64,000 nucleotides of DNA from contig CM069873.1 in NCBI GenBank assembly GCA_036172665.1, forward strand, positions 38,492,001 through 38,556,000. Reading direction: 5' to 3'. Positions 1 to 64,000 of this stretch are shown here, piece by piece. The translations under genes were made by a program, and so were the position numbers. Below the pieces are notes generated by a model that ran no database searches, had not been told where the DNA came from, and worked only from the letters and a program-made list of their open reading frames with translations. Position 1 is the first letter of the stretch. Each line of letters begins with the position of its first letter. This stretch comes from Prosopocoilus inquinatus (lineage: Eukaryota; Arthropoda; Insecta; Coleoptera; Lucanidae).

Positions 1-1079
1 CAAACCTACAGGCAGTGGACACGGGCAGTAACCATGCTCGCTGAGTGCTAGCTTTGTGTAACACATGAACAGAGAACAAACAATATACTATGAGTTTTCA
101 TTTGTATACATAGCAACTGTGTAAACTTTTCTAATAAAGAAAATGTTAACGCATTGCGTACGTGCAGTTAATGTCTACAGATTGCATTAAAACAATGCAT
201 TGACATATTTATAAAAGTATACCCAGTTGCTATTTTTAGAAATAAAAAGAAACTTGTGGTATAGCGCACATCGATTACCCACCCAAATTCGTATGCATCA
301 GCTGCTCTTGACCACATACAGTATTTTATTTCTACCTTCTTAGTAAATGACATTTTACGGGTCAATTTTGTTGTTTATGTTAACCAAGTAAATGGCAAAT
401 TATTGGAACAGACCTGTAAAATTTTACGGGCTTGTATAAAAGACCAGTAAAATTTTACAGGCTTGCAGAAAAGCAAGCGAGTCAATAATGCACTTAAAAT
501 ATTAATTCATTTCTCTGAAAATAAATCATTTTTTGATATTATCCGTAAAATTAAAATAAATTAGCCAATTGGTGTAAAATCTTAAACCTCAATCCCATTT
601 CTTGACCTTGAAGGGATCCTTAGAGTTGTAGGAAAGTTAATAATTTTAATTTCTCCACGACCGATAGTGAATGTCATAATTCCAAAATCGTTTTTAATGG
701 AATGTAAAAATTCTAACTTTTGAGATAGAATATTTATTCTAAAACGCTCCCGTCTTATGTATTTTGCTTGTATTTTCATTCTATAACCTAGTCCTGGTCC
801 TAGTTGTTTTGAGTTAAATTATTGTAAATATTTAATATAATTCTTTCAATAAATAACTAGTTTTGTTCAGATTTAACTGGTTCTGAGTCAAACTTTCTGG
901 TCGTGGAGAAAATACAGTCTGTTATTCAGTTTAGAATGAAAATTCGATCTACTCGCTGTGGTATCTTCCACTGTTATCGAATTTTCATTCTAACCTTGCT
1001 ACAGAATATACTATTCGCTTATTCAAAAAAGTGTCCAATAATCATCTCATATCACAACATACATATTCATACTAAATTA
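1..1079. other. Intergenic, nothing recognised
   Basis: AT-rich sequence. I see no convincing coding region, RNA gene or terminal repeat. Open frames here are short and show no known motif. Confidence 0.5.
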
Positions 1080-1812
1080 ATATTTCAATACGGATATATA
1101 ACTTCAATGCACGCTAGTCCTCAACTACTGCTCTTGTTCAGTGGAGGAAAATATTGGTCCATTTTGGAGAAAAATCTAGCCAAAGAAATCTATCATAAAT
1201 GCATAAAATGTTTTCGTTCTAAACCAAAATTAATTAATAACTTCATCGTCTCTCTTCCATCTTCTTGAATCACGCCCTAACACCCATTTTTTATCACGGG
1301 AGTAGATTATGCTGGATCCTTATAGGTTCCAATAAAAAGGGTCGTGCCTGAAAACTAGTAAATGTTATACCATAAGTAAGTTTGCAGATTTTGCAACAAA
1401 GGCTGTTTATCTAGAAATAGTATTTTCCAATAACGTGACGAATTTCATTGATGAAAATTCTGAACTTACCGAGCTAGAAAACTTTCTCCTCTCAATGAAC
1501 TCTGATCCGCTATTTCAAATAATACATACACAGATTGAAGCGATCCTAAATTCTCGACACTTTTTTTGTATCCTGTGATCTATCGAAAACAGAAGCATTC
1601 ACCCCATCGCATTTATTTTCGGGTAGATCAACTACAACTCTATTAGAGTTCTGGAAGAGCTGGCAGAGGGATTACATATCTCAACTTCAGAATGGAAAGA
1701 AATGGAAAATTTCAAGCGCCAAGATTAAATACGGTGACTTAATACTTAATGCCGGTCACTGATGAAACAAGTCTTCCTCTCAAGTTAAGATAAATTACTT
1801 CCATACACCCTG
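1080..1812 (+). pseudogene. BEL/Pao retrotransposon pol fragment (integrase region)
   Basis: Translated blocks in shifting frames match the BEL/Pao integrase region. In order they are a zinc-binding part (SMHASPQLLL, then KEIYHKCIKCFRSKP), the first catalytic Asp in ITGVDYAG (about 1292-1315), then FADFATKAVYLEIV (about 1384-1425), TNFIDENSELTELENFL, TQIEAILNSR (about 1530) and a last block around LEFWKSWQRDYISQLQNG (about 1645-1700). The second catalytic Asp region appears deleted, because the EIV block runs straight into TNF. There are several stops and frameshifts. No LTR is seen close by. This is an old dead fragment; the family call rests on the QIEA-LNSR and FADFATKAVYLEIV signatures. 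Confidence 0.75.
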
Positions 1813-2036
1813 AAAAATGTTTATAAATTTGTTAACATTCAAATCGGTGAACGGCTATTTAGGACGAATGGGTCTTTAGGACGTGTTATTTCAAAAATAT
1901 GTCTTTTTCCTTCTAAAATATTCACACAAGAAGCTACTATTAAAAAGTGTACTTTAATGTTATGTTTATTGAAGCTTTTCAACGTGAAACCATGTTAGAA
2001 TCTTTAAATCAAATTCATACCATTATATGTAACAGG

Positions 2037-2459
2037 CATGGGTAGGTGATGCAAGAGGAAAAACTTTATTTCTGATTTCTCAAAAAAAATTATTCTTTAT
2101 AATAATTTATAATTGAATTGTATTTGAAAATCTTAATTCTCGTCTTACTTTTCCTGCATGTAGTCATTTAACGCTTACATTCACACATTTACACATTTTT
2201 GAACTTTGAAAATTTCTACTTCATGTTAAACTTTCGAATCTTTTCAGCATATCGCAAGGAAATATCCCCCACACCATAACACTGAGCTAGGTACACGTTT
2301 TGAGGAAGCGTTAACTTATTTTTATTACTGATAATATAAAACGAGAATAAGTTAAGCATGAAATGGAAATTACAAACATGTCAAAATTATTATAAAGAAT
2401 AAAATTTTCTGAGATCTCAGCTATAAAAAAAGCTTTTCCTCTTGTTTCACCTATCCATG
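2037..2459. mobile_element. MITE-like element with ~75-bp inverted ends
   Basis: The left end (catgggtaggtgatgcaaga) and the reverse complement of the right end (catggataggtgaaacaaga) match, and the similarity runs on imperfectly for about 75 bp on each side. The centre is AT-rich and non-coding. No clear target duplication was found, so the class is unknown. Confidence 0.6.
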
Positions 2460-4079
2460 AGCACACTGTATATTTCACAATAATTTTTGGGCTAAAAAAT
2501 AAGTGTATATTATATACTATACTATAAAATCAGTTATTGTAACAAATTAGACAGAAAAAATCCTTTTCTGAATCCATCATATTTATTATATAGCCCACTT
2601 AAAATTCTAAACACTTGTTATTATCGTAATTGTTTAGCTTTGTTAAACCTAAAAATAAAAAAAGTTTTCATTCAAAAATTGTTATAAATTAAAACGATCG
2701 TTTCTAGTTTTTCTTAGTTTCAAAAAAATTAAACTTTGACAAAAATGTCTAATACGTTAGTCTAAGCATTTATTTCATAATAAAATTATGATAGACTATA
2801 GATTTGGCGTTTATTGTGATAGACGATAAATGCGAAGTTGTAAAAGACAGTGGCTCTCCTATTAGTCAGTTATTTGTGTTGGTTTCTTTTATTTTATTAT
2901 AAGATAGCAACTAGTTAGTAACGATTTGGGTCAAGAAATGGTATTTAAAAAATACTTTACCAAAAAAAGTTGGTAAAAATGAAAACAACCAATGACTTAT
3001 TTTCCGTATTTTTCGACTTATTTCGTTTTCTATTCGAGACGCGATCTAAATTCAAACTATTACGTATTACATACTATAACGGTTATTTTAAAAGGTAACA
3101 TGCTGAAATTTGGAAGAAGTATTTATAAACGTCTGTATTTTCAAAAAATTTACTAATTTTAAATATTGAATGACCATTGGCAAAGACTGAGTTTTATCCA
3201 AGAACTTTTCAATTACACAACTAGTTTTTAATGGAACAACCTGTGTAAACTTACGTGTTCCCTTGTCTACAATTAAAATAATTGTTTCTATAGGAAACCA
3301 AAGCTTAAAGTTAATCCAAATTAAAAGCAAATTATAGAGACGTTTTATTCTAACTAAGCATAATCGACCTTGATATTAAATTGAGATAATCATGAAAGAA
3401 TATTAATTACATGATAGAGAATGATAGAGAAAATTTATCTTACGTTCATAATACCACGCCTTAATTAATTTGAACAATATTTACAGAAAATAAACAAAAC
3501 CACATGGAACGAATAACAAGGAAATGCAATTTGGGAATTTATTAGATTTTAATACTTCATTTAAGCAGACTTACCAAAAAAAAGCAAATAATTTAGACAT
3601 TTTATTTCACCACCCTCTTTAAGCTTTCTTTAGAGAGCGTATATGTTAAACAAGGGGCCCATTCTTGAAATGATTTCAACAATCTTCTGAAACCATCTTG
3701 AGTGATTTTGATATTACTACGGTGACCTTCAGAGAAATGTTAGTAACTTCTAAACAATATTGAGCTGACAGAGATTTGAGCCTGCGGAGAACTTCTTTCT
3801 ATCTTGATTTGATCTTGAAATTTCTGAGGTGAAATTGTTCCGTTGCGCTGTAAAACAGAGCTTCGAAAGCTATGTAAAGGCTCCTCCGTACTATTTTTGG
3901 GAAAAATCTGAAATTTTTTAACTTTAATTAATATAAAACATATTGAATTACTTATATAGAACTACCTTTTCTGTACCTTATTAAGTTTTGAGACTTATTA
4001 AATGAGTAAATTATTTAAAACCTTATATAGCAAATATTCAGCCCAGCGAGCATCTTTAACATGTAAACATATTCTACAC
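2460..4079. other. Intergenic, nothing recognised
   Basis: AT-rich DNA with many stops in all frames. No gene, RNA or repeat unit that I can support. Confidence 0.5.
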
Positions 4080-5310
4080 TATTGTATTCTAATCTCTATT
4101 AAATGTTAATTCAAGAAACACAGGCAGCAAGCAACACACTCTCTCACTCCTCTTTCCCATGCAAATACTCTACATTACTTTTCTCTCGGTGGCATTTCAT
4201 AGCTATTACCCAGGTTATTCATTTTTTTATCTGACGTTTCATCAGGAACTCATATTAGCTTTATCTGGCACTAAGACTTTATTCATAGCTTTTACTCAGA
4301 TTACTTATCTGGCTCTATGACATGACTAGATAAATGAATGCTACTAAATGCATTCTCCGACTTTTACCGATAAAATTCAAGATCAAGGTCGGCTTAAAAT
4401 AATCTTGCGGTGACCTTGATGTGACCTTGAAATAACCTCGAGGTGACCTTGGAATGACCTTGACTGCTCATCTAGCACTATGACATCACCAGATAAATTA
4501 GTGCTAATAATAATGCTCAGACCTTAACCAATAAAATTCAAGATCAAAGTCGGCTTGCAATGATCTTGCGTTAACCTTATTGTGACCTTGAGGTGACCTG
4601 AGGTGACCTTCAAATAACCTCGAGGTGACCTTGAAATGACTTTGAAGAGACCTTGACATGACCACTCTGACATCACCAGATAAATTAATGTTAATAATAA
4701 TGCTCTGACATTGACCAATAAAATTCAAGATCAAAGTCGGCTTGAAATGATCTTGCACTGACCTTAATGTGATCTTGACGTGACCTTGAAATAACCTCGA
4801 GGTGACCCTGAAATGACCTTGAAGAGACCTTGATATGACCTTGAATACTCATCTGGCACTATGACATCACCAGATAAATTAATGCTAATAATAATGCTCC
4901 GACCTTGACCAATAATGTGACCTTAATGTGACCTTGGAACAACCTTCAGGTGACCTTGAGATGATCTTGAAATGATCATTTCATCATCAATGATTTCGGC
5001 GGTCATTGATAGCTTTTACCCAAGCACTCGATTTTTCATCTGTCGCTTTCGTTAAGGCAACTTATATTAGCTTCATCTAACACTATGACATCACTCATAG
5101 CTTTTACCCAGGTTACACATCTGGTACTATGAAATCACCGGCTATATTAATGCCACTAAATATTAATTCAAGAAATACAGACAACAAGCAACGCAGCAGC
5201 TACCATCTTTCACATGCAAATATACTCTACTCTTCTAATGTTATTAAATGTTAATTCAAGAAATACTGACAACAAGCAAGCAGCTATCCTCTTTCACATA
5301 GTTCATATGT
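4080..5310. repeat. Degenerate minisatellite/satellite array rich in TGACCTTGA
   Basis: An imperfect higher-order tandem repeat. The phrase ataaaattcaagatcaa recurs at about 4370, 4531 and 4719, giving periods near 160-190 bp. Between these lie short repeats of tgaccttga and variants (aacctcgagg, gaccttgaag). At least nine exact TGACCTTGA occur between 4430 and 4990. A second repeated phrase, ttaattcaagaaa(c/t)ac, sits at about 4108, 5165 and 5251. Open frames across the array only reflect the repetition and should not be read as genes. Confidence 0.8.
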
Positions 5311-5994
5311 ATTACTTTATTCAAAAAATAGGTATCACAAAATAATTCTCATGCTACTGAAAAGAGAATTGAAAGGTCATTTAAATGAAGTATCAAGTGA
5401 CTCCTCATTTCATTTAAAAATTTTAAAGGAGTAACTGTCACTCGAAGAGGTAAGAACGGAAGATATAGAATTTTGTTAAAATATTATCATTTTATAATTA
5501 AAAATTGATAAGATTCAGGATGGTTTAAAATTAACCCTTGACTGAAGTAACGACCGTTAGAAATAGAATGTAATGCACTTAAATACATAAAAATGTTTAA
5601 GTATACAGGATGTTTCATAATTTTTTCAGAAAACTAAACTTTTAAGTTGCAATTGTTTCTGTGCAAATGCATATCAAAAATAATAATTATTATAGAAATA
5701 AAATACTCCTACATGTCAACTCATTTATCCAATTGAACAGTTATAGATTCGGTGTGTAATTCACTTATGATACATGCTGTATATACAACATAATTTATGG
5801 TTATAACTACGATTGATAATTTATAAAAAATAATACGTACCATTGCTGCAGTTTTGGGCGTCTTTAAAAACTAATTAACTTACGAGTGATGTCGCATCGT
5901 AAAAATCTATTGTTTATAAAATTTCTATTGGGAACGAATTAACTTATTTTATCATAACTCCTTTCACCTGCGAAACCAATTGTTATATTATAAA
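5311..5994. other. Intergenic, nothing recognised
   Basis: Non-coding AT-rich DNA. Positions 5987-5994 (ATTATAAA) are the left target duplication of the adjoining hAT element. Confidence 0.5.
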
Positions 5995-8079
5995 TAAAGA
6001 CCGGATTTATATGTGCTAAAAAAGTGGAAAATAAGTTTTTTTTATGCGATTAAAATAGATCAAAATATGGATATTTTATGCGATAAAAATTTTATTTTAC
6101 TTATACTTTAGAATAATAAAAACATAAATTGTTTCATATAAGTAATTTTAACACTTAACACTTAAATAGTAGGATTACAAAATATAATCAACAGTTGATT
6201 TAAATTATTTGGGGTAAAATTTTGTCGTGTGTCTGACAAAATATTTTTATAAGAGGAAAACGAACGCTCGACACCGCATGAAGTAATGGGCGCAAATTTC
6301 ATGGATGCTACATCTTTGGGGTCCATGTCCAAATCCTCTTCACTTTGACCTTTTAAAACTAAACAGATTTTCCTCATTTTATTGTAGTCAGGATTACGTA
6401 ATAGAACCTTGTCTAATTTTGCCATTAACTTTTCTCCTATCTCCCCTGGAATTGATTTTACACTTTCAATTGCATCATCGACCACTTCAAAAGAATCTAA
6501 TAGAGCCGTCTGGGATGATTCCAACTTTTTAATGGTGGATATTAAAACGGAAAAATGAGTTTTAATGAATGCTAATTGATTCCCGATGTTTGTGTTCGAC
6601 ATGCATTCCTTACAAATTCTTAAAGCCGCTGAATTGGAATCATCCAATTCTAAGAAAATTTCCTTTAATTGTTTAAAGTTATCTGCGTAAAAATTTGCTG
6701 CTTCAAGCCACGTACCCCATCTCGTAATTATTGGTTTTGGTGGTAATGGCAGGTCAGCAGCTAATTCTTTATAGTGTTGTATACGCAGTGGGGCTTTAAG
6801 AAATGCCTTCTTTTCCGTTATTGATCAACTTATTTACTGTTGGGTATTCTAGTCACACCAATTCAGCGAGCCTATTCATTGCGTGAGCCATACCAGTGAA
6901 GTGCATCAGATTTGGGTAAAACACCTGTAAAGCCTGTCCTGCTTTTATCATGTAGGCTGCTGCATCAGACACCATTAGTAATATATTTTCCGATTTAACT
7001 TGATTAGGCGCATATAAAAGTGTCAAGCTGTCGTTAATAAAACGTGCGATCGTTGAATGATTTATTTTTTCCAAAACTGTACTATTTACTAAATAAGATA
7101 TTGGTGCAACTGTGCTGCTTAATACTACTGCTAACATATTTGCTACATAACGACCGCAGGCATCTGTCGTTTCATCAACTACTATATTAATATTGTTGTC
7201 GCTAAGCTTCTCTCTTATTTTCTTCACCCGTTGCTGGTAGCATATACTTAGATAGTTTTTCCGCAAAGTCGATTCATTTGGAATATGACGACTGCAGTAT
7301 TTTTCTAAAAAAATTCGAAAACTTGGTTGCTCAAGTTTATGCCAAGGAAAGTTTGACTCTGCCATAGCACTGCACAAGTCTAAAAAGAATTCATTTCCTG
7401 TGTCACTGCCCTGTGAGTTACTGGCTGTTGAAGAAATAAAAGACTGCTTAAAGTTAGATACATCTTTTCTCCGACTCCTTATGGAGGTTTGTAGCCAAAT
7501 GTTGATCAATCTGGTACTTTTGGTCTGACGATGACACCTTAAAATATTGTCAAAATGAAAATGTGATTTTTAAGAGAATTTGTAAGGTGTCTACCTGTTT
7601 TGAGCATGCGTTGCAAAAATTAACTTTTCCATCTGTAGTTAGATGTTTAGATGCTTTAATCCATTTTTTCAATAGATCAAGAGGATGCTACTTTCGGCAT
7701 TTTGAAAAGATAAGCACTGAATTTATTTCGTCTTTAAATTAAATAAGAAAATAACAACTAATTCGCGTTGATAAATACACTAGTCACTAGTCACACACAT
7801 TCACGGAGTAAAATAAAGTGGCCAGACGTTGAGGAGAATAAATTACTTCTTGGAAAAGCTGCAGACTTGAATATTGACCGTATATTGAATTATAATGTTA
7901 TTTATATCAATATATGGATAAATAAATAAATATGCGCTAAAAGTCTAAAATATTAAGTTATATGCGAAATAAAACTACCATTTTTGGGCTTCTCTAATCG
8001 ACAAACATATAAATACAAAACGCCAAGTTTAGGTATGTTAGCGTAAAAAACTTGTAAAAACTTATAAATCCGGTCTCTA
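5995..8079 (-). mobile_element. hAT DNA transposon with TSD ATTATAAA
   Basis: The left end TAAAGACCGGATTTATA and the reverse complement of the right end (TAGAGACCGGATTTATA) form terminal inverted repeats. They are flanked by an identical 8-bp direct repeat, ATTATAAA, at 5987-5994 and 8080-8087. An 8-bp duplication is the hallmark of hAT elements and agrees with the hAT-type transposase inside. The ends are well kept, so the copy may still be mobilised in trans. Confidence 0.88.
6162..7700 (-). pseudogene. hAT transposase, broken
   Basis: Transposase for cut-and-paste movement of the surrounding element. A degenerate N-terminal zinc-finger-like part (CNACSKQ, about 7620) is followed by an RNase H-like core containing NIVVDETTDACGRYVANM (first catalytic Asp), and by a C-terminal dimerisation region with ITSCGVERSFSSYKNILSD (about 6200-6290) typical of hAT proteins. 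The frame is broken by an in-frame TGA at 6853-6855, by a frameshift near 6810, and by stops in the N-terminal part. The C-terminal end is at 6162. It is inactive as it stands, though most domains remain legible. Confidence 0.85.
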
Positions 8080-8095
8080 ATTATAAATAATAAAC

Positions 8096-8288
8096 TGCGT
8101 TCAATTAAATCCGTTATCGAGATGGCTTGCTTTTATTTTATACCGGCACGTCGTAGCTTAGTACGTATATTGAATAACTGCGAACTGTCAGCGGTGTTTA
8201 CTGTCAAAAGTTTTGTTTATATTTTCGAGGTATTGTGTTCCGTTATTTGTGTTGTCGCTTTAATTCCATTAAAAAACAGTTCTTTTGG
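8096..8288 (+). repeat. Left terminal inverted repeat of the DD41D mariner
   Basis: About 193 bp, matching the inverted right repeat with only scattered differences up to the block ttcttttgg. Confidence 0.88.
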
Positions 8289-8427
8289 CTTATGTCAAAT
8301 GCAAATTTTACGAAGTCGCGTTAACTTAAGCCACATGATTATAATAAACATAACCCAACTTTTTATACCCATTTATGATTTTCTATAAATTGAATAAGAG
8401 AATGCAATTAACGAAAACATTTATTTT

Positions 8428-9583
8428 TTACAAAAGGTGCTTAAAATGCCCACCACCTACTTCATAACATTTTAAAACTCTACGTTTAAGGGAACTCACG
8501 ACTACATTTTCTAACAAGTTCGGATTTTGATTAATTTCTTCAAATTTTTGCCTTATTCAGTGCTGTAGTTCTTCTAGATTGTTCATAGGGATTGCAAATA
8601 TTGAATTTTTAAGGTAAGGCCATAAAAAATAATCACAAGGTGTTAAATCGCACGACCTCGGAGGAAATGGTGTTGGAGTGTTGCGACTTATAATTCGGTC
8701 ATCATAAAATTCATGAAGCATGGCTAATGTTTCTGCTGTACAGTGGGGTGTTGCACCATCTTGTTGAAAGTAACCACCTTCTAACTCATCATCGTGAACG
8801 TTCTCCAAAAATTCATTTAAAATTTCATTTCGGTATCTTGTTGGATTAAGCGTACCTAAAAATTAACATGCGAATATAAGTTTAAAGATTATTTTTATGA
8901 TTTATATATTTATAAACACCTTCAAAGAAAATTGGTCCAATTAATCGTCTGCCACTTATAGCGGCCCATACACCAATTTTTTCAGGTTGCAATGGACGTT
9001 CAACAAACATATGAGGATTATCTGAATTCCAAGATCTCATATTCTGCGAATTTACATATCCAGACAAGTAGAACCACGATTCATCAGTAAAGAAAGTCAT
9101 CCGTAGGGTATCGTCATCATTATTTAAAGTGTTTATAAACCATTGGCAAAATTCTAACCTCTGCGGTATATCAATGTCTTTCAATTCGTGAACTGCTGTT
9201 AGTCGATAAGGATATAAATGTAAATCCTTTCTTAACATCGCATGAGATGTTCCAACTGAAAATTCCATTTGTTGCGCTAATTGTCGAACAGTTGTTTTTG
9301 GGTTATTTTGCATGATTTCTCGTCCATCATCGATAACCTGTTGACTTCGTTTAAGAGGACGGCCAGAACCTTCCTTTCTTAAGACACCTCCAGTTTCACG
9401 AAATAGCGTAACACATCGATCCAGCGTAGCATTAAAATGGTTGTAGTCAATAATCAACTCCGGAAATTTAGCTCTGAACTCTTCTAAACAATCTGGTCTA
9501 GAATATACCCAATTGCCGTCAATTTTACGTCCATTTCGAAAATACGATTCTAACATAAACACTCTATGTTCAGTAGTAAACAT
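8428..9583 (-). pseudogene. DD41D mariner transposase, two exons, one nonsense codon
   Basis: Read on the minus strand as 9583-8920 joined to 8855-8428: 1092 nt, 363 codons plus stop. An N-terminal helix-turn-helix part (TTVRQLAQQMEFSVGTSHAM) precedes the catalytic core, with Asp in FFTDESWFYLSG, Asp in YFQQDGATPHC and a third Asp in LTPCDYFLW, 41 residues after the second. A 64-bp segment (8919-8856) starts GTGTTT and ends TTTTTAG, and its removal joins FFEG to the downstream frame, so it is probably an intron. The only other lesion is a TGA at 8557-8559. The start was chosen at the first Met outside the terminal repeat. This is nearly intact but probably dead. Confidence 0.85.
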
Positions 9584-9601
9584 TTCTCGGCAGTTTAGTT
9601 C

Positions 9602-9802
9602 CCAAAAGAACTGTTTTTTTAAAGGAATTAAAGCAACAACACAAATAACGGAACACAATACTTCGAAAATGTAAACAAAACCTTTGACAGTAAACACCGC
9701 TGACAGTTCGCAGTTATTCAATATACGTACTAAGCTACGACATGCCGGTATAAAATAAAAGCAAGTTCCAAGCCATCTCGATAACGGATTTAATTGAACG
9801 CA
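9602..9802 (-). repeat. Right terminal inverted repeat of the DD41D mariner
   Basis: About 200 bp, inverted partner of 8096-8288. An open frame that extends the transposase upstream into this repeat is probably not the real N-terminus. Confidence 0.88.
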
Positions 9803-10893
9803 TTATATTAATAACAGTTAAATGTGCATTAATTTATCTGAACAAGCTATTTTATTCCTCAAATAACCCAAATGATCTATAAAACTAAATTAACAAATTT
9901 CTAAATTATCTCTCAAAATAGTGAGTGATGATCTTTTTTCTAATTGATTTATGATTATGATTTTAACTAGTGTATCGTTCAATATTGATTTGAAAATAAG
10001 TAGGTACATTTTTGTCCATATTAAAATACTATTTGAGCTTTTCGATGTAACTATTATGAAAAATTTTATATTTCTGGGTGCGCGGAAAGGGGGATACTTG
10101 TCAATACAGTAGTGCAATTCAGGAAAGAATACATGCACGTCATGTACGGAAATCGTCGTAGTTGCGTTCGTCTTTACCACCACTATGCGAATTTTTATGT
10201 TTCGGAAAATGCATCATTAAATCAAATTCAAATACGAAATTAATAATATTAATGTAGTGCAATATAACGTACATGTTTTCTTTCCTAAATTGAACAGTAC
10301 CGTACGTTGAATCACTCGCTATTGAAAATTACTGAGTTGTGTAATTATTTAAAAATATTTTCTTGCTCACATAAAAATGAATTATTATTTTGACGATTGT
10401 GACCAATCATCTTATATGATAGGGTTTTCTTTTTAGAATTATAGTGAGTGGTCAATGAATGAACTAGTAACCTTGTTTTGGATATTTTTGTCATTATTGA
10501 AAATTGCAAATTTTAGTACTAATAAACTGAGTCCGGTATGATAAACATGCTTGTAACAAAATCAATTACATTTTAAAACAAATTATTTTGGATAATTAAA
10601 ACACTTTGATATTTTGAAAGTGATATAATAATGATAATAATTTAAACACTCACATGGTATATTTAAATTCTACTATTTATTCTTAAAAGAAATTTCAAGA
10701 AGTTCGGGAAATCTTAAAAAACAAAAATAGATTCAGTATTTGGCAGAAGACAGGTTAAACAATTAATAATTTATATGCTTTCTGAATGTGTGATAAAAAT
10801 TAAGAACCAATGTCCAATGTCACATTGTAAATGAAGGTCGTCGGGCACAAAAAACAAGTTTTTTCTAAAGCGAAGGTTACTTTGTCTGACTGA
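9803..10893. other. Intergenic, nothing recognised
   Basis: Non-coding AT-rich DNA without supported features. Confidence 0.5.
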
Positions 10894-11000
10894 TGCCCGA
10901 TTTCTTCACCTCCTGATAAATTGGAAACCATTGTGCCGATAATAGTTTTCAAGGATATTACCTGGCGGATAAATTTATCAGAAGGTGAGGAAATCTGGCA
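10894..11000. repeat. Short inverted repeat, 29-nt arms
   Basis: Arms at 10894-10922 (starts tgcccgatttcttcacc) and 10972-11000 are inverted copies with three mismatches around a 49-nt spacer. Either a small foldback element or a hairpin relic. Confidence 0.55.
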
Positions 11001-11659
11001 TTAAAACAGTCAATAAATCGGAATTTTAACAGCAGGGGCAGATAAACTAACAATTTTCGTATTAAGCATAGCAACAATCTACACTAAATGCGATTGAGAC
11101 GTGATTGCTCTCTTTATTTTTCTACGAAATTATTTAAATTTTGTCTTTACAAACGATGATAAAATTCAATTATCGACTCCTAAAAATTAATGCACTTGCT
11201 CCTTAAACGTTTTCACTCATCGATAAAAAATAATTTTACCGTCTTGTATAACAAATAACATTTTGTCATGAATTAATTTGGTATGCATTTAGAGCATTAG
11301 AATCCAGAACAGGATATACTTCATTTTCTATTTTTTATTTAATAGGAGAGAGTTTCAAAATTTGTATACAATACGTAATATTCCGTCTAGAAATAACCGG
11401 TAGAAATAATGAAGCAATTTCTAGTTTTTTGTTTATACAATTTCTGTTTAATTCTAACAATTATATTATATTTGTTTCTTTTTTTTTGAAATAAATTTCA
11501 GAAAAGTTTCGACAATCAAAAGTAGATTCAGTATTTGACACAAACATATTTAAACGAAATATTAAATAAATACATACCAAAAAAAGCCTAGTTTTGAACA
11601 TTAACAACAACGAATAGCTAAACAGCAACAACACATATCAGTATACAATATAATTTAAA

Positions 11660-11715
11660 ACTAGTTTAAGCCCCTCCGCACCTTCGCGGAGAAGGAGGGG
11701 GCTTGCCGAACTAGT
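11660..11715. repeat. GC-rich palindrome bounded by ACTAGTT/AACTAGT
   Basis: ACTAGTT at 11660 and AACTAGT ending at 11715 bracket an imperfect stem, with aagcccctcc facing ggagggggctt and an inner ctccgc/gcggag stem. It stands out sharply from the AT-rich surroundings. Function unknown. Confidence 0.6.
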
Positions 11716-11830
11716 GTCATAATAAAGATTATTTAGGAAAATAACTTTGTTTTCTTCTGAATTGAATTAATTTGGTAAACACGTATTTACATGCGATGTC
11801 ATACGTGCGGTAAATACATGTAAATAAAAA

Positions 11831-12066
11831 CTGCTGTATGCATAGTCGATAATAGCCGCTAACTGCGATTTCTTTTGACGCTTTTTTGCAACGTTAGTAG
11901 AATAATGGTAGAATCTTCAAAGTTGCTATTGCTTTATACGAGTAAAGGCAACATTGCAGTATTTACAGAAAATAATAATAACTTTGAAGATTCTACTAAC
12001 GTTCCAAAAAAGCATTATAAGAAATAGTAGTTAAATAGTGGTTATTATCGACTATGCATGCATCAG
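11831..12066. mobile_element. Small MITE-like foldback element, ~236 bp
   Basis: The left end contains tgcatagtcgataatag and the right end its inverse, with a second inner inverted pair (acgttagtagaat near 11893 and attctactaacgt near 12000). It is non-coding. The exact termini and target duplication are uncertain. Confidence 0.6.
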
Positions 12067-12534
12067 AAAGTTTTTAATTTGTTTACTGGAAAGTTAAAAA
12101 AAAACTAATTTGTCTATCTACCGAAAATAACTCTATTATATAAAATAAAATGGGTCTCAAATATTAGTATAATCTTATGAATTTAATTAATTTATCAAGA
12201 ATAAACATTACTCTCAGGAATGCAGTCGTTGCCGAACCTCCATTTAGAATGCATCATCCTTTCAGCCCAAAAACCAAACGCCGGATCTGTCTCAGTATAG
12301 AGGAGCAACTCGAGAACATCAGAAGTCTCAATACGTTTAAACGCAAATGACGATTCATATTATCGATTCGCGTAAATTGTTTGCCACACTGATTCCAATC
12401 AAACATGTTTTATAATTCTAATAAGCACTATCACGTTCTCTACGTTCAGTAAGTTGGTAAACTCAATCTGAGGGTCAACTGTCGTCTGCGGGTATCAAAT
12501 TAAACACCTCCTTAAATAGGTACTTATTCAATAA
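12067..12534. other. Intergenic or degenerate left end of Polinton A
   Basis: Lies upstream of the polymerase. I see no terminal inverted repeat partner for a Polinton end, so the true left end is not located. Translations are interrupted by many stops. Confidence 0.35.
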
Positions 12535-15500
12535 CAGGTTGCGTCAGGGTTATTTCAAAACAATTACATTTGAGTCACCGCGCTTCAAGGTCCGTTACAA
12601 GGTCACCTCAGTCACCTGACTTACTTACTTGTACAATATTCAAGAAAAAGTATTAACTTTGGTTCAAAGTATATTAGACATCCATAAAGCATTAAAGTGG
12701 AATGTGGAAATTTTCGGAGTCTATTTCTTAGATTCTAAAGAAAGTTCCGAGATAAAATCTTTTAACACCAAGAATAAAATAACTTGTTTTGGAACTGATA
12801 TATATACTATATATAGCGATTTTGTAAACGAAACATATGTAAAAATGTCGGAATTTCAGAAGCGAGATTCAGGTAAAGAAAGTAATAGGTGCAATCGTTT
12901 AGAATAAAACTTAAAGTTGCAAATATTGTTACAGGATGGACTTTGTGCAGAATTTTATATATGGAAGTCAACATTAATAAATATAATCCACTCAAAGCAT
13001 CCAGCTTCATGCCATTACCGTCCTCAATAAGTGCGAAGAAAGCTGCCATAAATGTTAGAAATAACGACAACGCTTGCTTTGCCTGGGCGATAAAGTCAGC
13101 GATGTGTCAACCGACAGGTCTTCCTCAAAGGATGTCTTCGTATCCCCATTATAACACAGTCGCGGATTTCACTGACCTAAATTTCCACTGAAAGTTTGTG
13201 ACGTGAAGAAATTTGAAAGCAAGAACAATATTTCTATAAATGTCTACGGACTCGGTTCCCATTATAATGGTAAGGTTACGGTTGATGAAGTTGTAGGACC
13301 GTTACATTTTACTAAAAATAGGAAAAATATTCATATAAATTTACTATTAATTGATGACAACAACGGAAATACTCACTATTATTGGAGTAAAAATTTATCA
13401 CGTTTAGTGTCAAAACAGACTTCACATCACAGTCACGAGAAATATATTTGTGAAGGATGTTTAGTGTATTTCAATGTATTGAAAAATTGCAACGACACGA
13501 GAGGGAAGACTGTAAAGTTATCAAAACAGTTTTACCATCGAGAGAGTTAAAAATAAATAAGTATGGTGAATCTTTGCCAGAGAATATATTACAATTTGAA
13601 AATTTTGAAAAACAGTTAAAACTTCCTTTTGTTATATATGCCGATTTCGAAGCATTGCTAAAACCACTCGACAGAGTAGAGCCAAATCCAGATAAATCTT
13701 TTACTGTTAAGTGTTATGAACACGAACCTCATTCATTTGCATATTACATTAAGTGCAGTTTCAATGGTAATTTGTCAATGTTAAAGTTATATCGCGGAGA
13801 GAATGCCGCCACTGAGTTTATAAAATGGTTAGAAAAAGATATTAAAGAAATTTACGATAAATATTTAAGTAAAATTGAGCCGATGACTGATTTAACACGA
13901 GAAGAAAAAGAGGCATACGACCGTGCAACAATGTGTCATATTTGTGAAAAACCAATATTAGATGTTAAGGAGAAGGTGCGTGATCACGAACATTTATCGG
14001 GAGCATTTAGAGGTGCTGCTCATTCTGTGTGCAACATTAATTTTAAAATACCAAAATTTATTCCAGTGTTTTTTCATAATCTTTCTAATTATGACAGTCA
14101 CTTGTTTGTAAAGACAATGGCATTAGAAGGTGAAGATGTGGACGTGATCGCACAAAATAAGGAAAAATATATATCCTTTTCGAAATTAATACACGTGGGG
14201 GACAAGACAGACTGTAAAGGTAAAAAGCGTAAAGTATATTTCAAAATAAGATTTGTAGATTCTTTTCGTTTCATGCAATCGTCTTTAGAGAAATTAAGCT
14301 CATACTTGGAAGATTGGCAATGTAGGGAAATTAGAAAATATTTTAACGATGAGGAGATGTTTAAATTAATAAGTCAAAAAGGAATTTTCTCGTATTGTTT
14401 TATTGACTCACTCATGAAATTAGATTTTCCCACTTTACCTTCTAAGAAAGAGTTTTATGATGTGGTGTATGATGAACACATAAGTGATGAAGATTATGAG
14501 AGAGCACAGCGAGTTTGGAATTTATTTAACTGTATAACTATGGGTGATTACAGTGATACTGTTGGCAGACGTATTTGAAAATTTTAGAGACCTTTGTATT
14601 GATAATTACAAACTAGATCCTTGCCATTTTTTCACGGCTCCAGGATTAAGTTGGGATTCAATGTTAAGAATGACAAAAATTAAATTAGAGCTACTGCAAG
14701 ATGTTGATATGCTAAATTTTTTAGAATGGGTATACGCGGTAGAGTGAGTATGTGCACTAAAAGAATCGAATACACTAATAATAAATTTGTGCGTGGTTTT
14801 GACTCTAAGAAGGCAAATAAATATTTACTATATCTTGATGCTACAAATCTGTACGGTCACGCAATGTGTTCCAGATTTCCGTGGGGAGAATTTACTTGGT
14901 TGTGTACAGAAGAGATTAACAATCTTAACAGTTCAGAGTTAGAAGAAAATTCAGATGTCGGGTACATATTCGAAGTAGATTTGGAATACCCGACTCATTT
15001 ACATGACAACTACAACTAATTACCATTTTGTCCGGAAAACATAATTTCACTAAATTCGAAATATGGTAAATTTATTCCAAATCTGTACAACAAAAGGAAA
15101 TACATAATTCACTATTTAAATCTGAAACAATGTTTGGAAAACTATAAGTCGAGTAAAATTTTTAGTGATCACCTGACCGCAGTAGAATTATCCAAAGTAC
15201 AAGTAAATTATAATAAACCTTTATACGAAGGGTTTTGTTTTGGAAATATCAAAAACAGTAATGTACGATTTTTATTACAACTTTATAAAGCGAAAATATA
15301 ACAATAGAGCAGCTTTATTATATACTGATACGGATAGTTTAATACTGACCGTTAATACTGATAATGTATACGATGACATAAAGCAAAATTTAGATAAATT
15401 TGATACTTCAAATTACCCACCGAATAATATACATGAAATGCCTCGAACTGAATCAGTTATTGGACGATTTAAAGACGAATACGCAGAACAGATCATAGAA

Positions 15501-15860
15501 TCTTTTATCGGGACCGGTGCGAAAGCCTACTGTGTAAAGCTTATTTCAAAATGTACTAAGAAAGCAAAAGTTGTTAAAAAATACGTTATAGATAAAGACT
15601 TAACTGTAAATGACTACAAAGAAATCATTGAACGAGATGGTTTTATTTTTAAAAAGATGTACGTGTTTCACTCGGATTTTCATACGGTGTATACAGAGTT
15701 GACAAATAAGATTGCCTTATCATCGAAAAACGATAAACGTTGACAAAATGACAAAATTCATACTCTGGCGTGGGGTCACCATAAAATTGCTGATATAGAA
15801 AGAGATAAAAAACTAAAAGAACTAATTGAAAAATTGGAAAAAGAATTAGAAAATAAATAA
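12535..15860 (+). pseudogene. Polinton protein-primed DNA polymerase B, broken
   Basis: Family-B polymerase expected to replicate the element by protein priming. Legible parts in order are an N-terminal domain (FKVRYKV, VEIFGVYF), the block AAINVRNNDNACFAWAIKSA, a zinc-binding stretch (ICEGCLVYF), the exonuclease motif FVIYADFEALL (about 13628), a CHICEKP...CNINF zinc motif, FFHNLSNYDSHLF, polymerase motif A YLDATNLYGHAMC (about 14830) and motif C LLYTDTDSL (about 15315). The frame shifts at about 12.9, 13.2, 13.5, 14.55 and 14.73 kb, with a stop at 15017-15019. An internal deletion near 15235 removes the region expected to carry motif B. A TGA at 15741-15743 precedes the C-terminal tail, which ends at 15860. 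Dead copy. Confidence 0.88.
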
Positions 15861-15970
15861 AGTATTTTTATTTATAAGTTCTGCTAGAAAGTAAATAAAT
15901 TAATTTGTAAAATTCATTTATTGTGTATTCTGGGTATAGTATGATTACAGTTGTAGTTAATAAATATTTA

Positions 15971-16915
15971 TTATAAAACATTGCGTTTTGGTATCCTTGA
16001 ATCATGTTTAGAACTCAATCCTAAATAACTTACAAGCGCTTTATTACCTTTCTTTCTCAATACATTAATTAAATGTATATCTGGATGTTTCACTTTTTGT
16101 AACTCGTACTCATAAAACACACCAAGAATGGCTTCACCATCAGCGTCTTTAATTAGATATGTTCTGGGATTAGTATTCTGCACCGACGAAATAGTAAATA
16201 TTTCGTTGGACCAATTCGGAGGGTACATCTTCGAAAATGCTTGTCTGTATTTACTGATGCGCACATGATCTCCAATTTTAAATTTTGCAATTCTTGGATC
16301 CACAATTTTAAGGTTGCTGTAGACGGACTGTAAAATACTTTGCGCATTTCTTTGATTTATCTTGCTGGGTTTGTAACCCGTCGTACTGTGAACAGTGTTA
16401 TTGTATTCTTCAATTAGCTTTGGTAATAAATTGAACCATCCGAAATTTCCTTGCATGCTAAATTCTTTCCACATTTTTTGTTTTAGGGTTCTATTAAATC
16501 TTTCGACTATCGAACTTTTTAAATTAGAGTATGCGCTATAGTGATTAATTCTATATTTCTTCATTAAATTTTGGAACTCTGCATTGTAAAATTCCTCTCC
16601 GTTATCTGTTTGTATATTTTTCGGTACAGAATTTCTACCTTCAGATAAAATCGATTGAAAAGCTTTGGTTACTTCTTTACCTGTCTTATTTTTTAATGGT
16701 ATTCCCCAAGCATACTTGGAAAATGCGTTGATCACTGTCAGAATGTATTTGTATCCTTTGTTTATCTTGGCATAAGGTAGCATTTCAATTAAGTCTGCTT
16801 GGAAGAGATCTCCGAGTCCTTTTATTATTACTCGACGACGGCGAAAGTTTTTCCTTGCTGGTTTGTGCAACTCATTAACAACATCACGTTTCACATTAGA
16901 AGATAGATTAGACAT
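15971..16915 (-). CDS. Polinton integrase (rve family), intact
   Basis: A 314-residue retroviral-type integrase that would insert the element. The DDE core shows LFQADLIEM (Asp about residue 40), IQTDNGEEFYNAEF (second Asp about 105) and SSIVERFNRTL (Glu about 140), with a 35-residue spacing between the last two. A C-terminal SH3/chromo-like part (KFKIGDHVRISKYRQAF, TYLIKDADGEAILGVFYEYEL) follows. The start ATG lies inside the last codons of the upstream small gene, and the two overlap by 8 nt (ATGTCTAA), which decides the start. It converges on the polymerase. The protein is identical to the copy at 43479-44423. Confidence 0.92.
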   Translation of the reverse strand: MSNLSSNVKRDVVNELHKPARKNFRRRRVIIKGLGDLFQADLIEMLPYAKINKGYKYILTVINAFSKYAWGIPLKNKTGKEVTKAFQSILSEGRNSVPKNIQTDNGEEFYNAEFQNLMKKYRINHYSAYSNLKSSIVERFNRTLKQKMWKEFSMQGNFGWFNLLPKLIEEYNNTVHSTTGYKPSKINQRNAQSILQSVYSNLKIVDPRIAKFKIGDHVRISKYRQAFSKMYPPNWSNEIFTISSVQNTNPRTYLIKDADGEAILGVFYEYELQKVKHPDIHLINVLRKKGNKALVSYLGLSSKHDSRIPKRNVL

Positions 16916-17291
16916 TTTCAGTTAGAACTCGTTTTCTTACGATGAATTCAACAAATAATGGAACTGCACAAACTGAAGATGTGCAAGTAAACGAGATTTG
17001 ATCTCCCACATTCAGCGTTCTTCCAATTAAAGTATCAGTACAATTTATAGCGCTGATGGATACTGTAATGTTGACAATAGTAGGTTGATGAATAAGTACT
17101 TTTTTAACAACGCAAGTTTCTTGGACCGTATATGTCGTTCGGTGACCTCTATTTGAAAGCAAATATACACTTTCGGCGTTAAGCTCTTGACTCTGAAAGT
17201 CTAATAATGTTTCGTAAAATAATGGTGTAGCAGCAATGTGTTTGAAAACTGTGTGTTTATGAACGTGTCTTCCAAACTTATCAATAGTCAT
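16908..17291 (-). CDS. Small Polinton protein of unknown function (127 aa)
   Basis: I do not recognise the family. The protein has no signal peptide or membrane segment, looks beta-rich, and contains FGRHVHKHTVFKH near the N-terminus and NCTDTLIGRTLNVGDQISF towards the C-terminus. It sits directly upstream of the integrase, overlaps it by 8 nt, and appears in the same place in every cassette copy, so it is a real conserved gene of this Polinton lineage. A structural or integrase-partner role is possible but only a guess. The protein is identical to that at 43103-43486 and clearly diverged from the paralogue at 18589-18966. Confidence 0.8.
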   Translation of the reverse strand: MTIDKFGRHVHKHTVFKHIAATPLFYETLLDFQSQELNAESVYLLSNRGHRTTYTVQETCVVKKVLIHQPTIVNITVSISAINCTDTLIGRTLNVGDQISFTCTSSVCAVPLFVEFIVRKRVLTENV

Positions 17292-17359
17292 TGTGAATCA
17301 ATCAACAACTATGTGAAACTGAAATGTGTGCTCGCTTGCACTCCACTAAATACTACAAT

Positions 17360-18037
17360 TTACAAAATAATTTTAGCCTCTTTTAATTCTTCAATGATCG
17401 CTATGATTTCATTGTTATGTGCGGGGTGACCTGCTGATTTGGATGCGTTCAATAAACGCAATCGTTCTACTAGTTCGTTAGGATCATCCCAGTATTGATA
17501 CTGCAAACATTTGTTATGTACAAGCTTTTTCTCCAAAGCTCCACCTGTTTTCCAGCTTCGCGCCCACCAAACGTTTGGTGGTTTTCCCTGAATTATTGGT
17601 TTTATAATATTCACATATTTAAATCCTCTGCTTGCAGATATTCGCCCTGAGGGATTATAATTAACTTTAAACGCACTAGTTCTTCTCAATATATCTCTAT
17701 AGTCTCGCACATCGTGAAACGTAAATTTCTCTGGATTTTTCTTAAAAACCAGCTCGTATAAACCTTTAGTACCCTTATACGCCAAGTCTCCAATTACAAG
17801 ATCGGGACCGTCAAACTTAAGCTCCTGGTTCCCAACAAACAATCTCTCATCTTCTTCTCTTACACCGTATTTTGTATCGAATTCATTTTCTACATCAGTT
17901 TCAAATCGTGTAACATAATCACGTGCTAACGGATGATACGATTCTGATGCGTACATGATCTTCAACTTTAAATTTTGCAATTCTTGGATCCACAATTTTA
18001 AGGTTGCTGTAAGCGGAGTGTAAAATACTTTGCGCAT
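17360..18037 (-). pseudogene. DUF8207-like protein, N-terminally truncated duplicate
   Basis: Carries the C-terminal domain (GPDLVIGDLAYKGTKGLYEL, HDVRDYRDILRRTSA, GRISASRGFKYVNII, PNVWWARSW) seen in the full gene at 19035. Its first ~30 residues do not belong to it. They are out-of-frame sequence of an integrase relic fused at about 17945, the signature of a tandem duplication of the DUF8207-small gene-integrase cassette. I call the domain DUF8207-like from recall of its pattern. Its function is unknown. Identical to 42357-43034. Confidence 0.75.
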
Positions 18038-18600
18038 TTCTTTGATTTATTTTGCTGGGTTTGGGTACTGTGAACAGTGTTATTGTATTCTTCAATTAGC
18101 CTTGGTAATAAATTAAATCATCCGAAATTTCCTTGCATGCTAAATTCTTTCTACATCTTTTGTTTTAAGGTTCTATTAAATCTTTCGACTATCGAACTTT
18201 CTAAATTAAAGTATGTGCTATAGTGATTAATTCTATATTTCTTCATTATATTTTGGAACTCTGCATTGTAAAATTCCTTTCCGTTATCTGTTTGTATATT
18301 TTTTCGGTATAGAATTTCTACCTTCAGATAAAGTCGATTGAAAAGCTTTGGTTACTTCTTTACCTGTCTTACTTTTTAAAGGTATTCTCCGAGCATATTT
18401 AGAAAATGCGTTGATCACTGTCTGAATGTATTTGTATCCTTTGTTTATCTTGGAATAAGGCAGAATTTCATTTAAGTCTGCTTGGAAGAGATCTCTGGAG
18501 TCCTTTTATTATTACTCGACGACGGCGAAAGTTTTTCCTTGCTGGTTTGTGCAATTCATTAACATCACGTTTTACATTAAAAGGTAGATTAGACATTTTC
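18038..18600 (-). pseudogene. Integrase relic of the duplicated cassette
   Basis: Homologous to the intact integrase at 15971-16915 from its start (18600) through the DDE core, but with frameshifts (for example near 18500 and at the T run near 18300) and a stop. It ends where the truncated DUF8207-like gene begins. Confidence 0.85.
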
Positions 18601-18966
18601 AGTTAGATATCGTTTTCTTATAATGAATTCAGCAAATAATGTAGTTGGACAAAGTAAAACTGTGCAAGAAAACGAAATTTGATCTCCCATATTCAGCGTT
18701 CTTTCAATTAAAGTATCAGTACAATCTATACCATTGATAGATACTTTCTTGTTGACAGGTTTATGAAAAATTACTTTTTTATTAACGCAAGTTTCTTGTA
18801 TCGTATACGTACTTTGATAACCTCTATTTGAAAGAATAAATTCACCATTAGCGTTAAGCTGTTCACCCTGAAAGTCCAATAAGGTTTCGTAAAATAATGG
18901 TGTAGAAGTAATGTGTTTGAAAACTGTGTGTTTATGAACGTGTCTTCCAAACATATCAATAGTCAT
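18589..18966 (-). CDS. Small Polinton protein of unknown function (125 aa), first copy
   Basis: Paralogue of the 127-residue protein at 16908-17291, with the same FGRHVHKHTVFKH start and DCTDTLIERTLNMGDQISF block. It overlaps the start of the integrase relic in the same way as the intact pair. The frame is open. The mirror copy at 33193 is split by a gypsy element. Function unknown. Confidence 0.75.
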   Translation of the reverse strand: MTIDMFGRHVHKHTVFKHITSTPLFYETLLDFQGEQLNANGEFILSNRGYQSTYTIQETCVNKKVIFHKPVNKKVSINGIDCTDTLIERTLNMGDQISFSCTVLLCPTTLFAEFIIRKRYLTENV

Positions 18967-19034
18967 TGTGAATCAATCAACAACTATGTGAAACTGAAAT
19001 GTGTGCTGGCTTGCACTCCATTAAATACTACAAT

Positions 19035-20120
19035 TTACAAAATAATTTTTGTCTCTTTTAGTTCTTCAATGATCGCTATGATTTCATTGTTATGTGCTAA
19101 TTTGGATGCGCTCAATAAACGCAATCGTTCTACTAGTTCGTTAGGATCATCACAGTATTGATACTGTAAGCATTTGTTAGGTATCAGCTTTTTCTCCAAA
19201 GCTCCACCTATTTTCCAGCTTCGCGCCCACCAAACGTTTGGTGGTTTTCCCTGAATTATTGATTTTATAATATTCACATATTTAAATCCTCTGCTTGCAT
19301 ATATTCGCCCTGAGGGATTATAATTAATTTTAGACGCACTAGTTCTTCTCAGTATATCTCTGTAGTCTCGCACATCGTGAAACGTAAATTTCTCTGGATT
19401 TTTCTTAAAAACCAGCTCGTATAAACCTTTAGTACCCTTATACGCCAAGTCTCCAATTACAAGATCGGGACCGTCAAACTTAAGCTCCTGGTTCCCAACA
19501 AACAATCTCTCATCTTCTTCTCTTACACCATATTTTGTATCGAATTCATTTTCTACATCAGTTTCAAATCGTGTAACATAATCACGCGCTAACGGATGAT
19601 ACGGTTCTAAGGCAACTTCTACCAGCGGTGATTCTAATCTAGTCTGAAGTAATGATTTTCGTTCTTCTAGAAGTGTACGAGCACGAGCCAGGGATTCGTC
19701 CACAGGGGTGTTACTGCTTTCGGTGTCATATTTTGCTTCTTCATAAACAGATTTTGAAGTTGGAGATGTAGACTTTTCATGAGGAACCTCAAGAATTTCT
19801 TCATCTTCTAAGATGGAAGGTTGTTTAATTTCACGTCCAAGTGGTGTTGAAGTACCCACATCCTGCTCCTCTGACAATCCAATTCGCGACGAAGGATCGG
19901 ATTTTAATTTATATCTCGGTTTTCTTCGTATGAAAGAAGGATCAGATCTCAATTTATAAATCGGTCTTTTTCGTAGGAAAGAACTCTTTGGCTCCTCTTT
20001 CAATTTCTTTTCACTGGCTTCGTATGACTGTTGCTCCTCTTTCATAGGTAATACGCTGCGAAAAACATCTAGCTTATTGACAATATCTCTGAGTGGCTCT
20101 ACAATAGGTGAATAAGCGTT
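19035..20120 (-). CDS. DUF8207-like Polinton protein
   Basis: About 336 residues from the Met at 20045, and the homologous frame reaches back to about 20118. The N-terminal part is basic and repetitive (two KLRSDPSFIR / KLKSDPSSR units), followed by an acidic, Ser-rich linker and RARTLLEERKSLLQTRLESP. The C-terminal domain spans roughly residues 150-336 with GPDLVIGDLAYKGTKGLYEL and PNVWWARSW. By comparison with 28898-29119, the coiled-coil N-terminus has been lost here. It lies 68 nt upstream of the small unknown gene. Conserved in Polintons; function unknown, perhaps structural or DNA-binding given the basic N-terminus. Confidence 0.7.
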   Translation of the reverse strand, partial: NAYSPIVEPLRDIVNKLDVFRSVLPMKEEQQSYEASEKKLKEEPKSSFLRKRPIYKLRSDPSFIRRKPRYKLKSDPSSRIGLSEEQDVGTSTPLGREIKQPSILEDEEILEVPHEKSTSPTSKSVYEEAKYDTESSNTPVDESLARARTLLEERKSLLQTRLESPLVEVALEPYHPLARDYVTRFETDVENEFDTKYGVREEDERLFVGNQELKFDGPDLVIGDLAYKGTKGLYELVFKKNPEKFTFHDVRDYRDILRRTSASKINYNPSGRIYASRGFKYVNIIKSIIQGKPPNVWWARSWKIGGALEKKLIPNKCLQYQYCDDPNELVERLRLLSASKLAHNNEIIAIIEELKETKIIL

Positions 20121-20240
20121 CTAAATTAATATTCCTCTAGTCACTCTGATTAATGATCCTCACTGTAAAAAATAAGGTGTTATTAAAATGTTGAAATGTT
20201 GCAATGAACGAGAACGAACCCAAGATTCATCCATCGTGGA

Positions 20241-20638
20241 TTACGCTTCCACCTCTGCCGTTTCCTCCTCCACCTCCACCTTTGGTGCTGAAGGTCTTGG
20301 TTGAGGAGGCTCCAACACTGTCGGCGCAAACACCCTCCTTTTTAGGAGGATGCGTTGAGGTGCCGCCACTTGCTGCACCGGCGGCCGTCGTTCAGGTGTG
20401 GCCGCCGCTAGCGGCGTTGGAGTATAGCTGGGTGAAGGTGACCTTGCGAGTCGTGGATGAACCACTCGATAGTTAACAAACGCCGTTTCCGCATTAATCA
20501 GAGTTCCGTCCATTAACTGATAAAGTAAATAATCAAAAGTGTAAACCCTAAAATACAAATTAGATTACTCATTTTCAGTTCCACTTGCCTCATAAAAATT
20601 GATTTCACAAGAGGTGTGGTGTTTGGTGAAGAACTCAT
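20241..20638 (-). CDS. Small proline-rich Polinton protein, apparently spliced
   Basis: Exon 1 is 20638-20573 (starts MSSSPNTTPLVKS, ends RQVELK). Exon 2 is 20516-20241 (LMDGTLINAETAFVNY, then a proline-rich tail YTPTPLAAATPERRPP). The homologous gene at 27196 has the same exon boundary with a perfect GTGAGT donor. Here the donor reads ATGAGT, while the acceptor TTTATCAG is kept. Without splicing, the 5' exon is out of use. The role is unknown. It lies between the large Ser/Thr-rich gene and the DUF8207-like gene. Confidence 0.55.
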
Positions 20639-20829
20639 CTGTAAAACGAATAACAATTATAAAAAATTGTACAAAGAAAAATATTTTCTTATATCCTCGA
20701 AAACATACCTAATATCTCGACAACATTTCCAACTTCATGTGAGGAACAAGCCATTGAACAACAATATAATTCACAGACATATCTACTTAAGAGAAGAAGT
20801 TAAATCTTAAGACACTAAATCTTAATCTT

Positions 20830-22409
20830 TTAAATAGATATGTCTGCGACAAGATTATGAAACAAATCTTGGATCAGGCTCAGACGGTTGTGAATGAGGG
20901 AAATTTTGTCATATTTTTCGTCTAAAGCCTGGTCAGTCGGAGACCTTAAGCGAACTGTACGTAAAATTTCACGACAAGATTGCAACTCATCCGTGACTTT
21001 TCTAAGATATTTCTCACCCTCTAAACAAAAGTTCCTGACTTCAGGCATAATTCCGTCATAATAATTTTGAACTGCTGTTGAGATAACTCCCACTAAATTG
21101 GGAGAGGGTGAAGGAAGGGGTATAACATGTTGTGATGAAATTCCTATTAAATTTGTTCCTGAGGAAAGGGATCGAATAGGTGTAGACGTTCGGACACTAG
21201 GAGAGAAAATTTCAAGCCGAGAAGGTGAAATCTGAAGTTGAGAAGGTGGAATTTGAGATGGCGGGATATGTAGTTCCGGTTGTGATTGTGAAGGTGACAA
21301 ATTCTGAATATTGGATATCATATTAGCAGATTCACTAACATTAGCCCTCGGTAGATTAATAGTCCTCGGTCGACGAACAGAAGGAGAATTATTAATCATT
21401 ACTGGATTATTATTAATTGATGAGTTCGTTTTATTATTATTCCCAATTGGTGATAATTGAGATATCTCCATTGAACGGTCTGATATATCAATTATTTCAG
21501 AAGCTGAGTCATTAGGATTTAGCGGGTATTATCTGCAACAATACGGGGTTGCGACTGACTCAGTGTACCTTGCAACTCCGCACTATGCATCAAGTCATCA
21601 TTTGAACGCAAAGAAGAAAGAAAAACTCTTTCATTAGCAATTCTTTCCATTCTACGTTCCAATGTGCGTTCCCTTCTGCGTTGCGAATACTCTGCTTTAG
21701 GCAACCAAACTCTTTCAAATTTGTGCTAACGGTCCTTAGACAAGAATATTGGTTGCCACGTAGGCGTAAATATCGTGAGTTCACGAGTATTAGAAACGGA
21801 TTTAGAAACAACAGATTTAGAAATGGAACTCGGAGTTTTTGATTTAGAAATAACAGATCTAGAAATGGCACTCGGAGTTGTAAAGACGGATGTAACAATA
21901 GGAACAGTTTCCGATGTAGCAATAGGAACGGATGTAACAGCAACCTTAGGAATCGATGTAACAGCAACCAAAGTAGTAGAGGCTGATGTGGATGTAACAA
22001 TAGGAGTAACTATTGACTGTTGAGAAATGAGGGATTGAGTAGATTTGGTTTACGTAAGGAAAGAAGAAATAAGGGGTTGAGTGGGTTGTTTAAAAATGGG
22101 AACTGATTTATTTGATGGGGAAACTGGTTTATTTGGTGGTTTCGAAGTTTCATTTGGTGGTTTCATTAAAGAAAAAGTAACGATTAATTTTTGTGGAATA
22201 ACAAAAGGAGGTTGGGTAGATTGCTGATTAAAAATAAAAGGGCTAGAAACCAGCAATTGGCTAACAATTGGTTGATTGGAATGAATGTCTCGAGAATCAA
22301 CACGATCTATTACGACACCAACTGACGACTTTAGAATTCGAATAACATTTACGAAGTTTAATAATAATCTTATTATTACCAAGTTGAGTAGTAATCTTAT
22401 TATTACCAA
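20830..22409 (-). pseudogene. Long Ser/Thr/Pro-rich Polinton protein with C-terminal coiled coil, broken
   Basis: One gene in three pieces. The N-terminal part is low-complexity Ser/Thr/Val-rich (TSVPIATSETVPIVTSVF). A charged middle (RRRERTLERRMERIANERVF) follows, then a Ser/Pro-rich stretch (IPPSQIPPSQLQISPSRLEI). The C-terminal helical region contains NLVGVISTAVQNYYDGIMPE and TDELQSCREILRTVRLRS. In-frame stops fall near 22050 and 21727, and a frameshift near 21520. The C-terminal region recurs at 26745 in copy B, so it belongs to the Polinton. Family not recognised; a fibre- or scaffold-like part is possible. Confidence 0.55.
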
Positions 22410-23127
22410 GTTTATAATAATCTTTATTCAAATGAATGTAAGAAATATAAGGAAAAAGTGTATCTGTCGAATAATAATCTTTATTTGCAAAAATTTTCCT
22501 AAATCAAACTTGCAAGTGTCACACAGTTTAACGATACACATTTCACGAGCACTCATCTCCTAGAAACCATGACTTCATCGAACAGTCAGCCCCTAATCTT
22601 TATTTGTAAGAATCGTGTAAATTTAAATTACATTTTTAAAAATATTCTCTTACCCCTTTAGTAAACACGCACTAAGCTCTGTGAGAGCCGGATTGAGAAT
22701 GGTGTGTAATAATAATATATTGGTTAAACGATTTCTACGCCAATTGAATTTGAATTTTAAATCGACGGTGAATGCTCGTAAATATGTCAATTTACTATTA
22801 TGTAATTTTTGCTAGTATGGCTCGCTTTAATACGTGCTTGTTTTTATTTATTTAGAACGGTATATATATTCATTCACAATTCAGAATACATATGTAAATT
22901 TTATAGTGTTTGTATATTTAATCGACGTTCGCCTTCCAACATGTTTATTTTTTCTATGCCACTTAATTATACGACGATGTGTGAATTTAAATTCTTTCTT
23001 AAATCCTTAAATTGATTTATTAAAATTAATAACGAATAAAATAACAACTCCTTTCTGATTATAGTTTATTATATAATAATATATTATTAATAACAATATT
23101 TAATAATTAATATTTTAATAATAATAT
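22410..23127. other. Intergenic within Polinton A
   Basis: AT-rich, no supported gene. Short plus-strand frames here show no motif. Confidence 0.45.
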
Positions 23128-23463
23128 TTAAGAATAAGTACACAAATAGCAATTCTTCTTCCGTGGAGGTGGACCATCTATTTCATCCAAAGAAAATTCG
23201 GTTTGATTCCAATGTTGCTGACAGAGTCTCTGACTTTGTAGATATTTACAGCGTTGATAATGAATCGGCAACTTAGGCCAGATGTATTCTAGATCTACGG
23301 CTATGACTCTGGTACATAGATACGATTTTGGAAAGTACTTCAAATCCTTATCTGGTATACTACTGAACGAACAATCTTTTTCGTACTGGTCAATAACTTC
23401 GCCAACCTTCTCTACAACATGCTTTATAATGTTCTTGCAAAATAGACGGGAGAAGAAATCCAT
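23128..23463 (-). CDS. Hypothetical Polinton protein (111 aa)
   Basis: Not recognised. An N-terminal helical stretch is followed by a Cys-containing middle (CKYLQSQRLCQQHW) and a Pro/Lys-rich C-terminus (GPPPRKKNCYLC). Same strand and spacing as the neighbouring Polinton genes, which supports it as real. No membrane segment. Confidence 0.45.
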   Translation of the reverse strand: MDFFSRLFCKNIIKHVVEKVGEVIDQYEKDCSFSSIPDKDLKYFPKSYLCTRVIAVDLEYIWPKLPIHYQRCKYLQSQRLCQQHWNQTEFSLDEIDGPPPRKKNCYLCTYS

Positions 23464-23504
23464 TGCGGAGCTGAACTTTTCTTATACTAAGAACCAAAGT
23501 TTAT

Positions 23505-24071
23505 TCATAATATATCACAAATGTTTAGTGTAAAAAATCTTTCATATAATTTTGTTTGAATAAATTTATATAAATCAAACACGTTCGTTAAAACACACAT
23601 GCAATTTCTTCTTGAGTGAAATGGACACTTGCGTTCGAATTTTTGCAATTTTTGTACATCTTCGTAAATTTCACCCAAATCTAACACAGGTACACTTTCA
23701 CCATTGCTTTTCGCAAGAATTTCACATAGAAATCGAGACTTCTCCATTCCTTTAACGTAAACGACTTTAGTTGTACAACATAAAGAGGTGATGATTGCGT
23801 CAAACTCAGATAAGGGGACGAATCCTCTATTCCAATCAATGCAATAGTAATTGGTCATTAACCAGTTTGCAACATTTTGAAATTTTTTGCGGACTATTGA
23901 CAAACTCGTGGGTGGTTGAAATAAAAAATGACTCACCTTTCTTTCACTATCGTAAGAAGCTTTTGGTATAAATTGAGTATTTTCCAGTTTAAATCCTTGA
24001 ATGTCAATGACAATAAATCGTCTTTTCATGGTTCGGTTGATGTTGCTTCTTAAAAAATCAAATGAAATCAA
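23505..24071 (-). CDS. Hypothetical Polinton protein, possible nuclease-like fold (188 aa)
   Basis: The start RRFIVIDIQGFKL resembles the first strand of RNase H-like or DEDD exonuclease folds (Asp after a hydrophobic strand), followed by FIPKASYDSERKVSHFLF. Later blocks are FDAIITSLCCTTKVVYVKGMEK and VPVLDLGEIYEDVQKL, then a Cys/His-rich C-terminus (KCPFHSRRNCMC). A complete catalytic set cannot be proven by eye. It sits between the major capsid gene and the 111-residue gene. Confidence 0.5.
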   Translation of the reverse strand: MISFDFLRSNINRTMKRRFIVIDIQGFKLENTQFIPKASYDSERKVSHFLFQPPTSLSIVRKKFQNVANWLMTNYYCIDWNRGFVPLSEFDAIITSLCCTTKVVYVKGMEKSRFLCEILAKSNGESVPVLDLGEIYEDVQKLQKFERKCPFHSRRNCMCVLTNVFDLYKFIQTKLYERFFTLNICDIL

Positions 24072-24109
24072 ATAGTTTTAGCTTCTCTGTTAATACTGCC
24101 ATTCACGGT

Positions 24110-25250
24110 TTACATCAACTGACGGACAATTTTGGTGAGAGGTGAATAAGAGAACGCTTTGTCATGCAGAATTAAACAGTAAGCAACAGTATCAGCTTTA
24201 ATATTCTCTTTAGTTGTAAACTCAATTCGATTCCTATTAATGGGCAACTAGCTAATCCTTTTGGATTGAACCAGGATTAACTACTTTCACGATGATAATA
24301 ATTTTCCTGAAATCTAGAATACATGTCGTATATAACGGCGTATTTATTATTTTCAATATCAATTTCTATGTTGTCGTACGGATAGCGCTCGCCATTTAGA
24401 AATACTGTTAATGATTTTAACTTAACGTCATCAAACGGACTCATGTTTCCATCGACGACACCCTTTCGCTTAGTTTGAAAACCGATGATTATGTACCTTA
24501 GCGTTTCCAACTTAGGAGCCGTTTTTACTGTCCAAGAACGACTTGTCGTAGTTGGGAGCGACGGATACTCGTGCAACTCTCAGCTTCTGAAAGGAATTTG
24601 TATTTCAACATCTCTGTCTGTCACTCTCGGTAAAGCCAATTGCTCACGTAGTCCAACAGAAATATGAGGTATACGCCATACAATTTTGTCAATTATTAAT
24701 TTAATCTTTTCCGGCTTGTTTGTTTCCACAACTGCATCAACGTCATCATTTGCTCTGATCAATACTAATTCTTGCCTCATATTCAAGACGATCTTTTTAT
24801 AATCTTCCCCAAAACCTAATAATGTCTTTGAAGATACACTTGCTGTAAAATCTCCCTTAACGTTGAGTATGTCGCTCATTTTATCATTTTCCTGGATCTA
24901 TCCTGCATTTTCCAATTTTATTGTATCGTTGCGAGTAAAAGAAGAATACCCTTTCATTGTTGATGATATGCCAACATTTCTTACCGAATCCACCTGTACT
25001 CCGTTCAGAAGATATCTAATCTCGCTGAACGTATAAGTTACCGGATTATTTATCAATTGTGTCGTCGCACTGTGTTTAGTATTATATCACTAACCAAACG
25101 CAGTCTTCCCTCTACGTACAAATAACTTTCGGAAGGGAGGGTGTAACTGTCGATCTCAGGTACGGTGATACGCACTTCATCGTTATTACCAAGTGATGAA
25201 CTGAATGGTAAGTGTGAATGGAACTCCATACTGGTTATTGAAGTGTCCAA
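24110..25250 (-). pseudogene. Polinton major capsid protein (double jelly-roll), broken
   Basis: Capsid shell protein, about 380 codons over four pieces. The N-terminus has YTLPSESYLYVEGRL, then a block with EIRYLLNGVQVDS (about 25020), WRIPHISVGLREQLALPRV (about 24660), the strand region SLPTTTSRSWTVKTAPKLET, VFLNGERYPYDN and YDMYSRFQENYYHRES. The C-terminal tail ends at 24110. This order matches the double jelly-roll proteins of insect Polintons. Frameshifts lie near 25050, 24890, 24580 and 24280. Not functional as it stands. Confidence 0.8.
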
Positions 25251-25543
25251 TTTAATTTTATCAGTTAGTCCATTATATCCATGTCGTTCTGTTTAGATGA
25301 TGATTGCCTTACGTGTAATTATGTGTTCACCCCTTGACGGTTACGTCTCTTCTACAGAATAATTCCCCCTATGTTAGCACCTTATAATCTAAACTCTCTA
25401 AATATATTCGAATTCTCTGTGTCAATTTCAGTTTTTTTTTTTGTCGACAACAGTTCAGTATCTGTTTCCGTGGTTTAAATAATACATTACGTCTAATTCT
25501 GCTACACTCTTTTCGTTGCGAATAATTGCTATCGTAATAATCA

Positions 25544-26153
25544 TTATGTGAATCTTCTCAAATGAACTTCATTCCTAAAATTAACTAATCGATTCTCTTG
25601 ATCTAATAGTGGAATGACTATTCTCGTAATCACGTTCACGGTCACTGGAAGATAAATAGCTTGAAGAGGGGATTCTATTATTTTACAGCCTGGAGGTACA
25701 TTTGGAAAGAAATGATACAAAACATGACCGGGTTTTCCGTTGTTATAAGATCCACCGGTTAGATTATATTCTATTCTTATAGCATTCACTTTATTTATTT
25801 CCACCGGAAAATCACGAATGTTATTATCGTTTACTTTCAACGTTCTCGGTTTAAAACCCAACAATTTTCCCAATGAATTTGGTTTACTAAAATCAAGCTT
25901 AACCGAACTGTGGTATATAGATATCGTCTAGTTCATATGTACCTGTAGGTATAACGATAGTTTTCCAAACCGTCGTTTTTCCTGTTTCTTCATAATGTAT
26001 CAAATTATTACTTACATCTATGTTAGGTATTGCATTAAACGTTTCAAAATTTAACAAGCACATTTCATATGTTGCGTCTTCGTCGAGGTATAGTGGTGGA
26101 TTCAATTCACAAAATAAAACTGATTCAGTTCCCGCAACGGGTGAAGATTCCAT
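25544..26153 (-). pseudogene. Polinton minor capsid (penton-like) protein, broken
   Basis: Two pieces. The N-terminal piece starts at 26153 with SVLFCELNPPLYLDEDATYE and CLLNFETFNAIPN, then TIVIPTGTYELDDIYI. The C-terminal piece has GKLLGFKPRTLKVN, KVNAIRIEYNLTGGSY and VLYHFFPNVPPGCKIIESP. A deletion and frameshift near 25880-25900 separate them. The gene lies between the protease and the major capsid gene, the usual place for the minor capsid gene. I assign penton-like from pattern memory and position. Confidence 0.68.
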
Positions 26154-26184
26154 GTTGACAATCTTTCAAGTACTACATTCTTAC

Positions 26185-26646
26185 TTAACTTGTAAAGGAC
26201 TTTAAAAACTGTAGACATAAGTGTCCACAATTTTGTGTATTTTGTTTCTGATACCTTTCATAATTATAATTGATAACTCCCAATCCGTTCGACAAAAGAT
26301 ATTTCTCTACTTCAACTGGAGGTCGTAGATCTCGATAGCTGTCAAAATATTTTACGATTCCTCCTCTCTTATAATATGCTACCCAATGCGTTCCTTCACC
26401 AGAATCGTTATCTAAATTCACTACTCCACTTTCATGCTTCCATATCTTTTTAGGTAAAGTATCTCTCATAAACACACCTCGAAAGAAAGGTAATTTCCAT
26501 ATTTTAGCATATTTCAGTATGTCAATGTTAGTCAACGGTCGGCGAGGCAAATATTTCAGTTTTTTGGATTGGATTGTAAATATAACCCACACCTGGTTTT
26601 GTAAGGTTTTATATAGAATCCGCTTCCTTTTGTTTCCGTAGCGCAA
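26185..26646 (-). CDS. Polinton adenovirus-like maturation protease
   Basis: A 153-residue cysteine protease of the adenain/ULP fold, expected to process capsid proteins. Visible catalytic positions are His in GEGTHWVAYY (residue 87), Asp in KYFDSYRDLRPP (residue 102), Gln in the YQKQNTQ stretch and Cys in NCGHLCLQFL (residue 140). The frame is open. It lies immediately upstream of the minor capsid gene, and its upstream edge is where the two Polinton copies meet head to head. The first ~25 residues may not be native. Confidence 0.85.
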   Translation of the reverse strand: MRYGNKRKRILYKTLQNQVWVIFTIQSKKLKYLPRRPLTNIDILKYAKIWKLPFFRGVFMRDTLPKKIWKHESGVVNLDNDSGEGTHWVAYYKRGGIVKYFDSYRDLRPPVEVEKYLLSNGLGVINYNYERYQKQNTQNCGHLCLQFLKSFTS

Positions 26647-26744
26647 TTATGTCGCTCTTTCGCGACTTTTGCATCGTTTACCGCCTTAGTATACGGACAT
26701 CTACACCTTTTCAATCCCTTTCCTCATAGCCTAATATTTCAAAC

Positions 26745-27045
26745 TTGGAAATTTCATCGATGAAATTTCCTTCATCCTCTTCCAATTTAGTTGGAGTTAT
26801 CTCAACAGTAGTCCAAAATTATTTTGACGGAATTTTGCCTAAAGTCAGGAACTGTCAGGAACAGGGTGAGCAAAATCTGAGAAAAGTCACGGACGAGTTG
26901 CAATCTTGTCGTGAAATTTTACGTACAGTTCGCTTAAGGTCTCCACTGACCACTAATAATATGATAAAATTTCTCTCATTCACGACCGTCTGAGCCTGAT
27001 CCAAGATTTGTTTCATAATCTTTTCACGGACTTATCAACCTTATG
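26745..27045 (+). pseudogene. C-terminal fragment of the Ser/Thr-rich Polinton protein
   Basis: Contains SNLVGVISTVVQNYFDGILP and TDELQSCREILRTVRLRS, matching 20830-21100 in the opposite orientation. The upstream part is missing and a frameshift follows the last block. Confidence 0.75.
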
Positions 27046-27195
27046 AAAACGTCTTCGCTTAAGATAAATATGTTTGTGAATATTGCTGTTTAATGAATTG
27101 TTGTTCAAATGGAAGTTGGAAATGTGTAACAAGATATTAGGCATACTTAAGTCTTCATCTTAATCGACTTTTATAATTTATTGCTCAATTTACAG

Positions 27196-27717
27196 ATGAC
27201 TTTCCCAAATAATGTCCCGTATGTGAAATCTATTGACATGAAGCAGGTAGAGCTGAAAGTGAGTAAACTAATTTGTATTTTACGGTTCACAAGTTACATA
27301 AGTTACAGAAGACATTTTGATTATTTCCTTTTTTCAGTTACCTGACGGGACCCTCGTCAACTCCGAGACCGCCATCGTGAATTATGCGATGGCGGGATAT
27401 CGACCCTTCATCTCCCCCTCACCGTGTACACACCGACACCGCTGTCGGTGGCGACGCCGACGCCTGAGCGTCTACCGCCGGAACAGCAGGTAGCGGCGCC
27501 AAAAAGAGTTCTCCTGAAATGGAGAGTATTTGCGCTGCCGGTGTTCTCACCGGTGTACCGCCTCCACCTTCACCGAAACCCACCGTGTCCACGGTGGAAG
27601 TTCAGATGGATGTGGAGGCGTCGTCCACCGAGATGGATGAATCTTGGGTTTGTTCATTATAAATTTTAATATTTTCAACAATTTACTCCTTATATAATAT
27701 CTTATTTCTTACAGTGA
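27196..27717 (+). pseudogene. Proline-rich Polinton protein with two introns, frameshifted
   Basis: Exon 1 is 27196-27258 (starts MTFPNNVPYVKS, ends KQVELK). A donor GTGAGT at 27259 and acceptor TTTTTTCAG ending at 27337 give exon 2 (LPDGTLVNSETAIVNY). A second donor after MDESW at 27648 and acceptor ending at 27714 would place a TGA straight after the junction. The proline-rich middle is in two wrong frames (shifts near 27410 and 27550). It is homologous to 20241-20638 in copy A, where the first donor is mutated. Confidence 0.6.
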
Positions 27718-27824
27718 TGAGTACTTTACAGTGAGTCAGTGTCCCGGCACGAAGTCTGTAAAATAATTTATTTATTAATTTTTATTATTTACTAATAAAT
27801 AGTTTCTAATCTTATTCTTTATAA

Positions 27825-27980
27825 GCACAAAGTTTTTTTTTAATCTCGAATCGGACAGAAATATGAAGGGAAAACAGTCAACGTTTCGCTAAAAAAGGTC
27901 TTTTTTCACTCCTGACGAAGCTATAAATCTAGTTTTCCCTTCATATTTCTGTCCTGTTCGAGATTAAAAAAACTTTGTAC
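27825..27980. repeat. Foldback element, ~50-bp arms
   Basis: The arm ending in acagaaatatgaagggaaaa and its inverted copy are separated by ~50 nt containing acgtttcg and cctgacgaag. Such motifs recur in Penelope-like elements, so this may be a PLE-derived hairpin. Confidence 0.65.
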
Positions 27981-28187
27981 TTACAATTTTCATCGGACAA
28001 GAACAAACTTCAATTATTCTTTATAGTTTTTTTAGTTTTATTTATTATGCATAGAAACATTTTATTCGTGTATCTTGTTTTTACAACGTAACAAAAAGGA
28101 AATGCTTTAAACAATAGTTGATATTACACTTCCAGCACAGCAATAGAAACACAGCATATCGCGTTTAGTAATTGAAGTGATTGAAAT

Positions 28188-28820
28188 ATGAAGTTTCAAC
28201 AACAGTTTTTAAAGTTACCCGTACAAAATCTCGATGATGCAATCGCAAACAAAACCTTTAGACGTCATAGTGAACTCTTCGGAGGATCAAGTAAACGCGT
28301 TATCATTAGCGGAAGCTCAGGAGGTGGCAAAAGTAATTCATTAGTGACATAATTAATCCACCCGAGTGGACTACGTTTCAAAAATTTATACATCTGCTGT
28401 AATACCTTATCTCAAGGGAAGTATGAATTTCTCAGACATTTGCTACGAACAGTGCCCGTACTTTGAAATTTCCGATATTGATGATGGTATCACCTACAAA
28501 TGTAAAAGAATATTCAGTCGTTGTTTTTGATGATGTTCAGTGCACTACAAAAAATTTAATTAAAAAATATTTCTCCTTTGGACGTCATAGAAATGTTGAC
28601 CGCTTTTATTTAAGTCAAAATTACAGTGCAGTACCCAAACAAATGATTCGTGATAATTGTAATTTCTTAGTACTATTTCGTCAAAATTTCACAAATTTGA
28701 AACACGTTTACGATGATTTTATGCTTCTTGGAAGGAACTGTTTGGTTTTTTAGTTATTGATACCGATTGTTCCATAAGAGCAGGGAGATATCGTAAAGGA
28801 TTCGACACGTACATATATAT
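28188..28820 (+). pseudogene. Polinton packaging ATPase (FtsK/HerA type), broken
   Basis: Would pump DNA into the capsid. N-terminal block LFGGSSKRVIISGSSGGGKS contains the Walker A P-loop (about 28300-28336). Walker B is YSVVVFDDVQC (about 28510-28545), followed by YFSFGRHRNVDRFYLSQNYS and PKQMIRDNCNFLVLFRQ, a typical sensor region. A TAA near 28350 and frameshifts between 28350 and 28460 break it. The homologous place in copy A has lost this gene. Confidence 0.85.
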
Positions 28821-28897
28821 CTTTAAAACCACTACATTTTTACATAGTTCTACAGTTCTTCAGTACTGTAACAGACGTTAAAGGATGCGGATGCGCC

Positions 28898-29119
28898 ATG
28901 AGTAATAAACTTAAAGCAGAATTAGCCACTGCGCGCGAAAGTTTGCGTACTAAATTAAAAATACTTGAATCCGATATTGCACAAGCAAAACATCATGCGG
29001 AGCAATCACAAAAGTATCTGCAGACAACTTATTCACCTATTGTAGAGCCACTCCGAGATGTTGTCAATAAGCTAGATGTTGTTCGCGACGTATTACCAAT
29101 GATTATAAAAGTATATTAA
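28898..29119 (+). CDS. Coiled-coil N-terminal part of the DUF8207-like protein
   Basis: A 73-residue helical protein (KLKAELATARESLRTKLKIL) ending in TYSPIVEPLRDVVNKLDVV. Its last part matches the stretch just upstream of the DUF8207-like gene in copy A (about 20045-20118), so this is the N-terminus of that gene. The match stops at about 29103, after which the sequence is unrelated until homology resumes at about 32150, consistent with an insertion or rearrangement between them. Confidence 0.6.
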   Translation: MSNKLKAELATARESLRTKLKILESDIAQAKHHAEQSQKYLQTTYSPIVEPLRDVVNKLDVVRDVLPMIIKVY

Positions 29120-30160
29120 GATACCCAGCCTTACGATTTATGCGTGACCGGCAATGCACTGAGGTATAGATGGTACCACATGTATTTTGCAATTGAGGGA
29201 TCAATTTTTCGCAATTTTAGCTAAAATATGGCTAAAATATAGCGTTCTGTAATCTGCCTTGCAAAATTTACACTGGTATAAAAATTCCGTAGAACGAGAT
29301 TGGTGCTTAGGACGTATATTTATAAATCGCAGACACATCATCGCATGGGTGGAGTATTATCCAACACATATTTTGTTCTGACGCATCTCCAATTTAAGTA
29401 AGAGAATAACAGGTTATTTTTCATCAAATTCTTGGATCTTTACGGAAAAATATGATCGAAAAATTATTATTATAAAAATTTAAGTGGGAAATTTTAATCA
29501 GTTTAAGAATACTTGGAAGTGAGTTTCATAATTTAAGTTAAAATTTACTTATTAATTATATAACTCTTTTATTATAATACGCAAATTAAAGATTATTATT
29601 ACAATAAAATCGAATCGATTTGAATTTAAAATTGTCATTAATATTTATAATAAATATAAAGCAGTATTTGTATATTTTTCTACTTACATTCTTAATTTCT
29701 AAGTAGAGAAAGATGAAGAACAAATTTGAAAAACTCAGGTTAACTAAAATAACATTAAAAATTACGAAATATGGATGCCTCAATTAAGACTTTAAGACAA
29801 CATTTTTCATTTATTAAATAATAAGGGTTTAAGAACCAAGTTTTCACAGGAAGGGAATATCTTCTTTGTCCATGTATAAAATCAGCAATCACTGCATTGA
29901 TTCTAGAAGAAGTAACAGAATTCCCCCTTTTCTGGATCAACTAAGCTAAATTTCAGAGTAAGGCTCAATTCTCAGGCTCAATTACACGGGCAGCGCGTCG
30001 CATCGCGTCTTGTTTTTACATGTAGGTAATTTTTTAACATAAAATGCTGCCGAGTGAGAATTGCTTCATTTAAAACCGTGACAACTTTTAGAGACTTTTA
30101 CGGCCATTTTCACAATCAGACTTGCAAATATTTTTTTTGTTTAATTTTTATAAAAAGTTT

Positions 30161-30287
30161 GTGCAAATCGTTTTTGATTGCAGTGAAAACCTCGAGCAGC
30201 CTCTGGACAGCTGTTTCAGCCCTGCTTGGGGCTTCTTCAGCAGAGACGTAGCTCGACATTCCCACTGCAATCAAAAACGATTTGCAC
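30161..30287. repeat. Inverted repeat with perfect 25-nt arms
   Basis: The arms 30161-30185 and 30263-30287 (core aatcgtttttgattgcagtg) pair perfectly around a 77-nt loop, and weaker pairing extends outward. Probably a MITE or foldback relic. Confidence 0.65.
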
Positions 30288-31005
30288 AAAATTTTTGTAA
30301 AAACTTTCATTATGCTTTGACAGCAAGCATGGCCGCCTTGCATGGGGGACTTATTAGGAGCAAATCCCGCTTCAATTTGTCTATCCTACTGCAATGTCAG
30401 GTCAAAAAACGATAGTAAGATGTCGCTATTTTATCTGTTTAATTTTTATAGTATCAATGAATGCATTTCCACGAACTTTTAAGGCTTGCGTTATTAGCGT
30501 CGGTTGTTAGTAACGCCGTTTAGTGAGCTTCGTTTACACGTATTACTTGACAGATGTTATTTATAACATTGCCAACTATGAATAAGTGAATAAAACAGAA
30601 AGTATACAACCATAATAAGCATACACAACGCGAACATAGGTTAGAGACCATTTAAATGGTCGAGATTGGTAGCAACATTAAATACGGATTTACAAAAACT
30701 GTTATGACTCGTTTACTTACGTTCACGATTTTCGAATTACTGCAATCGTATTATTAATAATAGAGTGTGTGGAGTTTCGCAAGACATCCTGTATTTGTTC
30801 AGAAAACATTGTTCTTGTTTTCTGTCTTTATTTCTATTAATTAAATGTTTGCAATTGCTTTACTTTATGAACTATTTCATCTCTTTGGCAGATTTTACAA
30901 TTTTTTTAGCTACATTATTGAATGTAATATTGGAAATATTTAAACTTTTAGATAAGCAGGTCAAAAAGATATTTTCAGACTTCTATGTAGGGATGTCCTA
31001 TGATG

Positions 31006-31111
31006 ATGTACTACGATGCTCAACTTAAATGATACTCCCGCATGTGAACAATCAACGTAATGGCTACGAAACTGTCAAATGGTATCATTTAAGTTGAGCG
31101 TCGTAGTACAT
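31006..31111. repeat. Inverted repeat with 30-nt arms
   Basis: The arms 31006-31035 and 31082-31111 (core ctcaacttaaatgatac) pair with one mismatch around a 46-nt spacer. Compact foldback. Confidence 0.65.
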
Positions 31112-32143
31112 ATCGACCGCTAAATATCGATGTTGCTAACTTCGATGTTGAAATTAGAAATAATTAAATGTATGAGGAATCAACGTCATATTTATTAATT
31201 TTTACAAAAGTATGAAAAATAGTGAAATAAATAAAAATACAGCTTGTCCCAACTAATTTACATCTAGAAGAGAATTAGGTAATTACGTTTTTTGAACAAT
31301 GTTTATTAATCCGTATTATTTTAAAAATTTAAAAAAATTAAGAAGTTTTTAAATTGTTTCTAATAACAAATAAATTTGAAAGGACGGTACAGGTTTGATG
31401 CTTTAAATTAATTTAAAAGAAAGAAAGAAGCGGCTAGGAAACTGCATATTGTAGATTAAAGTTTTTTGTATTACTATTTTATTATTGCCCTAGATTCATT
31501 CATTCAATATGCGTTAATAGTATTAAGTTTTTTCAAAGAAAAATAAACGTGTTATATAAATTGAGTGCCCGCAGTTTACCATACGCAGGAAGAATAATAT
31601 GCATTTTATCATCTCGCTTTACGATTCCAAATTCACCCGGTTTTAATGTTAAAAACACGGTTTTAAGTCAAAATGAATCACAGAAAGTTACAGTGTCTAC
31701 ACAAAAATCTACATAAAAATCTTCAACACTTTTGGACGCCGCGGAACACTATTTCAGTGTTCCCGAGAAAAAACAACAACGCCAAAGTAGATAAAAATTT
31801 ACAACTTTTCAGGTAAAAGTCTTATACATATAAATCGTTAACATCGAAGGCCGAAACATCGAACATCGGTCATAAAACATCGATGTTTGATGAATATCAG
31901 TGTGTATCGTCTATCCCAACTTCTATGAGAGGAAAGCTACATAGTTTTTGAAATTTACTTATTCGTATAATGTTTCGTTGACGGAATAACATTTCTAATT
32001 TGAAAGTATCTCTGGATATAATTGAAAATTTGTACAACCGTCGGTGTCGACTCTCGCGCCTGCGCATTATTCGCAACACTCTCAAGATTTTAGCTGCTGG
32101 TGATTTTAACTGTGTATTTTGTAATCTTCCTCATAAAATGGGT

Positions 32144-33124
32144 ATGGTAAAGAGATTGAAAAAAGAGACAAAGAGTTCTTTCCTACGAAAAGCATCGATT
32201 TATAAATTGAGATCTGATCCTTCTTTCATACGAAGAAGACCGAGTTATAAATTAAAATCCGATCCTACGTCGCGAATTGGATTGTCAGAGGAGCATGATG
32301 TGGGTACTTCAACACCACTTGGACCTGAAATTAAACAACCTTCCATCTTAGAAGATGAAGAAATTCTTGAGGTTCCTCATGAAAAGTCCACATCTCCAAC
32401 TTCAAAATCTGTTTATGAAGAAGCAGAAGAATATGACACTGAAAGCAGTAACCCCCCTGTGGACGAATCCCTGGCTCATGCTCGTACACTTCTAGAAGAA
32501 CGAAAATCATTACTTCCGACTAGATTAGAATCACCGCTGGAAGAAGCTGCCTTAGAATCGCACAATGCGTTAGCACGTGATTATGTTACACGATTTGAAA
32601 CTGATGTAAGTGACTTCGATACAAAATACGGTGTAAGAGAAGAAGATGAGAGATTGTTTGTTGGGAACCAGGAGCTTAAGTTTGACGGTCCCGATCTTGT
32701 AATTGGAGACTTGGCGTATAAGGGTACTAAAGGTTTATACGAGCTGGTTTTTACGAAAAATCCAGAGAAATTAACGTTTCACGACGTGCGAGACTATAGA
32801 GATTTATTGAGAAGAACTAGTGCGTTTACGGTTAATTATAATCCCTCAGGGCGAATATCTGCAAGCAGAGGATTTAAATATGTGAATATTATAAAACCAA
32901 TAATTCAGGGAAAACCGACAAACGTTTGGTGGGCGCGAAGCTGGAAAATAGGTGGAGCTTTGGAGAAAAAGCTGATACCTAACAAATGCTTACAGTATCA
33001 ATACTGTGATGATCCTAACGAACTAGTAGAACGATTGCGTTTATTGAGCGCATCCAAATTAGCACATAACAATGAAATTATAGCGATCATTGAAGAATTA
33101 AAAGAGACAAAAATTATTTTGTAA
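32144..33124 (+). CDS. DUF8207-like Polinton protein, copy B
   Basis: Homologous to 19035-20120 from KSSFLRKASIYKLRSDPSF onward, with the same basic repeats, acidic linker and C-terminal domain (GPDLVIGDLAYKGTKGLYEL, WWARSW). The open frame reaches back to a Met at 32000, but that upstream part has no counterpart in copy A, so I start at the Met at 32144. It shows several amino-acid differences from copy A in the first two thirds (for example AFTVNY against ASKINY) but none in the last ~50 residues. Confidence 0.65.
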   Translation: MVKRLKKETKSSFLRKASIYKLRSDPSFIRRRPSYKLKSDPTSRIGLSEEHDVGTSTPLGPEIKQPSILEDEEILEVPHEKSTSPTSKSVYEEAEEYDTESSNPPVDESLAHARTLLEERKSLLPTRLESPLEEAALESHNALARDYVTRFETDVSDFDTKYGVREEDERLFVGNQELKFDGPDLVIGDLAYKGTKGLYELVFTKNPEKLTFHDVRDYRDLLRRTSAFTVNYNPSGRISASRGFKYVNIIKPIIQGKPTNVWWARSWKIGGALEKKLIPNKCLQYQYCDDPNELVERLRLLSASKLAHNNEIIAIIEELKETKIIL

Positions 33125-33374
33125 ATTGTAGTATTTAATGGAGTGCAAGCCAGCACACATTTCAGTTTCACATAGTTGTTGATTGATTCACAATGACTAT
33201 TGATATGTTTGGAAGACACGTTCATAAACACACAGTTTTCAAACACATTACTTCTACACCATTATTTTACGAAACCTTATTGGACTTTCAGGGTGAACAG
33301 CTTAACGCTAATGGTAAATTTATTCTTTCAAATAGAGGTTATCAAAGTACGTATACGATACAAGAAACTTGCGT

Positions 33375-33679
33375 TGTAATAAATAATAATTAACCTTTTT
33401 CGGATTTGTTCAATGTTATAAATAAATAATAAAGAGATGTTTTTCACTTCTTTACTTTAAGTTTTTGCTTTTCAGTGAAACCACTTTATGTGTTAACTTA
33501 TGCATCTTTATTTAGTGAAGACTCGATACATACTGTCCATGTTTCTTTTTTATTGCTTTCAGCAATTTTTCCCTGGCTTCGCGGCGCATCCGTTGCGCTT
33601 GTCTTTAGACGCTAAATCAGCACCGGATCCACCGCGGGGACTTTCCATAAAATGTAATGAAATATAATATTCCATTACA
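33375..33679 (-). repeat. 3' LTR of gypsy element 1
   Basis: 305 bp. It differs from the 5' LTR at five positions (about 1.6%), all substitutions. Confidence 0.93.
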
Positions 33680-33995
33680 CCTCCCTCGCAGCAAAGGAAA
33701 AATTTAGATTAGATTAGAATTTAAATTTTTCTAAAATCGTACTTATAAGTAAGCAAAATTTCTTAACCCAACCGTATACTAATAAATTGATAATGAAGCG
33801 AAATTCTTAGCCTATACCACATTTCTAGATAACCTTATGCGTAATAAAATATCGAAATAAAAGTCTTAAACTACACACTTTCAAAATAAAACTGCAAATT
33901 AAAATTCTTAAACTTAAACATACCCTCTGAACTAACTCTTTTGCGCGCGCAAAATGTTAACTTTTCTTTCCTGACACCTTTTCATTTTTTTTTTT

Positions 33996-35000
33996 TTAAT
34001 TAGTCTGTTCGTGGTATTTTTTCACTCTATTTTTATGCACTTTCACCATTTTATTTTTTATTTTCAGAGTTATATTTGGTGACTCCACACTTATAACTTT
34101 AAACGGTCCTTGATATAAGGGTTCGAGTTTATTATTTGTTTCACTCCTTAACAAAACCTTATCGTTAAATTTATAGCTAACATTATTGTTACATTTTTTA
34201 TCCATCATACATTTTCTGTTCATTTTAGATTCAATCAGATTATTTTTCGCGTTTTGCCAGGCAGACTGCAATCGAAATTTTAATTCAAGAGGATAACTTT
34301 CAAAATTATATATTGGATCTATATTACTCATTATACTACTCGGCAAATTACATTTTTTCCCAAAAACTAACTCATACGGTGTGTATTTTGTTTCTGTGTG
34401 TACACTGTTATTAAACGAAAAACACCAAAACGGTACCCAAGAACTCCAAGTATATGGGAATTTACCTATTTGAATACGCAAATAAGCGCCAAGGTGTTTA
34501 TGTGTATTTTCTAATGACCCTAGAGTTTGATGATGATAAGCAATGCTATTAATTTGTTTAATGCCTAAAATTTTTGCTGTCTCTTTAAATATTTGTGCCA
34601 AAAATTCTGTCCCTTGGTCAGAAACAATTTCATTTGGTATCCCAAATTTTAAAATAAAATTATTAACAAATGCTTTAGCTACTGTTTCTGCTTCTTTGTC
34701 TTTAATAAGATATCCTTCTACAAATTTGGTAAGCTCACATTGAACTGTTAAAATGTATCTGTTATCATCATTATCTTGGTTTAACGGTCCTACAAGATCT
34801 AAGTAAATTTTTTGGAATGCCGAAGATGCTGTGGTGGTGATTGCTAACGGTTCTATATGAGGCCTCGAATATTTATATCGTTGGCAATCATCACATTTGG
34901 CTACAAACTTATTGACATCCTCCTTTAAATTTTCCCAAAAATAGTGTTTTTTAATATTAGCGTACATACACAGAGAAAAATGAATAGTAAAAAGTAACAC
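33996..35000 (-). pseudogene. Gypsy element 1 integrase
   Basis: C-terminal part of pol. Zinc-binding remnant FVAKCDDCQRYKYSRP, then the DDE core: Asp in KIYLDLVGPL, Asp in IVSDQGTEFLAQIF and Glu in TLGSLENTHKHLG. The C-terminal domain has RSETNNKLEPLYQGPFKVIS. The frame is open here but separated from RNase H by stops around 35000-35021, where the N-terminal HH half of the zinc motif is degenerate. Confidence 0.85.
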
Positions 35001-35020
35001 AAGTTGTAATCAAAAATCAA

Positions 35021-37255
35021 TCAATCAAAATCTTGGAGTAAACGAAGCTCCTTCGATAAACGGGCAATCAAGATTTTATTTTCTTTACTTTTAAAAATAC
35101 ACAATTGCGGAATTCCATATCTCCTGCATATATTCTGCAAACATCTCAACTCTGCGTCTAGGGCAAGTGTTGATCGATAATGTTGCTTAATAAAAATTAT
35201 TTGTTTCTTTGTATCGTATAAAATATTACCCGATTTTATCAAATCCTTACTGTAACCACCTTTTGTGTCAGTAAACTGTAACTGCCTGAGTTCTACAGAG
35301 TTCATTGGTTTTTTCAATAATTCAACTATTCCTACTAATTCAACTATTTCCCTCTCTTTATTGTGGGGTTTAGTCTGTAATGCTGAATTTTGTTTTGTAT
35401 GAGATCTAGTAACTACAAAAAAATTAGTAGACATCTCTCTAAGATCTTTTAATTCTATTTGAATTCTTGATAACGCATCGGCTGCCGCGTTTTCTTTACC
35501 TTTTATATAAGTTACTGTAAAATCAAATTCTTCAAGTAAAAGCCTAAATTTAGTTAATCTAGATGATGGATTGTTCATGCCAAATAAATATACTAAAGGT
35601 CTGTGATCAGTAAAAATTTTAAACTTCCGCCCATATAGATAAGGCCGAAAATGTTTTATTGCCCAAACAATGGCTAGGAGTTCCTTTTCAATTGTAGCAT
35701 AATTTATCTCAGCCTTATTCAATGCTCTACTGGCATAGGCAATTGGTTTTTCGTCTGAATTTGAAAGAACTGCGCCTATCGCGTAACCTGAAGCGTCCGT
35801 TTTGAAAATAAATTCATTTTCCGCTGAAAAATGTGGATACAGCAGAACGGGTGGGCTTATTAAGGATTTTTTTAGAGATTCAAAAGAATTCTGGCATTCT
35901 GTATCCCAATGAAATTGTACAGACTTGCGACTTAATTTATTTAAAGGGTTTGCGATCTGCGCAAAATTAGGTATAAATTTACGATAATAATTTGCAAAAG
36001 CTACAAATCGTTTAGTTTCATCTGCATTAGTGGGAACTGGATAATTTTGAACTACAAAAATTTTATCTGGATCGGGGGAAATGCCTTCCGACGAAATAAC
36101 ATGCCCTAAATATAAAATCTCCTTTTTCAGAAATTGACATTTTGTAGGATTTAATTTCGAGTTGACGTCTCGTAATCTGTTAAGAACTTTTATTAAATTT
36201 TGATTATGGTTTTGTAAACTCTTTCCAAATACAATAAGATCGTCAAGATATACGAAGCATGATTCAAAATTTAATCCGGACATCGCGATAGTCATAACTC
36301 TTGAAAAAGAACTAGGACTAGTTTCTAGCCCCATTGGTAAACGAGTCATTTGAAATTGACCTTCATTAGTAGTAAAAACCGTATATTTCCTACTTGATGG
36401 TTTTAGCTCAACCTGATAATAACCCTGAGAAAGGTCTAGATGAGCAAAATAAAAAGCTCCCGACAATGAATCCAAAATTTCTGTAATATTAGGCAAAGGG
36501 AACCGATCATCTTCGATATTTTTATTTAACAGTCTGTAATCAACTACGACTCTCCATTTTTTGTTACTATTGGAGTCGCCTTTCTTTGGAACAATTAATA
36601 AAGGAGCTGACCAATTTGATTTGCTCTCTTCAATAATACCGTCCCTTAACATTTTACTTATTTGTCTATTTATTTCGAACTTTTGAGCTTGCGGTAAACG
36701 ATACGGTTTAACATAGACTGGTTTTGCGTCATTTTTTAATGTAATAGTTTCTTTGATAATATTTGTGACTGTTACTGGATCAGTATCTAAAAGAAAAACA
36801 TCAGAATATTTTGCGCAAATTTTTTGAATTGAACCTTTTTCTTCTTTATTTAAATGTTTAATGTTAATTAAATCTAATACACTATTTACTCTGTCAAGTG
36901 ATATTTCATTGCTGTCAAAATTATATAGTTCGAAATTTGATAATTGTAGTGTATCTGGTTTAAAATTTCTAATTTTAATTTCTTTATCGTTAGTATTTAG
37001 TATACGAACTGGAATAATATGTAACCTTGGTCTTGCGATAATGCCTGCGGTAAATACACCTTCACAGATTTTATTCGGCAACACTACACAATCTTGATTA
37101 TTATCAACCCAAAAATATTGGATAGTTTCACAACGCGGGGGAATTGTTGTAAAAATGTCATATTTAGATTCCAAGGGGGTTGTGCATTTACGTTTGTTAT
37201 TCCAAAATATGAATAAAAATTTTTCAAAATCGATAACAGCATTGTGTTCTGTTAA
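35021..37255 (-). CDS. Gypsy element 1 pol: reverse transcriptase and RNase H
   Basis: Counted from the Met at 37174 (717 residues): RT with WRVVVDYRLLNKN (about 207-219), AHLDLSQGYYQVEL and catalytic FVYLDDLIVF (about 307-316); RNase H with FKTDASGYAIGAVL (Asp460) and ADALSRI (about 565-571). The reading frame continues upstream to 37255, where the piggyBac sits, and lines up with the protease on its far side once the insertion and one TTAA are ignored. So the pol frame was open before the piggyBac arrived, apart from the stop at 35021. Confidence 0.9.
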   Translation of the reverse strand, partial: LTEHNAVIDFEKFLFIFWNNKRKCTTPLESKYDIFTTIPPRCETIQYFWVDNNQDCVVLPNKICEGVFTAGIIARPRLHIIPVRILNTNDKEIKIRNFKPDTLQLSNFELYNFDSNEISLDRVNSVLDLINIKHLNKEEKGSIQKICAKYSDVFLLDTDPVTVTNIIKETITLKNDAKPVYVKPYRLPQAQKFEINRQISKMLRDGIIEESKSNWSAPLLIVPKKGDSNSNKKWRVVVDYRLLNKNIEDDRFPLPNITEILDSLSGAFYFAHLDLSQGYYQVELKPSSRKYTVFTTNEGQFQMTRLPMGLETSPSSFSRVMTIAMSGLNFESCFVYLDDLIVFGKSLQNHNQNLIKVLNRLRDVNSKLNPTKCQFLKKEILYLGHVISSEGISPDPDKIFVVQNYPVPTNADETKRFVAFANYYRKFIPNFAQIANPLNKLSRKSVQFHWDTECQNSFESLKKSLISPPVLLYPHFSAENEFIFKTDASGYAIGAVLSNSDEKPIAYASRALNKAEINYATIEKELLAIVWAIKHFRPYLYGRKFKIFTDHRPLVYLFGMNNPSSRLTKFRLLLEEFDFTVTYIKGKENAAADALSRIQIELKDLREMSTNFFVVTRSHTKQNSALQTKPHNKEREIVELVGIVELLKKPMNSVELRQLQFTDTKGGYSKDLIKSGNILYDTKKQIIFIKQHYRSTLALDAELRCLQNICRRYGIPQLCIFKSKENKILIARLSKELRLLQDFD

Positions 37256-39481
37256 CCTTTCGGAACACGCATTTAACTTTGGCGCGCGAGGACACGCTGC
37301 GGACTTATAGTCCGCACTGTATTTTTTTACTTCAAAATGTAACGGCCAATAAAAACATACAAATTTTAAAAAAAAAGTATATTTAGGAATATTTTTAACA
37401 TTAAGAAAACAAATTTCTGTACTTTTACCGTCTATAAAATATTAACGAGAACCAATACTTTCTTCATAACATTCGGCACAAATGTGCAAAGAATGTTCAC
37501 CACACATAAATTTTTCGCATTTTTTACATGAAATTCTTGTGGGTCTATTTTTTTTGCGATCGCAATACGCACAACGTCCCCTTGTAGTAGCAATATTTTC
37601 CCGCGTTGGTACCGGTAATTCTTGTCCAAGGAGTCCCCTTATTTTGTCTTTCATTGTTTTCGGTATGTTTTGTATTTGTACTCTCGTTCTAAGATGGCTT
37701 TCAATAAGGTGAAATGATAACTCACGAAGATATTGCCTTCTGGGTACATGTACTTCAGTGTTATTTGTAAAATACAAGACCATAGAATTAATTCCAGCGA
37801 CGTTCAGTATTGAATAAAAGATAACCATGGGCCATCTCCTCGTATTTCGAGCACAGTTATAAGTCGCGCATAATTTATCGACGGTATCAACGCCACCTTT
37901 TGTGGCGTTATAGTCTAATATCATTTCCGGTTTTCCAGTGTTTTGATCTATATTGTCGTCATGATGTAAACTCGACACCAACAATACATTTCTTGACCGT
38001 TTCGGTATGTAAGATACCAGAGTAATATTTTTTTGAAATGCAAACATACTAGTACCAATGGGTCTACTTACAGGATCAGAAAATTCTTTGGGCAATTCGC
38101 GCTTATTTTTACGTATAGTACCCACGTAGGTGAGTCCATATTCATGAAGAAGATGATTGACCAAATCAATTCCAGAGAACCAGTTATCACAAGTAATATT
38201 TCTGTGTGTTCCTTTTATGTATTTACACATTCTTTGAACGACAGCAGATGCGGAATTATCTATAGCATAAGGTCCATCGGGCTGCTTTCCAAGATACACT
38301 TCTAAATTCAAGGTATAAAATGATTTCGAGTCTGCAAGAGCGAAAATTTTTATACCATACTTATTCGGTTTTTTCGGCATGTATTGTCGAAAATTACAAC
38401 GCCCTCTAAATGCTTCCAACTTTTCATCGATTGTTACATTTTCAGATGGTGTGTACGCTGTTGCACATTTATGAACAAATGCTTCAAACAAGTCTCTAAT
38501 AGGGGCAAGTTTATCGTATTTTTTCCTCTCTAACCGGGTATCCAAATCATCAAATCGTAAATTTTGAAGAAGAAACAGGAATCTGTTTTTTCCCATTGCC
38601 AAACGGAATAGCTCTACTCCACTTCCTTGAGTATTCCATAATTCATCGACATTCAAGCGACTTGATTTTAATGTGCCAGCTAAGTAAAGCAGTCCAATAA
38701 GGGCTTGAACTTCAGAAATATCTGTAAGCTTAGCATCTCTGTCTCTACTGTACTTACTTTGTACACTTGAAATATGTTTATTAGTGTATTCCAAAATAAT
38801 ATGCAGCATATCCATGTCAATGAAATATTGCCAAATTTCAAGTATAGATTTAAAATTTTTTGTTGCGTCTTTCGGTCCGGGAATATCTTTTATAATATTT
38901 ACCAATCTTGTTCTGACTTGCTTTCTAGGACCATGCTTATCCCATTTCGATGTGCCGTCTTTTCCAAGAAAATACGGGCTAGGAAAATCTTCAACAACTT
39001 CTTCGTCAGAAATGTCCTGCTCCGTATCGCTGTTGTGGTCACTGGTCTCTAATCTCTCCACTTCATCTTCACCTGACTGATCATCATACTGCACAGTAGT
39101 TTGCTGAGATTCATCTTCTTTTAGACACTCTTCCATCAATTGCCTTAATCTTTCTTGCTCTTGTTCGTATGAATACATCTTTCACAATGAAAATATAGCG
39201 TACTAAGAGTGTAAACTAACAAGCTTTGTCACTTAACCTTAAAGAAACTATTCAAGTTACATTATAACTTTAAAGCAACAACACACGCTGCGGACTCAAT
39301 GTCCGCAATTTGTTCTATAACGTAAATAAATACACCTTTCGAAAAACTACTTTATATTGTTTCTCAGTACATCTAGTTAAACAGCTATACGAGAGGAGAG
39401 AGTTGTAACAAAAACACCCCTTCCGTACATTTAATAAATAAGAAATTGCGGAGCAACAGTCCGCGCGCGTGTGCTGGAAGG
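37256..39481 (-). mobile_element. piggyBac transposon with TTAA target sites
   Basis: TTAA at 37252-37255 and 39482-39485 flank ends that match in inverted orientation (CCTTTCGGAACACGC against CCTTCCAGCACACGC). Subterminal copies of gctgcggact / gtccgc occur on both sides. The length is 2226 bp, with a single intact transposase gene. It is inserted in the protease-RT region of the gypsy element. Confidence 0.93.
37442..39178 (-). CDS. piggyBac transposase, intact (578 aa)
   Basis: Cut-and-paste transposase specific for TTAA. An acidic N-terminus (residues 17-65) is followed by the DDD core: Asp283 in FALADSKSFY, Asp331 in NITCDNWFSG, Asp431/434 in GGVDTVDKLC. A Cys-rich C-terminal ring-like domain (CAYCDRKK, SCKKCEKFMCGEH, HICAECYEE) binds the ends in known members. 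The length agrees with the family (about 580-600). No frameshift or stop. With the ends also kept, this copy may be active. Confidence 0.95.
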   Translation of the reverse strand: MYSYEQEQERLRQLMEECLKEDESQQTTVQYDDQSGEDEVERLETSDHNSDTEQDISDEEVVEDFPSPYFLGKDGTSKWDKHGPRKQVRTRLVNIIKDIPGPKDATKNFKSILEIWQYFIDMDMLHIILEYTNKHISSVQSKYSRDRDAKLTDISEVQALIGLLYLAGTLKSSRLNVDELWNTQGSGVELFRLAMGKNRFLFLLQNLRFDDLDTRLERKKYDKLAPIRDLFEAFVHKCATAYTPSENVTIDEKLEAFRGRCNFRQYMPKKPNKYGIKIFALADSKSFYTLNLEVYLGKQPDGPYAIDNSASAVVQRMCKYIKGTHRNITCDNWFSGIDLVNHLLHEYGLTYVGTIRKNKRELPKEFSDPVSRPIGTSMFAFQKNITLVSYIPKRSRNVLLVSSLHHDDNIDQNTGKPEMILDYNATKGGVDTVDKLCATYNCARNTRRWPMVIFYSILNVAGINSMVLYFTNNTEVHVPRRQYLRELSFHLIESHLRTRVQIQNIPKTMKDKIRGLLGQELPVPTRENIATTRGRCAYCDRKKNRPTRISCKKCEKFMCGEHSLHICAECYEESIGSR

Positions 39482-39485
39482 TTAA

Positions 39486-39773
39486 GAAATCTGATCCGAT
39501 AATTCCATTCAAATCACATCTAAAATCTTTTACGACATGAAATTCATGTTTAAATTTATCGTCTTCTAACTGCAAAGAAACACAAACTGATCCAATTGAT
39601 TTTGTTGATCCTGCAATCCCATTAATAGTTAATTGCCTGGAGGTATCAATAATTTCATTAGGTTTTAAAAATTTTTTAAAAATTATACTAACACTTGCAC
39701 CTGTATCCAAAAGAAATAGTAATTCAGTATCTTCATATTTCAGCTTGATATAATTCATACCGTTCAAATTCAA
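39486..39773 (-). pseudogene. Gypsy element 1 aspartic protease, cut by piggyBac
   Basis: Retropepsin with the active-site motif FLLDTGASVSIIF and a C-terminal GIIGSDFL block, at which point the TTAA of the piggyBac interrupts it. The open frame that continues into the piggyBac end is not native. Confidence 0.85.
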
Positions 39774-39989
39774 AATTACAGTTCCGATAGTTTTAGTCTC
39801 GAAAAAACCGATTATCGCTGGATGAAGTATCTACTGGTTCCACGTAAAACGCATTGCCACGATTTGCCGTACGCCCTCGATTACTTGCTTGAACTCGATT
39901 TATCCCTTGCGATTATCGTCTTTGTCCGCGACCTTGATTAAAATTATGTAAACGACTAATATCGTTATTACTGTTTTCGGTATTTGAAT

Positions 39990-40908
39990 TAAAGGAACGT
40001 CTGAAATTTTGAGGTGTTTTGACATATTGTTGTGAAGAATTTTAATTGCGTTTATAAGATGGTTTAGAATTCATTCTAGAACCTCGAACTCTGTTAGTAT
40101 GTCCGCGGTTATTGAAATAAAAAACATTTGATGATGAGGGTTTATTCCTGTCTTCATCAATTGCCACACTAATAGCTTCTTTTAATGTGGTGACATTTCG
40201 AGATTTAATGATAGTTCTTAATTCATGGTTTCTTATAATTTTCGTCATTTCCTACTTGAGCTAATGTTAAATCGCTAAATAGTTGTTCGATTTCGCTACC
40301 AAATTCGTCAATGGATTTGTTCAATTGTCGCGATTGATGCAATTGATTTGAAAGTGTTGTAGCTGATTTTTTCGTAATAAAATTTTCTGTAATATCTCTC
40401 ACAAGTGAATCTACGGTATCGTATTTTTTATTCAACCGAATTTTAGCATTTTCAGAAAGGCGAGTTTTTAAAACGAAATTTATTAAATGCTTTATGCTGC
40501 CTGGTTCTAATAACCCTGCGTATAATATGATTGAATCTATTAATTTTTTGGTTGTGTTCTCATTTCCATCCATAGATGGTAACAAACTACCCGCAGTTTT
40601 TAAATTAAATTGTTCTCCCATTTCAGAATGAATGTTTAACCTATCCTGAAGCATACAATTAATATCATTAATAATTAAATTAATTTTTTCAATGTAAATC
40701 TTAACTTTACTAGTTACATCAATATTTGCCACACCCTTACCAAATTCTACTCTTAGGTTACCTAACCTAACTGAAACTGTTCTAAATCTATTAATCTTTT
40801 CTGAGTTAATTCTAAATTTTCTCGTCTATCTTTATTATCTTTAACTCTATTAGCTTTAAACAATTGAAGTTCATCATATAATGCTTTAAACTTAACTAGT
40901 ATACTCAT
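39990..40908 (-). pseudogene. Gypsy element 1 gag
   Basis: Starts at Met 40908 (SILVKFKALYDELQLFKANR), shifts frame near 40765, and continues through the capsid-like region (TTKKLIDSIILYAGLLEPGS, INFVLKTRLSENAKIRL, SIDEFGSEIEQLFSDLTLAQ) and, after a shift near 40235, HELRTIIKSRNVTTLKEAI. An Arg/Asn-rich tail stands where zinc knuckles might be, but no CCHC is seen. Forms the virus-like particle in related elements. Two frameshifts make it non-functional. Confidence 0.78.
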
Positions 40909-40987
40909 TTATATAAAAAACAAATGAACGTATGTTTAACTGACCTTAGTTTATCTCACGATTTGGGTACCATTTACACACTGGCAC

Positions 40988-41239
40988 CTACAACGGCGAG
41001 ATGAGGACCAGCCGGGACCATCTCTTGTAAACTTCTTTTCTGATCTTCAACCATGCCTTCTTGCATCGACGCCAAATAAATAATGTAATTGTAACGACTA
41101 CCAAGAATAACACTGCTACGCCTGCTATTTCCCACAGGGTGAATTGTACTTTGGTTTCATCCAATTTTGTAGTACCACCACTGCTACCAGGTTGTGCGAT
41201 TATTATTTCCTTTTCCTTTCTCGACTGATTGCTACCCAT
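40988..41239 (-). CDS. Small N-myristoylation/membrane-anchor ORF upstream of gag (83 aa)
   Basis: First gene after the 5' LTR. It starts MGSNQSRKEK, with Gly2 and Ser6 fitting an N-myristoylation signal. One membrane span follows (IAGVAVLFLVVVTITLFIW, about residues 38-56), then a strongly basic tail (RRCKKAWLKIRKEVYKRW). Intact frame. I recall similar small proteins at this place in some arthropod gypsy elements, but their role is not known to me. A membrane-targeting helper for Gag is an inference. Confidence 0.65.
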   Translation of the reverse strand: MGSNQSRKEKEIIIAQPGSSGGTTKLDETKVQFTLWEIAGVAVLFLVVVTITLFIWRRCKKAWLKIRKEVYKRWSRLVLISPL

Positions 41240-41301
41240 TTTGGAAACGTCTTCTTCATTTACACTTTACACTTCACAGTACTTTAATGGCAGGATTGGC
41301 A

Positions 41302-41606
41302 TGTAATAAATAATAATGAACCTTTTTCGGATTTGTTCAATGTTATAAATAAATAATAAAGAGATGTTTTTCACTTCTTTACTTTAAGTTTTTACTTTTC
41401 AGTGAAACCACTTTGTGTGTTAACTTATGCATCTTTATTTAGTGAAGACTCGATACATACTGTCCATGTTTCTTTTTTATTGCTTTCAGCAATTTTTCCC
41501 TGGCTTCGCGGCGCATCCGTTGCGCTTGTCTTTAGACACTAAATCAGCACCGGATGCACCGCGGGGACTTTCCATAAAATGTAATGAAATATAATATTCC
41601 ATTACA
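41302..41606 (-). repeat. 5' LTR of gypsy element 1
   Basis: 305 bp, TGTAAT...ATTACA, five substitutions from the 3' LTR. Confidence 0.93.
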
Positions 41607-41798
41607 GCGTTATTAAAAAAGTAATTTTTCATAAACCTGTCAACAAGAAAGTATCTATCAATGGTATAGATTGTACTGATACTTTAATTGAAAGAACGCT
41701 GAATATGGGAGATCAAATTTCGTTTTCTTGCACAGTTTTACTTTGTCCAACTACATTATTTGCTGAATTCATTATAAGAAAACGATATCTAACTGAAA

Positions 41799-42356
41799 AT
41801 GTCTAATCTATCTTTTAATGTAAAACGTGATGTTAATGAATTGCACAAACCAGCAAGGAAAAACTTTCGCCGTCGTCGAGTAATAATAAAAGGACTCCAG
41901 AGATCTCTTCCAAGCAGACTTAAATGAAATTCTGCCTTATTCCAAGATAAACAAAGGATACAAATACATTCAGACAGCGATCAACGCATTTTCTAAATAT
42001 GCTTGGAGAATACCTTTAAAAAGTAAGACAGGTAAAGAAGTAACCAAAGCTTTTCAATCGACTTTATCTGAAGGTAGAAATTCTATACCGAAAAATATAC
42101 AAACAGATAACGGAAAGGAATTTTACAATGCAGAGTTCCAAAATATAATGAAGAAATATAGAATTAATCACTATAGCACATACTTTAATTTAAAAAGTTC
42201 GATAGTCGAAAGATTTAATAGAACCTTAAAACAAAAGATGTGGAAAGAATTTAGCATGCAAGGAAATTTCGGATGATTTAATTTATTACCAAGGCTAATT
42301 GAAGAATACAATAACACTGTTCACAGTACCCAAACCCAGCAAAATAAATCAAAGAA
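41799..42356 (+). pseudogene. Integrase relic, copy B of the duplicated cassette
   Basis: Mirror of 18038-18600, with the same frameshift near 41900 and the same abrupt end at the truncated DUF8207-like gene. It differs from copy A by about two changes, including one base in an A run. Confidence 0.85.
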
Positions 42357-43034
42357 ATGCGCAAAGTATTTTACACTCCGCTTACAGCAACCTTAAAATT
42401 GTGGATCCAAGAATTGCAAAATTTAAAGTTGAAGATCATGTACGCATCAGAATCGTATCATCCGTTAGCACGTGATTATGTTACACGATTTGAAACTGAT
42501 GTAGAAAATGAATTCGATACAAAATACGGTGTAAGAGAAGAAGATGAGAGATTGTTTGTTGGGAACCAGGAGCTTAAGTTTGACGGTCCCGATCTTGTAA
42601 TTGGAGACTTGGCGTATAAGGGTACTAAAGGTTTATACGAGCTGGTTTTTAAGAAAAATCCAGAGAAATTTACGTTTCACGATGTGCGAGACTATAGAGA
42701 TATATTGAGAAGAACTAGTGCGTTTAAAGTTAATTATAATCCCTCAGGGCGAATATCTGCAAGCAGAGGATTTAAATATGTGAATATTATAAAACCAATA
42801 ATTCAGGGAAAACCACCAAACGTTTGGTGGGCGCGAAGCTGGAAAACAGGTGGAGCTTTGGAGAAAAAGCTTGTACATAACAAATGTTTGCAGTATCAAT
42901 ACTGGGATGATCCTAACGAACTAGTAGAACGATTGCGTTTATTGAACGCATCCAAATCAGCAGGTCACCCCGCACATAACAATGAAATCATAGCGATCAT
43001 TGAAGAATTAAAAGAGGCTAAAATTATTTTGTAA
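42357..43034 (+). pseudogene. Truncated DUF8207-like protein, copy B
   Basis: The encoded protein is identical to 17360-18037, including the false integrase-derived N-terminus, so both copies descend from one duplication event. Confidence 0.75.
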
Positions 43035-43102
43035 ATTGTAGTATTTAGTGGAGTGCAAGCGAGCACACATTTCAGTTTCACATAGTTGTTGATTGATTCA
43101 CA

Positions 43103-43486
43103 ATGACTATTGATAAGTTTGGAAGACACGTTCATAAACACACAGTTTTCAAACACATTGCTGCTACACCATTATTTTACGAAACATTATTAGACTTTCA
43201 GAGTCAAGAGCTTAACGCCGAAAGTGTATATTTGCTTTCAAATAGAGGTCACCGAACGACATATACGGTCCAAGAAACTTGCGTTGTTAAAAAAGTACTT
43301 ATTCATCAACCTACTATTGTCAACATTACAGTATCCATCAGCGCTATAAATTGTACTGATACTTTAATTGGAAGAACGCTGAATGTGGGAGATCAAATCT
43401 CGTTTACTTGCACATCTTCAGTTTGTGCAGTTCCATTATTTGTTGAATTCATCGTAAGAAAACGAGTTCTAACTGAAAATGTCTAA
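43103..43486 (+). CDS. Small unknown Polinton protein (127 aa), copy B
   Basis: Protein identical to 16908-17291. It overlaps the integrase start by 8 nt (43479-43486, ATGTCTAA). Confidence 0.8.
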   Translation: MTIDKFGRHVHKHTVFKHIAATPLFYETLLDFQSQELNAESVYLLSNRGHRTTYTVQETCVVKKVLIHQPTIVNITVSISAINCTDTLIGRTLNVGDQISFTCTSSVCAVPLFVEFIVRKRVLTENV

Positions 43487-44423
43487 TCTATCTTCTAATG
43501 TGAAACGTGATGTTGTTAATGAGTTGCACAAACCAGCAAGGAAAAACTTTCGCCGTCGTCGAGTAATAATAAAAGGACTCGGAGATCTCTTCCAAGCAGA
43601 CTTAATTGAAATGCTACCTTATGCCAAGATAAACAAAGGATACAAATACATTCTGACAGTGATCAACGCATTTTCCAAGTATGCTTGGGGAATACCATTA
43701 AAAAATAAGACAGGTAAAGAAGTAACCAAAGCTTTTCAATCGATTTTATCTGAAGGTAGAAATTCTGTACCGAAAAATATACAAACAGATAACGGAGAGG
43801 AATTTTACAATGCAGAGTTCCAAAATTTAATGAAGAAATATAGAATTAATCACTATAGCGCATACTCTAATTTAAAAAGTTCGATAGTCGAAAGATTTAA
43901 TAGAACCCTAAAACAAAAAATGTGGAAAGAATTTAGCATGCAAGGAAATTTCGGATGGTTCAATTTATTACCAAAGCTAATTGAAGAATACAATAACACT
44001 GTTCACAGTACGACGGGTTACAAACCCAGCAAGATAAATCAAAGAAATGCGCAAAGTATTTTACAGTCCGTCTACAGCAACCTTAAAATTGTGGATCCAA
44101 GAATTGCAAAATTTAAAATTGGAGATCATGTGCGCATCAGTAAATACAGACAAGCATTTTCGAAGATGTACCCTCCGAATTGGTCCAACGAAATATTTAC
44201 TATTTCGTCGGTGCAGAATACTAATCCCAGAACATATCTAATTAAAGACGCTGATGGTGAAGCCATTCTTGGTGTGTTTTATGAGTACGAGTTACAAAAA
44301 GTGAAACATCCAGATATACATTTAATTAATGTATTGAGAAAGAAAGGTAATAAAGCGCTTGTAAGTTATTTAGGATTGAGTTCTAAACATGATTCAAGGA
44401 TACCAAAACGCAATGTTTTATAA
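43479..44423 (+). CDS. Polinton integrase, intact, copy B
   Basis: 314 residues, identical to the copy A integrase, with the full DDE core (FQADL, TDNGEEF, IVERFNRT) and C-terminal domain. Two intact, identical integrase genes in one locus are unusual for such decayed elements. Confidence 0.92.
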   Translation: MSNLSSNVKRDVVNELHKPARKNFRRRRVIIKGLGDLFQADLIEMLPYAKINKGYKYILTVINAFSKYAWGIPLKNKTGKEVTKAFQSILSEGRNSVPKNIQTDNGEEFYNAEFQNLMKKYRINHYSAYSNLKSSIVERFNRTLKQKMWKEFSMQGNFGWFNLLPKLIEEYNNTVHSTTGYKPSKINQRNAQSILQSVYSNLKIVDPRIAKFKIGDHVRISKYRQAFSKMYPPNWSNEIFTISSVQNTNPRTYLIKDADGEAILGVFYEYELQKVKHPDIHLINVLRKKGNKALVSYLGLSSKHDSRIPKRNVL

Positions 44424-44533
44424 TAAATATTTATTAACTACAACTGTAATCATACTATACCCAGAATACACAATAAATGAATTTTACAAATTAATTTATT
44501 TACTTTCTAGCAGAACTTATAAATAAAAATACT

Positions 44534-45411
44534 TTATTTATTTTCTAATTCTTTTTCCAATTTTTCAATTAGTTCTTTTAGTTTTTTATCTCTTTCTATA
44601 TCAGCAATTTTATGGTGACCCCACGCCAGAGTATGAATTTTGTCATTTTGTCAACGTTTATCGTTTTTCGATGATAAGGCAATCTTATTTGTCAACTCTG
44701 TATACACCGTATGAAAATCCGAGTGAAACACGTACATCTTTTTAAAAATAAAACCATCTCGTTCAATGATTTCTTTGTAGTCATTTACAGTTAAGTCTTT
44801 ATCTATAACGTATTTTTTAACAACTTTTGCTTTCTTAGTACATTTTGAAATAAGCTTTACACAGTAGGCTTTCGCACCGGTCCCGATAAAAGATTCTATG
44901 ATCTGTTCTGCGTATTCGTCTTTAAATCGTCCAATAACTGATTCAGTTCGAGGCATTTCATGTATATTATTCGGTGGGTAATTTGAAGTATCAAATTTAT
45001 CTAAATTTTGCTTTATGTCATCGTATACATTATCAGTATTAACGGTCAGTATTAAACTATCCGTATCAGTATATAATAAAGCTGCTCTATTGTTATATTT
45101 TCGCTTTATAAAGTTGTAATAAAAATCGTACATTACTGTTTTTGATATTTCCAAAACAAAACTCTTCGTATAAAGGTTTATTATAATTTACTTGTACTTT
45201 GGATAATTCTACTGCGGTCAGGTGATCACTAAAAATTTTACTCGACTTATAGTTTTCCAAACATTGTTTCAGATTTAAATAGTGAATTATGTATTTCCTT
45301 TTGTTGTACAGATTTGGAATAAGTTTACCATATTTCGAATTTGGTGGAATTATGTTTTCCGGACAAAATGGTAATTCGTTGTGGTTGTCATGTAAATGAG
45401 TCGGGTATTCC
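44534..45411 (-). pseudogene. Polymerase B C-terminal fragment, copy B
   Basis: Mirror of 14983-15860. It carries motif C (LLYTDTDSL) and shares the internal TGA of copy A before the C-terminal tail. Near 45385 it has a GAA codon where copy A has a TAA, so copy A acquired that stop. Similarity ends sharply at 45411, where another integrase relic begins. Confidence 0.88.
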
Positions 45412-45420
45412 TCGATATCT

Positions 45421-46316
45421 AACTGAAAATGTCTAATCTATCTTCTAATGTAAAACGTGATGTTAATGAATTGCACAAACCAGCAAGGAAAAACTTTCGC
45501 CGTCGTCGAGTAATAATAGAAGGACTCCAGAGATCTCTTCCAAGCAGACTTAAATGAAATGCTGCCTTATTCCAAGATAAACAAAGGGTACAAATACATT
45601 CAGATAGTGATCAACGCATTTTCTAAATATGCTTTGGGAATACCTTTAAAAAATAAGACAGGTAAAGAAGTAACCAAAGCTTCTCAATCGATTTTATCTG
45701 AAGGTAGAAATTCTCTACCGAAAAATATACAAACATAACGGAAAGGAATTTTGCAATGCAGAGTCCCAAAATTTAATGAAGAAATATAGAATTAATCACA
45801 ATAGTACATACTCTAATTTAACAAGTTCGATAGTCGAAAGATTTAATAGAACCCTAAAACAAAAATGTGGAAAGAATTTAGCATGCAAGGAATTTTTAGA
45901 TGGCTCAAGAATACAATAACACTGTTCACAGTACGACGGGCTACAAACCCAGCAAGATAAATTAAAGAAATGCGCAAAGTATTTAACACTCCGTCTACAG
46001 CGACCTTAAAATTGTGGATCCAAGAATTGCGAAATTTAAAGTTGAAGATCATGTACGCATCAGAAAGTACAGACAAGCATTTTCGAAAATGTACACTCCG
46101 AATTGGTCCAACGAAATATTTACCATTTCGTCGGTGCAGAATACTAATCCCAGAATATATCTAATTAAAGAAGCTGATGGTGAAGCTATTCTTGGTGGGT
46201 TTTATGAGTACGAGTTACAAAGAGTGTTGAGAAAAAAAGGTAAAAAGACGCTTCTAAGTTATTTAGGATTGAGTTCTAAACATGATTCATGGATACCAAA
46301 ACGCAATGTTTTATAA
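45421..46316 (+). pseudogene. Third integrase relic
   Basis: Homologous to the integrase from its first codon to its last (ends at the NVL stop, 46316), but with several frameshifts, small deletions and a missing block near 45900. The C-terminal part is legible (RIAKFKVEDHVRIRKYRQAF, EADGEAILGGFYEYEL). No counterpart in copy A. Confidence 0.85.
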
Positions 46317-46379
46317 TACATATTTATTAATTACTACTGTAAACATACAATACTCACAATAAATGAATTTTACAAATTT

Positions 46380-46560
46380 ATTTACTTTCTAACAGAACTT
46401 ATAAATGAAATATAATTTTTCAATTAGTTCTTTTAGTTTTTTATCTCTTTCTATATCAGCAATTTTATGGTGACCCCACGCCAGAATATGAATGTCATTC
46501 AAAATATAACGTTTATCGTCTTTCGATGATAAGACAATTTTATTTTTCATCTCTGTGTAC
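46380..46560 (-). pseudogene. Polymerase B extreme C-terminus, second fragment
   Basis: Diverged copy of the polymerase tail (the TLAWGHHKI coding region on the minus strand around 46460). It follows the third integrase relic as in the intact arrangement and ends abruptly near 46560. Confidence 0.7.
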
Positions 46561-47211
46561 AGAGTGGAACATTTTTGGTGGTTTTACAGGGTTTCTCAGT
46601 TATTTATAGGAATAGAAGAAAATCATTTTCGCGACCCTTGCTACTTTTTCGAGAAAAACACAGTGGGGAAAACAAAAGTTAACTACCTAGATTCGTTCGA
46701 GAAATATCGGTCGTAAACGAATTTTTCCGAAGAATTATTTCTCACAATATCTCAGTTGTTTAGCAAGATAATTTGAAAATTCAAAAACTACTTTATTCAG
46801 AAATTAATGTATATTCCACTAATGTTATTATCTTTTGTTGAAACTGCACCAGTTCTGCGAAATAGACTATAACTTTCTAATTATAAATGTAAACCGCAGT
46901 TGGCTACGACACAAATAAATAGCTTGTTTAAAGAGGTTTTCAAAAATATATAAAGTTTGATATAATTATTTTTTTTAATAAAAAAGATACTGACTTTTAT
47001 TACATTGCAGTACCTATCAAGCTATCTATGACACTAGAAACAAAAGAACATTCAGTTGTTTTTCTCAAAAATCCATTCTTAGAATAAATAATACAGGTAA
47101 TTAAATTTAAAAAAGAAATAACTGGAAATGAATAATGTTATTAAAGAACTCATAAAACTACGAGTAATATAAATATGGATTAACTATCAATGCAGTTTTG
47201 AAGAATTATAT
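46561..47211. other. Intergenic, nothing recognised
   Basis: AT-rich, no supported feature. Confidence 0.5.
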
Positions 47212-47505
47212 TGTTACGTTTCTAGGGTTTAAATTAATTTATTTAATCGAATAAAACACTCGGTAAAAACTTAACCGTAATATAATAATGCTTACAATCT
47301 AATTTATTCGTAATAATTTATTTACACACTAAATCCAACTTCGACGATCGTTAATTAGAACTCGACTGGCTCCTGAGTCCGCCCAGGCCGATTTTATATT
47401 CTACGCTGCTTTCTCGTTTATTCCATGCTGGAAAAGTCGAGTTTGCCCGGCGACCGACTCCTTGACGCCTTCAGTGTGACGTAGTGAGCTAAGTGGCGCG
47501 CCGCA
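47212..47505 (-). repeat. Diverged LTR of the macrodomain gypsy family
   Basis: On the minus strand it begins TGCGGCGCGCCAC and ends CCCTAGAAACGTAACA, clearly homologous to the LTR at 59693-60000 (same end, same ACTACGTCAC and GACGGCGT-like blocks, TATAAAATCG promoter-like segment) but with many differences. It is separated from the coding end of the nearby element by about 108 bp, so it may be a solo LTR or a rearranged 3' LTR. Confidence 0.82.
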
Positions 47506-47612
47506 ATACATTAATACACCTTTCATTAATATGCTATTTTAATTAACGAATAAAGCTAGTAATGTAAATACCGTGTAATCATTTGATTAACAGTGCACCG
47601 TATGTCGTAACT

Positions 47613-48617
47613 TTACACTATTTTTTTTAAGAAGGGGGCAGTTCTTAAAAACGTTTCGTCTCGAAATGTTCCAGGTGATAGTCTTGAAGGAGGATGTCGG
47701 AATCTACATGCTGGCCCATTCTTGAAACTTCCCGTCTGGAAGAAGTAGCAGTCTACGGTTTTGCTGTTGCTGACTGTTTCCTGTGGGTGGTGGCTGCAGA
47801 CTAGGACTTCAATTCCCGTTCTGTGGAAGATGACTTCCAGCATGCTTCGAATTACTCTCCAGTCTAGTCCGTCCAATCCGCAGCCCAATTTGGGGATAGC
47901 TAACTTCATCTGGTGGTTCTCTATTAACTGTCTCCTCAGGCTACATAGGGCTCTCCACATATTTTGATAGTCAGGTTTACCGCTTGATGTCTTCTTAGTG
48001 ACTAAATAATGCACGTGGCGCCTACGATCTGCCGTCGAATCGATGATATGCAGGCTCTTGCCTACCACGGGATGCTGTCTTCGGAGCTCCTCGATTTGGC
48101 CAAATTTCTTCTTAAACACCTGAGCAATTCCTTTGGACATTTTCAGGTCTTCTGCTACGCAGTGGGCCAGACTGTACTCCAGTGGCACTTTAAAGAGATC
48201 TTGTTGCTTCTCCGTGGTCACTCCAAAGCGTGCCTTACTTCCTTTGGTGTGATGAGACATGAAGGTCATTTCGGAAACTTGCGCCCTTTGTACTGTCCCT
48301 TCATCTGCTTTTCCATGGTAAGGGGCTACCCGGTTGAAGTGGATTACTTTGGGTTTGCCATGGGGGAGCTTCTTGATGCGGTAAACGACGTCGTTGATCC
48401 GTTTCATCACTTTGTAAGGACCTTCCTAAGAGGTCTGCAGTTTTGGGGACAGGCCTCGACGTCTTTGGGGGTTATAAAGCCAGACCAGTGCTCCAGGTTG
48501 ATATCCCCCGTTCTGAGCGTTGATGTCATAGTGCTCCTTCATCCGATCGCTGGCCGTCTGTATATTGTGACGCACTTGGTTGTGGATGTCGTCCATTTTC
48601 CTGCGTAATTTGCTCAC
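47613..48617 (-). pseudogene. Gypsy pol C-terminus: integrase tail, TARG1-like macrodomain, CCCH finger
   Basis: One reading frame with a single TAG at 48426-48428, in the integrase C-terminal SH3-like part (PKLQTS, stop, EGPYKVMKRI). Counted from the Met at 48410, residues 1-33 finish the integrase tail (VIHFNRVAPYHG). Residues 76-207 form a macrodomain of the OARD1/TARG1 type: LAHCVAEDLKMSKGIAQVFK, then HYLVTKKTSSGKPDY with the Lys pair at 139-140, and AIPKLGCGLDGLDW with Asp180. In human TARG1 the Lys and Asp at these places are catalytic for ADP-ribose ester removal. A C-X7-C-X5-C-X3-H finger follows (Cys221, position 229, Cys235, His239); here position 229 is Phe, while the fragment at 59483 keeps Cys. 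Confidence 0.85.
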
Positions 48618-48619
48618 GT

Positions 48620-49040
48620 AATCTTCGTCGGCAGACTTCGCCAGGCTTCACACCAAACTTCAGGTCGCAGGGCAGTCTCGGCTCTCGCCGGAATACCACT
48701 TTCGCCGGAGTCTCCCCTGTTGTCTCATGAACAGACGAGCGGTATGCCATTAGAAACTCAAAAGGATTTCCATCGTTGTACTGTCTCATGAGAGCCTTGT
48801 CCCGTCTGTGGAGGCCGTTACTGGCTGCGCAGACTGCATACCTTTTGCACCAATCCTTCACGTATTCCTTGCAGTTCACCCAGTAAAATCTTTCGCGCAC
48901 CTTCTCCATAGTCTTCTTAATTCCCAGATGCCCTCCCGAAGTTACGTCGCGAAGTTCCCTCAGAACTTCTGGCACCCTATTGTTGGGGATTAGTAACTGT
49001 GTCTTCTGTTCCATGCCTTCCTGATTCTCTTGCTTCGTCT
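48620..49040 (-). pseudogene. Integrase zinc-binding region joined to post-core region (core deleted)
   Basis: Shows the HHCC zinc-binding part (TSGGHLGIKKTMEKVRERFY, CKRYAVCAASN) and then jumps from MRQYNDGNPFE to FLMAYRSSVHETTGETPA. Compared with copy 2 the whole DDE core is missing at about 48763. A downstream frameshift follows near 48640. Confidence 0.85.
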
Positions 49041-50516
49041 CAGAAGACCACGATCCAACACTATGGAGTCCCAATGCGCCCAGTATGATTTTACGCACGA
49101 TGCACATGGTGCTACCTCTTCCCAGGTAGGCCTCGCGTCCCTGCTTTTCCATTCTAGCACTAATTTCAAATCCGGATCGTTCTCTTGGTCTCTTCGCAGT
49201 TCTTCGGCTTGCCATTTGTCGTCAACAATGGCTGTCCTCGCAGTCGTGGCTACTTTCTCGTCCAAACGACTACAGTGCTTACAGTCTTCGGCACAGGGTC
49301 TTCTCGACAAAGCATCGGCATTTCGATGGCTAGTTCCTGCCCGATGCTGAATTTCAAAATCGTACTCCTGAAGTCGTTCGATCCATCGTGCAACTTGGCC
49401 TTCTGGGTTCTTGAAACGGAGAAGCCATTTTAGAGCGGCGTGGTCGGTCCTCAGCAGGAAGCGTCTACCATACAAGTACTTGTAGAAGTGTTCTATCGTT
49501 TTTACGACGACTAGCAATTCCCTTCTTGTGACGCAATAGTTTCGTTCCGGCTTTGATAGGACTTTACTGAAGTAGCCGATCACCTTCTCTTGCCCCTCTT
49601 GTATCTGGGAGAGTACCCCACCGATCCCAACGTTGCTAGCATCTGTATTCACGACGAATTTGCCTTCCGGGACAGGATAACTCAGAATAGGAGCACTAAT
49701 CAAGTACTGCTTTAGTTGTTCAAAGCCAATTTGACACTGTTGATCCCATTCAAATGGACGACCTTCTTCAGTGAGTTTTGTCAACGGCTTAGCAATGTCT
49801 GCAAATCCAGGAACGTAGCGCCGATAGTAAGTGCACAGGCCAAGGAAACTCCTTATTTGGTGTTTATTTCTGGGAGTTGGCCAGTCTTTCACAACCTGAA
49901 TCTTCACAGGGTCCACGGCGATTCCATTTCCATTAACAATGTGCCCCAGGTAATTCACTTCCTTCTGGAACAGGTGACACTTCTTGAGGCTAAACTTTAG
50001 TCCAGCTCCGCGAAGCCGCTGGAACACTCCTTCCAGGTTCCTTAGGTGGTCGTCGAACGTTTTTCCCACGACAATTATGTCGTCAAGGTACACCATGCAC
50101 GTTGTCCAGGACAGACCTTTCAGAACCGTCTCCATTAACCTCTCGAATGTCGCTGGGGCATTACATAACTCGAATGGCATCACTGTGAACTGCCACAGAC
50201 CCATACCAATGGAAAAAGCCGTCTTTTTTCGATCTTCAGGCACCAGCTCCACTTGCCAATATCCACTCTTTAAGTCCAAAGTTGAGAAGATCTTTGAGCC
50301 GACCAGGGTGTCCAGGGTATCATCAATCCATGGCAGGGGATAGCTGTCCTTCTTGGTGACATTGTTGACTAACCGGTAGTCTACACAGAACCTGGTGGAC
50401 CCATCCTTCTTCTTCACAAGCACTACTGGTGACGCCCACGGGCTGCTTGATGGTTCTATTACATTATCCTTTTCCATCTCGCGAATAATGTGTTCCGCTA
50501 CCTCACTCTTCGTCAA
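48990..50516 (-). CDS. Macrodomain gypsy copy 1: reverse transcriptase and RNase H
   Basis: 508 codons in one frame. RT has STRFCVDYRLVNN (about 40-52), FSTLDLKSGYWQVEL and catalytic MVYLDDIIVV (Tyr-Leu-Asp-Asp at 143-146). The connection domain has SFLGLCTYYRRYVP, and RNase H has VVNTDASNVGIGGVLS (Asp292) and RNADALSRRP. The C-terminus runs on out of frame into the integrase region. The catalytic palm is complete here but deleted in copy 2. Confidence 0.92.
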   Translation of the reverse strand: MTKSEVAEHIIREMEKDNVIEPSSSPWASPVVLVKKKDGSTRFCVDYRLVNNVTKKDSYPLPWIDDTLDTLVGSKIFSTLDLKSGYWQVELVPEDRKKTAFSIGMGLWQFTVMPFELCNAPATFERLMETVLKGLSWTTCMVYLDDIIVVGKTFDDHLRNLEGVFQRLRGAGLKFSLKKCHLFQKEVNYLGHIVNGNGIAVDPVKIQVVKDWPTPRNKHQIRSFLGLCTYYRRYVPGFADIAKPLTKLTEEGRPFEWDQQCQIGFEQLKQYLISAPILSYPVPEGKFVVNTDASNVGIGGVLSQIQEGQEKVIGYFSKVLSKPERNYCVTRRELLVVVKTIEHFYKYLYGRRFLLRTDHAALKWLLRFKNPEGQVARWIERLQEYDFEIQHRAGTSHRNADALSRRPCAEDCKHCSRLDEKVATTARTAIVDDKWQAEELRRDQENDPDLKLVLEWKSRDARPTWEEVAPCASCVKSYWAHWDSIVLDRGLLRRSKRIRKAWNRRHSY

Positions 50517-51553
50517 CGGTAATCGCCTTGGAACTTGACGGGATAGGTCTTTCTTCTCCAGTCTCTATTTTGTGTTTCACGAAATCAGTTCTTCCCTTGG
50601 ATCCATTTTCTACCTCGAATACATCTTGATAGCGGCCGATCAGATTCTTTGCTTTTGTCGTCTGGTCTGGAGTCAATTTCTGGGCTGACATAATCATTTC
50701 CCATAAGTTCGTTGGGACTTTCGCTTCTGGCACGTTTGTTTCAAGTTGGCGGGAGATGGAGGACACCATGGTGCAGCTTCCTAAGGTGGTTCCATTCTTG
50801 ATATTGACGGAGAAACAATTGACGTTCATCAGGCGGACAGGTACTTCCTTCTTCGCCGTCAACAACATTTTCCCAACGAAGACTCCTCTTCCAATCTTCT
50901 GATCATCAGTATTAGGTTCAACCATAATGACTTGCCCATCTTGAAAAACACCGTCCAGTTTTGCATCGACGATAACCTGAGTCCTGCTGGGTAATAAAAC
51001 GTCTTCAGCGAGGACTACTCGAGCGGCCACGTCTCCTCGTTGATGTAGAACCAACTCCTCATTATTGACCGCCATCACGCCACGCTTTAAGTCCAATTGA
51101 AACCCGTGGGCACACATGACGTCCATGCCCAAAATTGCCTCGTCCTCTATGTCTGCTACCAGTGCACGGTGTTTTATTGGAGTTGGTGATGATAACCTCT
51201 ACTTCACTGTGGACAGTTGCTGATGTTCCATTTGCAGTTTTCAGTCTCCACTTGGTCGGCTCGGTGCGTCCAGATGACTTGATGACGTCGTGTCTTAGGA
51301 TGGTATTCGTCGCACCCGTATCCAACAACATGGTGTGAGGAATGTCACCAATGGTAACATCCACGAAGACACTGCTGGTTAACTGCCGTAGGGATATTAC
51401 TTGTTTGGATTTCGTCTTTGGGGGCCTTTGAATACGGGTCGACGTTCGCCCCTCTGCACCGACCCGGCTTAGTTTAACTGTGGCTTCCTTAGATCCTGTC
51501 TGGGCTTCGGACATCGCCTGCGAACATGTCCTTCCTCCTGGCAATTCCAACAC
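50503..51553 (-). pseudogene. Macrodomain gypsy copy 1: aspartic protease and pol N-terminus
   Basis: Retropepsin with FVDVTIGDIPHTMLLDTGAT (active site DTGA, about 51320) and, after a frameshift near 51170, ILGMDVMCAHGFQLDLKRG. A linker follows up to the RT, which is reached only by another frameshift near 50540. Same frameshifts as copy 2 where comparable. Confidence 0.85.
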
Positions 51554-52702
51554 ACCAGCGGCTTCTTCTGCTTGAAGACCTGTTCCACAATGCGGCGAAC
51601 ATCCTCGGCGGTGGTATATTCCCTGGGTCGCTCATTTATAGCAGATCCTACCTTGAAGTTAGCGGATTCTTCCTCTTCTTCCTCTTGGAAGTCCATAGCC
51701 GCTCGCACCTTGACATGCCCTCTTAAGACTCGTCTCGCCGCTTCAAATTCCAAGGCATAAGCCAATGCGTTCTTGGACGTCTTGGGATGGGTCATTCTCA
51801 ATGCCTGCTGGTGTCTGGGTCACGGATTCCATCTATGAAGGTCTGCACCGTCAAACATTTGAGGAATTCAACAGGAGCTGTGGGATATGCTAACTGGGCC
51901 AGACGCGCTACGTCCGCTTCGAATTCCTGAAGACTTTCTCCGGATTTCTGACAGCGATTTCTCAACTGCGCATGGTATACCTCGATGAGATGGGCCTGTC
52001 CTTAACGCATTTCCATCCTATTCACCAGCTTGTCGAAGTCTTCTTGTTCCTCTGGCGGCATCGTCTGTAGCACATCGATAGCGTCCCCTCTCAAGGCCAC
52101 AATTAACGAAGTGGCTTTTTCGCTGGCCGTCCATCTGTTCGCCCTTGCTGCTGCTTCTGTTTGAAGTAGTTGGGCCAAGAAGACTTTCCATCGAACGTTG
52201 GTGGTTTTATTTCTAATTTCGAATTTTCTGCTGGCCCTTCCACAATTCGGGTTTCATTATTTTCTAGTGTTTCTACTGGTGGCTGATTCCCGAACACTCA
52301 CAACCCCGCCATGATTTCTTCCAGATTTTTGATTTTGTTATCCTGCTGGAATATTATTTCTTCCACATTTTCTTGCAGGTTCCTTGTTTCTTCCGATATT
52401 TTTTCCACTAGTTTATCTTCGAGTCCTTTTGTTTGTTCTAGAAATTTCGACGAGAAATTTCTAGATTGCTCTCGAAATTTCTCGTCTAAGTCTCTAGATT
52501 GTTCCAACAATTTATTCTGTAATTTGTCCAAATTTCCAGATTGTTCTAGAAGCTTCTCCTCTAAATTTCTGGATTGTTCTCGAAGTTCGTCCTTGAAATT
52601 TCCAGATTGTTCTAGAAGCTTTTCCTCTAAATTTCGGGATTGTTCTCGAAATTCATCCTTCAAGATTTTATTAAAACTATGGCGTGTACTTATTTCAATC
52701 AT
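51469..52702 (-). pseudogene. Macrodomain gypsy copy 1: gag, broken
   Basis: The N-terminal part (52702-52298) is an 11-residue repeat coiled coil (FREQSRNLEEK type), with seven units here. After a TGA come KPPTFDGKSSWPNYF and retroviral-type gag sequence in other frames, and a zinc knuckle CWNCQEEGHVRRRC (about 51530). Lesions shared with copy 2 are the TGA at 52298-52300, a small deletion after NYFKQ, a TAA at 52002-52004 and a lost base near 51815. The SAP domain seen in copy 2 is absent because the copy is truncated. Confidence 0.85.
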
Positions 52703-52775
52703 ATCCTCAGTAATTACACAGAAACTACGTTAAGTCGCATAAAAAATAATATTCTTAAAGAATCCAACGCATTTT

Positions 52776-53128
52776 CAGTAATAACCACGGAGCTCAATGC
52801 AACTCATGTCAGCCACGTTACAACTGGAATAATACGTGCCTCGCGTTGTATGTACGGTTGGTTCACGATGGTTATCGAAGATACATTACTGTAATCAGAG
52901 TAAATAAATGATAAATGTAGAGTAAAAGTCACGAACTTTGAATATTGAATACTACTCAATATTCAAAGTTCGTGACTTTTACTCTACATTTATCATTTAT
53001 TTACTCTGATTACAGTAATGTATCTTCGATAACCATCGTGAACCAACCGTACATACAACGCGAGGCACGTATTATTCCAGTTGTAACGTGGCTGACATGA
53101 GTTGCATTGAGCTCCGTGGTTATTACTG
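52776..53128. repeat. Perfect 353-bp palindrome (173-bp arms, 7-nt loop)
   Basis: Arms 52776-52948 and 52956-53128 are exact inverted copies around atactac. Non-coding. No target duplication found. Could be a young foldback duplication or a sequencing or assembly foldback. Confidence 0.93.
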
Positions 53129-53390
53129 TAAATTTTATTCATAGTGTAAAAAATTTACACAAGAGTTTTTACTCTAAATATTATACCAAGCATGTTTATA
53201 CAGGAAAAATTTCTTACTGTGTAAGTATTAAGAATAAGTACTTTAAAAGTAAATTAAATACTTACTGGTAAAATAAATGTACATATAAAAAAATAATTCA
53301 AGAAGATTGTAAACTTATGTATAATAGTTGTTGTGTCAATAAACATTTTTTATATTTAATTCACAGATGTGTTGTTTAAATAGGTGCAGA

Positions 53391-53640
53391 TCAGTTACAC
53401 TGATTCCAGTGAATCGATTTAAAGAAAGTTTCTGAATTAGAAATTGTTTCTTCATTAATAATATTAATAGAATTTCTGGTTTTATGTAAAAAGATGTCAA
53501 GATTCTCAGCAACGTTTAATTTATTACCTTTATCAACATTGTGTAGTAATTTCAGATCATGAGTAGGGTCAAATGAGTATGCTGTTTCTGCCAAATATTT
53601 TGCAAAAGTTGAATCTAACTTGTTTAATATAAAGACCGTA
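53391..53640 (-). pseudogene. Penelope-like element C-terminal tail fragment
   Basis: The minus-strand frame has AKYLAETAYSFDPTHDLKLL, KLNVAENLDIFLHK and INIINEETI, the pattern found after the GIY-YIG domain in Penelope-like elements. Only the tail remains. Opposite in orientation to the larger fragment at 55560. Confidence 0.6.
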
Positions 53641-53687
53641 AGTTCTCATTAACGCTGGTACGCACCCTTTTTCCGGTTTGTTGTATA

Positions 53688-55492
53688 CAGGGAGATTCAG
53701 GGAACCCATTCATTAAAAGTTTACGGACTTATCCTTTGAATTTCTGTTTTATATTTTGCAGTTATAAGTTAATGATAAGGATCTATCAAAATATATTATT
53801 TTCAATTTTCGGACACTTCTGCTTATACCGGAAGTTGCTGACAACTTTCTTATTTTAAATGGAATACCCTATTTTTTAATGCATTTTTGAAATCTACATG
53901 AAATTCTTAAAATATTTTGTACAGCAAGTGATATAAGAAAAATTATACGTTTCCGAGGGATTTCCATTTTTTAAAAAAAATCTCAGACTTGCAGAACCTT
54001 GTTTATGATACTGCCATCTTTGTGCAACAAAAATCACGATGTCAATTTTTGACCTTTAATAGGATACAGTAACATTCTTTCAAATCATGTCCAGTTTTGC
54101 ACTGGCTGGTTGAAAGTAACTTCTATTCGAACTGATTTCAACTGTCGAAAATTCATATTTTTTAAATGGAATGCCTAGTATATTCTTATACCATGTGACT
54201 CAGGATTAAATGTTCTTTCGTCCTGCATTAGCATTCCCTATACCTATCGGTTATAGTTCACTCGTTATCGATGATTTCTTTTTAGCAGATAATTTTTTTG
54301 CTCTTTTTGGTATTATTTTTAAGTAGTGAGCTATGAAAACTAGAGAAATTAAATTTTTTAAATCATCCATCTAATAGGAATTAAAAGAAAAACAATTTAA
54401 TCGCTACGAAGAACCAAAAAATGAATATTCAAACACAGATATATTAAATGTATTTGATGATAAAAAAATCGACAATTCAAGAAAAAAAAAATTTGTTATA
54501 TCGAGGAAAATACGTTATTACTTAGATACAATAGAAAGTTATTACCAATAAATAATAGCTGAGGACAACTTAGAGCCAATATTATAACCAACAATTTGTG
54601 CCTTATTTATAATATTTTTGATTTATTTATTAGCTTTCATAAAATTCTGGTTTTGTAAGTGTACATTTCTCTTTGTATATGTGTAAAAAGTCATACCAAG
54701 AATTATAATACATGCGGAATGTGTAAATAAAAGGTTGAGATGATAGATATGTATTTAAATATTATTTTTCGGTTTCTAAAATGAAACTGATTTTACATTC
54801 TGAAATTAATTTAAAAGAAACTCAGTTTGTTAAATTTTCATAGCGCACTATTCAGGAATAATACTGAAAAGTGAAAAAATTTATGTATCAAACAGAAAAT
54901 GATGATTAGAAAGAGAAAAAGATGTGTATAGGGAATGCTAATACAGTTCGAAAGAACCTTTAATTCTGATTCTTATGATATAAAAATATACTAGGCGTTC
55001 CATTTAAAAAACATAACTTTTCGACAGTTGAAATCAGTTCGAATAGAAGTTACTTTTTAACTAGCTCGTAAACAATTTTGTATAAAATTAGGTATGACCT
55101 GAAAGCTTATGAGCATAGCCTACTACAGGCCAAAAATTGAAATTATGGCTTTTGTTACACAAAGATGGCAGCATCTTAAACAAGGTACTGCAACTTTGAA
55201 CTTAAAAAAAAAAAAGAAATACCTCTTAAACGGCTAATTTTTCTTGTATCACATGTTACACAAAATATTTTTAGAATTTGATGAAGATTTCAGAAATGCA
55301 ATAAAAAATGGGGTATTCCATTTAAAATAAGAAAGTTGACAGCAACTTCCGGTATAAGCGGAAGGGCCCGAAAGTTGAAGACATTATATTTTAATAGATC
55401 ATTATCCCTAAATTATAACCGCAAAATATGAAATAAAAATTCAAAGAGGAAGTTAGTAAACTTTTAATGAATGAGCTGCCTGAATCTCCCTG
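53688..55492. mobile_element. Long-TIR non-autonomous element flanked by TATA
   Basis: Ends CAGGGAGATTCAGG and its inverse bound 1805 bp, with TATA on both sides (53684-53687, 55493-55496). The inverted repeats are about 555-567 bp each (53688-54242 and about 54926-55492) and diverged. The centre is AT-rich and non-coding. Probably a TA-inserting MITE or foldback; superfamily not settled. Confidence 0.75.
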
Positions 55493-55559
55493 TATAGTGT
55501 GCCCGGATTTCATACGGACAGCATGGGTAACTTCTGTATTTGAAGAGATAGAGAGATAA

Positions 55560-56720
55560 TTAAATTAGCAAAAAGGTGCAGGTTCGAGAGCTCATTAAGA
55601 AACCATTTTATTCCATACTTGTCATGGCCAACTTGGTTAAAATTTTACAAAAACCAAAATCTCCTAATTTTTTTCTTCTTGGAACACCTATGGGTGCTAA
55701 TATATCTCCATTTATTGCTCAGTATGTTATGGATGATTTATTATTGAATGCATACCAAAGTTATCATTTCAAATTCCTGGGCTCAAAAAATATGTTGATT
55801 ATATTATTTGCGTAGTTCCCCAACAAGGTACTGAGGACATTTTAACGGTTTTTAACAATTATAATCCTAATATTCAATTTACTATTGAAAAGGAAACAGA
55901 CAGGAATGTTCCTTTCTTGGACACGAAAGTTATTCCTTCAGAAAACAATAAAATCATTATTGATTGGTACACGAAACCTTTTAGTTCTGGGCGTTATATT
56001 AACTTTCATTCTTGTCATCCATATAAAATGAAAATTAACATGATTTTAGGATTAAAAAATCATATAGAAAAGATTTCTCATCCTTCTTTGTTGAATAAAA
56101 ACTTACACAAATTAAAAAATATTCTCATAAAAAATAGCTATCCTTTTGCAATGCTAAATAAGTCAATTTTCAACACTCAACAAAGAATAGAACCTATTTC
56201 TCAAATTAATAATAATTCACAAACAATTAATGTTGGTAAAGTTTTTAGATCTTTAATATTCATACCAAATCTTACATCTCTACTAATGAAAGTACTAAAA
56301 AATAAAAACATTCAGATTGCAACTAAAAATTTATTAACAATTAAGTCTCTTTTTACAAAAGTTAAAGATCCATTTAACAAATTCAAACAAATTAATTCTA
56401 TTTATGAAATTCCTTGTCATGATTGTGATTCTGTTTATATTGGCCAAACATCAAGAACTATTCATTCGAGAATTATTTCTCATAAAAGTGATATTAGACT
56501 TAGACCTAATGCTTGTGCTTTATCTGAACATGCCAATAACGAAGACCATAAGATTAATTTTGAAGATGCAAAAATTTTAGATATAGAACCAATTTTGAGT
56601 CAAAGACTTTTTATTGAAATGTGCCATATTTTTTGTAATTAAAAAGTATCAACAAAAGAACTGATATTGAGAAACTTAGTTGTATTTATACTTACCTATT
56701 AAATTTTAAAACTAAAAAGA
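55560..56720 (+). pseudogene. Penelope-like retroelement: RT C-terminus and GIY-YIG endonuclease
   Basis: RT blocks NFFLLGTPMGANISPFIAQY and VMDDLL, then a frameshift near 55790 into a YVDY-containing block where the second catalytic Asp of YVDD is Tyr. Then RNVPFLDTKVIPSENNKI, IDWYTKPFSSGRYINFHSCH and the GIY-YIG nuclease part IPCHDCDSVYIGQTSRTI, ending near EMCHI with a shift. The 5' half is missing. Dead fragment next to the long-TIR element. Confidence 0.88.
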
Positions 56721-57397
56721 AAGACAATCAAGATATTGGAAATCAAAATTTACATCGTATTACCTAATAATCAATAAACAATTTTTCTATCGTGATTCAA
56801 TTTTCTAAATTTCACAATTAATTTAGATGTCAAAAAAAGTAAAATTCAAAATTTATTCTTAGAACTTATTCTTAATGAAATTTAATTTTATGATAACTAG
56901 TGGTTTAACCTTGTGTATTCACTAAGGAGTAAGTAATCATGTGAAATTGTTCTTAGTGTTAATTATTAATTTTAAAATTTGTTTTGTAGAAACCTTGATA
57001 AAGGAAATAAATTTTCCGAAAGCTCGGTTGAACTTTAAAAGAGTATTACTATCAACCCCTTTTTTGACTGCAGTAATTGATCAGTCGGGATCATACTCCA
57101 CGTATAATATATACCGGCTGTTTCAAATTGGGTGTGCACTGAAGGGATCTCCTAAACCGTAAGAGATACAAATTCGGTTAAATGGAAGAAAAGTTGCAAA
57201 AATCAATGCCTAATTCGTATCCATCGAGAGAATGATTTTTTTCTTATTTCTTCTTGAGATATTAATGAAAATGTGAAAAAAATCGATTTTCTTTTTCTCT
57301 CTGTATCTCTTTTATTATACTTAATTTTGAAATTCTGATTTAACTTTCTACAGGCACTTTTTGATTCTGCTTCGAGTAAGAGTAATAGAATTGAAGT
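56721..57397. other. Intergenic, nothing recognised
   Basis: AT-rich DNA downstream of the Penelope-like fragment. No gene supported. Confidence 0.5.
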
Positions 57398-57430
57398 CAA
57401 ACGTTTCGTCTTCCCACGACCATCATCAGT
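57398..57430 (-). ncRNA. Hammerhead-ribozyme-like core
   Basis: The minus strand has CTGATGA (57429-57423), a short stem-loop GTCGTGGGAAGAC and GAAAC (from 57408), the conserved core order of hammerhead ribozymes. Penelope-like elements are known to carry minimal hammerheads. I could not draw a convincing stem I, so this may be a decayed or chance match. Confidence 0.35.
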
Positions 57431-57445
57431 TTCGATTTTTTAAAT

Positions 57446-58915
57446 ACAACTTATATCTTTTTATTGTTCTATTCGATAGCATTTTTTTCTCCTGATTGTA
57501 ACGGTATATGACACTTAATAGTTGATATTAATCTGAAGCTTAAATAATACAGATTTTTATGTGAAAATTTTATTTAATACATAATTTCAAATTTTTAGTT
57601 CGTTTTCTTAGATATAGTGTAAATTATAATAAACTATTTAAAGTTTTTCTGTATCGTTGTTTTAATAATGCACTGCACTTACGAAAATGAATTTTTACCG
57701 AAAAATATCTAGTGGTTCTAATACAACTTGCTAGATCAGTATCTCAGCTTTAGTATAGGAATGAAAAGGCCTAGTTTTTAATTTTGACTCGCACTGTTGG
57801 ATTAAAAGAAAAAGTGAATACTAATTATACTAAAAATATTTAGATATTACTGAATAGTGCCTTTTACAAATACATTGGCAGCTAAAACGAATACTTTTGT
57901 AATAAATTTGAAAGATACTTTCTATAACAATGTATTTTTTTTTATTTCTTTAGAACTCAGTGGCTCTCAACACTTGACTATCTTTATTTTATTTTTTAAA
58001 TATGGTTAAGTTCACTCGTTTTAACCAGTTGAAGTTTGGCACGTTATATCGGAACCACCATCTATAATTTAAACAGGATAAAGTAGGCTTTATATTTTCG
58101 ACATTGAAACAGTGACTATCATTAAGATAAATAATAAGGAGAAACTAAGAAGGCGAATATTAGATTCTTACAGAAATGTTTCGCGAATTCATGTTCGACA
58201 CACTATAAAATAAATAAAGAACAGAATAAATAAGTTGAATAAAAATTATAGACGAAGAACATGACTCTGAAATAAATAAAGTGAAATAAATAAATTAAAG
58301 TAAATCCTCGAAATGTCCTCCACTGCTTTCAAGACACAGATTCGTTCTTAATCCTATGTGTTGTCATAGGATTAAGAACGAATCTGTGTCTTGAAAGCAG
58401 TGGAGGACATTTCGAGGATTTACTTTAATTTATTTATTTCACTTTATTTATTTCAGAGTCATGTTCTTCGTCTATAATTTTTATTCAACTTATTTATTCT
58501 GTTCTTGTAATTTAATATGTTTATACTGATTTTTATTTGGTTTGTGTTAACCACCTCATATCATTTAGTCAATATTTATTGACTTTTCCTCTTCCGACAA
58601 CTAAATGTTGTTGCTAATACTTAACAAATAAAAAAAGAGGTTAGGAAGAGATTTACTTATTAAGAAAAACATGACGAAACGATATCAGTTTTTTTGTTAT
58701 ATTCCAACTTTACTTGAAAAAAAGGTATTAAGTATTATACTCACTGAAATCAAAAGAAAAGGAACAAAAAATGTGAAATTATGAATTAAATAAAATTTTC
58801 ATATAAAATCTAAATTATTTAAGCTTCAAATTAATATCGACTATAAAGTGTGATATATCATTGTAATCAGGAGAAAAAATGCTATCGAATAGAACAATAA
58901 AAAGACATAAGTTGT
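57446..58915. mobile_element. Element with ~150-bp inverted ends enclosing a perfect palindrome
   Basis: The left end (acaacttatatctttttatt) and the inverted right end (acaacttatgtctttttatt) stay similar for about 150 bp on each side. The interior is non-coding and contains the palindrome 58217-58506. Superfamily unknown. Confidence 0.65.
58217..58506. repeat. Perfect 290-bp palindrome (142-bp arms, 6-nt loop)
   Basis: Arms 58217-58358 and 58365-58506 are exact inverted copies around tgttgt. Non-coding. Confidence 0.93.
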
Positions 58916-59298
58916 AACTTTTGTTTTTATTGTTTATTTTATTTTATTGTTACACTTTTGGCAGTAGAAAATTAACTTAATTAATTCAGTAAGTAACATC
59001 ACAAACGCGATGGATGTTTATTTTCTGTTATGGAATTGCTGAGAAGATTTTATTGACCCAGTGCCCTTCATTTCGATAACGCTTTATTGCTTTATGTTTT
59101 GTTTATAATGTAATGTTTTGCTTAGAAAAATCCACAGACGACCGATCACCAACTTCTCAAACAAAACGACTCCGGGCTCTAATTTTTCATTTTTCACTAA
59201 AAAAATTAAGATATGTAGAATTCATTTTCTTAAGTCATGAAGACCATACAGTTTTAATATGTGAAACTTATTTGATGACACGCTATATATACATATAA
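58916..59298. other. Intergenic, nothing recognised
   Basis: No supported feature. Confidence 0.5.
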
Positions 59299-59375
59299 TA
59301 TCTGTGAAGCAGATCTGTGTTTTTCGTGAAGAGTTTACTTGAATTGACGAAAAACACAGATCTGCTTCACAGATA
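59299..59375. repeat. Inverted repeat, perfect 29-nt arms
   Basis: Arms 59299-59327 and 59347-59375 (core cagatctgtgtttttcgt) pair around a 19-nt loop, 10 bp before the first gypsy LTR fragment. Confidence 0.8.
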
Positions 59376-59385
59376 CATAATATAT

Positions 59386-59692
59386 TGTGGCCAGCCACTC
59401 AGCACTACGTCACGCTGAAGGCGTCAAGAATTCTCCAAATTGGGCTGCGGATTGGACGGACTAGTGGAGAGTAATTCGAAGCATGCTGAAAGTCATCTTC
59501 CACAGAACGGGAATTGAAGTCCTAGTCTGCAGCCACCACCCACAGGCAACAGTGAGCAACAGCAAAACCGGTGACTGCTACTTCTTCCAGACGGGAAGTT
59601 GCAAGAATGGGGCAGCTTGTAGATTCCGACATCCTCCTTCAAGACTATCACCAGGAACATTTCGAGACGAAACGTTTTTAAGAAGGGGGCAG
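59386..59692 (+). pseudogene. Deletion derivative of the macrodomain gypsy: LTR start joined to pol 3' end
   Basis: The first 45 bp (59386-59430) are the start of the LTR, then a jump into the macrodomain (KLGCGLDGL coding, about 59434). A 2-nt loss follows, then the frame TGIEVLVCSHHP and an intact CCCH finger (Cys-X7-Cys-X5-Cys-X3-His, CYFFQTGSCKNGAACRFRH). The polypurine tract aagaagggggcag abuts the LTR at 59693. The frame stays open through it and stops in the LTR at 59723-59725. Confidence 0.88.
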
Positions 59693-60000
59693 TGTGGCGA
59701 GCCACTCAGCACTACGTCACGCTGAAGGCGTCAAGAAGTCGGTTCATTATTATGCGTTATCGGCCGTCACGCCACCATCGAACAAACTCGAATTCTCCAG
59801 CTTGGAAAATTCGAGACGGCAGCAAAGGATATAAAATCGACCGGAGTTGACTCAGGAGTCAGTCGAATTCTAACAGCGATCGTCGAAGTTAGATTTTAGT
59901 GTGTAAATAAATTGTTACAAATAAATTAGATTGTAAACATTATTAAATTACGGTGTTTTATTCGTGTAAATAAATAAATTTAAACCCTAGAAACGTAACA
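59693..60000 (+). repeat. LTR of the macrodomain gypsy (308 bp)
   Basis: Begins TGTGGCGAGCC and ends GAAACGTAACA, with a TATAAAATCG promoter-like segment near 59830. It serves as 3' LTR of the short derivative and 5' LTR of copy 2. A TGG-starting primer-site candidate (tggtgtcggtgtgcggg) follows at 60002. Confidence 0.9.
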
Positions 60001-60098
60001 GTGGTGTCGGTGTGCGGGTTTGTGCAAATAAATAAACAATTTAAAATAAATTAAACTTAATCAGATTATTAAATAAGTACAGTATCGGAAAAAAAACA

Positions 60099-60794
60099 AT
60101 GGCTACGAGAAAAGTGTTGTTGAAAGACTTAAAAGTGGCCGAATTAAAAACCGAATTGGAAGAACGAGAGTTAGAAACCTGTGGTTTGAAAGGCGTACTT
60201 CAACAGCGTCTCCGATGCGATTTGTTGACAGCTGGTGAAGATCCAGAGACGTTCCTTTTCGAAATTTCGTGTGGTCCCGCCGATTTTAATAAAATCTTGA
60301 AGGATGAATTTCGAGAACAATCCAGAAATTTGGACGAGAAGTTTCAAGGACAATCTGGAAATTTCAAGGACGAACTTCGAGAACAATCCAGAAATTCGGA
60401 CGAGAAGTTTCTAGAACAATCTGGAAATTTCAAGGACAAACTTCGAGAACAATCAAGAAATTTGGACGAGAAGTTTCTAGAACAATCTGGAAATTTCAAG
60501 GACGAACTTCGAGAACAATCGAGAAATTTAGAGGAGAAGCTTCTAGAACAATCTGGAAATTTGGACAAATTACAGAATAAATTGTTGGAACAATCTAGAG
60601 ACTTAGACGAGAAATTTCGAGAGCAATCTAGAAATTTCTCGTCGAAATTTCTAGAACAAACAAAAGGACTCGAAGATAAACTAGTGGTAAAAATATCGGA
60701 AGAAACAAGGAACCTGCAAGAAAATGTGGAAGAAATAATATTCCAGCAGGATAACAAAATCAAAAATCTGGAAGAAATCATGGCGGGGTTGTGA
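60099..60794 (+). CDS. Macrodomain gypsy gag N-terminus: SAP domain and 11-residue repeat coiled coil
   Basis: 231 codons. Residues 5-42 (LLKDLKVAELKTELEEREL, TCGLKGVLQQRL) form a SAP-type DNA-binding motif. Residues about 68-195 consist of eleven 11-residue units (FREQSRNLDEK / FLEQSGNFKDE), a hendecad pattern expected to give a long coiled coil. The frame ends at a TGA (60792-60794), with the rest of gag in the same frame after it, so the TGA is either a nonsense mutation or a readthrough site. Copy 1 has the same TGA. Confidence 0.8.
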   Translation: MATRKVLLKDLKVAELKTELEERELETCGLKGVLQQRLRCDLLTAGEDPETFLFEISCGPADFNKILKDEFREQSRNLDEKFQGQSGNFKDELREQSRNSDEKFLEQSGNFKDKLREQSRNLDEKFLEQSGNFKDELREQSRNLEEKLLEQSGNLDKLQNKLLEQSRDLDEKFREQSRNFSSKFLEQTKGLEDKLVVKISEETRNLQENVEEIIFQQDNKIKNLEEIMAGL

Positions 60795-61623
60795 GTGTTC
60801 GGGAATCAGCCACCAGTAGAAACACTAGAAAATAATGAAACCCGAATTGTGGAAGGGCCAGCAGAAAATTCGAAATTAGAAATAAAACCACCAACGTTCG
60901 ATGGAAAGTCTTCTTGGCCCAACTACTTCAAACAGAAGCAGCAGCAAGGGCGAACAGATGGACGGCCAGCGAAAAAGCCACTTCGTTAATTGTGGCCTTG
61001 AGAGGGGACGCTATCGATGTGCTACAGACGATGCCGCCAGAGGAACAAGAAGACTTCGACAAGCTGGTGAATAGGATGGAAATGCGTTAAGGACAGGCCC
61101 ATCTCATCGAGGTACACCATGCGCAGTTGAGGAATCGCTGTCAGAAATCCGGAGAAAGTCTTCAGGAATTCGAAGCGGACGTAGCGCGTCTGGCCCAGTT
61201 AGCATATCCCACAGCTCCTGTTGAATTCCTCAAATGTTTGACGGTGCAGACCTTCATAGATGGAATCCGTGACCCAGACACCAGCAGGCATTGAGAATGG
61301 CCCATCCCAAGACGTCCAAGAACGCATTGGCTTATGCCTTGGAATTTGAAGCGGCGAGACGAGTCTTAAGAGGGCATGTCAAGGTGCGAGCGGCTATGGA
61401 CTTCCAAGAGGAAGAAGAGGAAGAATCCGCTAACTTCAAGGTAGGATCTGCTATAAATGAGCGACCCAGGGAATATACCACCGCCGAGAATGTTCGCCGC
61501 ATTGTGGAACAGGTCTTCAAGCAGAAGAAGCCGCTGGTGTGTTGGAATTGCCAGGAGGAAGGACATGTTCGCAGGCGATGTCCGAAGCCCAGACAGGATC
61601 TAAGGAAGCCACAGTTAAACTAA
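60795..61623 (+). pseudogene. Macrodomain gypsy copy 2: gag C-terminus with zinc knuckle
   Basis: VEGPAENSKLEIKPPTFDGK and SSWPNYF in the first frame. Then a frameshift, a TAA at 61088-61090, a lost base near 61290, and a last piece with ALEFEAARRVLRGHVKVRAA and the knuckle CWNCQEEGHVRRRC (about 61540). Confidence 0.85.
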
Positions 61624-62418
61624 GCCGGGTCGGTGCAGAGGGGCGAACGTCGACCCGTATTCAAAGGCCCCCAAAGACGAAATCCAAACAAGTAATATCC
61701 CTACGGCAGTTAACCAGCAGTGTCTTCGTGGATGTTACCATTGGTGACATTCCTCACACCATGTTGTTGGATACGGGTGCGACGAATACCATCCTAAGAC
61801 ACGACGTCATCAAGTCATCTGGACGCACCGAGCCGACCAAGTGGAGACTGAAAACTGCAAATGGAACATCAGCAACTGTCCACAGTGAAGTAGAGGTTAT
61901 CATCACCAACTCCAATAAAACACCGTGCACTGGTAGCAGACATAGAGGACGAGGCAATTTTGGGCATGGACGTCATGTGTGCCCACGGGTTTCAATTGGA
62001 CTTAAAGCGTGGCGTGATGGCGGTCAATAATGAGGAGTTGGTTCTACATCAACGAGGAGACGTGGCCGCTCGAGTAGTCCTCGCTGAAGACGTTTTATTA
62101 CCCAGCAGGACTCAGGTTATCGTCGATGCAAAACTGGACGGTGTTTTTCAAGATGGGCAAGTCATTATGGTTGAACCTAATACTGATGATCAGAAGATTG
62201 GAAGAGGAGTCTTCGTTGGGAAAATGTTGTTGACGGCGAAGAAGGAAGTACCTGTCCGCCTGATGAACGTCAATTGTTTCTCCGTCAATATCAAGAATGG
62301 AACCATCTTGGGAAGCTGCACCATGGTGTCCTCCATCTCCCGCCAACTTGAAACAAACGTGCCAGAAGCGAAAGTCCCAAGTGTTCCAGCGGCTTCGCGG
62401 AGCTGGACTAAAGCTTAG
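61539..62418 (+). pseudogene. Macrodomain gypsy copy 2: protease and pol N-terminus
   Basis: DTGAT active site near 61770, frameshift near 61920, then GMDVMCAHGFQLDLKRG. The sequence breaks off after EAKVP at about 62380, where about 0.7 kb present in copy 1, including the RT catalytic YLDD, is deleted. Confidence 0.85.
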
Positions 62419-64000
62419 CCTCAAGAATTATCACCTGTTCCAGAAGGAAGTGAATTACCTAGGGCACATTGTTAATGGAAATGGAATCGCCGTGGACCTT
62501 GTGAAGATTCAGGTGGTGAAAGACTGGCCAACTCCCAGAAATAAACACCAAATAAGGAGTTTCCTTGGCCTGTGCACTTACTATCGGCGCTACGTTCCTG
62601 AATTTGTAGACATTGCTAAGCCGTTGACAAAACTCACTGAAGAAGGTCGTCCATTTGAATGGGACCAACAGTGTCAAATTGGCTTTGAACAACTAAAGCA
62701 GTACTTGATTAGTGCTCCTATTCTGAATTATCCTCTCCCGGAAGGCAAGTTCGTCGTGGACACAGATGCTGGCAACGTTGGGATCGGTGGGGTACTCTCC
62801 CAGATACAAGAGGGGCAAGAGAAGGTGATCGGCTACTTCAGTAAAGTCCTATCAAAGCCGGAACGAAACTATTGCGTCACAAGAAGGGAATTGCTAGCCG
62901 TCGTAAAAACGATAGAACACTTCTACAAGTACTGGTACGGTAGACGCTTCCTGCTGAGGACCGACCATGCCGCTCAAAAATGACTTCTCCGTTTCAAGAA
63001 CCCAGAAGGGCAAGTTGCACGATGGATCGAACGACTTCAGGAGTACGATTTTGAAATTCAGCATCGGGCAGGAACTAGCCATCGAAATGCCGATGCTTTG
63101 TCGAGAAGACCCTGTGCCGAAGACTGTAAGCACTGTAGTCGTTTGGACGAGAAAGTAGCCACGACTGCGAGGACAGCCATTGTTGACGACAAATGGCAAG
63201 CCGAAGAACTGCGAAGAGACCAAGAGAACGATCCGGATTTGAAATTAGTGCTAGAATGGAAAAGCAGGGACGCGAGGCCTACCTGGGAAGAGGTAGCACC
63301 ATGTGCATCGTGCGTAAAATCATACTGGGCGCATTGGGACTCCATAGTGTTGGATCGTGGTCTTCTGAGACGAAGCATAGAGAATCAGGAAGGCATGGAA
63401 CAGAAGACACAGTTACTAATCCCCAACAATAGGGTGCCAGAAGTTCTGAGGGAACTTCACGACGTAACTTCGGGAGGGCATCTGGGAATTAAGAAGACTA
63501 TGGAGAAGGTGCGCGAAAGATTTTACTGGGTGAACTGCAAGGAAGACGTGAAGGATTGGTGCAGAAGGTATGCAGTCTGCGCAGCCAGTAACGGTCCCCA
63601 CAGGCGGGGTAAGGCCCCCATGAGACAGTACAACGTTGGAAGTCCTTTTGAGAGATTTGCCATCGATGTAGCCGGTCCGTTTCCAGAAACGAATGGTGGA
63701 AACAAGTACATCATCGTGGTAATGGACTACTTTAGCAAGTGGGTTGAAGCTTACGCCCTACCTAACCAAGAGGCAGTCACTATTGCGGAAGTCCTTGTCA
63801 GGGAATGGATCAGTCGGTATGGTGAACCTATGGGACTGCATTCAGACCAAGGAAGGAACTTTGAATCGGCCTTGTTCAAGAACGTGTGTACTCTGCTCGG
63901 CGTACGAAAAACTAGAACAACTGCACTCCACCCACAGTCGGACGGAATGGTGGAAAGGTTCAATAGAACCATCAACCGACATTTGTCCAAGGTCGTTTCC
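62380..64000 (+). pseudogene. Macrodomain gypsy copy 2: RT remnant, RNase H and integrase (partial at window edge)
   Basis: Starts within the RT thumb/connection (VFQRLRGAGLKLSLKN), RNase H VVDTDAGNVGIGGVLS, a TGA at 62981-62983, then an open frame to the window edge. The integrase shows TSGGHLGIKKTMEKVRERFY with CRRYAVCAASN, and a full DDE core: FERFAIDVAGPF, GLHSDQGRNFES and DGMVERFNRT. The integrase core that copy 1 lacks is therefore present here. Confidence 0.9.

What the first reader, a model, noticed from the sequence alone, without database searches (positions are those of the whole stretch)
47613..48617. Ty3/gypsy pol fused to a TARG1-like macrodomain and a CCCH zinc finger
Downstream of the integrase tail, in the same frame, lies a macrodomain with the TARG1/OARD1 pattern (CVAEDLKMSKGIA, TKKTSSGKP, LGCGLDGLDW), keeping the Lys and Asp that are catalytic in TARG1, followed by a C-X7-C-X5-C-X3-H finger. 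The same block recurs at 59434-59690 directly before an LTR, so it belongs to the element family. A retrotransposon that carries an ADP-ribose hydrolase could strip ADP-ribose from its proteins or DNA ends, countering PARP-type host defence or aiding integration. I am not aware of this fusion as a described retroelement architecture.
Basis: partly seen in the sequence, partly recalled or inferred. Interest (0 to 1): 0.92.

Follow-up and report, generated by a model that had tools for sequence, protein, structure and literature searches.

The report
Retrotransposons carrying a TARG1-like ADP-ribose hydrolase
A family of jumping genes in beetles carries, fused to the enzyme that pastes it into chromosomes, a domain that looks like a working eraser of ADP-ribose marks, and other jumping-gene lineages carry the same kind of domain at other places in their proteins, which hints that host cells put such marks on these elements.

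Summary
The fusion is real. Window 47616-48425 (minus strand) reads integrase GPY/F tail, TARG1/OARD1-type macrodomain with catalytic Lys and Asp, CCCH-like motif. This copy is broken (integrase core deleted, frame shifted, one finger Cys now Phe); its family is not. In the window's genome, a beetle's, 38 of 40 copies sampled by reverse transcriptase alone carry the domain; 5 of 7 LTR pairs checked are identical; variation in the domain shows purifying selection (N/S per site 0.15, p 3.5e-12). Among 120 listed database integrases, 22 of 26 at 67% identity or more carry it and 0 of 93 more distant ones do: one gain on an ordinary Ty3/gypsy integrase. Beyond the finding, Ty3/gypsy elements of four RT lineages carry TARG1-like macrodomains at four places in pol; one origin for all is rejected (AU p 0.003). 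The host TARG1 gene is separate. The likeliest role is removal of ADP-ribose from the element's cDNA ends, RNA or proteins: inferred, not shown. My searches found no Ty3/gypsy report; fish endogenous retroviruses with macro-domain ORFs are the nearest precedent.

The parts
47616..48425 (-). ORF of 270 codons: integrase GPY/F tail, linker, TARG1-like macrodomain, degenerate CCCH motif
47799..48221 (-). TARG1-like macrodomain (residues 69-209 of the ORF); catalytic Lys codon at 47994-47996, catalytic Asp codon at 47871-47873
   Evidence: PDB phmmer match residues 69-209; residue numbers K144 and D185; model; coordinates computed by hand from the ORF
48315..48425 (-). integrase C-terminal GPY/F module (Integrase_p58_C)
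47694..47750 (-). CCCH-like motif, second Cys replaced by Phe in this copy
48529..49221 (-). integrase H2C2 zinc-binding part; catalytic core missing from this copy, other frame than the macrodomain
   Evidence: compared by eye with P0039
48993..50564 (-). reverse transcriptase and RNase H
51065..51631 (-). protease region (LLDTGATNTIL, motif recognised by eye; Pfam not run on this frame)
51472..51819 (-). Gag nucleocapsid part with CCHC knuckle
47212..47399 (-). LTR remnant of this copy (82% to an LTR of the main family)
59465..59725 (+). 3' end of a second copy: C-terminal part of the macrodomain and an intact C-X7-C-X5-C-X3-H motif
59725..60000 (+). LTR sequence after the second copy (76% to an LTR of the main family)
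60045..60791 (+). Gag N-terminal part of the next copy: SAP domain and 33-nt tandem repeats
61273..61620 (+). Gag CCHC knuckle of the copy that starts at 60045

Best explanation
The window holds damaged copies of a recently active Ty3/gypsy LTR retrotransposon family of beetles (type A) whose Gag-Pol ends in an extra TARG1-type ADP-ribosyl hydrolase, often followed by a CCCH finger, added once behind the GPY/F module of an ordinary integrase. The domain is kept by selection with its catalytic Lys and Asp. Most likely it travels with the polyprotein, or with the integrase cut out of it, and removes ADP-ribose that host PARP-type enzymes place on the element's own cDNA ends, RNA ends or proteins during reverse transcription and integration; behind integrase it would sit at the cDNA ends in the intasome. 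Shown here: sequence, predicted fold, catalytic residues, in-frame fusion, family-wide presence, purifying selection, recent copies, and TARG1-like domains at four positions in pol across four RT lineages. Inferred: enzymatic activity, substrate, release by protease, and benefit to the element.
For: Fold and residues: TARG1 is the best solved match by sequence and by structure; catalytic Lys in 205 of 207 and Asp in 204 of 207 macrodomain rows of at least 85% coverage (207 of 245 rows; hosts and near copies included). Family: 138 of 142 scored places in the genome have no stop in the matched stretch; 38 of 40 RT-sampled copies have the domain. Recent copying: seven copies with long open frames all have LTR pairs and 4-bp target duplications, 5 of 7 LTR pairs identical. 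Selection: median dN/dS 0.13 over 297 type A pairs; 37 synonymous against 21 nonsynonymous distinct variants on 89 and 331 sites in 26 copies. Single gain: integrase tree, clade of 29 rows (SH-aLRT 99), 25 with macro. Hydrolase rather than mere tether: Lys and Asp are kept although the domain sits at four places in pol, only one of them behind integrase. TARG1 is reported to reverse PARP3 MARylation of DNA ends, ADP-ribosylation of RNA ends, and thymidine-linked ADP-ribose, Lys84 being the catalytic residue (passages of PMC8385414 and PMC8501950).
Against: No activity, expression or substrate was tested, and I know of no beetle PARP that acts on retroelements (no search was made for one). The window's own copy is defective. 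Three sequences of this kind lost Lys or Asp (P0011, P0038, P0043), 4 of 29 rows of the type A integrase clade lack the domain, and 1 of 40 sampled copies (L096) has none at the expected place with a second, L092, displaced, so it is not strictly needed for a copy to persist. The selection test pools related copies of one genome, chosen partly for open frames. Type B pairs show weaker constraint (median dN/dS 0.46).
Confidence: 0.55

Rival explanations
1. Chromatin tether: the macrodomain reads ADP-ribose or poly-ADP-ribose on chromatin at breaks or in active regions and steers integration there, as chromodomains behind integrase are thought to do in chromoviruses (recalled).
For: In types A and D the domain sits behind GPY/F, the place where chromodomains sit; one record (P0163) has integrase core, chromodomain and macrodomain in a row.
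Against: Catalytic Lys and Asp are kept almost everywhere, which binding alone would not need. In types B, C, E, F and G the domain lies between PR and RT, between RNase H and IN, or before PR. Seven target duplications show only an AT-rich preference; sites were not compared with chromatin.
Confidence: 0.17
2. Counter-defence in the cytoplasm: the enzyme acts on element RNA or Gag in the particle, removing ADP-ribose placed there by host enzymes, as macrodomains of alphaviruses and coronaviruses do; the place behind integrase is incidental.
For: Position in pol varies while the active site is kept; the CCCH finger and Gag zinc knuckle suggest contact with RNA (inference); viral macrodomains bind or remove ADP-ribose and affect disease (search listing, starts of abstracts of PMC5156301 and PMC7018654); TARG1 reverses ADP-ribosylation of RNA ends (passages).
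Against: No PARP-type antiviral enzyme of beetles was examined; the best sequence kin is TARG1, with reported DNA activity, rather than viral macrodomains.
Confidence: 0.22
3. Passenger: a captured host fragment without function that happens to be copied along.
For: Some members lack it (4 of 29 rows), and the copy at 47616-48425 is damaged.
Against: Purifying selection, p 3.5e-12; Lys and Asp kept across about 50% divergence; TARG1-like domains in four RT lineages, one origin rejected.
Confidence: 0.03

Closest known systems
TARG1/OARD1 (C6orf130), macrodomain ADP-ribosyl hydrolase
   Same: Predicted fold (TM 0.95), 38% identity, catalytic Lys and Asp, LAHC, TKK and GCGLD motifs
   Different: TARG1 is a cellular gene; here the domain is part of Ty3/gypsy Gag-Pol. 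The insect TARG1 clade with 19 of the 24 rows I labelled host, all ten beetle rows among them, holds no retroelement row.
412 / K02A2.6-like Ty3/gypsy elements (names as given by some database records)
   Same: Same RT, H2C2, integrase core and GPY/F by precomputed Pfam; mostly 55-66% integrase identity
   Different: Their integrase mostly ends 20-39 residues after the aligned part; none of the 93 compared carries the macrodomain there or elsewhere in the record
Chromoviruses (Ty3/gypsy with chromodomain)
   Same: Accessory domain behind the integrase end (recalled)
   Different: Other domain, with an enzyme active site; one unnamed record (P0163) has both
Fish epsilon-like endogenous retroviruses with macro-domain ORFs (Basta et al. 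2009, not seen; only as cited in a passage of PMC4977317)
   Same: A retroelement that bears a macro domain
   Different: Described there as additional open reading frames of fish retroviruses; no TARG1 assignment or fusion to Ty3/gypsy pol is stated in the passage read; their sequences were not compared
DarG macrodomain of bacterial DarTG
   Same: Structural match with E 4e-10; removes ADP-ribose from DNA with the equivalent catalytic Lys (passages)
   Different: 26% identity; antitoxin of bacteria

Membership tests
TARG1/OARD1 macrodomain subfamily | Closest to TARG1 among solved macrodomains | tested here: met
   phmmer E 4e-30 for TARG1 against 8e-6 for the next macrodomain, 5m3i, named DarG; Foldseek ranks 1-8 all TARG1/C6orf130
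TARG1/OARD1 macrodomain subfamily | Catalytic Lys (Lys84 in human TARG1) and the active-site Asp | tested here: met
   K144 and D185 in the window copy; 205 and 204 of 207 rows. Lys84 from PMC8501950 passages; the role of the Asp (Asp125) is recalled, the look-up for it in that paper gave no hit
TARG1/OARD1 macrodomain subfamily | Hydrolysis of Glu/Asp-linked or nucleic-acid-linked ADP-ribose | not testable with these tools
   needs purified protein
Ty3/gypsy LTR retrotransposon | Order PR-RT-RNaseH-IN with H2C2 and GPY/F | tested here: met
   (in pieces; P0133 for the whole order)
Ty3/gypsy LTR retrotransposon | LTRs with TG...CA ends, polypurine tract, short target duplication | tested here: met
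   7 of 7 copies examined: LTR 326-347 bp, TGTGG...AACA, purine-rich tract, 4-bp duplication
Ty3/gypsy LTR retrotransposon | tRNA primer binding site | not tested
   sequence after the 5' LTR was seen but not matched to a tRNA
CCCH zinc finger | C-X7-9-C-X4-6-C-X3-H | tested here: inconclusive
   Broken in the copy at 47616-48425, intact at 59465-59725; present with GPY, macro, Lys and Asp in 28 of 40 RT-sampled copies and in 15 of 26 type A records with a macrodomain; Pfam zf-CCCH 15.3 bits against a cut-off of 20.5 in the broken copy
Chromovirus | Chromodomain behind integrase | tested here: not met
   No Chromo match in the window ORF (E up to 1) or in the type D piece L025 (E up to 0.01)

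The most novel reading that the evidence does not exclude
TARG1-type ADP-ribosyl hydrolases were taken up repeatedly by Ty3/gypsy retrotransposons of insects and perhaps other animals, in at least four RT lineages and at four positions in pol, because hosts ADP-ribosylate retroelement cDNA, RNA or proteins as a defence. The elements thereby reveal a general, undescribed ADP-ribosylation-based restriction of LTR retrotransposons.
Probability: 0.3. Interest if true: 0.95.

Novelty: new variant of a known kind. Interest (0 to 1): 0.86.

Why it matters
Some viruses carry macrodomains that undo host ADP-ribosylation. Finding catalytically conserved TARG1-type domains in LTR retrotransposons, under selection where tested, in several lineages and at different places in pol, suggests that ADP-ribosylation meets retroelements strongly enough to favour an eraser. 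That makes a direct question testable: which molecule of a retrotransposon is ADP-ribosylated, by which host enzyme, and at which step. The type A elements put the eraser beside the integrase and hence near the cDNA ends, matching the reported in vitro activity of TARG1 on DNA ends. It also warns annotators: beetle gene models named OARD1-like (P0032, P0038) or tropomodulin (P0164) are, in whole or part, pieces of such elements.

Tried and rejected
Rejected: a one-off host fragment; capture from this beetle's own TARG1 in recent time; one common origin of all retroelement macrodomains (AU p 0.003; three rows, P0047, P0048 and P0056, were added to that group after seeing the tree); one origin of all macrodomains behind integrase (AU p 0.018). 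Not rejected: one origin for those between PR and RT (AU p 0.26). Limits: the macrodomain tree has only 135 columns and the order of the retroelement clades is unresolved; 5 of 24 rows I labelled host (thrips P0144, P0153, P0155; mayfly P0165; mussel P0057) fall outside the insect TARG1 clade, on a weakly supported side with some retroelement rows (P0163, P0164, P0171, P0052, P0065). The label host rests on names and architecture, not on a check that each is a gene. A first guess that C4:18968482-18968835 was the host gene was wrong: it is a type C fragment. Paper searches without a report of this architecture in the listings: (of only 20 of 425 papers were listed; most listed papers were not opened; preprints and most subscription papers are not held).

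Full report
WHAT IS IN THE WINDOW. The finding lies on the minus strand. The frame 47616-48425 (270 codons) begins inside the integrase GPY/F module (Integrase_p58_C 43.7 bits), continues through a macrodomain and ends with a CCCH-like stretch. By sequence the macrodomain's five best solved matches are all human TARG1 (E 4e-30 to 8e-30; next macrodomain 5m3i, DarG, E 8e-6). The AlphaFold2 model (mean pLDDT 82.8, block means 90-98 across the domain) matches TARG1 chain 4j5s_C with TM 0.95 over the chain, rmsd 1.4 A and 38% identity. Lys144 and Asp185 correspond to the catalytic pair. Upstream on the same strand are H2C2, RT with RNase H, and a CCHC knuckle. The copy is damaged: the integrase core is missing (only H2C2 in Pfam; cut out when read beside P0039), the H2C2 part is in another frame, the finger's second Cys is Phe, and the sequence after the polypurine tract is rearranged. 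A second copy's 3' end (59465-59725, plus strand) has the intact C-X7-C-X5-C-X3-H motif, followed by LTR sequence (59725-60000) and the Gag start of another copy, which begins with a SAP domain (Pfam 31 bits, cut-off 23.9) and 33-nt tandem repeats.

THE FAMILY IN ITS GENOME. The window lies in a 650-Mb genome (173 contigs) of an unnamed species, by its host TARG1 a beetle. A search with the 270 residues gave 142 scored places out of 1799 candidates. Apart from the window copy and one at 99%, they are 93-95% identical to it; 138 of 142 have no stop in the matched stretch; the open frame around the match is at least about 1,400 aa in roughly 50 of 142 by my reading of the list, many near 1,950. 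That search selects for the domain. To avoid this, I searched with the RT alone (150 scored of 3747 candidates), took 40 of the 150 (every fourth row and three more), and read only the place where the domain should be: 38 of 40 have it, 36 at full length (at least 145 of 155 residues), 31 with GPY/F, macrodomain, Lys and Asp in one frame, 28 of these with the CCCH pattern as well. Of the two misses, L092 has a macrodomain nearer to the RT (one search lists C1:11944055-11944477), so it looks like an internal deletion; L096 has none at that place. Seven copies, chosen for open frames near 1,950 aa, were checked at their ends in pieces: LTRs of 326-347 bp with TG...CA ends, 4-bp target duplications in 7 of 7 by eye (ATAT in 4), LTR pairs identical in 5 of 7 and with one or two mismatches in the others. 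These insertions are recent.

SELECTION. Within type A, 297 pairs of copies with dS between 0.02 and 1.2 have a median dN/dS of 0.13, and 296 of 297 are below 1. Counted as distinct single-base variants against one natural copy (L021) among 26 copies with an open domain, 37 are synonymous and 21 nonsynonymous on 89 and 331 sites (N/S per site 0.15, binomial p 3.5e-12). Type B (43 pairs, median 0.46), B2 (5 pairs, 0.20) and C (1 pair, 0.33) are also below 1, B less strongly. Copies share ancestry, so the pairs are not independent, and copies without an open frame were not counted; the variant count is the better guide.

ONE GAIN IN TYPE A. A database search with the integrase part (3589 hits, best 120 listed) shows a sharp border. 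Among the listed proteins, 22 of 26 with integrase identity of 67% or more carry a macrodomain after GPY/F; of 93 with lower identity none does, and 90 of those 93 end 20-39 residues after the aligned region (the others: P0252 at 0, P0286 at 101, P0275 at 310); one truncated record (P0284) was set aside. In the integrase tree (70 rows, short search) the type A clade has 29 rows (SH-aLRT 99), 25 with the domain and 4 with short tails scattered inside (P0183, P0188, P0192, P0202), as expected for one gain followed by truncations or losses. Named relatives come from Aromia, Molorchus, Exocentrus, Callosobruchus, Leptinotarsa, Gonioctena, Pyrocoelia, Holotrichia and Diabrotica, all beetles to my knowledge, plus one record labelled Erysiphe pulchra that may be contamination. 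A CCCH pattern follows in 15 of the 26 type A records with a macrodomain; several others are truncated or seem to have lost it.

BEYOND TYPE A. Searching the genome with a flea TARG1 (P0045) gave 151 matches, many in long open frames unlike type A. Pieces of 20 of them, and database polyproteins, show TARG1-like macrodomains at four places in Ty3/gypsy pol: before the protease (P0168 and P0065; P0157 by its start at residue 27, its protease known only from the Pfam list); between protease and RT (types B and C of this genome, P0166, P0174; P0170 ends before any RT); between RNase H and integrase (P0164 of Leptinotarsa, annotated as tropomodulin isoform X2, and P0167 of Rhynchophorus; P0112 stops after the macrodomain); and behind integrase (type A, type D = L025, P0158, P0171, and P0163, where it follows a chromodomain). 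The RT tree (20 rows) splits these into four well supported lineages: A with L025 (96/96), B with P0164 and P0167 (95/93), C with P0166 and P0174 (98/98), and P0157/P0168 with P0158 (100/100); P0164 and P0167 are long branches. Three of the four lineages are in this genome; the fourth is known here only from unnamed records. In the macrodomain tree (102 rows, 135 columns) type A (95/90), B (89/87) and C (100/96) are each one side of a branch. An insect TARG1 clade (96/94) holds 19 of 24 rows labelled host, all ten beetle rows included, and no retroelement row; the three thrips, the mayfly and the mussel rows lie outside it, unresolved. Holding all retroelement macrodomains together is rejected (AU p 0.003), as is holding all those behind integrase together (p 0.018); B, C and the other PR-RT ones may be one (p 0.26). 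I read this as more than one capture, number unknown. The catalytic Lys is present in 205 and the Asp in 204 of 207 rows.

THE HOST GENE. A Tribolium TARG1 (P0148) found the host's own gene at C5:3752508-3753233: two matching stretches close together, the first ended by a stop with a GTAAAT at its end, so probably one short intron. The second stretch is 57-66% identical to the ten beetle TARG1 rows and at most 48% to any retroelement row. So the element's domain is neither a mis-assembled host exon nor a recent copy of it.

HOW IT PROBABLY WORKS. Shown: a TARG1-type domain with its active site, fused in frame, under selection, in recently copied elements. Inferred: it hydrolyses ADP-ribose. 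[quoted passage not shown] A linear cDNA with free ends is a plausible target of host PARPs, and a domain behind integrase sits near those ends; an ADP-ribosylated end should hinder 3' processing or strand transfer. That step is my inference. A chromatin tether is less likely because the active site is kept at positions far from integrase's end. Acting on RNA or Gag in the particle remains a real rival.

WHAT IS KNOWN. Nine paper searches gave no report of a macrodomain in Ty3/gypsy elements in the listings I saw; three papers were opened, in passages only. One review (PMC4977317, passage) cites Basta et al. 2009 for additional ORFs in fish epsilon-like endogenous retroviruses that encode macro-domain proteins, so a macro domain in a retroelement is not unheard of. 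The novelty lies in TARG1-type catalytic domains built into Ty3/gypsy pol, in several lineages and at several places, under selection where tested. Preprints and most subscription journals were not searchable.

Noticed in passing
window 60045-60791 (+): The Gag of this element family begins with a SAP domain (31 bits, cut-off 23.9) followed by 33-nt tandem repeats; related records from Bactrocera (P0263) and Gonioctena (P0284) also list SAP.
   Followed up: partly
database proteins P0149, P0151, P0160, P0064 (unnamed sources): TARG1-like macrodomain in one protein with DNA ligase III parts (zf-PARP, ligase, LIG3 BRCT; P0064 BRCT only), which fits a role of TARG1-type domains at DNA ends.
   Followed up: partly
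insect host TARG1 rows among database proteins P0122-P0169: Insect host TARG1 proteins found are long (554-1197 aa; that search only admitted such lengths) with no other Pfam family in the two scanned (P0127, P0148).
   Followed up: partly
window 41638-46493: Repeated degenerate blocks (spacing about 1.7-1.9 kb) with integrase-like ORFs and, on the minus strand at 44651-45437, a DNA polymerase B-like fragment (YTDTDS); looks like remnants of a Polinton/adintovirus-type element (by eye and recall).
   Followed up: no
window 55564-56642 (+): ORFs that look like a Penelope-like RT end with a GIY-YIG-type segment (by eye).
   Followed up: no
window 52771-53133 and 58217-58506: Two near-perfect palindromes: arms of 181 nt (99%) with a 1-nt spacer, and arms of 142 nt (100%) with a 6-nt spacer.
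   Followed up: no
database protein P0194: A type A element piece is recorded under the fungus Erysiphe pulchra; probably insect contamination of that assembly.
   Followed up: no
database proteins P0164, P0032: Leptinotarsa gene models named tropomodulin isoform X2 and ADP-ribose glycohydrolase OARD1-like isoform X2 contain retroelement pol parts with the macrodomain, so they are probably mis-annotated.
   Followed up: partly
database proteins P0173, P0176: Proteins of about 1,670 aa with a TARG1-like domain near residue 1290 and no Pfam family above cut-off; long branch inside the insect TARG1 clade.
   Followed up: no
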